44,989 nt of DNA from Kandleria vitulina DSM 20405 (GTDB taxonomy: Bacteria > Bacillota_I > Bacilli_A > Erysipelotrichales > Coprobacillaceae): assembly GCF_000702065.1 (NCBI RefSeq), contig NZ_JNKN01000016.1:1-44989 (forward strand). Direction: 5' to 3'. Below are positions 1-44,989 of this stretch, piece by piece (the first letter of the stretch is position 1; every line of letters begins with the position of its first letter). The translations under genes were made by a program, and so were the position numbers. The notes under the pieces were generated by a model, which was not told the origin of the DNA, made no database searches, and saw nothing but the letters and a program-made list of their open reading frames with translations.

Positions 1-222
1 ACCGAGCAGGATGCACCTCAGAAGCTTCATTGCATCATGCCCATGCAATCTGCGACTGCTGAGATCAACATACTTTCCAATGTTCATCCTTTCCGTAATC
101 TCAATGACAGTACGTGCAATATCGTCACTAGGCACATCATTCTCAAAATTAATGTTAAAATCCAGTAGCGCATAGGTCTGAAATGCGCTATAATTTTTTT
201 GGTATAATGTTGTGGTTTTCAT
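1..222 (-). CDS. IS1182-type transposase, N-terminal fragment
   Basis: Reading from the ATG at 222-220, 74 codons are open and run off the window edge. The peptide starts MKTTTLYQKNYSAF and contains DDIARTVIEITERM and HGHDAMKLLRCILLG, the layout of the N-terminal helical domain of IS1182/IS4-like DDE transposases (segment ahead of the catalytic domain). The catalytic DDE residues are outside the window. A second fragment at 44829-44989 is the matching C-terminus of a copy in the same orientation. An extended -10 (TGGTATAAT) lies about 15 bases before the ATG, so transcripts from it would begin almost at the start codon. The assignment to IS1182 is by pattern, not by search. Confidence 0.75.
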   Translation of the reverse strand, partial: MKTTTLYQKNYSAFQTYALLDFNINFENDVPSDDIARTVIEITERMNIGKYVDLSSRRLHGHDAMKLLRCILLG

Positions 223-242
223 AATTACATTATACCAAAAAA
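195..242 (-). promoter_or_regulatory. 16-bp inverted repeat enclosing the transposase start codon
   Basis: TTTTTTGGTATAATGT (195-210) and ACATTATACCAAAAAA (227-242) are perfect reverse complements separated by 16 bases that contain the transposase ATG (220-222). The upstream arm also carries the probable extended -10 element. A transcript started at this promoter would lack the upstream arm, whereas a transcript entering from outside the IS would contain both arms and hold the start codon in a hairpin loop. This arrangement resembles the protection from external transcription known for IS10 and IS50; the function here is inferred. Confidence 0.65.
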
Positions 243-268
243 TGCGTCGGAATTATCCGGCGCATTTT
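239..268 (-). terminator. Intrinsic terminator facing the transposase gene
   Basis: A 13-bp stem with one wobble (239-251 with 256-268, 4-base loop) is followed on the minus strand by TTTTTT at 242-237. It would stop minus-strand transcripts that enter the IS from the HPr-like gene before they reach the transposase start. Confidence 0.65.
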
Positions 269-315
269 ATTTTTGAAAACTAATCCAGATTATCTATCCG
301 GGTCAGCCCCTTTAT

Positions 316-585
316 TTATTGTATCACTTTTAACGCTCTAAGCTGTTTTTCAAATTCACGAATTGCCTTGTTTTCATCATATCCATCAGCTGTGATTGTG
401 ATATCAGCTTTATTTGGAATTCCCAATGATACAACCCCCATAAAAGATTTAAAATTTACAGTTCTCCCTCCATATGAGATGGAGATATCGCTGTTGAAGT
501 CACCAGCAAATTTGATTAATTTCTCAACCAAACCTGCATATAGACCATCGGGGTGAATAATTCTATAAGTAACTGCTTTTGACAT
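316..585 (-). CDS. HPr-like/Crh-like regulatory protein lacking the active-site histidine
   Basis: This 89-aa protein has HPr length and fold signature: the region NFKSFMGVVSLGI (about residues 44-56) is the HPr Ser46 helix, and the C-terminal ITITADGYDE strand-helix also matches. The phosphocarrier loop, normally GLHARPA, reads GLYAGLV, so Tyr16 and Gly18 stand where His15 and Arg17 should be. It therefore cannot accept phosphate from enzyme I in the normal way. Ser47, the counterpart of Ser46 phosphorylated by HPr kinase, is retained. That pattern is known from Bacillus Crh (Gln at position 15), a catabolite-repression cofactor. A role as a Ser-phosphorylated partner of CcpA is inferred. 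An AAAAGGAGG RBS precedes the ATG; the gene's 3' end touches an IS1182-like element. Confidence 0.85.
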   Translation of the reverse strand: MSKAVTYRIIHPDGLYAGLVEKLIKFAGDFNSDISISYGGRTVNFKSFMGVVSLGIPNKADITITADGYDENKAIREFEKQLRALKVIQ

Positions 586-611
586 ACAACGACCTCCTTT
601 TCAATATTTAT

Positions 612-640
612 ATTATATCAAAAGGAAATCGTTAAGTAAA
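612..640 (-). promoter_or_regulatory. Promoter of the Crh-like gene
   Basis: On the minus strand TTTACT (640-635) and TATAAT (617-612) are separated by 17 bp, ending 27 bases before the start codon of the Crh-like gene. Confidence 0.6.
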
Positions 641-660
641 TTTTCATTATATGAAAATTT
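638..660 (-). terminator. AT-rich hairpin after the rhodanese-like gene
   Basis: AAATTTTCAT (638-647) and ATGAAAATTT (651-660) form a perfect 10-bp stem with a 3-base loop directly after the stop of the minus-strand rhodanese-like gene. It is weak because it lacks GC pairs, so termination is only possible. Confidence 0.4.
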
Positions 661-661
661 A

Positions 662-1018
662 CTATTTTTTTCTTTTTCTTCTATTTTTCTTGTGAAATCC
701 TTCTTCAGGTCCTCTAAAAGGAATAGAAGATCCTAAATCATAAGCATCATATCCTAATTTTACAAGCTTCTTAGCAGCAGTATATGATGTACCTTTTCTT
801 AGTGCATAGACATAATACTTTAAATCTTTATCAAGCATTTTCTTTGCTTCATCTTCAATGATGCGTAGTGGAAAACATTGTGCACCTACAGGATGACATT
901 CATCAAATGTAACCTGTTCATCAACACATAATAAAATGATGCTTGTATCCTCTTCAAATTCTTTGTATGCCTCATTAATCTCCTTGCTTTTAATGATATC
1001 TTTCTTGCCAAATAACAT
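662..1018 (-). CDS. Rhodanese-like domain protein without catalytic cysteine
   Basis: The 118-aa product follows the rhodanese plan. A first strand IILLCVDEQ and an HPVGAQCFPL segment correspond to the GHIPGAINIPL region; YVYALRKGTSYTAAKKLVKLGYDAYDLG corresponds to the active-site strand, loop and following helix. The active-site Cys of VYCRSG is replaced (YALRKG), so sulfur transfer is unlikely and a binding or structural role is more plausible. The C-terminus is very basic (HKKNRRKRKK), which could contact nucleic acid. It is followed, on the same strand, by the Crh-like gene, which has its own promoter. The fold call is by pattern; the exact partner is unknown. Confidence 0.65.
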   Translation of the reverse strand: MLFGKKDIIKSKEINEAYKEFEEDTSIILLCVDEQVTFDECHPVGAQCFPLRIIEDEAKKMLDKDLKYYVYALRKGTSYTAAKKLVKLGYDAYDLGSSIPFRGPEEGFHKKNRRKRKK

Positions 1019-1074
1019 AGTTTCACCTCTTTATATGTATTTTAACATTGAGTAGAATATACGTCAAAATAGTG

Positions 1075-1103
1075 TTGCATTCAATTTACGTTTATGCTAT
1101 TAT
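1075..1103 (+). promoter_or_regulatory. Promoter of tRNA-Trp
   Basis: TTGCAT (1075-1080) and TATTAT (1098-1103) are 17 bp apart, with a TG extension before the -10, placing the start of transcription about 10 bases before the tRNA. Confidence 0.65.
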
Positions 1104-1120
1104 AAACAAGTACTTGAGAT

Positions 1121-1194
1121 AGGGGCTTGGTTCAATGGTAGAGCATCGGTCTCCAAAACCGTTGATGCGGGTTCGATTCCTGCAGCCCCTGCCA
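1121..1194 (+). tRNA. tRNA-Trp (CCA anticodon)
   Basis: A complete cloverleaf can be drawn. The acceptor arms AGGGGCT (1121-1127) and AGCCCCT pair fully, the T arm is GCGGG/CCTGC around TTCGATT, and the anticodon loop is CTCCAAA with anticodon CCA. The discriminator is G and the 3' CCA is encoded (1192-1194). A promoter lies immediately upstream and a strong terminator follows, so this is a single-gene tRNA unit. Confidence 0.95.
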
Positions 1195-1205
1195 GTCTAA
1201 TTATT

Positions 1206-1231
1206 ACTCTAGCGTATGCTAGAGTTTTTTT
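1206..1231 (+). terminator. Terminator of tRNA-Trp
   Basis: ACTCTAGC (1206-1213) pairs with GCTAGAGT (1218-1225) around a GTAT loop, followed by a run of seven T. Confidence 0.9.
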
Positions 1232-1234
1232 ATA

Positions 1235-1430
1235 AGTAAAGAATGTGGAAACATTATTGGGGAAGATGAGAAAACATGTCACTTTTGTGGCTGTCCAGTA
1301 AAGAAAGATTGGTTTGGATCGAAAAGAAATAAGCTTATTATTTAATGGTGCTTGTACTTTTTGTAGGGGCAGCAGTAGGAATTGGAAAAAGAGAATAGAA
1401 GCACAAAAAATTGCGGCCTATATCAATTAA
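1235..1430 (+). pseudogene. Zinc-ribbon protein remnant (frameshifted)
   Basis: Between the tRNA terminator and the HAD gene there is no intact ORF. One frame (to a stop at 1343) reads ECGNIIGEDEKTCHFCGCPV, like the tail of a CxxC zinc-ribbon. After a one-base shift the next frame reads GACTFCRGSSRNWKKR before a stop at 1430. No start codon or RBS fits. The cysteine spacing suggests the wreck of a small zinc-ribbon protein. The match is short, so this is tentative. The remaining sequence up to 1560 shows nothing recognisable. Confidence 0.3.
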
Positions 1431-1559
1431 GATATTCATTGTTAATGAGAAACATTTGTGGTATATTAACCATGGCGTTAAACCTTATGTAAACGCTATT
1501 TACTATAGGTGGCTATTTTGCATTTTGTTTATAAATTGTTTCTTTGTATAAGAAACAGA

Positions 1560-1587
1560 AGACGGACTTTGAATCCGTCTTTTTTTC
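1560..1587 (+). terminator. Terminator upstream of the HAD gene
   Basis: AGACGGA (1560-1566) and TCCGTCT (1574-1580) form a 7-bp stem followed by a T run. No intact gene precedes it, which supports a decayed gene in 1235-1550. Confidence 0.7.
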
Positions 1588-1629
1588 TTTTTGTCATGAT
1601 GCTATAATGAACGAAATAAGGAGGTAAGC

Positions 1630-2406
1630 ATGAATAAAATCTTTTGTTTTGACATAGATGGAACTCTTCGAGATAATGTCAATCATGAAGTTTCCTCTTC
1701 TACAAAGCTAGCGTTGGATACCTTAAAAGAAATGGGATATAAGTTGATTATTTCAACAGGTAGAGCCTATGATTCATTAAAGCGTACGAAGATCAATGAA
1801 CTCATTGATTGGGATGGGTTTGTATTAAATAATGGACAACTTCTCCTTGATCATAATGAAAATGTGATTGAAGAGAAAGCTTTCGATCCTTCAACTGTTA
1901 TTGAGGTAATCAAAAGAGCGGATGAGCTTAATTATGCGGTCACTTTAAAGAAAGAAAAGAGAACGATTACCAAGGAACCTGATGAATATGTTAAAACAAC
2001 ACAAGCCTATTTTAATAATGTCATTGGACCAGTAGAAAAATATGATGGACATGAAGATGTATGGGCTATGATTATTTATGGACCAATGGGATATGATTAT
2101 GCACCATTCCTTGATATTGAAGGATGTAATGTGCTCCCTGGAATGAGTTGTTATGCGGATGTCAGCATCAAGGGGGTATCAAAAGCAAAAGGATGCCAGT
2201 ATTTTGTGGATCATTTTCAATCAGAAGGATATGTTGCATTTGGAGATTCTCAAAATGATCTTGAGATGTTCAAGTACGCAGATATTTCAATATGTATGGG
2301 CAATGGCGATGAGCAGGCAAAGAAACGCGCTGACTATATTACAGATGATATTAACAATGATGGGATATTGCACGCCCTTCAACATTTTAATTGGATTAAG
2401 GAGTAG
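1630..2406 (+). CDS. Cof-type HAD phosphatase
   Basis: The 258-aa cytosolic protein has all HAD motifs: FDIDGTLRDN (motif I, nucleophile Asp8 and Asp10), STGRAYDS (motif II), a lysine in KGVSKAKG before the core closes (motif III), and FGDSQNDLEMF (motif IV). The large cap between motifs II and III (about residues 85-190) marks the Cof/IIB subfamily, which dephosphorylates sugar phosphates, FMN or pyridoxal phosphate. Substrate cannot be told from sequence. An AAGGAGG RBS sits 6 bases ahead of the ATG, with an extended -10 (TGCTATAAT, 1600-1608) upstream. The 81-aa gene that follows starts 4 bases after its stop and is probably co-transcribed. It is one of six HAD genes in the window. Confidence 0.9.
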   Translation: MNKIFCFDIDGTLRDNVNHEVSSSTKLALDTLKEMGYKLIISTGRAYDSLKRTKINELIDWDGFVLNNGQLLLDHNENVIEEKAFDPSTVIEVIKRADELNYAVTLKKEKRTITKEPDEYVKTTQAYFNNVIGPVEKYDGHEDVWAMIIYGPMGYDYAPFLDIEGCNVLPGMSCYADVSIKGVSKAKGCQYFVDHFQSEGYVAFGDSQNDLEMFKYADISICMGNGDEQAKKRADYITDDINNDGILHALQHFNWIKE

Positions 2407-2409
2407 ATT

Positions 2410-2655
2410 ATGACTAAAGAAGAAGCAATGAAAAGCGGTAGAGAACTTGATGTCTACCTAGATAGTGAAATGGCTGATGAAAAGACAGGAGCTTTGGATG
2501 ATTTATGGCAGTCCATCTATGATGTTGTTCAGCTTTGTACTGGTGGCATTATGGAATCTGATCCAAGGGAAATTGAAGCTGCGCTTCAATGGCTGAAAGA
2601 AGTACAGCCACTTACAAAAGACTATAAAACATTATCTTTAGACTTCGATAATTAA
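2410..2655 (+). CDS. Hypothetical protein, 81 aa
   Basis: I do not recognise this protein. It is acidic and soluble with no signal peptide or membrane segment, and it looks helical, with a Trp-containing middle (DDLWQSIYDVVQLCTGG) and a second Trp in EAALQWLKEVQPL. It starts 4 bases after the HAD phosphatase stop. The HAD gene's final codons run as AAGGAG, which supplies its RBS. Co-transcription and coupled translation with the phosphatase are therefore likely. No function can be assigned. Confidence 0.7.
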   Translation: MTKEEAMKSGRELDVYLDSEMADEKTGALDDLWQSIYDVVQLCTGGIMESDPREIEAALQWLKEVQPLTKDYKTLSLDFDN

Positions 2656-2968
2656 ACAATTTTAATTTTCATGACTATTATTTTACTTTTTGTTCTAGAA
2701 GTATTTACATGACAAAAGAAAAGAACTATAATATGGCTGTAGTGAGATTTGCACGAATCATAATAATAATGTGTATCACTGCAGATATAGATCTTTAGGT
2801 GAGGGATCTATATTTATTATGGGGCAGGATTTTCTAGATTGAGATGAATGGTGGACATCTGTTTCTAGGAAATCCATTTTTTTTGCATTTTTGGTCAAAA
2901 AATAGTCAAAAACACTTGGAGATATGTGACGGGAATGTTATACTTTAAGTGAAAAAGGAGGTGTGATT
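2656..2968 (+). other. Intergenic region with a stable hairpin and an 11-bp direct repeat
   Basis: These 313 bases hold no ORF with an RBS. ATATAGATC (2785-2793) and GATCTATAT (2805-2813) form a perfect 9-bp stem with an 11-base loop and no T run, so it is not a typical terminator. Further on, GTCAAAAA occurs at 2894 and again at 2905, exactly 11 bp apart, ahead of the transglutaminase-like gene. A GTTATACTTTA segment around 2937-2947 may be the -10 region. I could not fit a known riboswitch consensus. Confidence 0.4.
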
Positions 2969-4015
2969 ATGAATCCTAGAAAAATGACGCGAAAGAAAAT
3001 TATTATGATAATTACAGCGTTTTCTATCGCATTATCTTGCTTTGGAACTTCAATTAAATTCCTTGAAGGTAAAGTAAGATACGTAAAAGCTCTTCGCATT
3101 TCACAAGGTAGCAGATACAACTTCAAGATAACTGGTTTAAAGAAGAAACAAAAGAAAAAACTTTCATATTCAAGTTCTTCTTCACGCATTGCACATGTTA
3201 CAAAGAAGGGAAATCTTACTGCTTCACGTGTAGGAAAGGTCAAGATTATCGGTAAGGTCGGTAAAAAGAAATATGTCACTTCGGTAGCTGTTATTGCTAA
3301 AGCTACAACAGTAAAAAAACAGATCAGATTTACCAACCAGGTTGTGAGCAGTGGCCGTGATATTAAGATTAATGCTAATTCAGCAGTGGATGCCTATAAG
3401 CAGATTGGTAAAGCAATGGCCAATCGCTATACGCGAATTGAAGTTCATGCACCAGGATTTGGTACATCAATCAATGGTGCTAAGATGAGAGAAAGCTTAT
3501 TTGATCCTAAAGCAAATTATGTATCAGATTATGATTATCTTTCATATAATGCATGCAGCTATGCTATTAGCACGAATAAGCTTATTCTGACATTTACATA
3601 TCGCACATCCTACAATAATGAAGTAGCACTTACAAATAAAATTCGTTCTGCACTATCATCTATGTCCGGTAGTGGGGAAACAAAAATTAAAAAGATTCAT
3701 GATTATATCGTAAACAATACAGAATATGTATCAGGTGGCTATTCAGCCTACAATGCCTTGATTGATGGTGGAGCTGTCTGTCAGGGATATGCAATGCTGT
3801 TCTACAAGATGTGTGAGATGGCAGGTATTAACTGTCGTGTCATGACTGGTACAGCATACGGAAGTTCTGGAGCTGGAAACCATGCATGGAACTATGTCAA
3901 TGGTAAATACATTGATGTAACTTGGGATGATACAACACGTTCTACAAATTATTATCTAAGCAGATCTCCACTTAAGAATCACTACTTAGATCATCGTTCA
4001 AGTCTTGTTGTATAA
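2969..4015 (+). CDS. Secreted Ig-like/transglutaminase-like protein
   Basis: The 348-aa product begins with a basic segment and a hydrophobic helix (IIMIITAFSIALSCF), a signal peptide or anchor. Residues about 40-105 form a Big_2-like Ig domain (ALRISQGSRYNFKITGL, SSSSSRIAHVTKKGNLTASRVGKVKI). The C-terminal third is a transglutaminase-like cysteine protease fold with the triad visible as Cys271 (GAVCQGYA), His305 (GNHAWN) and Asp316 (DVTWDD). Such proteins act at the cell surface, as proteases or cross-linking enzymes; the substrate is unknown. ATG at 2969 is preferred over the in-frame GTG at 2963 because the AAGGAGG overlaps the GTG. Monocistronic, with a terminator shared with the convergent operon. 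Confidence 0.88.
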   Translation: MNPRKMTRKKIIMIITAFSIALSCFGTSIKFLEGKVRYVKALRISQGSRYNFKITGLKKKQKKKLSYSSSSSRIAHVTKKGNLTASRVGKVKIIGKVGKKKYVTSVAVIAKATTVKKQIRFTNQVVSSGRDIKINANSAVDAYKQIGKAMANRYTRIEVHAPGFGTSINGAKMRESLFDPKANYVSDYDYLSYNACSYAISTNKLILTFTYRTSYNNEVALTNKIRSALSSMSGSGETKIKKIHDYIVNNTEYVSGGYSAYNALIDGGAVCQGYAMLFYKMCEMAGINCRVMTGTAYGSSGAGNHAWNYVNGKYIDVTWDDTTRSTNYYLSRSPLKNHYLDHRSSLVV

Positions 4016-4053
4016 AAAGAAGAGGATTCACAGTAATTGTGAATTCTCTTTTA
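4016..4053. terminator. Bidirectional terminator between convergent genes
   Basis: A 12-bp stem (4021-4032 with 4038-4049, one wobble) has T-rich tails on both strands. The stop codon of the minus-strand DUF1294 gene (4028) lies inside the hairpin. Confidence 0.8.
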
Positions 4054-4294
4054 ATATTATGAGTATAATCCAGATCATAAGAATAAAGGGAATACCGTAT
4101 TTAAAGCTATTATGCTTTGTCTTATGATGGAAAACATGCATACCAAGAAGGGCACCTAAACCACCACCGATGATAGCTAATAAAAATAGCGTATTCTCAC
4201 GAATACGCCATTTGTGATGTACGGCTTTATATTTATCAATACCAAATGTGATAAAAGCAATGATATTGATAAGTATTATGAATTCTTTTTCCAT
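4028..4294 (-). CDS. DUF1294 family membrane protein
   Basis: The 88-aa protein has hydrophobic segments at both ends and the DUF1294 signature: F-GIDKYKA, W-RIRENTLFLLAIIGGGLGALLGM and H-KTKHNSFKYGIP in the usual order. Function of the family is unknown. It is the last gene of a three-gene minus-strand operon; its start overlaps the end of the preceding membrane protein by 19 bases, indicating translational coupling. Length matches the family's standalone form (no cold-shock domain). Confidence 0.85.
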   Translation of the reverse strand: MEKEFIILINIIAFITFGIDKYKAVHHKWRIRENTLFLLAIIGGGLGALLGMHVFHHKTKHNSFKYGIPFILMIWIILIILKENSQLL

Positions 4295-4704
4295 TCCTTG
4301 TTAGCCATCCCTTTTGAAACAAAGAGACAGATCACTAGTACAAGACCAGCGATATCGGCTGATTTAAGGCTTAACATCGTAATGATTGATGCTGCGATAA
4401 TACCGCCAATAGTGATCATGAATGGTCTTTTAGAAATGGATGTAGACTCATAGAATTTATATTGATAACGAAGCTGCATAATGCTGAAGATTAGACATAC
4501 AAGAGCAACAGCGCTATCGATATAGAAATTGACAAAGTAACGTTTGCTGAAATAGGCCTTGATAAAAAGTAGAACAATATAATATCCCATAGTTGAAGAG
4601 ACAAGGGATATCATATATTTATTTTGTTCCTGTTCACCTAGTGCAACATTAACTTGATGCTGATGACTTCTTACTTCGTGTCTTTTAGGTCTTTTAGTAG
4701 CCAT
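4276..4704 (-). CDS. Hypothetical four-helix membrane protein
   Basis: I do not recognise a family for this 142-aa protein. A basic, His- and Gln-rich cytoplasmic N-terminus (residues 1-28, KRPKRHEVRSHQHQ) precedes four likely membrane helices at about 33-50, 60-78, 95-112 and 116-130. It shares the base 4704 with the stop of the upstream aminopeptidase gene and overlaps the downstream DUF1294 gene, so all three are one transcript. The conserved pairing with an aminopeptidase does not by itself suggest a role. Confidence 0.65.
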   Translation of the reverse strand: MATKRPKRHEVRSHQHQVNVALGEQEQNKYMISLVSSTMGYYIVLLFIKAYFSKRYFVNFYIDSAVALVCLIFSIMQLRYQYKFYESTSISKRPFMITIGGIIAASIITMLSLKSADIAGLVLVICLFVSKGMANKEWKKNS

Positions 4705-6023
4705 TATTTTGTAATCTTGATATTGTGACTATCAATTTCTTCAATATGAGAGTTATAAAGTTCAGTCATAACCTGAATCATGTAGTATGTATCTTTAATA
4801 CCAGCAGTTTCATATGAAGAATGCATAGCAAGCTGTGGAAGACCGATATCTACTGAATTTAATGAGATATGAGACTGAGAGATATTACCTAATGTAGAAC
4901 CACCGTTCTTATCACTTCTGTTAGCGAAGAACTGTACTGGTACATTTGCTTTTTTAGCAAAATCTTTAAAGATAGCAATAGAAACACCATCACTGCAGTA
5001 TTTCTGTCCAGCATGTGATTTGATGACAACCCCTTCATTCATATAGACACAATTGTTTACATCTGTATGTTCAGGATGGTTTGGATGAACAGCATGAGCA
5101 TTATCAGCAGAAAGCATGAAACTTGATGCGATAGCTCTATGTAGATCTTCATCATTAAATCCTAATGCAGCATTTAATCTTGATAATGTATCAGCTAAGA
5201 AAGTAGAATCAGCACCCTGTTTAGTTAATGAACCAACTTCTTCATTATCAAAGATAGCCATAACATTAATAGATCGATCATTTCCACCAGCAAGTAAAGC
5301 TTCCATAGCACTAAATGAACACTGTAGATCATCAAGATGACCAGCAGAAATGAATTCATTATTAGCACCCCAGATAGAAGCAGGCTGTCTGTTGTATAAG
5401 AATAAGTCGCTACCAAGAATAGCTTCTTCTTCAACGTTTAATTCTTTCGCAATCAATGCCTTAAAATCACCAGGTTTTGAATCTTTACCACCAAATAATG
5501 GCAATAGGTCAACCTGTCTATTATATTTATAGCCATCATTGACTGATCTGTTCATATGGATAGCTACATTAGGAATCATAAGTAGATCTCTATCAATATT
5601 GATTAAACGAGTTACAAACTGATCTCCCTGTTTTACAAGTACACGACCAGCAACACTTAAAGGTCTATCGAACCAAGTGTTATCGATCATTCCACCGTAT
5701 CCTTCAGTATTTAATTTGAGATACTGGTTGTTTACCTGAATATCACAGTTTTCCTTGATCTTATATGTAGGAGAATCACTGTGAGCTGCAATGATATTGT
5801 ATGAATAGTTATCAAGCTGATTACCGATGTTAAAAGCAATGATACTTGAGTTGTTTCTTGTTACAAAATACTTTTTCCCTTTTTCAAGCTGCCATGAAGA
5901 ACCTTCGTTAAGTTCTACATAGTCATTTTCAAGAAGTCTGTTTCTGATGTTATCAACAGCATGAAATGCGGTTGGAGACTTCTGAAGAAATTGTAATAAT
6001 TTTTCTGATACTTCTCTATACAT
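4704..6023 (-). CDS. M18 family aminopeptidase
   Basis: This 439-aa cytosolic metallo-aminopeptidase (aspartyl-aminopeptidase type) trims N-terminal residues, often acidic ones, from peptides. Zinc-site motifs are in the usual order: AAHSDSPTYK (His81), GHLDDLQCSFSA (bridging Asp), FDNEEVGSLTKQGA (catalytic Glu pair), SADNAHAVHPN and AMHSSYETAG near the C-terminus (last metal His). Length equals that of full M18 enzymes. It heads a minus-strand operon with two small membrane proteins and lies just downstream of an amino-acid permease gene in the same direction, which fits a joint role in peptide and amino-acid use. RBS GGAGG precedes the ATG by 8 bases. Confidence 0.93.
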   Translation of the reverse strand: MYREVSEKLLQFLQKSPTAFHAVDNIRNRLLENDYVELNEGSSWQLEKGKKYFVTRNNSSIIAFNIGNQLDNYSYNIIAAHSDSPTYKIKENCDIQVNNQYLKLNTEGYGGMIDNTWFDRPLSVAGRVLVKQGDQFVTRLINIDRDLLMIPNVAIHMNRSVNDGYKYNRQVDLLPLFGGKDSKPGDFKALIAKELNVEEEAILGSDLFLYNRQPASIWGANNEFISAGHLDDLQCSFSAMEALLAGGNDRSINVMAIFDNEEVGSLTKQGADSTFLADTLSRLNAALGFNDEDLHRAIASSFMLSADNAHAVHPNHPEHTDVNNCVYMNEGVVIKSHAGQKYCSDGVSIAIFKDFAKKANVPVQFFANRSDKNGGSTLGNISQSHISLNSVDIGLPQLAMHSSYETAGIKDTYYMIQVMTELYNSHIEEIDSHNIKITK

Positions 6024-6059
6024 GAAAGTATTCCTCCTTCAAATTGAATTATAAACAAT

Positions 6060-6090
6060 AATATCCTTTTGGTAAACCCAAAAGGATATT
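6060..6090 (-). terminator. Hairpin between permease and aminopeptidase genes
   Basis: AATATCCTTTTGG (6060-6072) pairs with CCAAAAGGATATT (6078-6090). The minus-strand tail is only moderately T-rich, so it may terminate or attenuate transcription from the permease into the aminopeptidase operon. Confidence 0.6.
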
Positions 6091-6096
6091 AACGCA

Positions 6097-7524
6097 TTAT
6101 GCTTCTTTTTTCTGTTCTAATTTAGCGATTGCAGGCATGATTAACCCTAAAGCTAATAATACTAATGGAGTAGCGATCTTTAAGATCATAGTAAATTTAT
6201 CAGTATCATACATACCTAAAATATCGCAGGCAGCAGTAACAGCGAAACACCAGATACCAGCTACTTTAGCTACAAACTGGTTCTTGAATGCACGATATTC
6301 TGCAGGGAATTTTTTGTAGTTGACAGCAGTTCTTAAAGCAATATAAGCTGCGAATACCCATAAGTAACGCATTGTCATGGCAACTGAGTTAAGTTTAGTT
6401 AACTGAGTTAATACCGCATCTGCACCAGGAACAAATGACTGGATTAAGATGATTGAACCAGCTAATACAACGATTAACCAGATACCGTTGATATAAGAAC
6501 CATATTTGTTTTTCTTTAATAAACCACTTGGGATGAACTGTCTTGCATTTTCATTATCTAACAACATTCTTAATGGTGCATCAATACTTAATACTAAAGT
6601 AGAGAACTGACCAATTGTATTACATACGGCATAGATAATCATTAATAAATCACCCATATGATAGTACTGTCCTAATTTCTGGAATGCCCAGTATGCTCCA
6701 TTGGCATTGTAAGCATCAAAGTTCTTTACAATTTCCTTTGGATCAAACATTAATCCCATTGCAACAGTACCAAGGATAGCGCAGATCATAACCATAATAG
6801 CTAAAGCAATCATACCCTTAGGGAATCCTCTTTCAGGATCTTCTACTTTATTAACATATGGAGAGATCTTTTCACATCCACCAACTGCGAATACTAAGAT
6901 TGAAAGACTTGTAAAATACTGAACGTTGAACTGGGGAACTAAGTTCTTCCAGCTAAAGTCTAATGAGACGAAATGTGCATGTGGATTGATTGCTGGTGCA
7001 GCGAACATCATGATGATGTATAAGATTGACATGACGAACATAGAAGAACCAGCGATAGCTGTTAAGCTCTTTAATGGAGTTAAACCTCTAGAAGCAACCC
7101 AGCAGAAGAATAAGAATACTACAAGTGTAGCTAACTGAATCTGAAGAGTTGAGAATGATGCAAATTTTTCTGCATTTCTAAAGATTACCCAGCTTAATGC
7201 TTTTAACCCACCGCTTCCTTTAGAAGCAATGTAAGTAATGTGACATGCCCAATAAGTAAATCCTGCATAGTAGGCTAATTTAGGACCCATAGTTTCATGA
7301 ATCCATGAGCTGACTCCTCCGCCAGCGTTTTTGAATGCTGAACCAAGTTCACCAACCATAAGTGCGTATGGTACGAAATAAAGAGCGAACATTAAAATCC
7401 AGCTGAAGATAACCTGAATACCATTGAAGTAAATGAATCCGTTTAATACGTTACCAAAACCCCAAACAGTAGAGAATGCCATGAAGGCCAGGTTATGCCA
7501 TTTGATTTTTTTGCTATTATCCAT
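6097..7524 (-). CDS. APC-family amino acid permease (YjeM/glutamate:GABA antiporter-like)
   Basis: The 475-aa protein has about 12 membrane helices. The N-terminal helix contains the GFGNVLNG variant of the APC substrate-binding loop, and the GELGSAFKNAGGGVSSWIHETMG stretch is typical of the YjeM/GadC subgroup of amino-acid antiporters. GGCEKISPYVNKVEDPERGFPKG matches the conserved loop around helix 6-7. It should sit in the cytoplasmic membrane and import or exchange an amino acid; the substrate cannot be named. No decarboxylase lies nearby, which argues against an acid-resistance pair. RBS GGAGG precedes the ATG. Confidence 0.85.
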   Translation of the reverse strand: MDNSKKIKWHNLAFMAFSTVWGFGNVLNGFIYFNGIQVIFSWILMFALYFVPYALMVGELGSAFKNAGGGVSSWIHETMGPKLAYYAGFTYWACHITYIASKGSGGLKALSWVIFRNAEKFASFSTLQIQLATLVVFLFFCWVASRGLTPLKSLTAIAGSSMFVMSILYIIMMFAAPAINPHAHFVSLDFSWKNLVPQFNVQYFTSLSILVFAVGGCEKISPYVNKVEDPERGFPKGMIALAIMVMICAILGTVAMGLMFDPKEIVKNFDAYNANGAYWAFQKLGQYYHMGDLLMIIYAVCNTIGQFSTLVLSIDAPLRMLLDNENARQFIPSGLLKKNKYGSYINGIWLIVVLAGSIILIQSFVPGADAVLTQLTKLNSVAMTMRYLWVFAAYIALRTAVNYKKFPAEYRAFKNQFVAKVAGIWCFAVTAACDILGMYDTDKFTMILKIATPLVLLALGLIMPAIAKLEQKKEA

Positions 7525-7603
7525 AGAATTCCTCCGTTAAAATTAAGCGACATTTTATAGAATTGTTCCCCTTATTCTTAATAAAATGAGGCGCCGGTAA
7601 GTA

Positions 7604-7634
7604 ATTATATCACTTTCGATAAATTAGTCATCAA
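7604..7634 (-). promoter_or_regulatory. Promoter of the amino acid permease
   Basis: On the minus strand TTGATG (7634-7629) and TATAAT (7609-7604) are 19 bp apart, about 80 bases before the permease start. The spacer is longer than ideal. The rest of the 7525-7738 gap is AT-rich and I see no other feature. Confidence 0.45.
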
Positions 7635-7738
7635 AAACTTTGCTATTTTGGGTGTTTTTTTCAATTTTATATGCAAAAACACTATTTTTAACATCAATAT
7701 TAATATTATTCCTTAAAATTTTTACTAAAAAATATAAA

Positions 7739-7771
7739 AAGAGCAATCAAAAAACGGAACTGATTGCTCTT
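7739..7771 (-). terminator. Terminator overlapping the end of the hydrolase gene
   Basis: AAGAGCAATC (7739-7748) and GATTGCTCTT (7762-7771) form a 10-bp stem, followed on the minus strand by a T run. One arm lies in the last codons of the hydrolase gene, whose stop is at 7747. Confidence 0.8.
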
Positions 7772-8460
7772 GCAGTCTGTGCTTGCTGCTCATTGTAGCT
7801 GATGCTTGCCTTGTGGTCTCCTTTTTGAAAACCATAGTTTCCAAACTGACTATGGTTGCCACCTTGAATGACAATTTCTTTTGTGCTCTGAGGAAGGTTG
7901 TGATGATACTTTTTATATGATTTACGATTAAGCACCTGATCTTGACTTCCATATAAAGAGAGACATTTCATATGATTAGGAAGCTTGCTAGTGGAATAGC
8001 TTGCTAATAGAAATAAGCCCTCAAAATCTTTATGACTAGAAAGGTATCGCGCAGCCATGGCTCCACCAAGTGAGTGTCCACCCAAATACCATCGTTTAAT
8101 TTTAGGATTATCTTTTTTGATATCGTTAGCTCTATTGAGCCCAAACATCGCAAGATGCAGGGGCATTTTTGCAAGCATGACAGCGTATCCTTCTTTTGCA
8201 AGCAGTCGCATTAAAGGGGCGTAGGATCTTTCATCGACTTTGCCTCCAGGATAAAAAATGATGCCTGCTTTCACATCTTTCCCTTTAAAAAGAAAATAGC
8301 TATCACGATTATATACTTTAATCACATTATCACTTCTTATTGCCTCTAAGGCATTGTGGTTTGGCTTATAGTAGTCAGAAACATAGATGCCAAATCCGAT
8401 TGCTATCATCATGAAAAAAGCAACAAGGGTGATAAGAATTTTCTTTAATAATTTTTTCAT
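7747..8460 (-). CDS. Membrane-anchored alpha/beta hydrolase
   Basis: The 237-aa protein starts with a basic stretch and one hydrophobic helix (ILITLVAFFMMIAIGFGIYV), so it is exported or anchored with the catalytic domain outside. The hydrolase triad is visible: nucleophile Ser in GGHSLGG, acid in LYGSQDQV and His in GGNHSQFG. It matches the small PF12695-like group with unknown substrates. The ATG at 8460 is preferred over GTG at 8472, since GAGAGG then lies 7 bases upstream. The start region overlaps the stop of the GGDEF-like gene, so the two are co-transcribed. Confidence 0.82.
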   Translation of the reverse strand: MKKLLKKILITLVAFFMMIAIGFGIYVSDYYKPNHNALEAIRSDNVIKVYNRDSYFLFKGKDVKAGIIFYPGGKVDERSYAPLMRLLAKEGYAVMLAKMPLHLAMFGLNRANDIKKDNPKIKRWYLGGHSLGGAMAARYLSSHKDFEGLFLLASYSTSKLPNHMKCLSLYGSQDQVLNRKSYKKYHHNLPQSTKEIVIQGGNHSQFGNYGFQKGDHKASISYNEQQAQTARAISSVF

Positions 8461-8468
8461 AAACCCTC

Positions 8469-9179
8469 TCACTTGATAATTAAGGCATTTTCAGATTGTT
8501 TAGCTTCATATAGGGCATCATCACAAGTATCAATAAGATTAGCGACAATATCATTACGATATGCGCCCCCAATACTGACAGTAAGCTTTAAATCAGGATA
8601 TTGCGTATTTGTATAAGCCTGTACAATATTGTGAATATCCTTTAATCTTTCAATAAATGCAAGTTCATCTAAGTGATAGAAAACAAGCATGAAATCATTG
8701 GTACCATAGCGAATGCCAACATCATCTGGACCAAGTCTAATACGAATAACCTGTGAAATAAATGCTATCGTCTCATCGCCCACAAGACGACCGTATTTCT
8801 TATTGATCGAACGCAAGTGATCAATATTCAAAAAAGCAAGCCCGGTACATGGGTACTTCTTTACCTGCTCATGATAATAGCGTCTATTATATAGACCAGT
8901 CTCATAATTTGTATAGCGGGCAACACTATTAGGACCATCGTCTATAACCTGATGCTTTACCTTCTCGTTAATCTTGTACCCAAATTCCAATAAACGCGGT
9001 TCACCATCAATGAGCACATGTTTTCTACATACAAAATAAGAAACGTGATCTTTAACTTCAATAGAAGATACTTCGTGCTCAATATTGTCCTTATCGAAGA
9101 TATCTTCTTTAAGAATAGTGTAGTCAAAGACTTCATTCATTTTGTCGAGAAAAGCTTGTGTAATAACATAGTTCTCCAT
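8469..9179 (-). CDS. Degenerate GGDEF-domain protein
   Basis: The 236-aa cytosolic protein has an N-terminal alpha/beta segment (about residues 1-90, possibly PAS-like: SYFVCRKHVLIDGEPRLLEFGYKI) and a C-terminal GGDEF fold (about 92-236). The fold markers are YETGLYNRRYY, LAFLNIDHLRSINKKYG, DETIAFISQVI and LTVSIGGAY. The signature GGDEF reads GTNDF, so the catalytic glycine, aspartate and glutamate positions are altered and c-di-GMP synthesis is unlikely. No EAL or HD-GYP domain and no transmembrane helix are present. It may bind a nucleotide or act as a scaffold. Start at 9179 gives an AAAGGATG RBS with 9-base spacing. Co-transcribed with the hydrolase. Confidence 0.8.
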   Translation of the reverse strand: MENYVITQAFLDKMNEVFDYTILKEDIFDKDNIEHEVSSIEVKDHVSYFVCRKHVLIDGEPRLLEFGYKINEKVKHQVIDDGPNSVARYTNYETGLYNRRYYHEQVKKYPCTGLAFLNIDHLRSINKKYGRLVGDETIAFISQVIRIRLGPDDVGIRYGTNDFMLVFYHLDELAFIERLKDIHNIVQAYTNTQYPDLKLTVSIGGAYRNDIVANLIDTCDDALYEAKQSENALIIK

Positions 9180-9281
9180 AAATATCATCCTTTAATTCTA
9201 ATATAACTGTATTTTATCGATTTTATGACGTAAATTCAATCTCAAGAATAAAACGAGACGATTTTTATTGCTAAGTGTATT

Positions 9282-9310
9282 TTGCATTACAATACGTAAT
9301 GAAGTATAAT
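9282..9310 (+). promoter_or_regulatory. Promoter with an inverted repeat in its spacer
   Basis: TTGCAT (9282-9287) and a consensus TATAAT (9305-9310) are 17 bp apart, 26 bases before the ATG of the 135-aa gene. ATTAC-N5-GTAAT (9286-9300) is centred in the spacer, a position expected for a repressor operator. Confidence 0.65.
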
Positions 9311-9336
9311 ATTTTAAGAATAAAAGGAGATTAGGC

Positions 9337-9744
9337 ATGCAAATCAAGAAGATTAAGATCTATACGAATATTGAAAAAATGAATACGGATAATAATCCTC
9401 AACTTGAAGTTGAACAGAAACTCACTTTGACAAGCGATGGGAAAGTACAGTTTTTCTCAAGTCTCTATGGTCATGGATATGGACATTATAAAAAAGGACG
9501 TAAGGTTGAAACAAATGTAGATGCAGCCATCATGAAAGAATTATTTGATGAAATAGAACATACATTTGCTGATCAGGCGACCTACAATATCATTCCTGGC
9601 TTTGGGATGTGGGAACTGACAGTTGTAGAGAAGAATAATAGAAACCATCATTATTATGGTGCTACAAGTGGTGTATACAATGCGCTCACTTCATTTATTG
9701 CGCATCGTCTTCCTATTGAGCACTTAATGACATTTGGAGAATAA
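9337..9744 (+). CDS. Hypothetical protein, 135 aa
   Basis: I do not recognise this protein. It is soluble with no signal peptide. It starts as a strand-rich domain (KKIKIYTNIEKM, EQKLTLTSDGKVQFFSS), has a Gly/His/Tyr patch (LYGHGYGHYKKGRK), and its C-terminal half has a conserved-looking GFGMWELTVVEKNNRNHHYYGATSG segment. The following YcxB-like membrane gene starts 4 bases after its stop, so they form a two-gene operon. The RBS is AAAAGGAG. It has its own consensus promoter. Confidence 0.75.
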   Translation: MQIKKIKIYTNIEKMNTDNNPQLEVEQKLTLTSDGKVQFFSSLYGHGYGHYKKGRKVETNVDAAIMKELFDEIEHTFADQATYNIIPGFGMWELTVVEKNNRNHHYYGATSGVYNALTSFIAHRLPIEHLMTFGE

Positions 9745-9747
9745 TCA

Positions 9748-10203
9748 ATGTTTATAAATCAATACAGAATAGATAAGGATACATTTAAGGAGTACGCCTA
9801 CAAGATTGTCTGTCGCCCTTTCTATATAAGAGGAGGATTGCTAGATCTATTTGCGATTGTTATGTGCATTATTGGCATTATGCATGGACATTACATCATT
9901 GCCGCAATAGAAGGCATTGCAGCGCTGTTATTATTAATAAGCATCATTTACTCTCCTTATCTTGTAAATGCTCATTTATCTACAGGAGAAGAAGTGTCCA
10001 TTCATTTCAGTGAATATATCGAAGTCATAAAAAATAATGAGAAGATGAGTGTGGAATATCGTCAGATTCAAAAAATCATCCCTTTAAAGAACGGTATTAT
10101 TCTTTCATTAGGTGAAGGGAAAATCATACTAGTAAAAAGAGATGCCTTTGTTAAAGGGGATTATGAACAATTTGAAACATTTATTTATAATCAAATCAAA
10201 TAA
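9748..10203 (+). CDS. YcxB-like membrane protein
   Basis: The 151-aa protein has two close membrane helices (about residues 31-52 and 55-74) followed by a small C-terminal cytosolic domain with the YcxB pattern: the YIEVIKNNEKMSVEYRQIQKIIPLKNGIILSL strands and the closing ILVKRDAFVKGDYEQFETFI. The domain is PH-like in shape; its ligand and role are unknown. It is coupled to the preceding 135-aa gene and ends at a strong terminator. Confidence 0.75.
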   Translation: MFINQYRIDKDTFKEYAYKIVCRPFYIRGGLLDLFAIVMCIIGIMHGHYIIAAIEGIAALLLLISIIYSPYLVNAHLSTGEEVSIHFSEYIEVIKNNEKMSVEYRQIQKIIPLKNGIILSLGEGKIILVKRDAFVKGDYEQFETFIYNQIK

Positions 10204-10230
10204 AGCTGTTTTTCATCACAGCTTTTTTTT
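10203..10230 (+). terminator. Terminator after the YcxB-like gene
   Basis: AAGCTGT (10203-10209) pairs with ACAGCTT (10218-10224), followed by a T run. Confidence 0.85.
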
Positions 10231-10298
10231 CATATTATATCAATATGATGTGAAAGTTACTTTTTCATGGTATTATATTAATAATAGGATGTGAGAAT

Positions 10299-10670
10299 AT
10301 GGATATTGAAACATTAAGAAAAGAGGTTACACAAGGGAATATGCAGGCGTTGTTTTCGCTTGCACAGAAGTATTGGCAAGGAGAAGGCGTAAAAAAGAGC
10401 AAGAAGAAAGCACTTGAATTATGGAATGAGGGCGCTTTAAAAGGTGATGGTGTATGTGCTTTTCATCTAGGAACGCTCTATGAGAAAGGTCTGATTGTCA
10501 AGAAGGACTATAATCAGGCAAGATATTATTACTTGATTGCCTATCGAAATCATCATAAAGAAGGAACACTAAGACTCGCTTATTTCTATGAACATGGATT
10601 AGGATTATATAAAGATATAGAGAAAGCGAAAGAATTGTATTGTGAAGTAGAAGAATGGAGTGAAAAGTGA
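10299..10670 (+). CDS. Sel1-repeat (TPR-like) protein
   Basis: The 123-aa soluble protein consists of about three Sel1 repeats: MQALFSLAQKYWQGEGVKKSKKKA, GVCAFHLGTLYEKGLIVKKDYNQA and GTLRLAYFYEHGLGLYKDIEKA. Such repeats form a helical solenoid for protein-protein contact. There is no signal peptide, so it should act in the cytosol. Its TGA overlaps the ATG of the next gene (TGATG), so the two are translationally coupled. A partner or process cannot be named. Confidence 0.85.
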   Translation: MDIETLRKEVTQGNMQALFSLAQKYWQGEGVKKSKKKALELWNEGALKGDGVCAFHLGTLYEKGLIVKKDYNQARYYYLIAYRNHHKEGTLRLAYFYEHGLGLYKDIEKAKELYCEVEEWSEK

Positions 10671-11254
10671 TGAATACATCCTTGAATGAATTAAAATCCT
10701 TTGTAAATAAGAGTACCGAAAAGCTTAAAGATGAAGCTAAAGAATATATGAATGAACTGCAGGATAAAAACAAGCTATCCTTATTAAGAACACATCGACA
10801 GCAGGCTTTATTGAAGCTGTTTGATCCAACTCATACAGTGGCAAACTTGCGAGTAGATGTCGATCATCAGTTATTAAGCTTTAGCATTCATAGTGATATT
10901 AAAAATGAAGGACATCGTAAGCGTATCTATGCCTTTGAAGATCTTTTAGGCTATGAGCTTAGAAGAGATGGAGAACTGATCATGGTGGGAGGTTTTCAGG
11001 AAGCAACTGAGAAGAATGCCTTATGTACGTATTTTCCCCATGATGATGTAAAAAGGCTTGATCTTAAAATATTTTTTAATGACATGGATCTACCAGAAAT
11101 AGATATTATCTATATTGATCATATTGTAACAATTGATGATGAAAGCTATGTTAAAGCACTCTCTTTAGCTAAAATCACCATTGAAGCCATGGATGTTATT
11201 TTAAGAAATAATGAGAAGAAAAAGATACTAAAAGCGTTGAGAGATGTCGATTAG
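10670..11254 (+). CDS. Hypothetical coiled-coil-start protein, 194 aa
   Basis: I do not recognise this protein. The first 50 residues (LNELKSFVNKSTEKLKDEAKEYMNELQDKNK) are a charged amphipathic helix, likely coiled coil. The rest is a beta-rich domain (VANLRVDVDHQLLSFSIHSD, RIYAFEDLLGYELRRDGELIMVGG, RLDLKIFFNDMDLPEIDIIYID), a layout seen in bacterial proteins that describe an internal sensor or arrestin-like fold, but I cannot place it. ATG 10670 overlaps the Sel1 gene stop, with GGAG 9 bases upstream. Its last codons form one arm of a terminator. Confidence 0.7.
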   Translation: MNTSLNELKSFVNKSTEKLKDEAKEYMNELQDKNKLSLLRTHRQQALLKLFDPTHTVANLRVDVDHQLLSFSIHSDIKNEGHRKRIYAFEDLLGYELRRDGELIMVGGFQEATEKNALCTYFPHDDVKRLDLKIFFNDMDLPEIDIIYIDHIVTIDDESYVKALSLAKITIEAMDVILRNNEKKKILKALRDVD

Positions 11255-11268
11255 GACATCTCTTTTTT
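11240..11268 (+). terminator. Terminator directly in front of pfkA
   Basis: AGAGATGTC (11240-11248) and GACATCTCT (11255-11263) form a 9-bp stem with a T run. The stop codon of the upstream gene lies in the loop, and pfkA starts only about 22 bases later. Confidence 0.8.
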
Positions 11269-11289
11269 ATAAAGAAAAGAGGAAGAAAC

Positions 11290-12249
11290 ATGAGAAGAAT
11301 TGGAATATTGACATCCGGTGGTGACGCCCCAGGAATGAATGCGGCGATTAGAGCTGCTATTCGTACGGCCTTAAAGAACGATCTGGAGATCTATGGTATT
11401 GAAGATGGCTACTTAGGACTAGTTCAAGGAAAAATATTTCCTTTACGTTATAAGGATGCCTCAGAAATATTAACAAAAGGAGGAACTTTCTTAGGTTCTT
11501 CACGTTATCCTGAATTCAAGGAAGATGCTATTCAAGAAAAAGCCGTTGAACAGCTTAGAAAAAGAGGTATTGAAGGATTAGTTGTGATCGGAGGGGATGG
11601 AAGCTACCGTGGAGCTCAGGCTTTAATGAAAAAAGGCGTTCTTTGTGTGGGAATACCTGCTACCATTGATAATGATGTAAAAGGAACAGATAAGACAATT
11701 GGATTCTCTACTGCTCTCAATACCATCTGTGAATCAGTCAATAAGCTAAGAGACACATCTAGTTCTCATCATCGCTGTTTTATTGTGGAAGTAATGGGAA
11801 ACAAGTGTGGCAAGCTAGCATTGTGGAGTGCGATAACCTGCGGTGCTGAAATATTGATCAATAGGGAAATTGGTTTTAATGAGCATCAGGTGATGGCTGA
11901 ACTTGCAGTACATGATCAATTTCGCAAGAAGCGTCATGCTTTGATTATTGCAAGCGAGAAGCTGCTGGATATAGAAGCGCTCGCAAAAAAGATTTCATTA
12001 GAAACAAGTTTTTCTGGTCGTGCAATCTCTTTAGGACATATTCAGCGAGGAGGAAGTCCGACTCCTGAAGATCGCCTTCTTGGTTCCATGATGGGAAGAG
12101 AAGCCGTAGAAGTATTGATGAAAAATGAAAACAATAAGTGCATCTGTGTAAAAAATGATCAGATTCTCGCAAGAGATATCGATGAAGCACTTAATGAAAA
12201 AGATGATAGCTATGCACAAATGTATGCATTATTTAGGGATATGGTCTAA
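11290..12249 (+). CDS. pfkA: ATP-dependent 6-phosphofructokinase
   Basis: The 319-aa enzyme phosphorylates fructose 6-phosphate to fructose 1,6-bisphosphate, the committed step of glycolysis. Signatures are intact: ILTSGGDAPGMNAAIR (ATP loop), GGTFLGSSR (Arg72 region), VVIGGDGSYRGA, PATIDNDVKGTD (catalytic Asp127) and LGHIQRGG (substrate His and Arg). One change is notable: the conserved MGR of the substrate site reads MGN (Asn171), with neighbouring NKCGK in place of RxCGD. Length is normal. RBS AGAGGAAG precedes the ATG. A terminator hairpin just upstream leaves little room for a promoter, so expression may depend on readthrough or an internal promoter in the preceding gene. Confidence 0.93.
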   Translation: MRRIGILTSGGDAPGMNAAIRAAIRTALKNDLEIYGIEDGYLGLVQGKIFPLRYKDASEILTKGGTFLGSSRYPEFKEDAIQEKAVEQLRKRGIEGLVVIGGDGSYRGAQALMKKGVLCVGIPATIDNDVKGTDKTIGFSTALNTICESVNKLRDTSSSHHRCFIVEVMGNKCGKLALWSAITCGAEILINREIGFNEHQVMAELAVHDQFRKKRHALIIASEKLLDIEALAKKISLETSFSGRAISLGHIQRGGSPTPEDRLLGSMMGREAVEVLMKNENNKCICVKNDQILARDIDEALNEKDDSYAQMYALFRDMV

Positions 12250-12291
12250 TGTTAAGATTGTGTAAAATATCCGTAACATGCTAATAATTTA

Positions 12292-12321
12292 TTGAGATTA
12301 CAGAATCAGTTTTGATATACT
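12292..12321 (+). promoter_or_regulatory. Promoter of the Na/Pi cotransporter gene
   Basis: TTGAGA (12292-12297) and TATACT (12316-12321) are 18 bp apart, 36 bases before the ATG. Confidence 0.6.
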
Positions 12322-12357
12322 GTAAAAGTAGAATAAAAAAAGGATAGGATTAATAGT

Positions 12358-13995
12358 ATGGATATAGTCAATATCATTAATCTTGCAGGCGGCTTAGGAC
12401 TCTTCCTTTTTGGGATGAGATATATGAGCGATGGAATCAACCAGGTTGCTGGTACATCTCTCAAGCGTCTGCTTGAAAAACTCACAAATAATCGCTTTAA
12501 AGGATTCTTGTTAGGACTTCTCGTAACAACAATTATCCAGTCATCATCAGCTACGACAGTAATGCTGATGGGGTTCTTGAACGCAGGAATCATGACATTG
12601 CTGCAGGCATCGGCTGTTATTCTTGGCGCTCATATCGGTACAACCATTACCGCTGTCTTGATCGCAATTGACGTATCGGCAATTGCTCCAATCTGTATTT
12701 TCATCGGTATTGTTATGATCATGTTCTGTAAAAAGAGCACAAAAAGAAATATCGGACAGATTATTTTAGGTTTTGGTATCTTGTTCTTTGGTCTTAAATA
12801 CATGAGCGGCGATAGCGCTATGGGTGTATTAAAGACAAGTGCCGCTTTTAAATCATTTATTATGAAAGCCAACAACCCACTTGTGGGACTTCTTGTTGGG
12901 GGATTGATGTGTGCGATTCTTCAGTCATCATCAGCTTCTATCGGGGTATTACAGGCGTTAGCTTTACAGGGACTTATGCCAATGAACTTTGCTATTTACC
13001 TTATTATTGGGGTAAACGTTGGTAGTGCTATGCCACTATTGCTTTCTTCAATTGGGGCTAAGACAAATGCTAAGCGAGCAGCGTTTATCTACTTTATCTT
13101 TGATGTAGTAGGTATGCTGATCTTTACACCTCTTGCTATTTTGACACCATATACATCATTCTTGACAAATCTTTCAGCTAATGGTTCTGTTCAAGTAGCA
13201 AGTGGACATATTATCTTTAAGGTTGTTACAGCTATTATCTTATTGCCATTTGTCAAGTATATTGTTAAGTTATCTGAAACAGTCATCAAGAGAAAAGAAC
13301 ATGATTCAGATTTCAGATTCTTATATATCGATCCATTGCATGTAGGCAATACAACATCATCAGTGGCTCAGGTTTCAAGCGAAATTGTAAGAATGGCAGG
13401 AATCGTAAGAGAAAATCTAGAGTTATCTATTCAGGCATTCAACAATGGAACATTGGAACATGCACATCTTATTCGTGAAAATGAAGAAAAGATCAACTGG
13501 TTAAACTCTAATATTTCTGACTTTGCGATTACCTTGACAGCGCAACCGCTTAGTCCACATAGCTCAGAGTATGTTGGGAAACTGTTCCATGTGTTAATCG
13601 ACCTTGAACGTATTGGTGATCATGCTATGAATATTCTAGAAAGAACAGAACGTACAATTGAAGATAATCTGGCTTTCTCTGAGTATGGTATGGCAGATGT
13701 ACGTAAGATCTATGATGTTGTTATCAAGATCTACGATCTTTCTATTGATGCGTTCTTCAAAGAAGATCTTACTGCTAGTCAGAAAACAGAAGTACAGGGA
13801 CTTATTAAAGAAACTCAGGATATGATCACAAAAGCATTGGATGATCATGTTGTAAGATTACGTAAAGGCATCTGTCATACAGCACAGGGTGTCATCTTCA
13901 CGAAATTGCTTCAGGATTTAGATCGTACTGGAGATCACTCTTACAATATCGCCAAATTGGCTAAAAAGGATACAGAACTTATTTCACAGTTATAA
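12358..13995 (+). CDS. Na/Pi cotransporter with C-terminal PhoU-like domain
   Basis: The 545-aa membrane protein has two inverted PF02690 repeats. Each carries the QSSSA motif (QSSSATTVMLMGF near residue 61 and QSSSASIGVLQAL near residue 189) that binds phosphate and sodium. About nine hydrophobic helices end near residue 310. The C-terminal cytosolic part (about 340-545) is PhoU-like and helical, with the metal-site motifs LIDLERIGDHAMNI and LLQDLDRTGDHSYNI. It should import phosphate with sodium, with the PhoU part as sensor or gate. It has its own promoter and terminator. No pst genes are nearby. Confidence 0.93.
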   Translation: MDIVNIINLAGGLGLFLFGMRYMSDGINQVAGTSLKRLLEKLTNNRFKGFLLGLLVTTIIQSSSATTVMLMGFLNAGIMTLLQASAVILGAHIGTTITAVLIAIDVSAIAPICIFIGIVMIMFCKKSTKRNIGQIILGFGILFFGLKYMSGDSAMGVLKTSAAFKSFIMKANNPLVGLLVGGLMCAILQSSSASIGVLQALALQGLMPMNFAIYLIIGVNVGSAMPLLLSSIGAKTNAKRAAFIYFIFDVVGMLIFTPLAILTPYTSFLTNLSANGSVQVASGHIIFKVVTAIILLPFVKYIVKLSETVIKRKEHDSDFRFLYIDPLHVGNTTSSVAQVSSEIVRMAGIVRENLELSIQAFNNGTLEHAHLIRENEEKINWLNSNISDFAITLTAQPLSPHSSEYVGKLFHVLIDLERIGDHAMNILERTERTIEDNLAFSEYGMADVRKIYDVVIKIYDLSIDAFFKEDLTASQKTEVQGLIKETQDMITKALDDHVVRLRKGICHTAQGVIFTKLLQDLDRTGDHSYNIAKLAKKDTELISQL

Positions 13996-14000
13996 TTACG

Positions 14001-14033
14001 AAGGATTGCTTAATTTTAAAGCAATCCTTTTTG
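14001..14033 (+). terminator. Terminator after the Na/Pi cotransporter
   Basis: AAGGATTGCTT (14001-14011) pairs with AAGCAATCCTT (14019-14029), followed by a T run. Confidence 0.85.
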
Positions 14034-14081
14034 TTTATCTTGTAATATATCTTTCATATAATAAGGATAAGAGGTGATGGA

Positions 14082-14861
14082 ATGAAGAAGTATATATTCT
14101 TTGATATCGATGGGACCTTGACTAGCCTTAAGACAGGCGCGTTTGTTGAGAGTGCCCTTGAGAGTATTCAGCGTCTTCAAGACGAAGGGCACTTTGTCGC
14201 TATTGCGACAGGACGCGCCTACTATAAGGCCAAGGATGCGATGAAGCAGGCGGGTATTCATCATATGGTCTGCAATGGTGGAGCAGGGATTGTCATCAAT
14301 GATGAGCTGGTAGATAATCGACCTTTAGATAAAGAGAAGGCTCTTCTTATTATTAAGGAAGCAAGAAGTAAAGGATACGGTGTCCTTGTAGCCTGTGATG
14401 ATAGTGTTGATGTCTATATGAAAGATGATCTATTTATAAGACAGGTAGGAGAAAGAAAAGAACCAACAAACTATATTCTTGATGAGAATCTATCTTTTGA
14501 TGACTTGCCTCATATATATAAGATCTATATTGCGATTAGTGAAGAGGAAGAAAGAAATCTTCAACATTTAGATTTACTTGGACATATGCGCTTTGTTAAA
14601 GATTATCTTATGTATCAGCATGATGAGAAGCATCTTGGTATTAAGAGAATGATTCAGCATGTTCATGGCAGCTTGGATGATGTTGTTGTCTTTGGAGATG
14701 GAGAAAATGATATAATCATGTTCCAAGATCAGTTTTATAAGATTGCAATGGGGAATGGTTATCCGGATTTATTAAAGAAGGCAGATGAAATTACTGATCC
14801 ACCTGAAGAAAATGGAATTAAGAATGCCTGTATAAGACATAAATGGATTAAGAATTTCTAA
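14082..14861 (+). CDS. Cof-type HAD phosphatase
   Basis: The 259-aa cytosolic protein has HAD motifs FFDIDGTLTS (nucleophile Asp8), ATGRAYYKA (motif II), a lysine in HLGIKRMI (motif III) and FGDGENDIIMF (motif IV), with a IIB cap between about residues 85 and 185. It should hydrolyse a small phosphorylated metabolite, substrate unknown. It stands alone between the phosphate transporter and the HPr-LDH gene. Its closeness to a phosphate importer may be chance. RBS GAGGTG lies ahead of the ATG. Confidence 0.9.
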   Translation: MKKYIFFDIDGTLTSLKTGAFVESALESIQRLQDEGHFVAIATGRAYYKAKDAMKQAGIHHMVCNGGAGIVINDELVDNRPLDKEKALLIIKEARSKGYGVLVACDDSVDVYMKDDLFIRQVGERKEPTNYILDENLSFDDLPHIYKIYIAISEEEERNLQHLDLLGHMRFVKDYLMYQHDEKHLGIKRMIQHVHGSLDDVVVFGDGENDIIMFQDQFYKIAMGNGYPDLLKKADEITDPPEENGIKNACIRHKWIKNF

Positions 14862-15022
14862 ATGGGTAAATAAGATATTTCATATATATATCAAAGACGT
14901 AAAATTTTTACACAATAATGGACGGATAAGAAATTTTTTAAACAAATCTAATATTTTATAAGGTAAATAAAAAGGGTTTGTGCTATTATAGTTGTATATT
15001 AATTAGGAGGATTATAGAGAAA

Positions 15023-16327
15023 ATGAAGAAATTTAGTTATGTAGTTGATAATCCAATGGGCGTACATGCTCGTCCTGCTGCTTTATTAGCTCAGTTATGC
15101 GTTAATTTAAAAAGTGCTGTTGTAGTAGAATGTAATGGGAAAACAGCAAGTGGGAATAACGTATTACAGATTCTTGCTTTAGGCGCTAAGAAAGGTGATA
15201 CTTTAAACGTTAGTGCTGAAGGTGACGATGAAGAAGCTGCAATTTCACAGATTGAAGAATTATTCAACGGTGAATTTACAGAAAAAGAAGAATATGATGT
15301 TCTTAAGGTAGCATTCTTTGGAACAAAGGATTATGACAGAACTTTCTTTAGTGAATTAACTAAGGATAAAGGTCCTGGAACATATAACTGCGATATCAAA
15401 TATTTCAGCGTACGTTTAACTCCTGAAACTGCTTCTTTAGCAAAAGGTTATGATGCTGTTTGTATCTTCGTAAATGATGAAGCACCAAGACAGGTTGTAG
15501 AAGAATTAGCTGCAGGTGGCGTTAAGTTAATCTTATTACGTTGTGCTGGTTTCAACAACGTAGATTTACAGGCTGCAAAAGAATGCAACATCAAGGTTGC
15601 TCGTGTTCCAGCATACTCTCCATATGCAGTAGCTGAACATGCTATGGCTATCATCCAGGAAGCAAACAGAAGATTAGGTAAAGCTTATAACAAAGTAAGA
15701 GATAACAACTTCGCTTTATCTGGTTTATTAGGTGTAGACTTACATAATAAAGTCTGCGGTGTTATGGGTACTGGTAAAATTGGTCAGTGCTTCGCTAGAA
15801 TCGCTAAAGGTTACGGTATGACTGTAATTGGTTGGGATGCTTATCCAAATCAGGCTTTAGTAGATGAAGGATTATTAACTTATGTTTCTAAAGACGAATT
15901 ATTAGAAAAAGCTGATTTAATTTCATTACATGCACCATTAATCATGGGTGAAGGTGGAACTTACCACTTAATCGATGCTGATGCAATCAGCAAAATGAAA
16001 GATAACGTTATGCTTGTAAACTCAGCTCGTGGACCATTAATCGATGCAGAAGCATTAATCGCTGCATTAAAACAGGGTAAATTCCACGCTGTAGCATTAG
16101 ACGTATATGAAGGAGAAGATGCTAACGTTTATACTGATAGATCTGATGAAGCATTACATAGCTCTATCACTGCACGTTTACAGATGTTCCCTAACTTAGT
16201 ATTAACATCTCATCAGGCATTCTTCACTCGTGAAGCATTACAGGCTATCGCTGTTGTTACTATGGAAAATGCTCGTAACTTCAACGAAGGTAATGATTTA
16301 GGTTTTGCTGAATGTAAAGCTCAGTAA
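15023..16327 (+). CDS. HPr phosphocarrier domain fused to D-lactate dehydrogenase
   Basis: The 434-aa protein joins two complete domains. Residues 1-85 are an HPr domain with the active loop GVHARPAALL (His15, Arg17) in exact HPr numbering; Ser46, the HPr-kinase site, is Asn46. Residues about 93-434 are an LdhA-type D-2-hydroxyacid dehydrogenase, which reduces pyruvate to D-lactate with NADH. It has the MGTGKIGQ dinucleotide loop with Asp272, and catalytic Arg336 (SARG), Glu365 (DVYEGE) and His397 (SHQAF), each offset by 101 from the Lactobacillus D-LDH residues. I infer that enzyme I could phosphorylate His15 with PEP and so tune lactate formation. The ATG at 15023 has TAGGAGG upstream. Leucine is nearly all TTA, suggesting high expression. 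Single-gene unit with a strong terminator. Confidence 0.92.
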   Translation: MKKFSYVVDNPMGVHARPAALLAQLCVNLKSAVVVECNGKTASGNNVLQILALGAKKGDTLNVSAEGDDEEAAISQIEELFNGEFTEKEEYDVLKVAFFGTKDYDRTFFSELTKDKGPGTYNCDIKYFSVRLTPETASLAKGYDAVCIFVNDEAPRQVVEELAAGGVKLILLRCAGFNNVDLQAAKECNIKVARVPAYSPYAVAEHAMAIIQEANRRLGKAYNKVRDNNFALSGLLGVDLHNKVCGVMGTGKIGQCFARIAKGYGMTVIGWDAYPNQALVDEGLLTYVSKDELLEKADLISLHAPLIMGEGGTYHLIDADAISKMKDNVMLVNSARGPLIDAEALIAALKQGKFHAVALDVYEGEDANVYTDRSDEALHSSITARLQMFPNLVLTSHQAFFTREALQAIAVVTMENARNFNEGNDLGFAECKAQ

Positions 16328-16347
16328 TCCAAAATATTTTGAACATT

Positions 16348-16380
16348 AGAGGAAATTCTTATGAATTTCCTCTTTTTTTT
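16348..16380 (+). terminator. Terminator of the HPr-LDH gene
   Basis: AGAGGAAATTC (16348-16358) pairs with GAATTTCCTCT (16363-16373) around TTAT, followed by eight T. Confidence 0.92.
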
Positions 16381-16430
16381 AAAATTGAAAAATGTGAAAA
16401 TATCCCCTTATAAAGGGAAATAAATGGTGT

Positions 16431-16492
16431 TTCTTAAAAAAATCTTAAGAAAAAGTGATAAAATTCTTAATTTTGGGTGGAAATTCTTAAAA
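16431..16492 (+). promoter_or_regulatory. Phased CTTAA box array upstream of the first NlpC/P60 gene
   Basis: CTTAA cores start at 16433, 16444, 16466 and 16486, that is at steps of 11, 22 and 20 bases, so they face one side of the helix. The last lies about 14 bases before a TATAAT (16500-16505). The paralogous gene downstream has a cleaner array (17361-17404). Direct repeats at 11 bp are typical binding sites of OmpR/PhoB-family response regulators. Confidence 0.6.
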
Positions 16493-16545
16493 AAATGTTT
16501 ATAATTATAAACAGTAACAATAAAAATGTAATGAGGAGATTATTT

Positions 16546-17322
16546 ATGAATACCCACCAATTTATCAAGAAACATAGAAAGTTAATTATGATTATCGCTG
16601 CAATCGCATTGATGATTGTCCCTGTATCAGCTGCAAAGAATGCAATGGAAGTAGATGCGTCTACATCAAAAATTGTAAGCTTAGCTTATTCTAAATTGGG
16701 AAGTAAATATATTTATGGTGCAAGCCATTCTATGAGTGCTTTAAGAAATAAAAAACAGAGAGCTTTCGACTGTTCCGGTTTTGTGAGCTGGGTGTATTAC
16801 CAGTCAGGTCACAATATTGGTGTTCGTACAACTAGTTCATTAAGATCAGTTGGTAAACGTGTATCATGGGCTAACAGACAGAAAGGTGATATCTTATTAT
16901 TCGGTTCTCATACAGGAATCTATATTGGTAATAATAAGATGATTCATGCTCCAAATAGCAGATCACGTGTAAAAGTAGAAAATTTATCTGGTCATTGGAG
17001 AAGTAGACTTAAACAGATAAGAAGAGTTGTTTCTTCATCTGATAAGGCTGCTGTAGAAAAAACTATCTCTAAGGCTACAAAAGCAGTAAATGCTGCTAAT
17101 ACAAATACATCTTCTTCAAAATATACAACTGGTAATTGGAAAATTACTGTATCTTCTAATGTAAGAGCTAAAGCAACTGCTTCTTCTAAGAAATTAAGTA
17201 GATTGAAGAAAGGTTCAGTTGTTACTGTTAAATCTATCAAGTATGGTAGATGGGCAAAAATCTCTTTCAAAGGAAAGACAGGATGGGTATCTCTAAGAGG
17301 TGCTCATGCAGTTAGAGCTTAG
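16546..17322 (+). CDS. Secreted NlpC/P60 cell-wall hydrolase with SH3-like domain
   Basis: The 258-aa precursor has a signal peptide (basic HKHRK-like start, LIMIIAAIALMIVPVSA). The NlpC/P60 domain spans about residues 35-160 with Cys76 (FDCSGFVSW), His122 (GSHTGIYIG) and His134 (MIHAP), the usual catalytic triad for cleaving peptidoglycan stem peptides. After a Ser/Thr/Ala-rich linker, the C-terminus is an SH3b-type wall-binding domain (WKITVSSNVRAKATASSKKLSRLKKG, GKTGWVSL). The mature protein is very basic. Start chosen at the ATG with GAGGAG 7 bases ahead. A close paralogue follows, and both have CTTAA box arrays upstream. Confidence 0.92.
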   Translation: MNTHQFIKKHRKLIMIIAAIALMIVPVSAAKNAMEVDASTSKIVSLAYSKLGSKYIYGASHSMSALRNKKQRAFDCSGFVSWVYYQSGHNIGVRTTSSLRSVGKRVSWANRQKGDILLFGSHTGIYIGNNKMIHAPNSRSRVKVENLSGHWRSRLKQIRRVVSSSDKAAVEKTISKATKAVNAANTNTSSSKYTTGNWKITVSSNVRAKATASSKKLSRLKKGSVVTVKSIKYGRWAKISFKGKTGWVSLRGAHAVRA

Positions 17323-17324
17323 TG

Positions 17325-17352
17325 AGAAATGTCTTAGGACATTTCTTTTTTT
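17325..17352 (+). terminator. Terminator between the two NlpC/P60 genes
   Basis: AGAAATGTC (17325-17333) and GACATTTCT (17338-17346) form the stem around TTAG, followed by a T run. The two paralogues are therefore separate transcripts. Confidence 0.88.
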
Positions 17353-17360
17353 ATGTCAAA

Positions 17361-17404
17361 TCTTAAGAAAATCTTAAGCAAACCTTAAGAATTTCTTAAG
17401 AAAG
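17361..17404 (+). promoter_or_regulatory. Four tandem 11-bp TCTTAAG repeats upstream of the second NlpC/P60 gene
   Basis: Four consecutive 11-base units read TCTTAAGAAAA, TCTTAAGCAAA, CCTTAAGAATT and TCTTAAGAAAG, with CTTAAG cores starting at 17362, 17373, 17384 and 17395. The array ends 2 bases before the -35 element of the gene's promoter. This is the geometry of an activator site for an OmpR/PhoB-family response regulator; WalR and CiaR sites have the same 11-bp step. The regulator is not in the window. Confidence 0.75.
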
Positions 17405-17406
17405 TA

Positions 17407-17435
17407 TTTACAAATGAATATTCTTAATGCATAAT
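17407..17435 (+). promoter_or_regulatory. Promoter of the second NlpC/P60 gene
   Basis: TTTACA (17407-17412) and CATAAT (17430-17435) are 17 bp apart, directly downstream of the 11-bp repeat array. Confidence 0.7.
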
Positions 17436-17461
17436 AGTGCTTGTATGAAGGAGGAGATAAA

Positions 17462-18160
17462 ATGAATACCCACATATTCAAGAAGAGTAAGAAGCTAGTT
17501 ATTACTATTGTATTATTATTCGCTGTTGTTTTTGGTTTAGTTACAAATGCGATGAGTGCAGATGCGGCTTCTTCTAGGATAGTGAGTAAAGCATATTCAC
17601 GATTAGGAAGTACATATGTGTATGGGGCAGGACATTCTATGGGAGCCCTAAGAAACAAGAGACAAAGAAAGTTCGACTGCTCAAGCCTTGTCAGCTGGGT
17701 GTATTATCAATCTGGTATTAATATTGGCGTAAGAACGACAAGTTCTCTTCGCTCAGTAGGAAAACGTGTATCATGGAAAAATAGACAGAAAGGCGATATT
17801 CTATTATTTGGTTCACACACTGGAATCTATATTGGAAACAATAAAATGATTCATGCACCAAGTTCTGGAAAGAAGATTCAGATTACTTCTTTATCAGGAC
17901 GCTATAGACGTCGTCTTAAGCAGATTCGTCGTGTTGTAGGTGTTAAAACTTCAAGCAAGAAGAAATCCTACAAGGCCGGTCGTTATGTCTTAAAACATTG
18001 GATGTACGTGCGTACGAAAGCCAGCGTTCACTCTAAAAGAGTTGGTAAGATCTACAAGAGAACAGTTATTCGTGTAGTATCAACTAAAGGATCTTGGGGA
18101 CGTTTTAAATATAAAGGTCACTATAGATATGTGAAGCTTACTAAAGCAAGAAGGGTATAA
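17462..18160 (+). CDS. Secreted NlpC/P60 cell-wall hydrolase, paralogue
   Basis: The 232-aa precursor has a signal peptide (KKLVITIVLLFAVVFGLVTNAMSADA) and an NlpC/P60 domain with Cys73 in FDCSSLVSW, the same GSHTGIYIG and MIHAP motifs, and the long shared stretch around GVRTTSSLRSVGKRVSW. It is clearly a duplicate of the preceding gene. The C-terminal SH3-like part (LKHWMYVRTKASVHSKRVGKIYKR) has diverged and the linker is shorter, so wall targeting may differ. It should cleave peptidoglycan stem peptides outside the cell. The ATG has GGAGGAG 7 bases ahead. It has its own promoter with an 11-bp repeat array. Confidence 0.92.
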   Translation: MNTHIFKKSKKLVITIVLLFAVVFGLVTNAMSADAASSRIVSKAYSRLGSTYVYGAGHSMGALRNKRQRKFDCSSLVSWVYYQSGINIGVRTTSSLRSVGKRVSWKNRQKGDILLFGSHTGIYIGNNKMIHAPSSGKKIQITSLSGRYRRRLKQIRRVVGVKTSSKKKSYKAGRYVLKHWMYVRTKASVHSKRVGKIYKRTVIRVVSTKGSWGRFKYKGHYRYVKLTKARRV

Positions 18161-18177
18161 TTTGTGCCCTTCTTTTT
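18149..18177 (+). terminator. Terminator after the second NlpC/P60 gene
   Basis: AAGAAGGG (18149-18156) pairs with CCCTTCTT (18168-18175), with T residues following. The first arm lies in the last codons of the gene. Confidence 0.7.
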
Positions 18178-18228
18178 ACGTTGCACTTTTTATATTTTTG
18201 CGTTATATTCATGAAAGAGGTGAAGCGA

Positions 18229-18618
18229 ATGGCCAAGTTATCAATGAATAAAAAGTTCTACAAGAGAGAATATAAAAAAGCGGCTTCTAAAGCTGCTACT
18301 AAGACAAGTGATTTTACACGTAGACATGAAACAAGAAAGAGTGCTAAAAAAGAAAGTTTTCATTTGTCCAAGAATATGCAAAAGTCTCTTTATACACATA
18401 AAGATAAACCAAAAACAAAACAGAAAGAATATCATGTTTCTCACCCTGATAATAAGAAAGAAGCCCCAGTTTTTGATTTACATTTCTTTTATCTTCTGAC
18501 ATTGGTTATTGGCATTTCTGGCATAGTGATTTCATTTATTGTGAAAACGCGCCTTACTTGCTTCTTATTTATTTTAACAACGATTGTATCGTTTATTAAT
18601 TATCGTAAAACAAAATAA
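18229..18618 (+). CDS. Hypothetical basic protein with two C-terminal membrane helices
   Basis: I do not recognise this 129-aa protein. Residues 1-75 are very rich in Lys, Arg and His (FYKREYKKAASKAATKT, THKDKPKTKQKEYH). Two hydrophobic helices follow (about 86-103 and 106-122), ending in NYRKTK. A basic cytoplasmic tail on a helical hairpin could contact nucleic acid or anionic lipid; this is only inference. The start at 18229 has AGAGGTG 7 bases upstream, whereas earlier in-frame starts lack an RBS. Confidence 0.65.
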   Translation: MAKLSMNKKFYKREYKKAASKAATKTSDFTRRHETRKSAKKESFHLSKNMQKSLYTHKDKPKTKQKEYHVSHPDNKKEAPVFDLHFFYLLTLVIGISGIVISFIVKTRLTCFLFILTTIVSFINYRKTK

Positions 18619-18661
18619 AAACACAGAAAAACCGGATGGGACGTCCGGTTCTTCTGTGTTT
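18619..18661 (+). terminator. Long two-part hairpin after the basic membrane protein gene
   Basis: An outer 10-bp stem (AAACACAGAA, 18619-18628, with TTCTGTGTTT, 18652-18661) and an inner 7-bp stem (AACCGGA, 18630-18636, with TCCGGTT, 18644-18650) stack with single unpaired bases. No T run follows the stem apart from its own TTT, so it could act as terminator or processing signal. Confidence 0.65.
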
Positions 18662-18694
18662 AGGAATAATTTCTTTTGAAGGGAAATTTGTGAA

Positions 18695-18712
18695 TTGTAG
18701 TTCTCACTACAA
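18695..18712 (+). promoter_or_regulatory. Inverted repeat ahead of the BRCT gene
   Basis: TTGTAGT (18695-18701) and ACTACAA (18706-18712) are perfect arms around TCTC, just before a TATAGT (-10-like, 18714-18719). The position, within the promoter spacer, suggests an operator. A second short repeat, GACGT with ACGTC, follows at about 18732-18748. Confidence 0.45.
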
Positions 18713-18781
18713 CTATAGTATAAACAACGGACGTCTTACTAACGTCAAAAAATAAAGGATTTTAAATAAAAAGGAGAAAAA

Positions 18782-19351
18782 ATGTATAGCGTAAGAGGTC
18801 TTCTTAATGAGTATGTTATTTTGAAGAAAGAAATAAATTGTTTTCATGTGATCAAGGTGAATGAGACAGTCAGTGAGAAACAGTTTGATTCATTGGAAGA
18901 TGTCTATCACTATTGTGATGGGCTATTTCTTGTAACTATGTATTTTAGTGAATTGGAAGCTTATCCTGGTGGTGTATGTCTGCTAGATGATTTTATTAAG
19001 GCTCTTAAATGGCACCATGAAGGTAGAAGTGTACATGATGATCATTTGGTTTATGAGAAGATTAAAGCTTATTTAAGAGAAGAAGGTATTGGATTAGATG
19101 AACTTTTCTTAATCAGCTTAAAAGGGGCTAAGATTGTCTTTACTGGACGTTTATCACGATATACGAGAGCTATTGCATCAAGGAAAGCACAAGCGTGTGG
19201 AGCGTATGTACAATCTTATGTCAATAAGGAAACGACATATCTTATTAAGGGGACCAATCATCATATCTCCAATAAATATAGATGTGCTGAAAGATTAAAT
19301 ATTCCTATTATTGAAGAAGAACAATTTTATCGTATGGTCAGTGATATTTGA
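18782..19351 (+). CDS. Stand-alone BRCT-domain protein
   Basis: The 189-aa soluble protein ends in a clear BRCT domain (about residues 115-189): LKGAKIVFTGRLSRYTRAIASRKAQACGAYVQSYVN with the TTYLIKG strand and the closing Trp-less helix. It resembles the BRCT domain of NAD-dependent DNA ligase and of other repair proteins that bind DNA ends or phospho-peptides. Residues 1-110 are an unknown acidic domain (YCDGLFLVTMYFSELEAYPGG). No ligase, nuclease or polymerase domain is present. RBS AAAAGGAG lies 6 bases ahead. Its role in DNA metabolism is inferred only from the BRCT domain. Confidence 0.85.
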   Translation: MYSVRGLLNEYVILKKEINCFHVIKVNETVSEKQFDSLEDVYHYCDGLFLVTMYFSELEAYPGGVCLLDDFIKALKWHHEGRSVHDDHLVYEKIKAYLREEGIGLDELFLISLKGAKIVFTGRLSRYTRAIASRKAQACGAYVQSYVNKETTYLIKGTNHHISNKYRCAERLNIPIIEEEQFYRMVSDI

Positions 19352-19398
19352 TTTTTTATGAGGAAGTGCTATCATAAACTTATTCAAGGAGGAATAAA

Positions 19399-20280
19399 AT
19401 GAAAAAATTACGTTATCTACTTATAAGTGTATTAACATGTGCAATGATGATTCCGGTAATGAGTGTACAAGTTTTTGCGGATAGCGAGAAATATCTTGTC
19501 TTAGGAAAAGACCTTACTACTAGTGAAAAGAAGAAAGTTCTTGATTATTTAGGAGTTGATGATATTAATGATTATCAGGTTTCCTATGTTACTAACAGTG
19601 AAGAACATCAGTATCTTGGAAAATACTTATCAAGCAGTGTTATTGGTAAGCGTGCATTATCTTCAGTAGTTATGGAGAGTGCTGAAAAGGATGCTGGTAT
19701 TTCAGTTACAACTAAGAACATTTCTTACTGTAGTGAATCAATGTATCAGAATGCGTTAATTACTGCAGGTGTTAAGGATGTTAAGCTTACAGTTGCAGGA
19801 CCATTCTCAATTTCAGGTACTGCTGCTCTTGTCGCAGCGACTAAGTCTTATGAAATCATGACTGGTAAACAGCTTGATGAAGTTAAAGTAAAAGCTGCCA
19901 ACAATGAAATTGCGGTTACTCAGGAATTAGGTAAAGAAACAAATCAGAAAGATGCGGCTGAAATGGTAGCTTCATTAAAACAGAAAGTCGCAGAAATGGG
20001 CGATGATTATACGCGAGAAGATGGACAGAAGGCGCTTAAGGAACTTGAAAAGGAAATGAATGTGTCATTATCTTCTTCTACTGAAGACAAGATTCTTGAT
20101 TTAATGGATAATCTTAAGAATGCGGATCTTGATGTAGATACAATTAAGACGCAGGCTAAGGATCTTTATGAAAATATTAAAGATTATGCCAACAAGCTTA
20201 CTGAAGATGGAGGATTCCTTTCACAGCTTGGTCAGAAGATTAAAGGATTTATTAAGAAGATTGTAGATTTCTTTAAATAA
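19399..20280 (+). CDS. Secreted DUF1002 (YpuA-like) protein
   Basis: The 293-aa precursor has a signal peptide (KKLRYLLISVLTCAMMIPVMSVQVFA, cleavage near residue 27). The DUF1002 part covers about residues 30-175, with ALSSVVMESAEKDAGISVTTKNI and QNALITAGVKDVKLTVAGPFSISGTAALVAATKSYE as its conserved core. The C-terminal 100 residues are helical and charged, ending in an amphipathic basic helix (IKGFIKKIVDFFK). The family is found outside Gram-positive cells and its biochemical role is unknown. RBS AAGGAGG. A strong terminator follows directly. Confidence 0.9.
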   Translation: MKKLRYLLISVLTCAMMIPVMSVQVFADSEKYLVLGKDLTTSEKKKVLDYLGVDDINDYQVSYVTNSEEHQYLGKYLSSSVIGKRALSSVVMESAEKDAGISVTTKNISYCSESMYQNALITAGVKDVKLTVAGPFSISGTAALVAATKSYEIMTGKQLDEVKVKAANNEIAVTQELGKETNQKDAAEMVASLKQKVAEMGDDYTREDGQKALKELEKEMNVSLSSSTEDKILDLMDNLKNADLDVDTIKTQAKDLYENIKDYANKLTEDGGFLSQLGQKIKGFIKKIVDFFK

Positions 20281-20303
20281 AACAAGTCGCAAGACTTGTT
20301 TTT
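20281..20303 (+). terminator. Terminator after the DUF1002 gene
   Basis: AACAAGTC (20281-20288) and GACTTGTT (20293-20300) pair around GCAA, followed by T residues. The next gene starts about 30 bases further on; a TATAAT at 20307-20312 may serve it. Confidence 0.88.
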
Positions 20304-20333
20304 CTTTATAATAAGAATGAGGAGATGAAGAAA

Positions 20334-21530
20334 ATGAGAGTCCTATGTTTTGGCTCATTGAATTATGATCATGTCTATGATGTTGATCATTTTGTAAAGC
20401 CTGAAGAGACATTAAAATCAAGAGGATATAAGCTTAATTATGGTGGAAAAGGTTTAAATCAGAGTATCGCCTGTCATAAGGCTGGGTTGGATGTCTATCA
20501 TGCCGGAGCCATCGGAAACGATGGAGAGGCCCTGCGTTCATATTTAAGCAAGCATAATATTAATTGTGATTATATATTGAATAAAGAAGAACCTACTGGT
20601 CATGCGATTATCCAGGTGGCCAATGGACAAAACAATATTATTATTTATCAGGGAGCGAATGCGTGCATTGATCATTCAGACATAAAAGAAGTGCTATCGC
20701 ACTTCTGGGCTAATGATCTCTTGTTAATTCAAAATGAAGTATCCAATCTCTCAGAATTGATACATGAAGCACATGCTAGACATATGCGTATTGTATTGAA
20801 TCTTGCACCGATGGATCAGAGTGCAAAGGATTATCCATTAGAGAAAGTAGATACGCTTATTGTAAATGAGATAGAAGCTATGGAACTTGTTGAGGCAAGT
20901 GAAGATATAGATGATATTCTTTCAAGATTAAAAGAGCAGTTCTATGATCAGGAAGTCATTATGACTGTTGGAGAAAAGGGAAGCTACCATCTTTATCAGG
21001 GAGAATGTTTCCATGTAGACGCGTATGATACGGATGTAGTTGATACAACGGCAGCAGGTGATACCTTTATTGGCTATTATTTGGCGATGAGAGAACGTTT
21101 TTCTATTGTTGAAGCAATGCGTATTGCGTCTCTTGCTTCAAGCATGACATGTCAAAAAAGTGGAGCAGCACAATCCATCCCTGAATGTGATGAAGTATTA
21201 AGCAGCTATTATTTATTAAAGACCAAGAATCTTGTCAGCTTGACTGATCATGATGTGACATGGAAACAAGGTCCATTCAAGAAGATTCCTGTTTTCTATG
21301 ATAATACAAAAGAGTGGACATATCAGTTCTATAAGCATCATCTTTTAGATGAAGATTATAAATTGCATTATGAAATGATTAAAGATAAGGAAATAGAAAG
21401 CCTATCAGTTAATGAAGCACTTACCATGATTACTTATTATATTAGAGAAGAACGTACACATACGGGAGTTATGGCACATGCTTTACAAGAAGGTGTGCTT
21501 CATCAGCTTGATCAGCTTATAAGAGGTTAA
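20334..21530 (+). CDS. PfkB-family (ribokinase-like) kinase with extra C-terminal domain
   Basis: Residues 1 to about 295 form a PfkB/ribokinase domain: N-terminal LCFGSLNYDHVYDV, the substrate loop NYGGKGLNQSIACHKAG, and the ATP/catalytic motif DTTAAGDTF with base Asp243. It should phosphorylate ribose or a related nucleoside or sugar. About 100 further residues (from VTWKQGPFKK) form a helical domain with FYDNTKEWTYQFYKHHL, ESLSVNEALTMITYYIREER and HTGVMAHALQEG, which looks like a small DUF6508-type domain; this match is uncertain. Normal ribokinases stop near 310 aa. The start at 20334 has GGAG 9 bases ahead. The sirtuin gene starts 4 bases after the stop, so they are co-expressed. Confidence 0.8.
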   Translation: MRVLCFGSLNYDHVYDVDHFVKPEETLKSRGYKLNYGGKGLNQSIACHKAGLDVYHAGAIGNDGEALRSYLSKHNINCDYILNKEEPTGHAIIQVANGQNNIIIYQGANACIDHSDIKEVLSHFWANDLLLIQNEVSNLSELIHEAHARHMRIVLNLAPMDQSAKDYPLEKVDTLIVNEIEAMELVEASEDIDDILSRLKEQFYDQEVIMTVGEKGSYHLYQGECFHVDAYDTDVVDTTAAGDTFIGYYLAMRERFSIVEAMRIASLASSMTCQKSGAAQSIPECDEVLSSYYLLKTKNLVSLTDHDVTWKQGPFKKIPVFYDNTKEWTYQFYKHHLLDEDYKLHYEMIKDKEIESLSVNEALTMITYYIREERTHTGVMAHALQEGVLHQLDQLIRG

Positions 21531-21533
21531 GTT

Positions 21534-22271
21534 ATGGATAAGTATGAACAACTAGAAGAAATCATTAAGACATCTTCACATATAGTCTTCTTTGGAGGTG
21601 CTGGGGTATCTACTGAAAGTGGTATTCCGGACTTCCGTAGTGCTGATGGTTTATATAATACTAAAGATGTACAGTTTGAAGGCTATGCACCAGAATACCT
21701 TTTAAGTCATGATTGTTTGTTCAATGAAAGCAAGGTATTCTTTGAATATTATCGACAAAAATTAGATACCAGAAATATTAAGCCTAATAAGGCACATAGT
21801 GTTTTAGCACTGATGGAAAAGAAAGGTAAACTAGATGGCATTATTACCCAGAATATTGATGGTCTACATCAAAAGGCAGGATCACATAAGGTATGGGAAA
21901 TACATGGTTCAACACTTAATAATTACTGTTCAAGATGTGGAAAGACATATCCTTCTGATTATATCTTTAACACTTCGGGCCTTCCTATTTGTGGGTGTGG
22001 TGGGCTAATAAGACCAGATGTCACAATGTATGGAGAAGCTCTTCCTGAAGATGCCTGGACTCAAGCTATTAGGTTAATCAAGCAGGCAGATTGTCTTATT
22101 GTAGGCGGAACATCATTAAGTGTCTATCCAGCAGCTAATCTTGTTACTTATTTTAAAGGAAAACATTTAGTGATGATCAATCGTGATCAAACGCCTTATG
22201 ATTATAAAGCAGATCTTGTGATCCATGATAGCATTGGAAAAGTATTTGGAGAAATTGAAAAGAGCCTATAG
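21534..22271 (+). CDS. cobB: Sir2-family NAD-dependent protein deacylase
   Basis: The 245-aa sirtuin removes acyl groups from lysine using NAD, giving nicotinamide and O-acyl-ADP-ribose. Motifs are complete: FFGGAGVSTESGIPDFRS (NAD site), TQNIDGLHQKAG, EIHGS (catalytic His), zinc ligands YCSRCGKTY and ICGCGG, RPDVTMYGE and VGGTSLSVYPA. Length is typical of class U/M bacterial enzymes. It follows the ribokinase-like gene with a 3-base gap, and its RBS lies inside that gene's end. The link to a sugar kinase could concern NAD or ADP-ribose turnover, but this is inference. Confidence 0.93.
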   Translation: MDKYEQLEEIIKTSSHIVFFGGAGVSTESGIPDFRSADGLYNTKDVQFEGYAPEYLLSHDCLFNESKVFFEYYRQKLDTRNIKPNKAHSVLALMEKKGKLDGIITQNIDGLHQKAGSHKVWEIHGSTLNNYCSRCGKTYPSDYIFNTSGLPICGCGGLIRPDVTMYGEALPEDAWTQAIRLIKQADCLIVGGTSLSVYPAANLVTYFKGKHLVMINRDQTPYDYKADLVIHDSIGKVFGEIEKSL

Positions 22272-22280
22272 GCTCTTTTT
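22258..22280. terminator. Bidirectional terminator shared by sirtuin and YfhO genes
   Basis: AAAAGAGCC (22258-22266) and GGCTCTTTT (22271-22279) are perfect arms around TATA. Both convergent genes have their stop codon inside the hairpin (22269-22271 plus, 22268-22266 minus). Confidence 0.9.
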
Positions 22281-24704
22281 ATACATAAGATATAAGATGA
22301 TCAATCCGATGATTGTAGTGATAATGGACAATTTGGCATATTTGACATGGTATGTCATCCTGATAACATTATGTCCTTTTTTAACCGGAATAGAATAGAA
22401 GCAGTCTCCTAATTTTGTATAGGAGGCTTTTTTATTGTTAAGGGTGATATCCCATCCTTGATCATAAGGAATGGAGATAAGAATGTTTTCATCTTGAGTG
22501 TTGTTATGTTTAACAAGGACTTCGCCATTTTTTAATGAAAGAGAAGAAACCTTATTGTTCTTTAGATAATCTGTCATTTCTTTTAAGACATCTAGATTTA
22601 AGGCATAGAACTGTCCCTTGTGAAGCTTCTTTCTTCCAGTAATAGTTATATGAACATTTTTCTTTTGGACTGGAATAGGGAAGAGGGATGGGGATAGCCA
22701 TCCACCGTATCTGGTTTTGTAGTTTTCTATTTGAAGAAGACCACGATAACGCTTGATGATTGGGAAATGTCCATAGTATAGATAATGTCCCTGAGGAAGT
22801 GTTAAATCATATTCTGATTTCTTATAGGCTGATTGTCTATAGGTATAAGAAATAGGCTCATAAATATTCTTTTTGATGCCAGTTAGTGACTGATAGAGAT
22901 TATTTAGATAATCAAATGGCTGATCAGCTTTCTTAAGGGCATGTGGTTTATAGCAGTATGATAACGGTAAAGCATAAGGGTTTTCATAAAGCGTGAATGC
23001 ACCAGAAGAAATAGGCAGTTTCTTATAGTAAGCAAGTTCTCTTGTCGAGGAAATATACTTTACTCCTAAAAGACTGTCTGAGGCAAGGATGCTTTCATTC
23101 ACAACATTGAGGTTTTCGCCATTTAAACGATATCCAATATGATCCAAGAATTCTCTTGTATTATCATCTGGAGATGATGTGTATGTCGCAACGGGCATAA
23201 GATGGAAAGCTAATCCTTCATTGTATTTTGCACGAATAGTGTTGTACTGAAGATTAAAGCAGTAATTCTGATTAATACGATATAAGCTCTTATCATAGCG
23301 TGAAAGTTTATCCCACTGTTTTTCATAGTTGATCTGGTAAGCAGGGAAGCTGGCTAAATCATGAGTAGAATGGTAATCTAACTGAAGATATACACCGTAT
23401 GATGTTTCTATCAAGAAGAAGATAGAAAGACAAATAATTGTTTTCTTATGAGTAAGAAATCTTAATAAGATAGCCGTGATAAAGATGCTAATAATAAAAA
23501 TATAAAGTGATGATGTATAACTACGTGAAATGGTACTTAATATAAATAAGATGAAAGTATAAATAAAAGCATAGTGAATGCTCTTTTTATAATTATCATG
23601 AAGATAGTAATCAGCACTGATGAAAACAACTGATAAGATAGCGACATAAGAGTAGCGATACCAGTATGAGGATACATATTTAAGAAGTGAAAAGATGAAA
23701 TATAAAGGGTGGAAATAGAATAACAGATTAACTGTGAATAAGAAAATGAATGTAATCATTCTTTTTCTCTTAGAGAATGTGCCCGACAGCAAAGCACCTA
23801 CACACCCGATTGCCGGCAATGTTCCGCAATAGAGAGTAGCGTGCCCCAAGACACTTCTTTCACCTGGTAGAGAGGCAGTGATTGTCTCTAGAGGATTATT
23901 GTAGAGTGTTAAATGGAAGAGTCGATTTAGTTCAAGAGAACCACGGGTAGAATTTGTCATTGCACCGATGGTAGGAAGAAATAAAATACTGCTCAATAAG
24001 ACACCAGTAAATAGACAAAGTCCAAAATGTATTAATGAATAGAAAAATTTTTTAAGGTGAATATCTTCTTTTAATAAAGAAAGGTATAAAAAGAACATGA
24101 TAGAAAACAAACAGTTGATACCACCGGTATACCAGTTAAAAAGAATAGAACATCCAGTAGAAATACATAGGAAAATACCTTTTTTATCATTTACAAGATA
24201 AGCGACACCTAAAAGCATCAATGGCAGCATGTAGACACCATCTAGCCACAATATGTTGCTGGCTTGAGCAATGCTGTATTGTCCTAAAGCATAACAAGTC
24301 GATAAAGGAATGATGATCTTTCTTGTTGACTTATAATAATGCGTAAGCAAGATACTTGCGGTGATGCTTGCAAGAGTTACCTTCAATAAGACAAGAAGAT
24401 GATAGAAACTGACAAGCTGAGATTTCTTAAAAAATACGACAAGAAGATTAAGTGGACTGCTTAGATAGTAACTGAAAACACCTATCATAGGTCCACCCAA
24501 CCCTTTGCTAAAGGAATAGCTGATATTATTATGGTGAGTTAATAGATCCTTAAAATATGAAAAAAAGTCAAGATATTGAAGCTTGGCATCGTGAATAACA
24601 CATGAATTTGTACCAGCTGGAATAAATCGTTCAAAGTAGAAAAGAAAGGCGAGAATCAGGAATGTAAGGCATCCTGAAAGTAATGTGATGTGAGTTTTTT
24701 TCAT
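22266..24704 (-). CDS. YfhO-family large membrane protein
   Basis: The 812-aa protein has about 12-13 membrane helices from residue 7 to about 420, a large extracytoplasmic domain (about 440-780) and a final helix (about 785-808). The N-terminal loop GTNSCVIHDAKLQYLDFF and SKGLGGPMIGVFSYYLSSPLNLLV are hallmarks of the YfhO family, GT-C-like enzymes; in Bacillus and Listeria members take part in glycosylating lipoteichoic acid. It therefore probably moves a sugar from a lipid carrier to a surface polymer. No csbB or gtcA partner lies beside it. It has its own transcript ending in the shared terminator. Confidence 0.88.
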   Translation of the reverse strand: MKKTHITLLSGCLTFLILAFLFYFERFIPAGTNSCVIHDAKLQYLDFFSYFKDLLTHHNNISYSFSKGLGGPMIGVFSYYLSSPLNLLVVFFKKSQLVSFYHLLVLLKVTLASITASILLTHYYKSTRKIIIPLSTCYALGQYSIAQASNILWLDGVYMLPLMLLGVAYLVNDKKGIFLCISTGCSILFNWYTGGINCLFSIMFFLYLSLLKEDIHLKKFFYSLIHFGLCLFTGVLLSSILFLPTIGAMTNSTRGSLELNRLFHLTLYNNPLETITASLPGERSVLGHATLYCGTLPAIGCVGALLSGTFSKRKRMITFIFLFTVNLLFYFHPLYFIFSLLKYVSSYWYRYSYVAILSVVFISADYYLHDNYKKSIHYAFIYTFILFILSTISRSYTSSLYIFIISIFITAILLRFLTHKKTIICLSIFFLIETSYGVYLQLDYHSTHDLASFPAYQINYEKQWDKLSRYDKSLYRINQNYCFNLQYNTIRAKYNEGLAFHLMPVATYTSSPDDNTREFLDHIGYRLNGENLNVVNESILASDSLLGVKYISSTRELAYYKKLPISSGAFTLYENPYALPLSYCYKPHALKKADQPFDYLNNLYQSLTGIKKNIYEPISYTYRQSAYKKSEYDLTLPQGHYLYYGHFPIIKRYRGLLQIENYKTRYGGWLSPSLFPIPVQKKNVHITITGRKKLHKGQFYALNLDVLKEMTDYLKNNKVSSLSLKNGEVLVKHNNTQDENILISIPYDQGWDITLNNKKASYTKLGDCFYSIPVKKGHNVIRMTYHVKYAKLSIITTIIGLIILYLMYKKSL

Positions 24705-24782
24705 AATAAATACCCCTTTGTAAAACTGGTCATATTATATCATCAACAAAATGTTATAAAAAGAGAAACTATGTTATAAATT

Positions 24783-24824
24783 GCGGCGTAAAACCCACAG
24801 GCTTGCCTGTGGGATGAAAGCCGC
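24783..24824 (+). repeat. Left-end hairpin of the IS200/IS605 element
   Basis: CCCACAGGC (24794-24802) pairs with GCCTGTGGG (24805-24813) around TT; an outer GCGGC (24783-24787) with GCCGC (24820-24824) and a T run follow. The inner stem is the likely TnpA recognition hairpin; the outer part could also stop incoming transcription. Confidence 0.75.
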
Positions 24825-24870
24825 TTTTTTATGTAAGACTACATTTATGCTACTCGACATATACATAGAC

Positions 24871-24897
24871 TTGATTTATAATTTATGTATAAATCAA
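24871..24897 (+). promoter_or_regulatory. 10-bp inverted repeat upstream of the IS accessory gene
   Basis: TTGATTTATA (24871-24880) and TATAAATCAA (24888-24897) are perfect reverse complements with a 7-base spacer. It lies inside the element, upstream of the 51-aa ribbon-helix-helix-like ORF, so it may be that protein's operator. Confidence 0.5.
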
Positions 24898-24926
24898 TAA
24901 AAGTTTCAGCTTATGAGGATATAAAC

Positions 24927-24998
24927 ATGCATGAATCATATAAGACAATACCTTTCACAATAACAACGCATCATGATGAAAGCATGAAGGGATTATAA
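24927..24998 (+). CDS. Possible 23-aa leader ORF in the IS element
   Basis: An ATG with GAGGAT 8 bases upstream opens 23 codons (MHESYKTIPFTITTHHDESM...) and stops 3 bases before the start of the 51-aa ORF. It could be a leader peptide coupled to that gene. Nothing is known of such a peptide; it may be non-functional. Confidence 0.3.
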   Translation: MHESYKTIPFTITTHHDESMKGL

Positions 24999-25001
24999 AC
25001 A

Positions 25002-25157
25002 ATGGCACGTTCTAAAAGCAATAACGTACAAATCAATATTTCTATTCCGTCTGAATGGAAGACCCAGCTTGAGAACCTTGCGCGCATCTATTCTGTCGAG
25101 GAAGGTGAAACCATTACATTTCTTGACCTGATGCGCAGAGGGATTCAGGAAAAATAG
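25002..25157 (+). CDS. Small ribbon-helix-helix-like accessory protein
   Basis: This 51-aa ORF reads MARSKSNNVQINISIPSEWK at its start, then QLENLARIYSVEEGETITFLDLMRRGIQEK. A short strand followed by two helices is the layout of ribbon-helix-helix DNA-binding proteins, which act as dimers. It lies between the left end and tnpA, so it probably belongs to the element and may regulate tnpA and tnpB. The spacing to tnpA is 18 bases. It is short, and the family call is by pattern only. Confidence 0.55.
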   Translation: MARSKSNNVQINISIPSEWKTQLENLARIYSVEEGETITFLDLMRRGIQEK

Positions 25158-25175
25158 CAATTAGGAGAAAAGACA

Positions 25176-25589
25176 GTGAGCGAGGAACAATATCATAGTG
25201 CTTCGCATTGTAAATATCTGACGCAGTATCATATCATCTGGTGCCCTAAGTTCAGATTCTCTGTCTTGCAGAAAGGCGCTGACGATAAACTAAAAAACAT
25301 CCTTGCTGGCATCTGCGATCAATACGGATATGAAATCAAAGCATTGGAAGTGATGCCAGACCATATACATATATTCGTGGATTGCTCGCAGACAGTTGCT
25401 CCCTGTGATATAGCAAGGACGCTTAAAAGCATCAGTGCTGTTGAAATGTTTAAGGCTTTCCCGCAGGTGAAGCAGTTTTACTCCCGTCGTGGAGCATTAT
25501 GGTCAAGGGGATATTTTGTATCAACGGCAGGACATATAAGTGAAGCTACAGTTAAGAAATATATCGAGGAACAGAAAAACCATGACTGA
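25176..25589 (+). CDS. tnpA: IS200/IS605 Y1 transposase TnpA
   Basis: The 137-aa HUH single-strand transposase cuts and joins the element's ends as single-stranded DNA. The HUH motif is HIHIF in VMPDHIHIFVDC, and the catalytic Tyr is in VKKYIEEQ near the C-terminus. The N-terminal HCKYLTQYHIIWCPKFR and LWSRGYFVSTAG motifs are typical of the family. It starts with GTG and has AGGAG 9 bases ahead. Its last 8 bases overlap the tnpB start. Length is normal, so it looks active. Confidence 0.95.
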   Translation: MSEEQYHSASHCKYLTQYHIIWCPKFRFSVLQKGADDKLKNILAGICDQYGYEIKALEVMPDHIHIFVDCSQTVAPCDIARTLKSISAVEMFKAFPQVKQFYSRRGALWSRGYFVSTAGHISEATVKKYIEEQKNHD

Positions 25590-27192
25590 TGAAGAATACA
25601 AGAAAACCTTGAAGCAATTTCATAAACTTTCTGATAGGCATATCTTGGTTGTCGAAACCGATATGCCTTATTCTGATGTCTTAAAGATTGTCACTCTTTC
25701 TGATAAGATACGCAAAGCAGGAAATGAACTTGTCGGGCTTATGAGAAAGAATTATGACCAGTTACTGCGTACGAAAAGATACCGTAAACTGCTTAAATTA
25801 TATGGCAATACTCAAGACAAAGATAAACGTAGGGTTTTGGCAAAACAGCTTAATGAAATGCAGTCTGAATACAACGTCACATGGAATTTTTGCAGAAAGT
25901 CCATGATTCCGATAGGCAAGAAATATGGCATAGATGCCATATTCGCCCTCACCAAAGCTGAGGATGTATGGCGTGGTATCAAGAAATGCCTTTACGATAA
26001 CGGCAAAATGATCCATTTTTCAAAGTATGGGGAGTTACCCTGTATAAGAGCAAAACAGATAAATCGCGGCATTCCTATCTCTGTCAAGGGTGACAAGCTG
26101 CAGTTCAGAATCGGCAAGAATATCTTTGGAATACAAATTAATGATAGATTTCAACAAGATGAAGTGGACGCAGTTCTATCTTATCATGCTGACTCTGAAA
26201 TGATAGATGATAAAGCAGTCTATAGATTTGTAGAAGACGCATATTGCATTGATACATACAGACCATGCTATGCCACCCTTGTCCCCAAGCTGATAAGAGG
26301 CAAATACAGACTGTATCTACATCTGACCATCGAAGGAAAAGCGATGCCTAAATATGACAAGCACGGTAATCCCCGTCACATATACGGCAATGGCACGATA
26401 GGCGCTGATATCGGAACGCAGACGGTTGCATATACATCAAATACCGAGGTTGGCTTAAAGAATCTTTCGGAGCGTGGCAACAGCATTCAGACATCCGAGA
26501 GAAAGGAACGACTCCTTTACCGCGCCATGGACAGATCGAGACGGGCAACGAATCCACAGAATTATAACGATGATGGCACGATCAGGAAAGGCCGTAAGAC
26601 CTGGAAATATTCAAATCATTATAAGAAGCTGAAAGCTAAGCACTCTGAATTGTGCCGTATCAACGCAGTCAACAGGCAGCTTGCAATAAACGAAGATGCC
26701 AACCACTTACGAAGTCTCGGAGACGTATTTGTGACAGAGCCTAAAAATGCAGGCAAGCTGATGAAGAGGGCTAAGGAGACTACTAAAAATAGTAAAGGTA
26801 AATTCAACAAGAAAAAGCGCTTTGGAAAATCCATAAAGAACAGATGTCCTTCTGGATTCCAGACTGCGGTAGAAAGGAAATTCAAGGCCACGGGTGGTAC
26901 ATACATAGAGGTTCCTAATAATTACAGGGCAAGCCAGTACGACCATACGGCTGATGATTACATCAAAAAGAAAATGTCTGACAGATTGTATAAACTTTTG
27001 GATGGTACTGAAGTACAAAGAGACTGGTATTCATCATTTCTGCTTTACTGCTACGATTTCAGAACTGAGGATATAGACAAAGACAAATGCAATGCAGAAT
27101 TTGAAAGATGCTACAGCAAAGAAAAAGGTCTAATTACATGGATTAAAACAAATAAAATTAAAATACTGAACAGTGGAATAAAGATTGCTTAA
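25582..27192 (+). CDS. tnpB: Large TnpB RNA-guided nuclease, zinc-ribbon-less type
   Basis: The 536-aa TnpB has a RuvC-like nuclease with catalytic Asp276 (GADIGTQTVAY), Glu386 (VTEPKNAGK) and Asp481 (VQRDWYSSFL). It is longer than the ~400-aa type proteins because of an N-terminal helical region of about 250 residues. The region between Glu386 and Asp481 that usually holds a CxxC...CxxC zinc ribbon reads NNYRASQYDHTADDYIKKK and lacks cysteines. TnpB proteins use an RNA from the element's 3' end to cut DNA at the vacated site, which helps keep the element. ATG overlaps the tnpA stop. A very basic stretch (KRAKETTKNSKGKFNKKKR) follows the Glu motif. Confidence 0.9.
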   Translation: MTDEEYKKTLKQFHKLSDRHILVVETDMPYSDVLKIVTLSDKIRKAGNELVGLMRKNYDQLLRTKRYRKLLKLYGNTQDKDKRRVLAKQLNEMQSEYNVTWNFCRKSMIPIGKKYGIDAIFALTKAEDVWRGIKKCLYDNGKMIHFSKYGELPCIRAKQINRGIPISVKGDKLQFRIGKNIFGIQINDRFQQDEVDAVLSYHADSEMIDDKAVYRFVEDAYCIDTYRPCYATLVPKLIRGKYRLYLHLTIEGKAMPKYDKHGNPRHIYGNGTIGADIGTQTVAYTSNTEVGLKNLSERGNSIQTSERKERLLYRAMDRSRRATNPQNYNDDGTIRKGRKTWKYSNHYKKLKAKHSELCRINAVNRQLAINEDANHLRSLGDVFVTEPKNAGKLMKRAKETTKNSKGKFNKKKRFGKSIKNRCPSGFQTAVERKFKATGGTYIEVPNNYRASQYDHTADDYIKKKMSDRLYKLLDGTEVQRDWYSSFLLYCYDFRTEDIDKDKCNAEFERCYSKEKGLITWIKTNKIKILNSGIKIA

Positions 27193-27390
27193 CAATTTAT
27201 CATCAGGGAGATTGACTGTACTTCCTTGCCGCAAGGCAGAAATTTACCGCTAATGTGGTCGTTGGACTGCTTGGTAATGAAAGTCCTGATTCAAACAGAT
27301 TTACACTTGTAACTCCAAAGCCTGAAAATGGTGTACGATTACAAGCTACACTTGGCAATCAGAACCCCACGGGCTTGCCCATGGGAGCAG
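27193..27390 (+). ncRNA. Candidate omega RNA region and right end
   Basis: About 190 bases without an own gene lie between the tnpB stop and the right-end hairpin. In this family the guide (omega) RNA is transcribed across the tnpB 3' end and the right end, with the guide segment just beyond the element. Several short stems are visible, for example CCTTGCCGCAAGG at 27223-27235. The call is by position, not by covariance. Confidence 0.45.
27366..27385 (+). repeat. Right-end hairpin of the IS200/IS605 element
   Basis: CCCACGGGC (27366-27374) pairs with GCCCATGGG (27377-27385) around TT with one C-A mismatch. It resembles the left-end hairpin closely. Confidence 0.75.
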
Positions 27391-27422
27391 TCAGACTATC
27401 TATTTGTAAAAGGAGAAAGAAT

Positions 27423-28064
27423 ATGAAATCAGTATTATTTGATTTAGATGGTACATTAACAGATTCAAGTGAAGGCATTACTAAGTGTGCACAGCTGGCC
27501 TTAACACATTTCGGTATGCCGCAATATACAACTGAGCAGCTTAAAGTGTTTATTGGTCCACCTCTTCAGGATACATTCCCTAAATTCGGGGTACCAAAAG
27601 AAAAAGTAGAAGAAGCAATTTCAGTATTTAGAAGTAGATATAATACCGTCGGTAAATTTGAAAATAGACCTTTTGATGGTATTGAAGATATGTTAAAGAA
27701 ATTAAAGAATGATGGTTATCATCTTTTTGTAGCAACATCAAAGCCAGAAAGAACAGCGATTGAAATCATGAAGCATTTCCAGATTGATCATTATTTTGAT
27801 TTAATATGCGGTGCCTCATTTGATCATAGCAGAGAAACAAAATCGCAGGTGATTGCCTATCTTTTAGAGCAAGTGGATACTCATCAGTCAGTGATGATTG
27901 GTGATACAGTCTATGATGTAAAAGGAGCCAATCATTTCGAAATACCGACTATCGGTGTATCCTGGGGATTTGGCAAGAATGAAGACCTTATTAAAGAAGG
28001 GGCAATTATGATTGCTCATAGCCCAGATGAACTTTATAGAGACATAAAAAGAAGCTGCCAATAA
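27423..28064 (+). CDS. Gph/PpaX-type HAD phosphatase
   Basis: The 213-aa cytosolic protein belongs to the small-cap (type IA) HAD group, unlike the other HAD genes here. Its motifs are FDLDGTLTDS (nucleophile Asp7), ATSKPE (motif II), SRETKSQVI (motif III Lys) and IGDTVYDVKGA (motif IV). The helical cap spans about residues 15-80. Relatives act on phosphoglycolate, pyrophosphate or nucleoside monophosphates. The correct start is the ATG with AAAGGAG 8 bases ahead; an upstream in-frame extension runs into the IS right end and is not coding. The insertion lies about 40 bases upstream and may have removed the native promoter. Confidence 0.9.
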   Translation: MKSVLFDLDGTLTDSSEGITKCAQLALTHFGMPQYTTEQLKVFIGPPLQDTFPKFGVPKEKVEEAISVFRSRYNTVGKFENRPFDGIEDMLKKLKNDGYHLFVATSKPERTAIEIMKHFQIDHYFDLICGASFDHSRETKSQVIAYLLEQVDTHQSVMIGDTVYDVKGANHFEIPTIGVSWGFGKNEDLIKEGAIMIAHSPDELYRDIKRSCQ

Positions 28065-28076
28065 GCAGCTTCTTTT
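28047..28076. terminator. Bidirectional terminator between HAD and Tyr-rich genes
   Basis: AAAGAAGCTGC (28048-28058) pairs with GCAGCTTCTTT (28065-28075); A and T runs flank the stem, so it works on both strands. The HAD stop codon is in the loop. Confidence 0.85.
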
Positions 28077-28337
28077 CTATTTGATTGGATGAAAATCAAG
28101 ATAGTAGGCATAATCTACAATGTACATATTGTCAGAATAGCCAAGACCAATAGGTAAGGCATGATGTGGTACATCATAGGCAATATGATTATAGATTGTT
28201 TCTACATCATAATGACCATTACCGATATTGCTATAATCGATGACATAACAGAAGAAGTCATCGTAATAGCATTCGATCATGTAATAATCGTTATCCTGTT
28301 CATCATAGTAATGTGAAACTTGTACTTTTTTCTTCAT
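28077..28337 (-). CDS. Hypothetical tyrosine-rich protein, 86 aa
   Basis: I do not recognise this protein. It is acidic, with 16 Tyr in 86 residues and many Asp and His (HYYDEQDNDYYM, CYYDDFFCY, DYAYYLDF). There is no signal peptide. The pattern of alternating aromatic and polar residues suggests a compact beta-rich fold. It lies 12 bases after the stop of the secreted C39-like gene, in the same direction, and could be co-transcribed with it. No function is assigned. Confidence 0.7.
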   Translation of the reverse strand: MKKKVQVSHYYDEQDNDYYMIECYYDDFFCYVIDYSNIGNGHYDVETIYNHIAYDVPHHALPIGLGYSDNMYIVDYAYYLDFHPIK

Positions 28338-28349
28338 GATAATCTCTCT

Positions 28350-29651
28350 TTATGCAATATGTGCTGTAATAGTTTTTGAATAAGAACCATATGCATCATT
28401 TTTATAGGCTCTTACTTTGATCTGATAATCTCCGGGAACAGTTAATGTGTAAGATAAATCATCAGTCTTTTTAGTCTGCCAATTATCTTCACCAGATTTT
28501 TTATAGGCGATTTCATAAGATGGGGATCCAGCTACTTTACTGAATGATACAGTATTGTTTGAAATGGAAAGATTGCTTACTTTATCAGGAAGAACATAGT
28601 AGACAATCTTCTTTTCTCCATCATAATCATTTGTCCCATAGATTGTAACAGCGTATTTTCCAATATCAACACTGTCTTCATATTCAACATTGTAGTTAGC
28701 GCCAATATGCAAGATTTCACGATCATATCTTACTAAAGCACCCGGTGTCTGTAGATTGCCATCGTATTTGAACTTAGTAGAAGATAGAGTGACATCCGCA
28801 TTGTTGATATCACGGTTCTTGATCTTAAAAGATTTCGTAATCTTTCCACAGTAATTATTGATACCGTGAATGATAATCTTGTAGTTTCCTGCCTTGATAC
28901 GATCTCCTTCATATTCAAGAGTGTAATCCTGACCTTCTGTAAGGATCTTATCTTTATACATGATTGTAGCAGTAGGTCTCTTTTCAGTACCATCGTAGAT
29001 GTATGAAGCATCATTTAATGTAGCATAGGCATTAATAAGATTTGTCTTGCCTTTATTTTTAAGATCCTCTACATGAGATACATACCAGTAGCTTGCAAAG
29101 TTCTGGATTGTAACTTTTCGAGCATACTTGATTGGCATTTCTTTCTTAGTCTTCTTGCTGGCAGGATCGCCACAGTAGAAGACACCGTCTTCATAGCGTG
29201 TCAGCAAGATACAGTGATTACCCTGATGGAATCCATTGTAGCCATCTCTTGCATAGATTGCTAATCCTTCAGGGTGCTGATTAAGAAGGCTGATGACCTT
29301 CTCTTTCTTTTGCGCCATTGTCATGCCAGAGTTCATATCAAAGTTCTTATGTGTGATTGTGTAGGCATAACGAGAAGTACGATATGTAAATTTATGAGAA
29401 AGACCTGCGCCCCATCCAATTTTTCTCATTGATTCTTCAGTGATGGATGACCATTGAGGATCTTCAGCGAGAAGAGCTTTACGACGTACTGCCATCGTTG
29501 CAGATGCAAGCGTACAGGTTACTGATGTCTGCTGTGTTAAAAAAACATTCGAGTCACCAAGGTTAGTGGCACTTACGATTTCTGGAATAAATGTGAAACC
29601 GCCCAATCCTAAGAGGATCGCTAAGCCGACTGCGATAAGCTGTCTTTTCAT
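28350..29651 (-). CDS. Secreted C39-like peptidase with Ig-like repeats and a FnIII-like domain
   Basis: The 433-aa precursor has a signal peptide (KRQLIAVGLAILLGLGGFTFIPEIVSA). Residues about 35-200 resemble a C39-like papain-fold domain, with Cys in QQTSVTCTLASATMAVRR and His in GNHCILLTRYEDGVFYCGDP. Two Ig-like MBG/YDG-type repeats follow (YIYDGTEKRPTATIMYKDK and FKYDGNLQTPGALVRYDRE, each ending in a YTLEYE or YNVEYE strand), then a FnIII-like domain (about 345-433). It is likely a surface or released protein; no LPxTG anchor is seen. Start at 29651 has GGAG 8 bases upstream. Two CTTAA boxes 11 bp apart lie between its -10 and RBS. Confidence 0.85.
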   Translation of the reverse strand: MKRQLIAVGLAILLGLGGFTFIPEIVSATNLGDSNVFLTQQTSVTCTLASATMAVRRKALLAEDPQWSSITEESMRKIGWGAGLSHKFTYRTSRYAYTITHKNFDMNSGMTMAQKKEKVISLLNQHPEGLAIYARDGYNGFHQGNHCILLTRYEDGVFYCGDPASKKTKKEMPIKYARKVTIQNFASYWYVSHVEDLKNKGKTNLINAYATLNDASYIYDGTEKRPTATIMYKDKILTEGQDYTLEYEGDRIKAGNYKIIIHGINNYCGKITKSFKIKNRDINNADVTLSSTKFKYDGNLQTPGALVRYDREILHIGANYNVEYEDSVDIGKYAVTIYGTNDYDGEKKIVYYVLPDKVSNLSISNNTVSFSKVAGSPSYEIAYKKSGEDNWQTKKTDDLSYTLTVPGDYQIKVRAYKNDAYGSYSKTITAHIA

Positions 29652-29666
29652 AGTTTCTCCTTCCAA

Positions 29667-29688
29667 TTCTTAAGAAATTCTTAACATA
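29667..29688 (-). promoter_or_regulatory. Two CTTAA boxes 11 bp apart at the C39-like gene start
   Basis: Plus-strand CTTAA cores start at 29669 and 29680. They lie just downstream of the -10 (29697-29702), around the transcription start, whereas the arrays of the NlpC/P60 genes lie upstream of the -35. A regulator binding here would be expected to repress. Confidence 0.5.
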
Positions 29689-29696
29689 CAAGCTTT

Positions 29697-29726
29697 ATAA
29701 TACTCTATAACACCTTTCGCCGTCAA
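29697..29726 (-). promoter_or_regulatory. Promoter of the C39-like gene
   Basis: On the minus strand TTGACG (29726-29721) and TATTAT (29702-29697) are 18 bp apart, about 46 bases before the ATG. Confidence 0.7.
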
Positions 29727-29750
29727 CCAATTTTCATAGTCAAAAAATGC

Positions 29751-29777
29751 AAAAAAACTGCAGATTATGCAGTTTTA
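29751..29777 (-). terminator. Terminator of the minus-strand HAD gene
   Basis: AAAACTGCA and TGCAGTTTT pair around a GATTA loop, with a T run on the minus strand. The stop of the HAD gene (29775) lies in the stem. Confidence 0.8.
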
Positions 29778-30563
29778 GAAAAGTTCGAAATGTTTGAGAG
29801 CGTTGTAGACGCCATCATCATTGATATCAGTTGTTTTATAAGTAACATGATCAAAAATGACAGGATTGCTATTTCCCATGGCAATGCTTTCTTTTGTGTA
29901 TTCTAGCATGGCTAAATCATTTGTTGAATCACCGATAGAAATAGTGTTTTCCCATGGGATATCAAGCATATCGATGATTTTCTTGATTCCTGTGGCTTTT
30001 GAATATCCTAAAGGAATATTTTCTATAAAATTATCAGCGCGCTGAATAAATTCGAGGTCATTCTTGAAGGCGTTCTTGAATGTATCAATATCACTTTCTG
30101 GATAATACCAAAGGGCCATCTTATCAAATGGAACATAGTCTCCTTTGTCATATTCATAGACTGGGAAGCCCTGGCTCTTATAGCGATTGCGGAAGTTGAT
30201 ATTTTGTGGATCTCTTAGATTGTGAGGATACCATGTCCCTTCTTTTCCTTCTAGAACATTTTCTACGTCAGTAGCAATTGAGAGGTCTACTATTTTTCTT
30301 CTTAGTTCATCATCTATTTCATGATGGAAGACTTCTTCTCCATGATAGAAGATGTTTGTGCCACATCCACAAATAAAGCCATCTACATCAAGTTCACGGA
30401 TCTGCTTTTCAATACTGCAGTAAGTACGTCCAGTATTGATAAAGAGAAGATGTCCGTTTTCTCTTGATTTCTTCATAGCTACCTTTGTGCTTTCAGGAAT
30501 TGTAAATGTGTCTTCTGTTGAGATTGTTCCATCAACATCAAAAAATACGATTTTTTTATCCAT
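29775..30563 (-). CDS. Cof-type HAD phosphatase
   Basis: The 262-aa protein shows FFDVDGTISTED (nucleophile Asp9), INTGRTYCSIEKQ (motif II), a motif III lysine in YSKATGIKKIID and IGDSTNDLAMLE (motif IV), with a type IIB cap (about residues 85-195). It should dephosphorylate a small metabolite in the cytosol; its substrate cannot be inferred. It is transcribed alone, divergently from nfnA. RBS AAAAAAGGAG precedes the ATG. It is about as distant from the other Cof proteins here as from those of other species, so it is not a recent duplicate. Confidence 0.9.
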   Translation of the reverse strand: MDKKIVFFDVDGTISTEDTFTIPESTKVAMKKSRENGHLLFINTGRTYCSIEKQIRELDVDGFICGCGTNIFYHGEEVFHHEIDDELRRKIVDLSIATDVENVLEGKEGTWYPHNLRDPQNINFRNRYKSQGFPVYEYDKGDYVPFDKMALWYYPESDIDTFKNAFKNDLEFIQRADNFIENIPLGYSKATGIKKIIDMLDIPWENTISIGDSTNDLAMLEYTKESIAMGNSNPVIFDHVTYKTTDINDDGVYNALKHFELF

Positions 30564-30625
30564 AAAGTGCTCCTTTTTTTCATTTTATTATTTTACATCA
30601 TAAAACGATTCGTTGCTAAATGCAA

Positions 30626-30654
30626 TTGTTTACATTTTTGTATTGTGATAAAAT
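30626..30654 (+). promoter_or_regulatory. Promoter of nfnAB
   Basis: TTGTTT (30626-30631) and TAAAAT (30649-30654) are 17 bp apart. The -10 lies in TATTGTGATAAAAT, a 14-mer that also occurs ahead of glgC (ending at 40440). Confidence 0.55.
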
Positions 30655-30681
30655 AAAAAGCTATAAAGGAGTGTAGCGAAT

Positions 30682-31533
30682 ATGTACGAAGTGAAAAGAA
30701 AAGTAATATTGAACGATGCTGCCTTTGAGATGGACGTTTATGCACCTTTGGTTGCAAAAAAATGTGAACCAGGGCAGTTTATTATTGCTCGTGTAGGAGA
30801 AGATGGAGAACGTATTCCTCTTACTATTGGTGATTATGATCCAGAAAAAGGAACAGTAACTATTGTAGTACAGGCTGTCGGCTTTTCTACAAAACAGATG
30901 TTAAAATTAGAAGAAGGAGATTGCTTTACAGACTTTGTTGGACCTTTAGGTGTACCAACAAAATTAAATCCTGAACATAAGCATGTTATTGGTGTTGCTG
31001 GTGGGATTGGTAGTGCCCCTGTTTATCCACAGCTAAAAAAACTTGCTGAAATGGGATGTAATGTTGATGTTATTATTGGTGGTAGAGAAAAACAATATGT
31101 ATTATGGGCAGAAAAATTTGAAAAATTCTGTGACCATGTCTACATTGCCACTGATAATGGAGAAGTAGGTACAAAGGGATTTGTTACTGATGTACTTCAG
31201 AAGTTAATTGATGATGGTGAAAAATTTGATGAAGTTATCGCCATTGGCCCTGTTATCATGATGAAGAATGTTGTAAGAGTCACTAAACCTTATAATATCC
31301 CAACTTCAGTTTCACTTAACCCAATTATGGTTGATGGTACTGGTATGTGCGGATGCTGCCGTGTTACTGTTGATGGAAAGATTAAGTTTGCTTGTGTAGA
31401 TGGTCCTGACTTTGATGGATTAACTGTTGATTTTGATGAACTTATGGCAAGACAGAGAATGTTTAAGGAAGAAGAACATCATGTCAATGAAAATGCTGAT
31501 CGTATCTGCAACTTAATGAGGGGAGTGGAGTAA
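30682..31533 (+). CDS. nfnA: NfnA-like FAD/[2Fe-2S] subunit of ferredoxin:NADP oxidoreductase
   Basis: The 283-aa protein is the small subunit of the electron-bifurcating NADH-dependent ferredoxin:NADP oxidoreductase. It has an FAD-binding barrel (GQFIIARVGEDGERIPLTIGD), an NAD-binding domain (GVAGGIGSAPVYPQ) and the cysteine cluster GMCGCCRV...FACVDGPDFDG that holds [2Fe-2S]. With NfnB it balances NADPH, NADH and reduced ferredoxin in the cytosol. The nfnB gene starts 2 bases after its stop. Relatives annotated as sulfide dehydrogenase or dihydroorotate dehydrogenase electron-transfer subunit are similar, but the NfnB partner decides. RBS AAAGGAG is slightly far from the ATG. Confidence 0.92.
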   Translation: MYEVKRKVILNDAAFEMDVYAPLVAKKCEPGQFIIARVGEDGERIPLTIGDYDPEKGTVTIVVQAVGFSTKQMLKLEEGDCFTDFVGPLGVPTKLNPEHKHVIGVAGGIGSAPVYPQLKKLAEMGCNVDVIIGGREKQYVLWAEKFEKFCDHVYIATDNGEVGTKGFVTDVLQKLIDDGEKFDEVIAIGPVIMMKNVVRVTKPYNIPTSVSLNPIMVDGTGMCGCCRVTVDGKIKFACVDGPDFDGLTVDFDELMARQRMFKEEEHHVNENADRICNLMRGVE

Positions 31534-31534
31534 T

Positions 31535-32929
31535 ATGCCAAATATGTCTAAAGAAAAAGTAAAAATGCCTGAACAGGATCCTCAGGTTAGAAATAAGAAC
31601 TTTGAAGAAGTCGCTCTTGGATATACTAAAGAAATGGCAATGGAAGAAGCAACTCGTTGTTTAAACTGTAAGAAACCATTCTGTATGGATGGATGTCCAG
31701 TTAATGTTCCAATTCCTCGTTTTATTCAGGAAGTTGCTAAAGGTGACTTTGATAAAGCTTTTGATATTATCACAGAAGAAAATGCATTACCTGCTATTTG
31801 TGGACGTGTCTGCCCACAGGAAAATCAGTGTGAAGGTAAGTGTGTACGTGGACGTGCTAAAGGTTCTGAATCAGTTGCAATCGGACGTCTTGAAAGATTC
31901 GTAGCTGATTATCATCGTGATCATGGTAAAAAGGATGAAAGCAAGATTGTCAAAAATGGCAAGAAGGTTGCTGTTGTTGGATCAGGTCCATCAGGTATTT
32001 CTTGTGCTGGTGAACTTGCAAAACGTGGTTATGATGTAAAAGTATTTGAAGCTCTTCATAAGACAGGAGGAGTTCTTTCATACGGTATTCCAGAATTCCG
32101 TTTACCTAAAGCATTAGTACAGTATGAAATTGATACTGTCGCTGATATGGGTGTAGATTTTGAAACAAATGTCGTTGTTGGACGTACAATTACTGTAGAT
32201 GAATTGGAAGAAGAAGGTTTTGATGCTATCTTCGTAGGTTCTGGAGCTGGTCTTCCACGTTTCCAGGGCATTCCTGGTGAAAACCTTAATGGCGTTTACT
32301 CAGCTAATGAATTCTTAACTCGTGTCAATTTAATGAAAGGCTACATGTTCCCAGATCGTCCTACACCAGTAAAAGTCACAAATACTGTTTGTGTTGTTGG
32401 TGCCGGTAACGTGGCAATGGATGCTGCTCGTACTGCTAAACGTTTAGGAGCTGAAAATGTCTATATCGTTTATCGTCGTAGTGAAGAAGAAGCACCTGCT
32501 AGAAAAGAAGAGATTCATCATGCTAAAGAAGAGGGCATCATCTTTAAGTTCTTGACTAACCCTATTGAAGTCAAAGGTGAAGATGGATGGGTTAAATCCT
32601 TAGTATGCCAGGAAATGGAACTTGGTGAACCTGATGAATCAGGAAGAAGAAGACCTGTTCCTGTAGAAGGAAAGACTTTTGAAATTGAAACAGGTACATT
32701 CATTGTAGCTATCGGTCAGTCACCTAACCCATTAATCAGACAAACTACACCTGGATTAGATACACAGAAATGGGGCGGAATCATTGTTAATGAAGAAACA
32801 AATGAAACAAGCCGTGAAAATGTGTATGCTGGTGGAGATGCGGTAACTGGTGCTGCAACTGTCATTTTAGCAATGGGTGCTGGTAAGAAAGCTGCACAGG
32901 CTATTGATGAAAAATTATCTAAGAAATAA
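31535..32929 (+). CDS. nfnB: NfnB-like (GltA-type) large subunit
   Basis: The 464-aa protein is the large subunit of NfnAB, related to the small subunit of glutamate synthase. The N-terminus holds [4Fe-4S] cysteines (CLNCKKPFCMDGCPVNVP and AICGRVCPQENQCEGKCVRG). Then come the FAD site VVGSGPSGISCAGELAKRGYDV, the NADPH site VVGAGNVAMDAARTAKRLG with YRRSEEEAPA, and the C-terminal FAD motif VYAGGDAVTGAATVILAMGAG. It bifurcates electrons from NADPH to NAD and ferredoxin. A glutamate synthase role is unlikely because no large gltB-type gene is near and NfnA precedes it. The operon ends at a strong terminator. Confidence 0.93.
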   Translation: MPNMSKEKVKMPEQDPQVRNKNFEEVALGYTKEMAMEEATRCLNCKKPFCMDGCPVNVPIPRFIQEVAKGDFDKAFDIITEENALPAICGRVCPQENQCEGKCVRGRAKGSESVAIGRLERFVADYHRDHGKKDESKIVKNGKKVAVVGSGPSGISCAGELAKRGYDVKVFEALHKTGGVLSYGIPEFRLPKALVQYEIDTVADMGVDFETNVVVGRTITVDELEEEGFDAIFVGSGAGLPRFQGIPGENLNGVYSANEFLTRVNLMKGYMFPDRPTPVKVTNTVCVVGAGNVAMDAARTAKRLGAENVYIVYRRSEEEAPARKEEIHHAKEEGIIFKFLTNPIEVKGEDGWVKSLVCQEMELGEPDESGRRRPVPVEGKTFEIETGTFIVAIGQSPNPLIRQTTPGLDTQKWGGIIVNEETNETSRENVYAGGDAVTGAATVILAMGAGKKAAQAIDEKLSKK

Positions 32930-32934
32930 GATTT

Positions 32935-32965
32935 AGAAGAGTACAGATGTGCTCTTCTTTTTTTA
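32935..32965 (+). terminator. Terminator of nfnAB
   Basis: AGAAGAGTAC (32935-32944) pairs with GTGCTCTTCT (32949-32958) with one wobble, followed by a T run. Confidence 0.9.
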
Positions 32966-33029
32966 TTTCCTTTTCATTTCTTTATTATCATGATAAAATT
33001 GGGCTACAAAGTAGTAGGAGGTATGGAAA

Positions 33030-33689
33030 ATGTACAGTCTATTGAAACCCTATGAAGCCATTGTAGATTTTTTAGGGGAAGCACTTGGTGATAATGTTGA
33101 GATTGCTTTGCATGATTTGACATCTCCTGAACAGGAAGTCGTAGCATTAGCTAACGGACATATTTCTGGCAGAACTGTCGGTGCTAAGCTTTCCAATCTC
33201 TCTATTCACTACCTAGAAACGAAACAGTACTTAAATAATGATTACGTGGTCAACTATAAGACCGCTGGACCTGATGGAAAGCTCTTAAAAGCTGCAACTT
33301 ATTTCATTAGGGAAGAAGGACGAGAAATGCCTATCGGCATGCTTTGTATTAATGTCAATATTTCAGATCTTGAATATATTCAGACGACACTTTATAAGAT
33401 TCTTGGTATCAAGGAAACGACTAAAGTTGAGTTTAAAAGAGATAACCCAATTGAAATTCTTTCCTCACCACTCGATGAAATGGTCGATAAGTATATTAAA
33501 GAATGTCTAACAGAAATGGGTATTCCATCTTATGTCTTGGTGGAAAGACTGAAAGTTGATGAAAAGATTAGAGTTGTAAAGTATTTACAGGCAAAAGGTA
33601 CATTTAAGGTGAAAGGTGCTATTGCACTTGTTGCCGAAAAGCTTGATGTATCTGAACCAACGATCTATAGATACTTAAAGAAAATGTAG
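33030..33689 (+). CDS. YheO-type PAS/HTH transcriptional regulator
   Basis: The 219-aa protein has an N-terminal YheO-like PAS domain (about residues 5-115: LHDLTSPEQEVVALANGHISGRTVG, GMLCINVNISDLEY) and a C-terminal DauR-type helix-turn-helix (about 160-219: KYLQAKGTFKVKGAIALVAEKLDVSEPTIYRYLKKM). It should sense a small molecule and bind DNA. The pyrophosphatase gene starts 9 bases after its stop, so it probably forms an operon with it and might control it. The ligand is unknown. RBS GGAGG lies 7 bases ahead of the ATG. Confidence 0.88.
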   Translation: MYSLLKPYEAIVDFLGEALGDNVEIALHDLTSPEQEVVALANGHISGRTVGAKLSNLSIHYLETKQYLNNDYVVNYKTAGPDGKLLKAATYFIREEGREMPIGMLCINVNISDLEYIQTTLYKILGIKETTKVEFKRDNPIEILSSPLDEMVDKYIKECLTEMGIPSYVLVERLKVDEKIRVVKYLQAKGTFKVKGAIALVAEKLDVSEPTIYRYLKKM

Positions 33690-33698
33690 GAGGAAATT

Positions 33699-35336
33699 AT
33701 GAGCGATCTTGTTTATGTAAGTGGACACAAGAATCCTGATACAGACTCAGTATGTGCTGCTATTTCTTATTCTTATTTATTAAATAAGACAAAGAAATAC
33801 AATGCTGTGCCAGTGAGACTTGGAGAGATTAGTAGAGAGACAGAGTATATCTTAAAAAGATTTAATAAGGATATTCCTATGCTTCTTAAATCTGTTAAAC
33901 AGAAAGTAGAAGACTTGGATTATGATAAGGTAACTGTATTCTCTAAAGAATTAACATTAAAGACAGCTTGGTCTTTAATGAAAGCCACAAATTTAAAATC
34001 AGCACCTGTTATGGATGATCAGGGTAAATTATTAGGACTTTTATCATCTACAAATATCATTCAGGGATATATGGATGACTGGGATAGTGACATTTTAAAG
34101 AAGGCTCATACCCCAATTGAAAATGTTGTTGATACATTAGCAGCTAAAGCTTTGTATCTTAATGAAAACTTAAGAAGAATTCAGGGAACAGTGCATATTG
34201 TTTCTATGACAACTAATGGCGCAATGAACTATATTGAAGAAAATGATGTTGCTGTTATTGGTGGAGATAGAAAAGAAATGATCCGTCATTTAGCGGATAC
34301 TAAAGTTGGATTAATCATCTTAACTGGTCAGTTTGATATTGATGAAGAAGATTTATCATACTGTCGTGAACGTGGTGTTTCTGTTATCAGCACACCATAC
34401 AATACGTTTGTAACATCTCAGCAGATCATTCAGTCAATTCCAGTAGAATATGTTATGCAAAAGGGCGGATTAACAGTATTCTCAACTGATGACACTGTTG
34501 AATCTTTAAGAGAAGTTATGAGCAAGACAAGATATAGAAGCTATCCTGTTGTTGATCTTAACGGTAAAGTAGTGGGTACAATTTCTCGTTATGCATTAAT
34601 CAACGGTGATCGTAAGAAGATCATTCAGGTTGACCACAATGAAAGAGGTCAAGCTGTAGATGGTATTGAAGAAGCTGAAATTCTTGAAGTTATCGATCAT
34701 CATAGAATCGCTGACTTCCAGACAGTGGGACCAGTATATTACAGAGCAGAACCTCTAGGATGTACATGTACAATCATCACAAAGATGTTTGATGAAGAAG
34801 GTGTAGATATCCCTGCTGATATCGCTGGATTGATGCTTGGAGCTATCATTTCTGATTCATTGTTATTCAGAAGTCCAACATGTACACCATATGATAAGAA
34901 GACAGCTTATCGATTAGCTAAGATTGCTGGTGTTGATCCAGTTGAATTTGGTATGGATATGTTCAAGGCTGGTACTTCTCTAGTTGGTAAGTCAGTAGAA
35001 GAAATCTTTAACCAGGATTACAAGAAATTCAATATCGGTGATGCTAAAGTTGGTGTTGCTCAGGTTAACACAATGGATATTGAAGGATTTGCTTCATATA
35101 AGAAAGATATGCTTGCTTATATGGAAAAAGTTTGTGAAGAAAATGAATTTGATTTCGCTATGTTATTGCTTACTGACGTTATCAATGCGACAAGTGAAGT
35201 CTTTGTTGCAGGAGATAAGCCAGAATATGTAGAAAAGGCATTCAATTGTCATTTAGTAGATTCTCAGGCTAACTTGCCAGGCGTTGTTTCTAGAAAGAAA
35301 CAGGTTGTACCTGCAATCACAAATGCTATTGGATAA
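33699..35336 (+). CDS. CBS-domain family II manganese pyrophosphatase
   Basis: The 545-aa enzyme hydrolyses pyrophosphate to phosphate with Mn. The DHH part opens with VSGHKNPDTDSVCAAI (metal His and Asp) and continues after the insert with VIDHHRI. The insert (about residues 65-300) holds a CBS pair (TNLKSAPVMDDQGKLLGLLSSTNI and TRYRSYPVVDLNGKVVGTISR) split by a DRTGG domain (about 170-245). The DHHA2 end carries SDSLLFRSPTCTPYD and the SRKKQVVPAI tail. In this family the CBS domains bind adenine nucleotides and the DRTGG form also diadenosine polyphosphates. It is the full-length regulated form. Likely operon with the PAS regulator. Confidence 0.93.
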   Translation: MSDLVYVSGHKNPDTDSVCAAISYSYLLNKTKKYNAVPVRLGEISRETEYILKRFNKDIPMLLKSVKQKVEDLDYDKVTVFSKELTLKTAWSLMKATNLKSAPVMDDQGKLLGLLSSTNIIQGYMDDWDSDILKKAHTPIENVVDTLAAKALYLNENLRRIQGTVHIVSMTTNGAMNYIEENDVAVIGGDRKEMIRHLADTKVGLIILTGQFDIDEEDLSYCRERGVSVISTPYNTFVTSQQIIQSIPVEYVMQKGGLTVFSTDDTVESLREVMSKTRYRSYPVVDLNGKVVGTISRYALINGDRKKIIQVDHNERGQAVDGIEEAEILEVIDHHRIADFQTVGPVYYRAEPLGCTCTIITKMFDEEGVDIPADIAGLMLGAIISDSLLFRSPTCTPYDKKTAYRLAKIAGVDPVEFGMDMFKAGTSLVGKSVEEIFNQDYKKFNIGDAKVGVAQVNTMDIEGFASYKKDMLAYMEKVCEENEFDFAMLLLTDVINATSEVFVAGDKPEYVEKAFNCHLVDSQANLPGVVSRKKQVVPAITNAIG

Positions 35337-35341
35337 TGATT

Positions 35342-35380
35342 AAAGTTGACAATCACAAAGATTGTCAACTTTCTTTTTTT
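35342..35380 (+). terminator. Terminator after the pyrophosphatase gene
   Basis: AAAGTTGACAATC (35342-35354) pairs with GATTGTCAACTTT (35360-35372), then C and seven T. Confidence 0.92.
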
Positions 35381-35422
35381 CACAAGACATGCTATATTTT
35401 ATAGTACGTAAGGGAGAATTAT

Positions 35423-35686
35423 ATGCGATTAGATAAATTTTTAAAGGTGTCCCGTATTATCAAAAGAAGGACGCTATCTAAAGAAATTGCGGAAGCAGAG
35501 CGTGTTAAGGTTAATGGGAAGATGGCTAAGCCATCTACGAAATTAAAGATCAATGATGAAATAGAAATTGCCTTTGGACGATCAATCTTGAAAGTACGTG
35601 TCAAGGAATTAAAGAATCATGTATTAAAAGATGAATCTGGCGATCTATATGAGATTATTGAAGAAATAAAGATCCCCTATGAATAA
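35423..35686 (+). CDS. rqcP: S4-domain protein RqcP (YabO)
   Basis: This 87-aa basic protein is an S4 RNA-binding domain (MRLDKFLKVSRIIKRRTLSKEIAEAERVKVNGK) with a short C-terminal tail. RqcP binds the stalled 50S subunit with RqcH in Firmicutes ribosome quality control and supports alanine-tail elongation. Length and the rest (KPSTKLKINDEIEIAFG) match Bacillus YabO/RqcP. The next gene is divIC, the same order as in Bacillus (with yabPQ absent). RBS AAGGGAG lies 7 bases ahead. Confidence 0.92.
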   Translation: MRLDKFLKVSRIIKRRTLSKEIAEAERVKVNGKMAKPSTKLKINDEIEIAFGRSILKVRVKELKNHVLKDESGDLYEIIEEIKIPYE

Positions 35687-35739
35687 CATTCTTTGTATTC
35701 ATAATCTTTAGTGATATAATAAATAAGAGGTGATTGTTT

Positions 35740-36042
35740 ATGTCTGCTAAGAAAAAAGTTGCTGTGTATAACCTGATATGGACAGTATTATTGTTTTTTA
35801 TTGCTTTTATGTGCGTGTTTACAGTTTTTTCTAGAATAAAGACAATCTGGGATAAGCAGGCAAGTTATAATCATCTGCTAGTAACAGAGAAGAAATTGAA
35901 AAAAGAAAGGCAGTCGCTTGAAACTGAGGTCAAGAATCTTGATGACGATGACTATGTTGTCAAGTATGCGCGAGATCATTACATCTTTACTGAAGGTGAT
36001 GAAAAAGCGGTCATTCTGCCAGAGAAGAATCATAAGAAATAA
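35740..36042 (+). CDS. divIC: Septum formation protein DivIC/FtsB-like
   Basis: The 100-aa protein has a short cytoplasmic start, one membrane helix (YNLIWTVLLFFIAFMCVFTVF), an extracytoplasmic coiled coil (NHLLVTEKKLKKERQSLETEVKNL) and the typical end DDYVVKYARDHYIFTEGDE. It joins FtsL and DivIB in the division complex at the septum. Gene order rqcP-divIC is conserved in Firmicutes. The ATG at 35740 is chosen because GAGG lies 9 bases upstream. Its final codons form the first arm of a terminator. Confidence 0.9.
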   Translation: MSAKKKVAVYNLIWTVLLFFIAFMCVFTVFSRIKTIWDKQASYNHLLVTEKKLKKERQSLETEVKNLDDDDYVVKYARDHYIFTEGDEKAVILPEKNHKK

Positions 36043-36062
36043 GCGTTGGCTTATTTCTTTTC
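36034..36062 (+). terminator. Terminator overlapping the end of divIC
   Basis: AAGAAATAAGC (36034-36044) and GCTTATTTCTT (36049-36059) pair around GTTG. The next start codon is only 16 bases beyond. Confidence 0.75.
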
Positions 36063-36077
36063 GTAAGGGAGCTTATT

Positions 36078-36857
36078 ATGTTTACAAATGTGTCGTATAG
36101 GTTTTCTAAATATAACAGAGTAAAAAATATTACCATCTATGTTCCTGATGATGCGAGTGAAGAAAAGCGTTATCCGGTTCTTTATATTAACGATGGTCAG
36201 AATGCTTTTTTTGATGATAATTCATACATGGGAGTATCATGGGGATTTTATGATTATGTAAAAGAACATGGGGATTGCTGTATCATGGTCGCCATTGACT
36301 GTGTTTTTGATGAAATAGGACGTATGGATGAATATGGTCCATGGAAAGTGAAGCGTTCTATTAGAAAAAAATTGCATATAGAAGAGAAGACAGGCGGTCA
36401 GGGAGATGACTATGTGAAATGGATCATTAATGAATTAAAGCCATTTATTGATGATAACTATCCTACTATTAAGCATGATTGTGCAATGGTAGGTTCTTCG
36501 ATGGGAGGCGTCATTACTGCCTATGCCTGCTTTGCTTATCCGAAGGTTTTTAAGAAAGGGGCAGCTCTTTCAACAGCCTTCTTTATTTATCCTCATGAAT
36601 TTAAGCGCTTACTAAAAAGAGCTGATCTTTCTTCATCTTCTTTCTATTTTGATTGTGGTGATGAAGAAGGACATGAAGATAGTCAAATGAGTCAGATTTA
36701 TATTGAATCACAAGATGCAATTAGAGCACAGCTTAAGAATAAGGAAGGAAACTTCGAGTATCATTTCTTTACGCATACGACTCATAATGAAGAAGCTTGG
36801 CGCAAGCGTGTGCCGCTCTTTATGCATTTTTTATTTGAGGAGGATCATCATGTATAA
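36078..36857 (+). CDS. Esterase-family alpha/beta hydrolase
   Basis: The 259-aa protein matches the PF00756 esterase family (IroE/esterase D-like). It has YPVLYINDGQNAFF near the start, nucleophile Ser in VGSSMGGVITAYA, acid Asp in FDCGDEEG and His in HTTHNEEAWRKR close to the C-terminus. It has no signal peptide, so it acts in the cytosol. Relatives cleave ester bonds of siderophores, sugars or thiol adducts. Its last 8 bases overlap the start of the first of two HAD genes, so the three genes, and ung and folC after them, form a tight run with overlapping ends. Confidence 0.88.
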   Translation: MFTNVSYRFSKYNRVKNITIYVPDDASEEKRYPVLYINDGQNAFFDDNSYMGVSWGFYDYVKEHGDCCIMVAIDCVFDEIGRMDEYGPWKVKRSIRKKLHIEEKTGGQGDDYVKWIINELKPFIDDNYPTIKHDCAMVGSSMGGVITAYACFAYPKVFKKGAALSTAFFIYPHEFKRLLKRADLSSSSFYFDCGDEEGHEDSQMSQIYIESQDAIRAQLKNKEGNFEYHFFTHTTHNEEAWRKRVPLFMHFLFEEDHHV

Positions 36858-37656
36858 GCTGGTCTTATCAGATTTAGATGAAACATTGATAGTCAATCAC
36901 CGTGTTCCAGAATTTAATCAGAAGGCTGTACAGAAGGCTAGAGAAAAAGGTGTTAAGTTTGTAGTCTGTACAGGAAGAAGTCAGATGATGATTGATGATA
37001 TTCTTCGTGATCTTTCTACTTATGATCAAAAAGAAGAATATTCTATCTGCTTTAACGGAGGATTGGTGATGGAGAATAAGAATAAAAGAATTCTTCATTT
37101 TCATCCACTGGATTATAAGAAAGCAGAGATTATTCATAGAGAAGGAATAAGAAGGGGTCTTTGTATTATCTTGTTTACTATTGATCATTGTTTTCTTATT
37201 CATCCTATTGAAAGTGAAATACAAAGAAAAATTGCTCAGAAGGCAGCTTATACCATCATCGAAGATGATGATTTTACACGTTTTAAGGACAAGAAGATTG
37301 CGAAGATTCTTCTTGTAAAAGATGATATGGATTATCTAAAGCAATTAAGAGATGAAGTTGCTCCCCTTGTAGAAGGAGTAGAACTCTCATTTTCTTCTAA
37401 TCGCTATATGGAATGTACTAGCGAAGGGGTTAATAAGGGAGAAGGACTAAGATGGCTGGCTGATTATCTCCATATAGATATTAAAGATACCATTGCGATT
37501 GGTGACAATTACAATGATGTCACAATGCTTGAATGTGCTGGTATTGGTGCTTGTGTTTCTAGCAGCAATGATGATATTAAGGCTATTTCTGATTATATCT
37601 GTCAACATGATTACGGGGATGGCGCAGTCAAGGAAGTATTAGAAAAATTTATTTAA
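36850..37656 (+). CDS. Cof-type HAD phosphatase (DxDET type), first of a tandem pair
   Basis: The 268-aa protein has LSDLDETLIVN (nucleophile Asp8; DxDET instead of DxDGT), VCTGRSQMM (motif II), a lysine in GVNKGEGLRWL (motif III) and IGDNYNDVTMLE (motif IV). The type IIB cap is in the middle. It shares SSNRYME and the motif III-IV block with the next gene, showing a duplication. Its start overlaps the esterase end; a longer in-frame ORF upstream lies within the esterase gene and is not coding. Substrate unknown. Confidence 0.9.
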   Translation: MYKLVLSDLDETLIVNHRVPEFNQKAVQKAREKGVKFVVCTGRSQMMIDDILRDLSTYDQKEEYSICFNGGLVMENKNKRILHFHPLDYKKAEIIHREGIRRGLCIILFTIDHCFLIHPIESEIQRKIAQKAAYTIIEDDDFTRFKDKKIAKILLVKDDMDYLKQLRDEVAPLVEGVELSFSSNRYMECTSEGVNKGEGLRWLADYLHIDIKDTIAIGDNYNDVTMLECAGIGACVSSSNDDIKAISDYICQHDYGDGAVKEVLEKFI

Positions 37657-37667
37657 GGAGAATGTGT

Positions 37668-38501
37668 ATGGCATACAAGTTGGTAGCGATGGATCTAGAT
37701 GAAACATTACTTAATGATGATCATGTAGTTCCCGAAGAAAACTTAAAATGGATTCGTAAAGCCAGAAAAGATTATGGCGTGCGATTTGTGGCAGCGACAG
37801 GAAGAGGATTCTGTCAGATTGTACCGGAATTAAAACAGCTGGGCATTTATGATGCTAAAGATGAATATACACTTTCTTTTAATGGTGGTGCCATTACTGA
37901 AAATAAAGATAATAGAATGATTTCCTGGAGGGGGCTTTCTTTTGATAAGATGAAAGAAATTTTTACCTTCGGATTAACTAAGGATGTCTGTATTCACGTT
38001 TATACTGATACGACCCTTTATGTCTACAATTTAAGTGAAGATGAAAAGGAACGTTTAACTAAACAGAAGCTTGGAGAAGTCTATCCTAAAGAGAATAGTG
38101 TCGAATTTTTAAAAAATGAAAAAATTGCCAAAATTCTATTTCAGAATGTGAATGTAGATTATCTTAAATCATTAGAAAATGAAATTATGCCCATTACAAA
38201 AGGATATTGTGAAATAAGCTATTCTTCAAACCGCTATATGGAATTCAATGCCAAAGGTGTAGATAAAGGTAGCGGTCTTAGAGAACTTGCGGAAAAGTTA
38301 AATGTTTCTATTGAAGAGACGATAGCTGTGGGTGATAATTATAACGACTTAGCCATGCTGAAGGCGGCGGGATTGTCAGTAGCTGCACAAAATGCGGTGG
38401 ATGAAGTCAAGGATATCTGTGATTATGTAACGATAGCCGATAACAATGAAGGAGTTATTGCGGAATTAATTCGTAAATATATTTATCATGAGAACATTTG
38501 A
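37668..38501 (+). CDS. Cof-type HAD phosphatase (DxDET type), second of a tandem pair
   Basis: The 277-aa protein has AMDLDETLLND (nucleophile Asp9), AATGRGFCQI, GVDKGSGLREL and VGDNYNDLAML, the four HAD motifs, and the same SSNRYME as its upstream neighbour. The pair diverges strongly in the cap, so substrates may differ. The ATG at 37668 is taken because AAGGAG is 7 bases upstream; the ATG at 37662 would be too close. Its last 14 bases overlap ung. Confidence 0.9.
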   Translation: MAYKLVAMDLDETLLNDDHVVPEENLKWIRKARKDYGVRFVAATGRGFCQIVPELKQLGIYDAKDEYTLSFNGGAITENKDNRMISWRGLSFDKMKEIFTFGLTKDVCIHVYTDTTLYVYNLSEDEKERLTKQKLGEVYPKENSVEFLKNEKIAKILFQNVNVDYLKSLENEIMPITKGYCEISYSSNRYMEFNAKGVDKGSGLRELAEKLNVSIEETIAVGDNYNDLAMLKAAGLSVAAQNAVDEVKDICDYVTIADNNEGVIAELIRKYIYHENI

Positions 38502-39141
38502 AAAAATTATTAATGAAGAATCTCAGCAGTCTTATTTTAAGACACTTAAAGCATTCGTTGATCGTGAGTATGAAGAAAAGACCATCTTTCCACCACGCAA
38601 TGAAATATACAGTGCTTTTCGCTATGCTGATTATGAAGATATAAAGGTCGTGATTATTGGGCAGGATCCCTATCATGAACTGCATCAGGCAAACGGCTTG
38701 GCTTTTAGTGTAAGCAAGGAAGTGAAGATTCCACCTTCACTAAGAAATATCTATAAGGAAGCTATGCAGGATGTTGGCATTCCAGAACCCCATTCTGGTG
38801 ATTTAACACCATGGGCTAAACAAGGAGTGCTTCTTATTAATACTGTATTGACAGTAGAAGAAGGAAAAGCTAATGCTCATAAGGGAAAAGGCTGGGAGAT
38901 TTTTACTGACCATATTATTGAAAAGATGAATGAAAGAGAAAAACCTTTGGTTTTTATCTTATGGGGAAGACAGGCCCAAAATAAAGCAGGCATGATTGAT
39001 TCACGTCATTGTGTAATCAAGAGTGCTCATCCCTCACCGCTAAGCGCTTCGCGTGGTTTCTTTGGTTCTAGGCCATTCTCACGTGCTAATGCATTTTTAG
39101 AATCAATACAGGTTGAACCGATTGACTGGAGGATAGAGTAA
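38488..39141 (+). CDS. ung: Uracil-DNA glycosylase
   Basis: The 217-aa enzyme removes uracil from DNA in base excision repair. Family 1 motifs are complete: IIGQDPYHELHQANGLAFS (catalytic Asp and uracil-stacking Tyr), PPSLRNIYKE, GVLLINTVLTVEEGKANAH and the DNA-intercalation loop AHPSPLSASRGF. Length is typical. It overlaps the preceding HAD gene by 14 bases and shares one base with the folC start, so it is expressed from the same transcript. Confidence 0.95.
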   Translation: MRTFEKIINEESQQSYFKTLKAFVDREYEEKTIFPPRNEIYSAFRYADYEDIKVVIIGQDPYHELHQANGLAFSVSKEVKIPPSLRNIYKEAMQDVGIPEPHSGDLTPWAKQGVLLINTVLTVEEGKANAHKGKGWEIFTDHIIEKMNEREKPLVFILWGRQAQNKAGMIDSRHCVIKSAHPSPLSASRGFFGSRPFSRANAFLESIQVEPIDWRIE

Positions 39142-40343
39142 TGTTTGATAATATTAAAGACGCTGTGGCATACATCGAGTCAAAAAGAAATAAAAGAACT
39201 GTTGATCAATTTAGAGATACTTTACGCTCTTTAGAAATTAATATGAAACAGCATAATATGATTCATGTTGCGGGAACAAACGGGAAGGGATCAACGGTCA
39301 ATTATCTGCGTGCTATTCTCAATGCTAATGGGTATCGTGTAGGGACATTTACTTCTCCTTACCTAAAGAAACACAATGATCGCATCTGTATTGATAATGA
39401 GCCAATCAGTGATGAAGATTTACTCAAGTATATTAATAAATACTATGATGTAATTGAAAAAGAAGATATGTCGATGTTTGAAATTGATACGATGATATGT
39501 CTTGCTTATTTTCAAGATCAAGAATTAGATTATCGTATCATTGAATGCGGTATTGGGGGAGAACATGATAAGACCAATGTCATTGATCCAATTATCTCTG
39601 TTATTACCAATATCGGATTGGATCATATGGATACAATCGGTCCTTCTCTTTATGATATTATCAATGAGAAGATGGGAATTATTAAGCCTGGTCAGCTCTT
39701 TATCACATCTGAAATCTCAGGTACTGTTTTAGCGAGATTACAGGAACAATGTGATGCGATGGATGCCCGTATGATCGTTGTGCCAGAATATGAGATTTCT
39801 GGTTATCCATTCTATTTTGTTTATCGTGATATGGAGTTTACTTTAAAGAATCAGGCTGCCTATCAGGTAACAAACGCAAGATTGGCTTTAACGATAGTCA
39901 ATCAGCTTATTCGTGTGGATCCTGAAGCGACTGTATCAGCGGTAGAGAACACCATCTGGTCAGGTCGTTTTGAAACAATAGAACGTGATGGACACACTTT
40001 CATTATTGATGGTGCACATAATATGCCAGCAATTGATGCCTTGATGAAAACATTGAAATTCTACAAGGATAAAAAGGCGTGTATTGTGTATGCAACACTT
40101 CGACAAGAGCAGGCAGCATTGATGGTTTCAAAGCTTGAAGAACTAGGCTTGCCTTTAATCATGACTTCATTTGAAGATGAACGTATCGTGGACTTAAGTC
40201 AATTAGAAACAGATGAAAATGTTTCATATATAGATGATTTTAAAGTGGCCCTTGAAAGTGCACAAGAAAAATACGAAATTGTATTTGTGACCGGATCACT
40301 GCATTTTATTTCTCAGGTAAGAGCTTTTCTAAAGGAGAACTAG
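39141..40343 (+). CDS. folC: Folylpolyglutamate/dihydrofolate synthase
   Basis: The 400-aa Mur-ligase-like enzyme adds glutamate to folates, and in many bacteria also makes dihydrofolate. The ATP loop is VAGTNGKGSTVNYLR, followed by GTFTSPYLKKHNDRI, ECGIGGEHDKTNV (metal Glu), NIGLDHMDTIG and IIDGAHNMPAIDAL. The start overlaps the ung stop by one base. Its last codons and stop lie within a terminator. Confidence 0.93.
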   Translation: MFDNIKDAVAYIESKRNKRTVDQFRDTLRSLEINMKQHNMIHVAGTNGKGSTVNYLRAILNANGYRVGTFTSPYLKKHNDRICIDNEPISDEDLLKYINKYYDVIEKEDMSMFEIDTMICLAYFQDQELDYRIIECGIGGEHDKTNVIDPIISVITNIGLDHMDTIGPSLYDIINEKMGIIKPGQLFITSEISGTVLARLQEQCDAMDARMIVVPEYEISGYPFYFVYRDMEFTLKNQAAYQVTNARLALTIVNQLIRVDPEATVSAVENTIWSGRFETIERDGHTFIIDGAHNMPAIDALMKTLKFYKDKKACIVYATLRQEQAALMVSKLEELGLPLIMTSFEDERIVDLSQLETDENVSYIDDFKVALESAQEKYEIVFVTGSLHFISQVRAFLKEN

Positions 40344-40363
40344 AGTTAATCTAGTTCTTTTTT
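40337..40363 (+). terminator. Terminator after folC
   Basis: GAACTAGA (40337-40344) pairs with TCTAGTTC (40350-40357), followed by T residues; the folC stop is in the first arm. Confidence 0.85.
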
Positions 40364-40426
40364 CATTAAGGTTACATTTGTAATAAATATTAATAATATG
40401 AAAAATGAACCTATCATATCATTTTA

Positions 40427-40440
40427 TATTGTGATAAAAT
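40427..40440 (+). promoter_or_regulatory. Extended -10 promoter element ahead of glgC
   Basis: TATTGTGATAAAAT ends at 40440, 44 bases before the glgC ATG, with TAAAAT as the -10. The identical 14-mer is in the nfnA promoter. No good -35 is seen at the usual distance. The remaining part of 40364-40484 shows nothing else. Confidence 0.45.
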
Positions 40441-40484
40441 GAAATAGTAGGTAAGCGATTTCAAGTAAACAGGAGGAATGAAAA

Positions 40485-41615
40485 ATGGGAAAAGAATTAG
40501 TTGCAATGATTCTTGCTGGAGGCCGTGGCTCTAGATTAAAAGCCTTAACAGCAAAAGTTGCAAAACCAGCCGTTCATTTTGGCGGAAAATATCGTATTAT
40601 CGACTTTCCTTTGAGTAACTGTGCCAACTCAGGGATTGATGTAGTCGGTGTTTTGACACAGTATGAATCAGTTGAATTAGGTTCATATGTTGGTGTTGGA
40701 ACGAAATGGGGATTAGATGGCAATAGCAGTGCTGCTGCAATTTTACCAGCTCGTGAGAGAGACGAAGTTGGTGCTACATGGTACGCTGGTACAGCTGATG
40801 CCATTGCACAGAACATTGAATTCTTGGATGCCTATGATCCAGAATATGTATTGATCTTATCTGGGGATCATATTTACAAGATGGATTATGATGAAATGTT
40901 AGCGGCACATAAGGAAAAAGGTGCTGACTTAACTGTTGCGGTACTTAATGTATCAATGAAGGAAGCAAGTCGTTTTGGTATTATGAATACTAATGATGAC
41001 CTTTCAATCTATGAATTCGAAGAAAAGCCTGAGAAGCCTAAATCTACATTAGCTTCAATGGGGATCTATATCTTTACTTACAAACAGTTAAGAAAATATT
41101 TGAAGGCAGATGCGAAGAAGAAAGATTCACATCATGACTTTGGTATGGATATTATTCCAGCTATGCTTGCGGATAACAAAAAACTATTTGCATATGAATT
41201 CAAGGGTTACTGGAAGGACGTTGGAACTGTTGAATCATTATGGCAGGCAAACATGGACTTATTGCATGATACAGAATTAGATCTTTATAATATCAAGAAA
41301 GATTGGAAAATCTATTCTGAAGATACTTTAGCTAAACCACAGCTTATTGGTCTAGATGCTAAAATCAAGAATACTCTTGTTACTCAGGGATGTATGGTTG
41401 ATGGTGAAGTAGAAGGATCAGTTCTTTTCAATAATGTAAGTGTTGGAGCCACTGCAAAAGTTGTTGATTCTGTCTTGATGCCAGGTGTTCTTGTCGAGGA
41501 AGGTGCTGAAGTGTATAAGGCAATCATCGATGAAAATGTGATCATTAAAGCTGGTCAAGTGATTAATAAAGAAGCAAAGGAAGTTGCTCTTGTCAGCAAC
41601 AATGATAGGGGGTAA
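40485..41615 (+). CDS. glgC: Glucose-1-phosphate adenylyltransferase, catalytic subunit
   Basis: The 376-aa enzyme makes ADP-glucose from glucose 1-phosphate and ATP, the first committed step of glycogen synthesis. The nucleotide loop is [14 protein letters not shown], then [40 protein letters not shown] (metal Asp) and the glucose-phosphate site [10 protein letters not shown] with YWKDVGT. The C-terminal third is the left-handed beta-helix of repeated hexapeptides. It starts a three-gene operon glgC-glgD-glgA. RBS AGGAGG. GlgC of Firmicutes forms a mixed enzyme with GlgD. Confidence 0.96.
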
Positions 41616-41620
41616 GCAAG

Positions 41621-42730
41621 ATGGCAAAAGTAGTAGGACTTGTCAATTTACATTCAAACGTTGATTTAAAGGGATTGACTGAAAGAAGACCTGTAGCCTC
41701 TGTTAGCTTCCTAGGTCGTTATGGAATTATTGATTTCGTGCTTTCTAACTTCTCTAATTCACAGATTGATAATGTAGGGATCTTGATTAAAGAGAAACCT
41801 AGATCATTGTTTAAACATTTAAGCAATGGCAATGCATGGAACTTTAACTCTAAACGTGGTGGTGTGCAGCTTTTATACGATGAAAAGTTTGCAAATAATA
41901 ATATGTACAACCACGATATTAATAATATTCTTGAAAATATCGCTTTCATCGAAAAAAATAAGCCTGATTATGTAGTAATCTCTCCTGCCCATATCATTAC
42001 AACAATGGACTTTAGTGAAGCTATCAAGGCACATCGTCAATCTGGTGCTGAAATTTCTATTGTCTATAAGAAAATCAAGAATGCGAATGAAACATTCATT
42101 GGTTCTGATTTCTTAAAAGTTAAAGATGGTGTTGTACAGGCAATTGATAAGAATAAAGGAAATATTAAGAATCGCGCTATTTCTTTGGAAACTTATATCT
42201 TCAATACGAAAGCATTAATTAAATTGTTGAAGGAAGCACAAAAAGTATCGACATTCTTTGATTTAAGAGATATCTTATCTTATGTATTGGATGAAAAGAA
42301 AATCAATGCATATGAATTTAAAGGGTTCGCTGCAATCATTGATTCATTTGAAGCTTACTTTAAAGTATGTCAGAGTTTCTTGAATATTGATGTTTCTACA
42401 AAAGTATTTAAGAATAACTGGCCAATCTTTACAAATACAAATGATACACCACCAACAAAGTATTTAAAGAATGCAGATGTTCAGAATTCATTTGTAGCTA
42501 ATGGTGCTGTTATTGATGGTACTGTTTCAGGATGTATCATTGGACGTGAAGTTTCAATTGGCAAAGGTGCTGTTGTTAAGAACAGTATTATCTTCTCTGG
42601 TGCTAAAGTTGAAGCTGATGCAGTGCTTGAAAATGTCATTGTAGATAAGGATGCACGTATTAAGAAGATTAAGGAATTAAAAGGATCTGCAGATGAACCA
42701 CTGTATGTAAAAGAAGGAGACGTTGTTTAA
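41621..42730 (+). CDS. glgD: GlgD regulatory subunit of ADP-glucose synthesis
   Basis: The 369-aa GlgC-like protein lacks the GGRGSRL nucleotide loop (VNLHSNVDLKGLTERRPVAS stands there) and the metal-binding Asp region reads ISPAHIITTMDF, so it is not expected to be catalytic alone. It keeps the fold marker FLGRYGIIDFVLSNFSNS and the C-terminal beta-helix (VSGCIIGREVSIGKGAVVKNSII). In Firmicutes GlgD pairs with GlgC and raises its activity. It starts 5 bases after glgC and its last base is the first base of the glgA start. Confidence 0.94.
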   Translation: MAKVVGLVNLHSNVDLKGLTERRPVASVSFLGRYGIIDFVLSNFSNSQIDNVGILIKEKPRSLFKHLSNGNAWNFNSKRGGVQLLYDEKFANNNMYNHDINNILENIAFIEKNKPDYVVISPAHIITTMDFSEAIKAHRQSGAEISIVYKKIKNANETFIGSDFLKVKDGVVQAIDKNKGNIKNRAISLETYIFNTKALIKLLKEAQKVSTFFDLRDILSYVLDEKKINAYEFKGFAAIIDSFEAYFKVCQSFLNIDVSTKVFKNNWPIFTNTNDTPPTKYLKNADVQNSFVANGAVIDGTVSGCIIGREVSIGKGAVVKNSIIFSGAKVEADAVLENVIVDKDARIKKIKELKGSADEPLYVKEGDVV

Positions 42731-44160
42731 TGAGAATTGTATTCGCTGCTGGGGAAGCTCAGCCCTTCATTAAATCAGGAGGTCTTGCGGATGTCATTGG
42801 ATCATTGCCAAAATCTTTAGCTCAAAAAGGTCATGAATGTTATGTTATTTTACCAAAGTACGCAGACTTGAAAATGTCTGATCGTTTAGAGTATGTGACA
42901 AACTTCTACTTATGGGTCGGATGGAGACGTTGCTATTGTGGTGTTTTCAAGGCTGTGGTAGATGGTGTTACTTATTTCTTTGTAGATAATGAACAGTATT
43001 TCAAGAGACCAGGACTTTATGGTTATGATGACGATAATGAAAGATTTGCATTCTATGACTTTGCTGTATTGGAATGTTTATCTCGTCTGGATATTATGCC
43101 AGATATTCTTTCATTGCATGATTGGCAGGCTGCCATGATTGCACCGCTTTATAAAGAAAAATATTGTTATTACAATTTCTATGGTGGCGTAAAGGTGACT
43201 TTCACAATTCACAATATTGCCTACCAGGGAAAATGTGATCCATCGCTATTGCAGGATCTGTTTGGTTTAGATAATTATCTTTACTACAATGGAAATGTCA
43301 GAAATGATGGCTGCATGAATATGATGAAAGCAGCTATTGTATATGCTGATGCAGTAACAACTGTTTCTCCTACATATGCCAACGAAATATTGACAGATGC
43401 TTATGGAGAAGGATTACAGAGCATTCTTTCTATGAGAAGACACGATCTTTATGGTATCTTGAATGGAATTGATTATGACTTAATTAATCCTGCAACAGAT
43501 CCAGATATCGCATTCAACTTTGATGCGACTGATGTAAAAGAGAAGAAGAGAGAAAACAAGATGGCTCTTCAAAGAGAAGTAGGTCTACCAGAAAATCCTG
43601 ATATACCGCTTATCGGTATTGTTACAAGATTAACATGGCAAAAAGGGCTTGACCTTATCATCAATCAGTTCGAAGAACTAATGAATAGAGATGTACAGGT
43701 TGTCGTACTTGGTGCAGGTGATGCGAAGTATGAAGAACCACTCAAAGGTTTTGCTGGCTACCATAATGAAAAGTTCTCTCTTAATCTAAAATATGATGCT
43801 GGATTGGCACAGCGTATCTATGCCTCTTCAGATATCTTCCTGATGCCTTCACTATTTGAACCATGTGGTTTATCACAGATGATGGCATTGCGTTATGGCT
43901 CAGTACCAATTGTACGTGAGACAGGAGGACTTAAAGATTCTGTTGAATCATTTAATGAATATGATCAGACAGGTACAGGCTTTAGCTTTACAAACTATAA
44001 TGCCCACGAAATGATGCAGATCATTGATTATGCACTTCGTATCTATAATGAACACAGAGATATGTGGGATGGCATTGTACAAAGAGCTATGGCTTCTAAA
44101 CTTGACTGGGATCAGTCATCAGATGAATATCTAAGAGTCTTTGAATCATTGTTATACTAA
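42730..44160 (+). CDS. glgA: Glycogen synthase (ADP-glucose type)
   Basis: The 476-aa GT5 enzyme extends alpha-1,4-glucan from ADP-glucose. The N-terminal ADP-glucose site is KSGGLADVIGSLPKSL, with LHDWQAAMI and TIHNIAYQG in the first Rossmann domain. The second domain has VTRLTWQKGLDLI and the donor motif MPSLFEPCGLSQMMALRYGSVPIVRETGGLKDSV (catalytic Glu in EPCG). Length equals bacterial GlgA. The ATG overlaps the glgD stop (TAATG). Branching enzyme and phosphorylase are not in the window. A strong terminator closes the operon. Confidence 0.96.
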   Translation: MRIVFAAGEAQPFIKSGGLADVIGSLPKSLAQKGHECYVILPKYADLKMSDRLEYVTNFYLWVGWRRCYCGVFKAVVDGVTYFFVDNEQYFKRPGLYGYDDDNERFAFYDFAVLECLSRLDIMPDILSLHDWQAAMIAPLYKEKYCYYNFYGGVKVTFTIHNIAYQGKCDPSLLQDLFGLDNYLYYNGNVRNDGCMNMMKAAIVYADAVTTVSPTYANEILTDAYGEGLQSILSMRRHDLYGILNGIDYDLINPATDPDIAFNFDATDVKEKKRENKMALQREVGLPENPDIPLIGIVTRLTWQKGLDLIINQFEELMNRDVQVVVLGAGDAKYEEPLKGFAGYHNEKFSLNLKYDAGLAQRIYASSDIFLMPSLFEPCGLSQMMALRYGSVPIVRETGGLKDSVESFNEYDQTGTGFSFTNYNAHEMMQIIDYALRIYNEHRDMWDGIVQRAMASKLDWDQSSDEYLRVFESLLY

Positions 44161-44162
44161 TA

Positions 44163-44190
44163 AAGACAGGGCTTATGGCCCTGTCTTTTC
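44163..44190 (+). terminator. Terminator of the glycogen operon
   Basis: AAGACAGGGC (44163-44172) pairs with GCCCTGTCTT (44178-44187) around a short loop, followed by T. The next gene starts 15 bases later. Confidence 0.9.
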
Positions 44191-44204
44191 ATGAAAGGAT
44201 TAAT

Positions 44205-44639
44205 ATGAAGTACTATTATGATGACCATATATTAACGTGGCCAGATCATTTTGTGATCTGTGATGAAGATGGCAATCAAGTATTTGAAGTATCATGTAAG
44301 CTCTCGATAGGACATGTGATGACCATTTCATCAAGTGAAGGAAAACGTGTCCTCTCAGACACCATTTCCTCCTGGTTGCCTGCTTTTAAGATTTCAGAAG
44401 AAGATAAAGAGATAGGTGTCATGAAAAGAGTCTTTAGTTTGCGTTTTGAAAAATATGACTTCTTGTTTCATGGATTATATGTTCGAGGAGACTTTCTTGA
44501 TTCCAACTACGATATCATGAAAGCAGGGCAGTGCGTTGGTCACTACGAAGTTGTGAATAATCGTATTATCATCAATACTGATGATTTGGATGTCATTACT
44601 TTTGTATTAGGTATTGAAGCATTAAAAAGTTTAAGATAA
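44205..44639 (+). CDS. LURP-one-related (LOR) family protein
   Basis: The 144-aa soluble protein follows the LOR/YxjI plan: a closed barrel of short strands around a helix. Segments include FVICDEDGNQVFEVSCKLSIGHVMTI, LPAFKIS, RVFSLRFEKYDFLFHG, LYVRGDFLDSNYDIMKAGQCVGHYE and the final helix TDDLDVITFVLGIEALKSL. The family is related to scramblases/Tubby folds and has no agreed function in bacteria. The start has AAAGGA 6 bases upstream. Its stop lies 3 bases before the IS1182-like element, which appears to supply its terminator. Confidence 0.8.
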   Translation: MKYYYDDHILTWPDHFVICDEDGNQVFEVSCKLSIGHVMTISSSEGKRVLSDTISSWLPAFKISEEDKEIGVMKRVFSLRFEKYDFLFHGLYVRGDFLDSNYDIMKAGQCVGHYEVVNNRIIINTDDLDVITFVLGIEALKSLR

Positions 44640-44679
44640 AAAGGGGCTGACCCAGTAAAGTGATTTATGGATAATCACT

Positions 44680-44700
44680 GAGCTGGACCAGCTCTTTTTT
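44680..44700 (+). terminator. Plus-strand terminator just inside the IS end
   Basis: GAGCT (44680-44684) and AGCTC (44690-44694), extended by GG/CC, are followed by TTTTTT. It would end transcripts of the LOR gene and shield the element from them. Confidence 0.7.
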
Positions 44701-44753
44701 CTTTTTTTGACTCCCTACAGCCAGATAAAATCTGTTTACGGGCATTTAGACAT

Positions 44754-44780
44754 AAAAAAGCCCCCATTTTTGGGCGCAAT
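44754..44780 (-). terminator. Probable transposase terminator
   Basis: On the minus strand GCCC and GGGGC form a short stem around an A-rich loop followed by TTTTTT (44759-44754), about 50 bases after the transposase stop. Confidence 0.55.
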
Positions 44781-44828
44781 ATCCCTATATAGCTGTGAAT
44801 AACGTTTTTCAGTATGTGAACAACTGTT

Positions 44829-44989
44829 CTAGCAGCACTTCATGCTTTCTTCGCTCGGCTTTCTTTTACGAATCATATTGTGATATTTCCTGATATTGAA
44901 TCCGATTGCGATCATGAATATCTCAAAAGATACATTGGAATTGCCTCTTCGTCGTAATCTGTCATATCCGTAGTCCTGCTTGATGATTC
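44829..44989 (-). CDS. IS1182-type transposase, C-terminal fragment
   Basis: The 52 residues visible before the stop at 44829 read IIKQDYGYDRLRRRGNSNV, then FEIFMIAIGFNIRKYHNMI and a basic tail ending CC. The first part matches the end of the catalytic domain of IS1182-type DDE transposases (VIKQDYGFRRF-like, past the last acidic residue), and the second the closing helix with FGYNINKLHNKI-like spacing. The N-terminal fragment at 1-222 may be from an identical copy, so the two could be halves of the same sequence seen twice. Confidence 0.75.
   Translation of the reverse strand, partial: IIKQDYGYDRLRRRGNSNVSFEIFMIAIGFNIRKYHNMIRKRKPSEESMKCC

What the first reader, a model, noticed from the sequence alone, without database searches (positions are those of the whole stretch)
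15023..16327. HPr phosphocarrier domain fused to a complete D-lactate dehydrogenase
One ORF carries a full HPr domain (His15, Arg17 in register) followed by a full LdhA-type D-LDH whose catalytic Arg336, Glu365 and His397 all sit exactly 101 residues after the reference D-LDH positions. I know of no characterised enzyme with this architecture. It suggests that PEP, through enzyme I, can phosphorylate the lactate-forming enzyme on His15 and link PTS sugar uptake or the PEP/pyruvate ratio directly to D-lactate output. The His-phosphorylated domain could also pass phosphate to an EIIA or inhibit the dehydrogenase. HPr kinase control appears to be removed, because Ser46 is Asn.
Basis: partly seen in the sequence, partly recalled or inferred. 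Interest (0 to 1): 0.88.

Follow-up and report, generated by a model that had tools for sequence, protein, structure and literature searches.

The report
Sugar-uptake phosphocarrier fused to lactate enzyme
A group of gut and rumen bacteria makes D-lactate with an enzyme that carries a permanently attached copy of HPr, the small protein that hands phosphate to the sugar-uptake system, which suggests that lactate output is wired directly to sugar import, although nobody has yet tested it.

Summary
Window 15023-16327 is one uninterrupted 434-residue ORF: a complete HPr domain (residues 3-82), a short linker, and a complete LdhA-type D-lactate dehydrogenase (94-434). It is not a sequencing artefact or a one-off. 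In 316 genomes of the order Erysipelotrichales, 79 (14 of 80 genera) carry a close homolog. All 77 copies not cut by a contig end are full-length fusions, and none has lost the HPr half. The fused proteins form a single clade, and no other fusion turned up in samples of the class and phylum. In 71 non-identical fused HPr domains, His15 and Arg17 never vary, and position 46 is Asn (60) or Asp (11), never Ser. The host has enzyme I and HPr kinase, plus three separate HPr paralogs. The fused HPr half tends to group with a Ser46-less HPr encoded beside a PTS permease. L-LDH is missing in 5 of 11 fusion-bearing family members and in 0 of 15 others. I found no paper describing this architecture. The best reading is EI/PEP-dependent phosphorylation of His15 that sets D-LDH activity. 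Its sign, and whether it occurs at all, is untested; tethered phosphocarrier or EI-docking roles remain open. New arrangement of two known modules.

The parts
15023..16327 (+). HPr-D-lactate dehydrogenase fusion gene (434 aa plus stop)
15023..15268 (+). HPr domain, residues 1-82
   Evidence: Pfam PF00381 3-82; TIGR01003 1-82; AF2 model pLDDT about 90 over this part
15065..15067 (+). His15 codon, predicted phosphorylation site; invariant in 71 non-identical fused domains
15071..15073 (+). Arg17 codon, partner of the phosphohistidine; invariant
15158..15160 (+). Asn46 codon, at the place of the HPr-kinase target Ser46; Asn 60 / Asp 11 / Ser 0 in the family
15269..15301 (+). Linker, residues 83-93; length nearly fixed, sequence variable
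15302..16324 (+). LdhA-type D-lactate dehydrogenase part, residues 94-434
16028..16030 (+). Catalytic Arg336
   Evidence: invariant
16115..16117 (+). Catalytic Glu365
   Evidence: invariant
16211..16213 (+). Catalytic His397
   Evidence: invariant
14978..14989 (+). Extended -10-like promoter element TTGTGCTATTAT; similar element upstream of most orthologs shown
   Evidence: consensus match only
15005..15010 (+). Ribosome-binding site AGGAGG, 12 nt before the ATG
16348..16373 (+). Intrinsic terminator (11 pairs, then a T run)

Best explanation
This is a D-lactate dehydrogenase with a built-in PTS sensor. The HPr half accepts phosphate on His15 from PEP through enzyme I, like free HPr. The phosphorylation state, or the partner (EI or EIIA) bound to that face of HPr, changes the activity of the attached tetrameric, probably allosteric D-LDH. 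When PTS sugar flows in quickly, HPr is mostly unphosphorylated and pyruvate and NADH are high, so I expect the unphosphorylated form to be the more active LDH and the phosphorylated form (sugar-poor, high PEP/pyruvate) to be restrained. Shown here: the fused gene, its conservation, intact active sites in both halves, presence of EI, loss of Ser46. Inferred: phosphorylation of His15, its effect on LDH, and the sign of that effect.
For: His15, Ala16, Arg17, Gly13, Val47 and Leu48 do not vary in 71 non-identical fused HPr domains, although the HPr half as a whole diverges faster than the LDH half (mean pairwise identity 0.575 against 0.797). EI-facing positions are more conserved than random sets of positions in the domain (permutation p 0.007). 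No lineage lost the HPr half: 77 of 77 complete copies in 14 genera. Enzyme I is present in the own genome and in the other near-complete fusion-bearing genomes checked. The fused HPr half groups nearest a Ser46-less HPr that sits directly behind a sucrose/beta-glucoside-class PTS EIIBCA gene in three genera, i.e. probably a working phosphocarrier lineage. The LDH half belongs with tetrameric LdhA enzymes, for which allosteric control is documented (PMC4230899). Free HPr is reported to control glycolytic enzymes in E. coli by direct binding (PykF, PfkB, NagB, Adk; cited in PMC8167557), so covalent attachment would fix such a contact.
Against: No experiment shows phosphorylation or an effect on LDH. 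Eleven of 71 copies carry Asp46; Asp at this place mimics phospho-Ser46, which slows EI transfer in known Firmicute HPr (own knowledge). Gly54, on the same face, is variable. The AF2 monomer model (pLDDT 84.6, pTM 0.71) gives no reliable placing of HPr against the LDH active site.
Confidence: 0.5

Rival explanations
1. Tethered phosphocarrier: the HPr half works as an ordinary (Ser46-insensitive) HPr that passes phosphate to EIIA units, and the LDH is merely its abundant carrier. This gives the cell a phosphocarrier that HPr kinase cannot switch off and whose amount follows fermentation.
For: His15/Arg17 and the partner-binding face are conserved; the nearest free HPr is a permease-linked carrier without Ser46.
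Against: These genomes already have a canonical HPr and often the Lys46 HPr, so a further carrier needs no LDH; the HPr half never separates from this one enzyme; Asp46 in some copies.
Confidence: 0.2
2. Docking or channelling: the HPr half binds enzyme I (or a PTS complex) and holds the LDH where PTS turnover releases pyruvate, so that pyruvate from PEP is reduced at once. Phosphorylation itself need not change LDH kinetics.
For: EI's second product is pyruvate, the LDH substrate (textbook PTS chemistry); conserved EI-facing surface.
Against: Pyruvate diffuses fast and pyruvate kinase also makes it; docking alone would not need invariant His15 and Arg17.
Confidence: 0.13
3. Structural relic: the HPr half is a folded N-terminal extension that stabilises the tetramer or expression and is no longer phosphorylated.
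For: No phosphorylation data; Ser46 lost; HPr half evolves faster than the LDH half.
Against: A relic would not keep His15 and Arg17 in 71 of 71 domains while most surface positions change. The paralogs in the same genomes show what loss looks like: His15 becomes Tyr.
Confidence: 0.07
4. Reverse direction: the LDH half reports NADH/pyruvate state to the PTS, i.e. substrate binding to LDH alters how readily the HPr half accepts or gives phosphate.
For: Same anatomy as the best explanation; LdhA enzymes have been solved in apo and ternary forms (entries listed) and domain closure on substrate binding is established for this fold (own knowledge).
Against: Free HPr paralogs in the same cell would bypass such a brake.
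Confidence: 0.08

Closest known systems
LdhA-type tetrameric allosteric D-lactate dehydrogenase (Fusobacterium nucleatum 5z21/6abi, Pseudomonas aeruginosa 5z20, E. coli 5z1z)
   Same: Whole dehydrogenase part, catalytic Arg/Glu/His, 43-46% identity.
   Different: None of these chains carries an N-terminal HPr domain.
HPr of Firmicutes (PtsH)
   Same: HPr domain, His15/Arg17 motif, hydrophobic pair at 47/48.
   Different: No Ser46 (Asn or Asp); covalently attached to an enzyme outside the PTS.
Crh (catabolite repression HPr)
   Same: An HPr paralog that keeps only one of the two phosphorylation sites.
   Different: Opposite site kept: Crh loses His15 and keeps Ser46; this domain keeps His15 and loses Ser46. 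A Crh-like gene (Tyr15, Ser46) is in the same window at 316-585 (-).
Multiphosphoryl transfer proteins (FruB/FPr, DhaM, HPr-EI fusions)
   Same: HPr as one domain of a longer protein (PMC2405797).
   Different: Known partners are other PTS domains (IIA, EI), not a fermentation enzyme.
HPr acting on metabolic enzymes by non-covalent contact (E. coli PykF, PfkB, NagB, Adk; glycerol kinase in Firmicutes)
   Same: HPr state controls a metabolic enzyme (PMC8167557; glycerol kinase from own knowledge).
   Different: There HPr is free and diffusible; here it is part of the enzyme chain.

Membership tests
HPr family (PF00381 / TIGR01003) | Domain match above curated cut-off over the full length | tested here: met
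   82.9 bits against 23; 76 against 47.9, positions 1-82 of 82
HPr family (PF00381 / TIGR01003) | His15 with Arg17 in register | tested here: met
   71 of 71 non-identical fused domains
HPr family (PF00381 / TIGR01003) | Phosphorylated by enzyme I and PEP | not testable with these tools
   Only the presence of EI in the genome could be checked
Ser46-regulated Firmicute HPr | Ser46, target of HPr kinase | tested here: not met
   Asn 60, Asp 11, Ser 0, although HPr kinase is present
LdhA-type D-lactate dehydrogenase | Full-length sequence and fold match to the tetrameric LdhA group | tested here: met
   phmmer E 1.2e-94 to 5z21; Foldseek best hits are LdhA types
LdhA-type D-lactate dehydrogenase | Catalytic Arg, Glu, His | tested here: met
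   Arg336, Glu365, His397 invariant
LdhA-type D-lactate dehydrogenase | NADH-dependent reduction of pyruvate to D-lactate; tetramer; allostery | not testable with these tools
   Needs purified protein
Crh | His15 replaced, Ser46 kept | tested here: not met
   Reverse pattern
Multiphosphoryl transfer protein (MTP) | HPr joined to other PTS domains (IIA, EI) | tested here: not met
   Only HPr and 2-hydroxyacid dehydrogenase domains found

The most novel reading that the evidence does not exclude
An entire clade of gut and rumen bacteria controls a main fermentation enzyme by PEP-dependent histidine phosphorylation through a covalently fused PTS carrier: the first case of a PTS domain built into a fermentative dehydrogenase as its regulatory part, making the sugar-import state a direct input to lactate formation.
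Probability: 0.45. Interest if true: 0.87.

Novelty: new variant of a known kind. Interest (0 to 1): 0.74.

Why it matters
PTS control of metabolic enzymes is known as reversible contacts of free HPr; a conserved covalent link to D-LDH would show evolution fixing such a contact and would give a clean system for testing how sugar import sets fermentation products. The fusion occurs in Sharpea, Eggerthia, Faecalibacillus and rumen Erysipelotrichales. In low-methane sheep, Sharpea azabuensis D-LDH transcripts were highly expressed and raised 12-fold together with PTS genes (PMC5069950), so the regulation of this enzyme could bear on rumen lactate, acidosis and methane yield. It also offers a natural lactate enzyme with a possible phosphorylation switch for engineering.

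Tried and rejected
Frameshift, chimeric assembly or chance fusion: rejected, same junction in 77 complete homologs. Separate LDH from an internal start: no ATG/GTG/TTG near the LDH start in 60 of 84 fused genes. Unfused members inside the clade: two candidates (G466, G459) proved to be cut at contig ends. A conserved operon partner that would explain the fusion: none; the other window genes tested were found in at most 5 of 80 homologous loci. Origin of the fusion from an adjacent hpr-ldhA gene pair: no HPr gene was found in the loci of the unfused LdhA relatives. Rex-type operator in the promoter: the TTGTG element overlaps the -10 box and lacks the second half-site, so I read it as an extended -10. 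Position of HPr relative to the LDH active site: no coordinates of the AF2 model are available here and pTM is only moderate, so nothing was concluded. Papers on the architecture: none found; E. catenaformis / K. vitulina D-lactate production could not be sourced in the library.

Full report
What is there. Window 15023-16327 (+) encodes one 434-residue protein without interruption. Pfam places a PTS-HPr domain at residues 3-82 and the two D-2-hydroxyacid dehydrogenase domains at 102-425 and 209-399; NCBIfam agrees for HPr above its cut-off. The closest solved structures are the LdhA-type D-lactate dehydrogenases of Fusobacterium nucleatum, Pseudomonas aeruginosa and E. coli, and the predicted model finds the same set. 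The gene has its own AGGAGG site and an intrinsic terminator, and its window neighbours are not shared by other carriers, so it stands alone.

How widespread it is. A search of 316 genomes of the order gives 79 genomes (14 of 80 genera) with a strong homolog. All 77 that are not cut by a contig end are full-length fusions at 66-88% identity; the two shorter ones end at contig borders. The genome-contig scan finds it in Eggerthia catenaformis, Sharpea azabuensis and S. porci, Faecalibacillus faecis and F. intestinalis, Floccifex porci, [Clostridium] spiroforme, and many rumen MAGs. Samples of the class and phylum show no fusion outside this order; there the nearest homologs are unfused LdhA enzymes at 45-52% identity. 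These were samples, so rare carriers elsewhere are not excluded. In the LDH tree all fused sequences form one clade (support 100) next to unfused LdhA of other Bacilli families: one origin, never undone by loss of the HPr half. One family member (G009) holds both a fused and an unfused enzyme.

State of the HPr half. In 71 non-identical fused domains His15 and Arg17 are invariant, position 46 is Asn in 60 and Asp in 11, and positions 47/48 are always Val/Leu. The HPr half diverges faster than the LDH half (mean pairwise identity 0.575 against 0.797), yet the positions that face EI and EIIA in known HPr (set chosen from my own knowledge) are more conserved than random positions of the domain (permutation p 0.007). 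This pattern fits a domain that still docks to PTS partners and carries phosphate. The paralogs in the same genomes show what loss of the site looks like: the Crh-like HPrs, one of them in this window at 316-585 (-), have Tyr15 and keep Ser46.

The own genome has four HPr domains: a canonical one (His15, Ser46), a Crh-like one (Tyr15, Ser46), a third with Lys46, and the fusion (Asn46). The third lies 43 nt behind an EIIBCA permease gene of the sucrose/beta-glucoside class, and the same order recurs in two other genera. In the HPr tree the fused clade (99/95) groups with this third type (97/89), although both branches are long and the join may be an artefact. If real, Ser46 was lost before the fusion. 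Enzyme I and HPr kinase are both encoded in the own genome.

Physiological setting. L-LDH (TIGR01771) is missing in 5 of 11 fusion-bearing genomes of the own family and in 0 of 15 near-complete genomes without the fusion (Fisher p 0.007 worked out by hand, only three independent genera, so suggestive). E. catenaformis is one of the five: G019 has the same gene coordinates as its record L035. From my own knowledge E. catenaformis and Kandleria vitulina are D-lactate producers; the held library did not let me source this. In sheep with low methane yield, the S. azabuensis D-LDH gene was highly expressed and raised 12-fold, alongside PTS genes (PMC5069950). That this transcript is the fusion is my inference from L037 (an S. 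azabuensis record carrying the fusion), not stated in the paper.

Mechanism. PEP and EI phosphorylate HPr on His15 and release pyruvate, the LDH substrate. The most economical reading is that the fused HPr lets the PTS phosphorylation state act directly on D-LDH, in an enzyme group whose tetramers are allosteric (PMC4230899). E. coli offers the precedent of free HPr acting on PykF, PfkB, NagB and Adk (PMC8167557). I favour activity of the unphosphorylated form under fast sugar import, but the sign is a guess. Rivals are a tethered carrier, EI docking, a reverse signal from LDH to PTS, and a structural relic; the relic is the least likely given the invariant His15 and Arg17. Nothing here demonstrates phosphorylation.

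Novelty. Both modules are known, and HPr fusions to other PTS domains are known (PMC2405797). HPr joined to a dehydrogenase is not described in any paper I could find, with the limit that only open-licence papers were searchable. I file it as a new variant of a known kind.

Noticed in passing
window 316-585 (-): Crh-like HPr paralog with Tyr15, Gly17 and Ser46 kept; similar Tyr15/Ser46 proteins occur in about ten related genomes. It is the mirror image of the fused domain (His15 kept, Ser46 lost).
   Followed up: partly
L003 1489-1746 (-); L209 4011-4289 (-); L210 4259-4564 (+); L211 3737-4012 (+): Third HPr with His15 and Lys46 directly behind an EIIBCA permease gene of the sucrose/beta-glucoside class, with (by eye from the sequence) a HAD phosphatase and a glycoside hydrolase gene upstream, in three genera: a permease-dedicated HPr that HPr kinase cannot phosphorylate at position 46.
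   Followed up: partly
own family genomes: L-LDH is absent in 5 of 11 fusion-bearing genomes and in none of 15 near-complete genomes without the fusion, as if the fused D-LDH can replace L-LDH.
   Followed up: partly
L184 (G009:C22:24500-27500), gene at G009:C22:25499-26473: One genome carries both the fused D-LDH and an unfused LdhA (48% identical), whose nearest relative in the tree is in another family of the class, suggesting transfer.
   Followed up: no
window 16477-18160 (+): Two consecutive NlpC/P60-type peptidoglycan hydrolase genes downstream of the fusion gene.
   Followed up: no

Follow-up and report, generated by a model that had tools for sequence, protein, structure and literature searches.

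A phased CTTAAG array before wall hydrolase genes of Kandleria vitulina and its relatives, a probable operator of a VanR-like regulator

The WalRK system (YycFG, VicRK) controls a wall hydrolase regulon through an 11-bp direct repeat and has both activating and repressing targets (PMC7299342, PMC9210968). In the available text of these sources, WalR of B. subtilis activates hydrolases and represses iseA (PMC7299342), and WalR is described as present in all Firmicutes (PMC9210968). CiaRH of streptococci uses the consensus NTTAAG-N5-TTTAAG, with repeats 10 nt before the -10 element according to the accessible part of PMC3091779. The VanRS systems of glycopeptide-resistance operons (VanR, VanRG) have direct repeats 5' of the -35 element, for which the text available from PMC4405338 gives the consensus (T/C)CGTANGAAA(T/A)T. 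RR_1586 of Clostridioides difficile, a regulator of the OmpR family, has the direct repeat DRTTAAGNWWW with an 11-bp unit and a proposed regulon that takes in sporulation and germination genes, as far as the accessible text of PMC6222199 goes.

The array described here lies in a stretch of 44,989 nucleotides from Kandleria vitulina DSM 20405 that was analysed as a whole (the window). It consists of four CTTAAG cores starting at 17362, 17373, 17384 and 17395, a step of exactly 11 bp, 5' of the promoter of an NlpC/P60 gene (Table 1), all of which a first-pass annotation of this DNA had read correctly. Two of its details needed amendment. The 7-mer TCTTAAG, said to be repeated four times, is present in three of the four units, the third being CCTTAAG. 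The promoter, said to follow after 2 bp, is present with a 17-bp spacer (TTTACA-N17-CATAAT), but it begins 6 bp from the end of the last core, and the shorter distance holds only with the unit taken as TCTTAAGNNNN. A TTTAAG motif is reportedly that of HP1043 of Helicobacter.

Table 1. Coordinates of arrays, promoter elements and predicted target genes in the window
Feature	Position	Strand	Remark
Degenerate array CTTAAA/CTTAAG/(GTGATA)/CTTAAT, 11-bp step	16433..16471	+	Last unit 34 bp before TATAAT at 16500
Paralogous secreted NlpC/P60-SH3_3 protein, predicted target gene	16546..17322	+	
Array of four 11-bp units CTTAAGAAAAT CTTAAGCAAAC CTTAAGAATTT CTTAAGAAAGT	17362..17405	+	Proposed operator, upstream/activator position
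-35 element TTTACA	17407..17412	+	
-10 element CATAAT	17430..17435	+	Last core's first base 35 bp earlier
Secreted NlpC/P60 protein, weak SH3_3 match (Pfam), predicted target gene	17462..18160	+	ATG at 17462
Surface protein, Y_Y_Y domain, sub-threshold MBG_3 match, candidate target	28350..29651	-	
Two units GTTAAGAATTT CTTAAG	29669..29685	-	Between -10 and RBS; downstream/repressor-like position
Apparent promoter TTGACG-N18-TATTAT, before the 29669 array	29697..29726	-	Read by eye

The CTTAAG hexamer itself is not enriched in the window, with 16 occurrences against 14.1 per dinucleotide shuffle. For pairs at the 11-bp step, three exact cases were found against a shuffle mean of 0.003; a single one of the 300 shuffles held any such pair and none held a triple. 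The first-pass annotation had called for a genome scan for phased repeats and had named an equal frequency in random DNA as the outcome that would speak against it. A search of the K. vitulina genome that allowed up to one mismatch gave 27 places for the pattern and 6 for its reversed form, and neither the shuffles nor the spacing of pairs agrees with an equal frequency. In a sample of ten genomes, nine of them picked for having a hit and the two listed G017 entries excluded, a gap of N5 accounted for 31 of the 73 CTTAAG pairs among those listed (gaps 0 to 24), and across the 23 gap lengths that remain when 5 and 16 are set aside the mean was 1.65 pairs each. In favour of a chance origin of the repeats, the intergenic DNA is AT-rich (window GC 35.7%) and some one-mismatch matches fall inside genes, for example C1:66321, as read from the flanks of part of the 27 places. 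Chance is nevertheless contradicted by the shuffles and the spacer preference, as well as by the hydrolase targets and the fixed promoter geometry across genera described below, and we regard it as refuted in practice.

The exact pattern is present in 26 of 60 genomes, that of K. vitulina included. Among the 37 genomes of the same family there are 51 forward sites against 16 for the reversed pattern, and among the 23 genomes of the neighbouring family 3 against 3. A stricter form, CTTAAGAAWWTCTTAAGAA, was found in 8 of 296 genomes sampled from the class, all 8 within the 11 that belong to this family. By a hand tally, 37 of the 51 exact family sites precede genes for secreted wall hydrolases or for a 207/241-aa protein family, genes being classed by domain searches in some cases and by eye from sequence similarity in others. 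Counted by sites, the putative regulon is rich in wall hydrolases, as that of WalRK is, and agrees with the wall regulon that had been suspected in this lineage, for which homeostasis is as possible a role as stress. The commonest target among the 37 sites is a conserved protein of ~500 aa with Ig-like and NlpC/P60 domains. Six further sites lie by other envelope genes, namely three ABC-2 exporters, a sugar-transferase-like gene (by eye), a sulfatase-fold LtaS-like gene and a D-Ala-D-Ala ligase gene, the last in an intergenic region shared with a ClpB-like gene. Seven lie elsewhere (G009 C3, G009 C75, G012 C40, G013 C102, G014 1005690, G021 C1 and G028 C90), and one, at a contig end (G032 C153), was left unclassed. 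At the ligase locus (L283, G021:C7:191623) the exact array stands 112 bp 5' of the ATG, a location of note because VanR systems concern that step.

The position of the array relative to the promoter was compared in the window and in 17 Ig-NlpC/P60 promoters of relatives (from 10 genera, some of them represented by several species). The C that begins the last core lies 35 or 36 bp 5' of the best -10 element, sought over 35 positions, in 18 of these 18 promoters, whose -35 elements are TGGACT, TAGACA, TGGACA or TTTACA. Concordant distances were obtained at C15:20337 (36 bp), at lysozyme genes of G024 and G015 (36 and 35 bp) and at a CHAP gene of G006 (36 bp). The 16466 unit of the window lies 34 bp from its -10 element and the array on C2, which likewise precedes an NlpC/P60 gene, 35 to 37 bp. 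The ABC-2, ddl and LtaS-like gene sites have weak -10 candidates only, and no -10 candidate was found for the C9 site, which precedes a Phage_lysozyme2-SH3 gene, or for the G015 S41 site. The C9 array departs from the common geometry and speaks against a uniform operator. A last core next to the -35 element is an activator position, and head-to-tail repeats in steps of one helical turn near -35 are the arrangement of OmpR/PhoB-type operators, so the layout that the annotation had recognized stands. One regular expression also located a near-palindrome like ATTGATATAATCAAT in 11 of the 17 Ig-NlpC/P60 promoters (for example L083 and L080), at a constant distance of 25 bp 5' of the array, and a similar stretch occurs in 3 of 12 loci of regulator-free genomes (for example L118 and L111; gene start unlocated in at least 2 of the 12). 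A second regulator may bind there.

Arrays downstream of promoters were found in the K. vitulina genome as well. At the Phage_lysozyme2 gene at C15:20449, two units precede TTGACT-N16-TATAGT and a further four lie between the -10 element and the RBS. Eight units, including a poor one, stand before the gene for a secreted 207-aa protein at C15:34464; the first of them overlaps the apparent -10 element TATATT and the last is just 5' of the RBS. The protein has no Pfam match, and its C-terminal end shows a likeness to 3D-type domains by eye only. A G015 homolog, 56% identical over 139 aa, has a similar arrangement, the promoter being followed by six units, two of them poor. The Phage_lysozyme2 gene and an S41 protease gene point away from each other, and arrays occupy the region that separates them, an order kept in K. 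vitulina (L016) and G015 (L076), and a one-mismatch pair at C15:36292 lies directly 5' of an HTH_3 gene at C15:36324.

As to the protein that would bind the array, the annotation was right that the core, CTTAAG, differs from the WalR consensus TGTWAH-N5-TGTWAH, but the WalR- or CiaR-type regulator that it had suggested did not hold up. None of the 43 family genomes has a regulator that reaches the curated WalR cut-off (NCBIfam NF040534, YycF; 340 bits), the best scoring 244.7, and 2 of 14 control genomes exceeded it. WalRK is likely, rather than proven, to be absent from the 43 genomes, since the cut-off may miss distant orthologs. A streptococcal-type CiaR-like activator would share the core and the 11-bp step of the array. 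The CiaR repeats, however, lie 10 nt before -10 in the accessible text of PMC3091779, against about 30 nt here, where the last core begins 35-36 bp before -10, and the CiaR recognition helix, VVEVYVSKVRKKL, is different and has no close counterpart by eye among the K. vitulina regulators; we consider such an activator very improbable. A family-universal regulator, of the L027 or L028 type and conceivably a distant analogue of WalR, could also be imagined, with the array-free genera having changed their operators and kept the regulator. Among the K. vitulina regulators L027 comes nearest to the WalR model (205 bits), both types are present in all seven genomes that were fully or nearly fully sampled, and such universality is in line with the report of WalR in all Firmicutes (PMC9210968, available text). 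Yet both types are also present in G003, G004 and G010, which have no exact array, and the unit resembles the VanR site, not TGTWAH. We hold this explanation to be unlikely.

The consensus of 24 array units, YCTTAAGAAWW, differs from the VanR/VanRG consensus in the available text of PMC4405338 mainly at one conserved base, with G replaced by T in most array units. The RR_1586 repeat, on which the comparison with that system was made, has a purine where the array unit has C. Nine OmpR-family matches were found in the K. vitulina genome, eight of them above the cut-off. The regulator at G000:C19:3632-4333 scores best with VanR models, its 279 bits being short of the curated 350-bit cut-off of NF033117 (NCBIfam). 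The kinase encoded by the following gene scores best with VanS, its 277.5 bits being short of the curated 400-bit cut-off of NF033091, and its next model is WalK at 187 of 725 bits. The two genes form a set beside pyrG in K. vitulina and several relatives. Unlike in VanRS operons, no van resistance genes were seen by eye in the gene neighbourhoods of the pair, and the targets here are wall hydrolases. Orthologs of the regulator occur in 23 of the 43 family genomes (E at most 1e-75), and the exact array is present in all 23 of these against 1 of the other 20 (Fisher 2.5e-11; by genus 1.8e-4, with 13/0 and 1/6), a co-occurrence that may be a single evolutionary event, since the array-bearing genomes look like one lineage in regulator trees. 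In the single exception, G012, the array lies at a P-type ATPase/citrate synthase pair (by eye) and no regulator ortholog is found.

The regulator comparison covered the OmpR family, with a 12-genome tree of 96 regulators (incomplete for G007, G011, G018 and G002, and with three short sequences dropped). In this tree the L024, L027 and L028 types also occur in array-free genomes, the L025 and L029 types are represented in array-free genomes, with no copy found in some genomes that bear arrays, and the distribution of L030, L031 and L032 is patchy. Because these distributions do not follow the arrays, they were counted in favour of the pyrG-linked VanR-like regulator. The L024 type was rejected as a candidate; in a relative it stands after a phoU-like gene (by eye) with TTAAC-type Pho-like boxes. 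The recognition helix of the pyrG-linked regulator, NT(I/V)MVHIRKLREK, is constant in all readable orthologs (14 of 15) and nearly common to other VanR-like proteins of the same genomes. This similarity of helices leaves some room for another VanR-like paralog as the regulator, either the L025 type or the clade of G007, G011 and G018 (L147, L148 and L136, respectively), or for several VanR-like proteins sharing sites. TTAAG-type 11-bp repeats do stand at the promoter of that clade itself, but a search of 23 family genomes found it at 80% identity or more in no more than 8, and it is missing from K. vitulina. The L025 type is present in G003 and G010, which are array-free, and was absent from the set of regulators retrieved from the array-bearing G019. 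We judge a paralog to be quite unlikely. In G018 and G011, TTAAG-type repeats also stand before the gene after the second clade's kinase. The promoter of the pyrG-linked regulator itself has no array, and autoregulation was rejected as a candidate: no CTTAAG-N5-CTTAAG with at most 2 mismatches lies within ~1.5 kb of the K. vitulina regulators.

Sequence comparison therefore makes a VanR-like regulator, not WalR or CiaR, the most likely one for the array. We propose, with a probability of about 0.68, that the array is the operator of the VanR-type (OmpR/PhoB-family) regulator encoded with a VanS-like kinase beside pyrG, and that it drives a wall hydrolase regulon in the family. We infer binding, phosphorylation, the sign of regulation and the signal in this model. 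The phosphorylated regulator would bind head to tail on the 11-bp units, and the last unit, directly 5' of a weak -35 element, would activate the sigma-70-type promoter of the secreted NlpC/P60 hydrolase. The same operator would serve the regulon across the family, mostly for activation, and at some genes binding to an array between -10 and RBS would block transcription. By analogy, the two array positions could allow the activate/repress logic of WalR and, because both occur, the VanRS-type system probably balances several hydrolases, as WalRK does. More tentatively, a lineage-specific VanRS-type system may have taken over the WalRK job of homeostatic hydrolase control in this family, its CTTAAG arrays activating upstream of -35 and repressing after -10; we consider this possible but rather doubtful.

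If true, the VanR subgroup, known from antibiotic resistance, would be tied to ordinary wall growth, which suggests a use of VanR-type regulators beyond glycopeptide resistance. A family in which no regulator reaches the WalR cut-off and some members have a VanRS-like pair linked to their hydrolases would be a testable case of system replacement. Our literature searches, in the texts accessible to them, returned no paper on a VanR-type wall hydrolase regulon. Elsewhere in the window, positions 14978-16327 form a single open frame encoding both a PTS-HPr domain (residues 18-97) and a D-2-hydroxyacid dehydrogenase (117-440), which is an unusual fusion.
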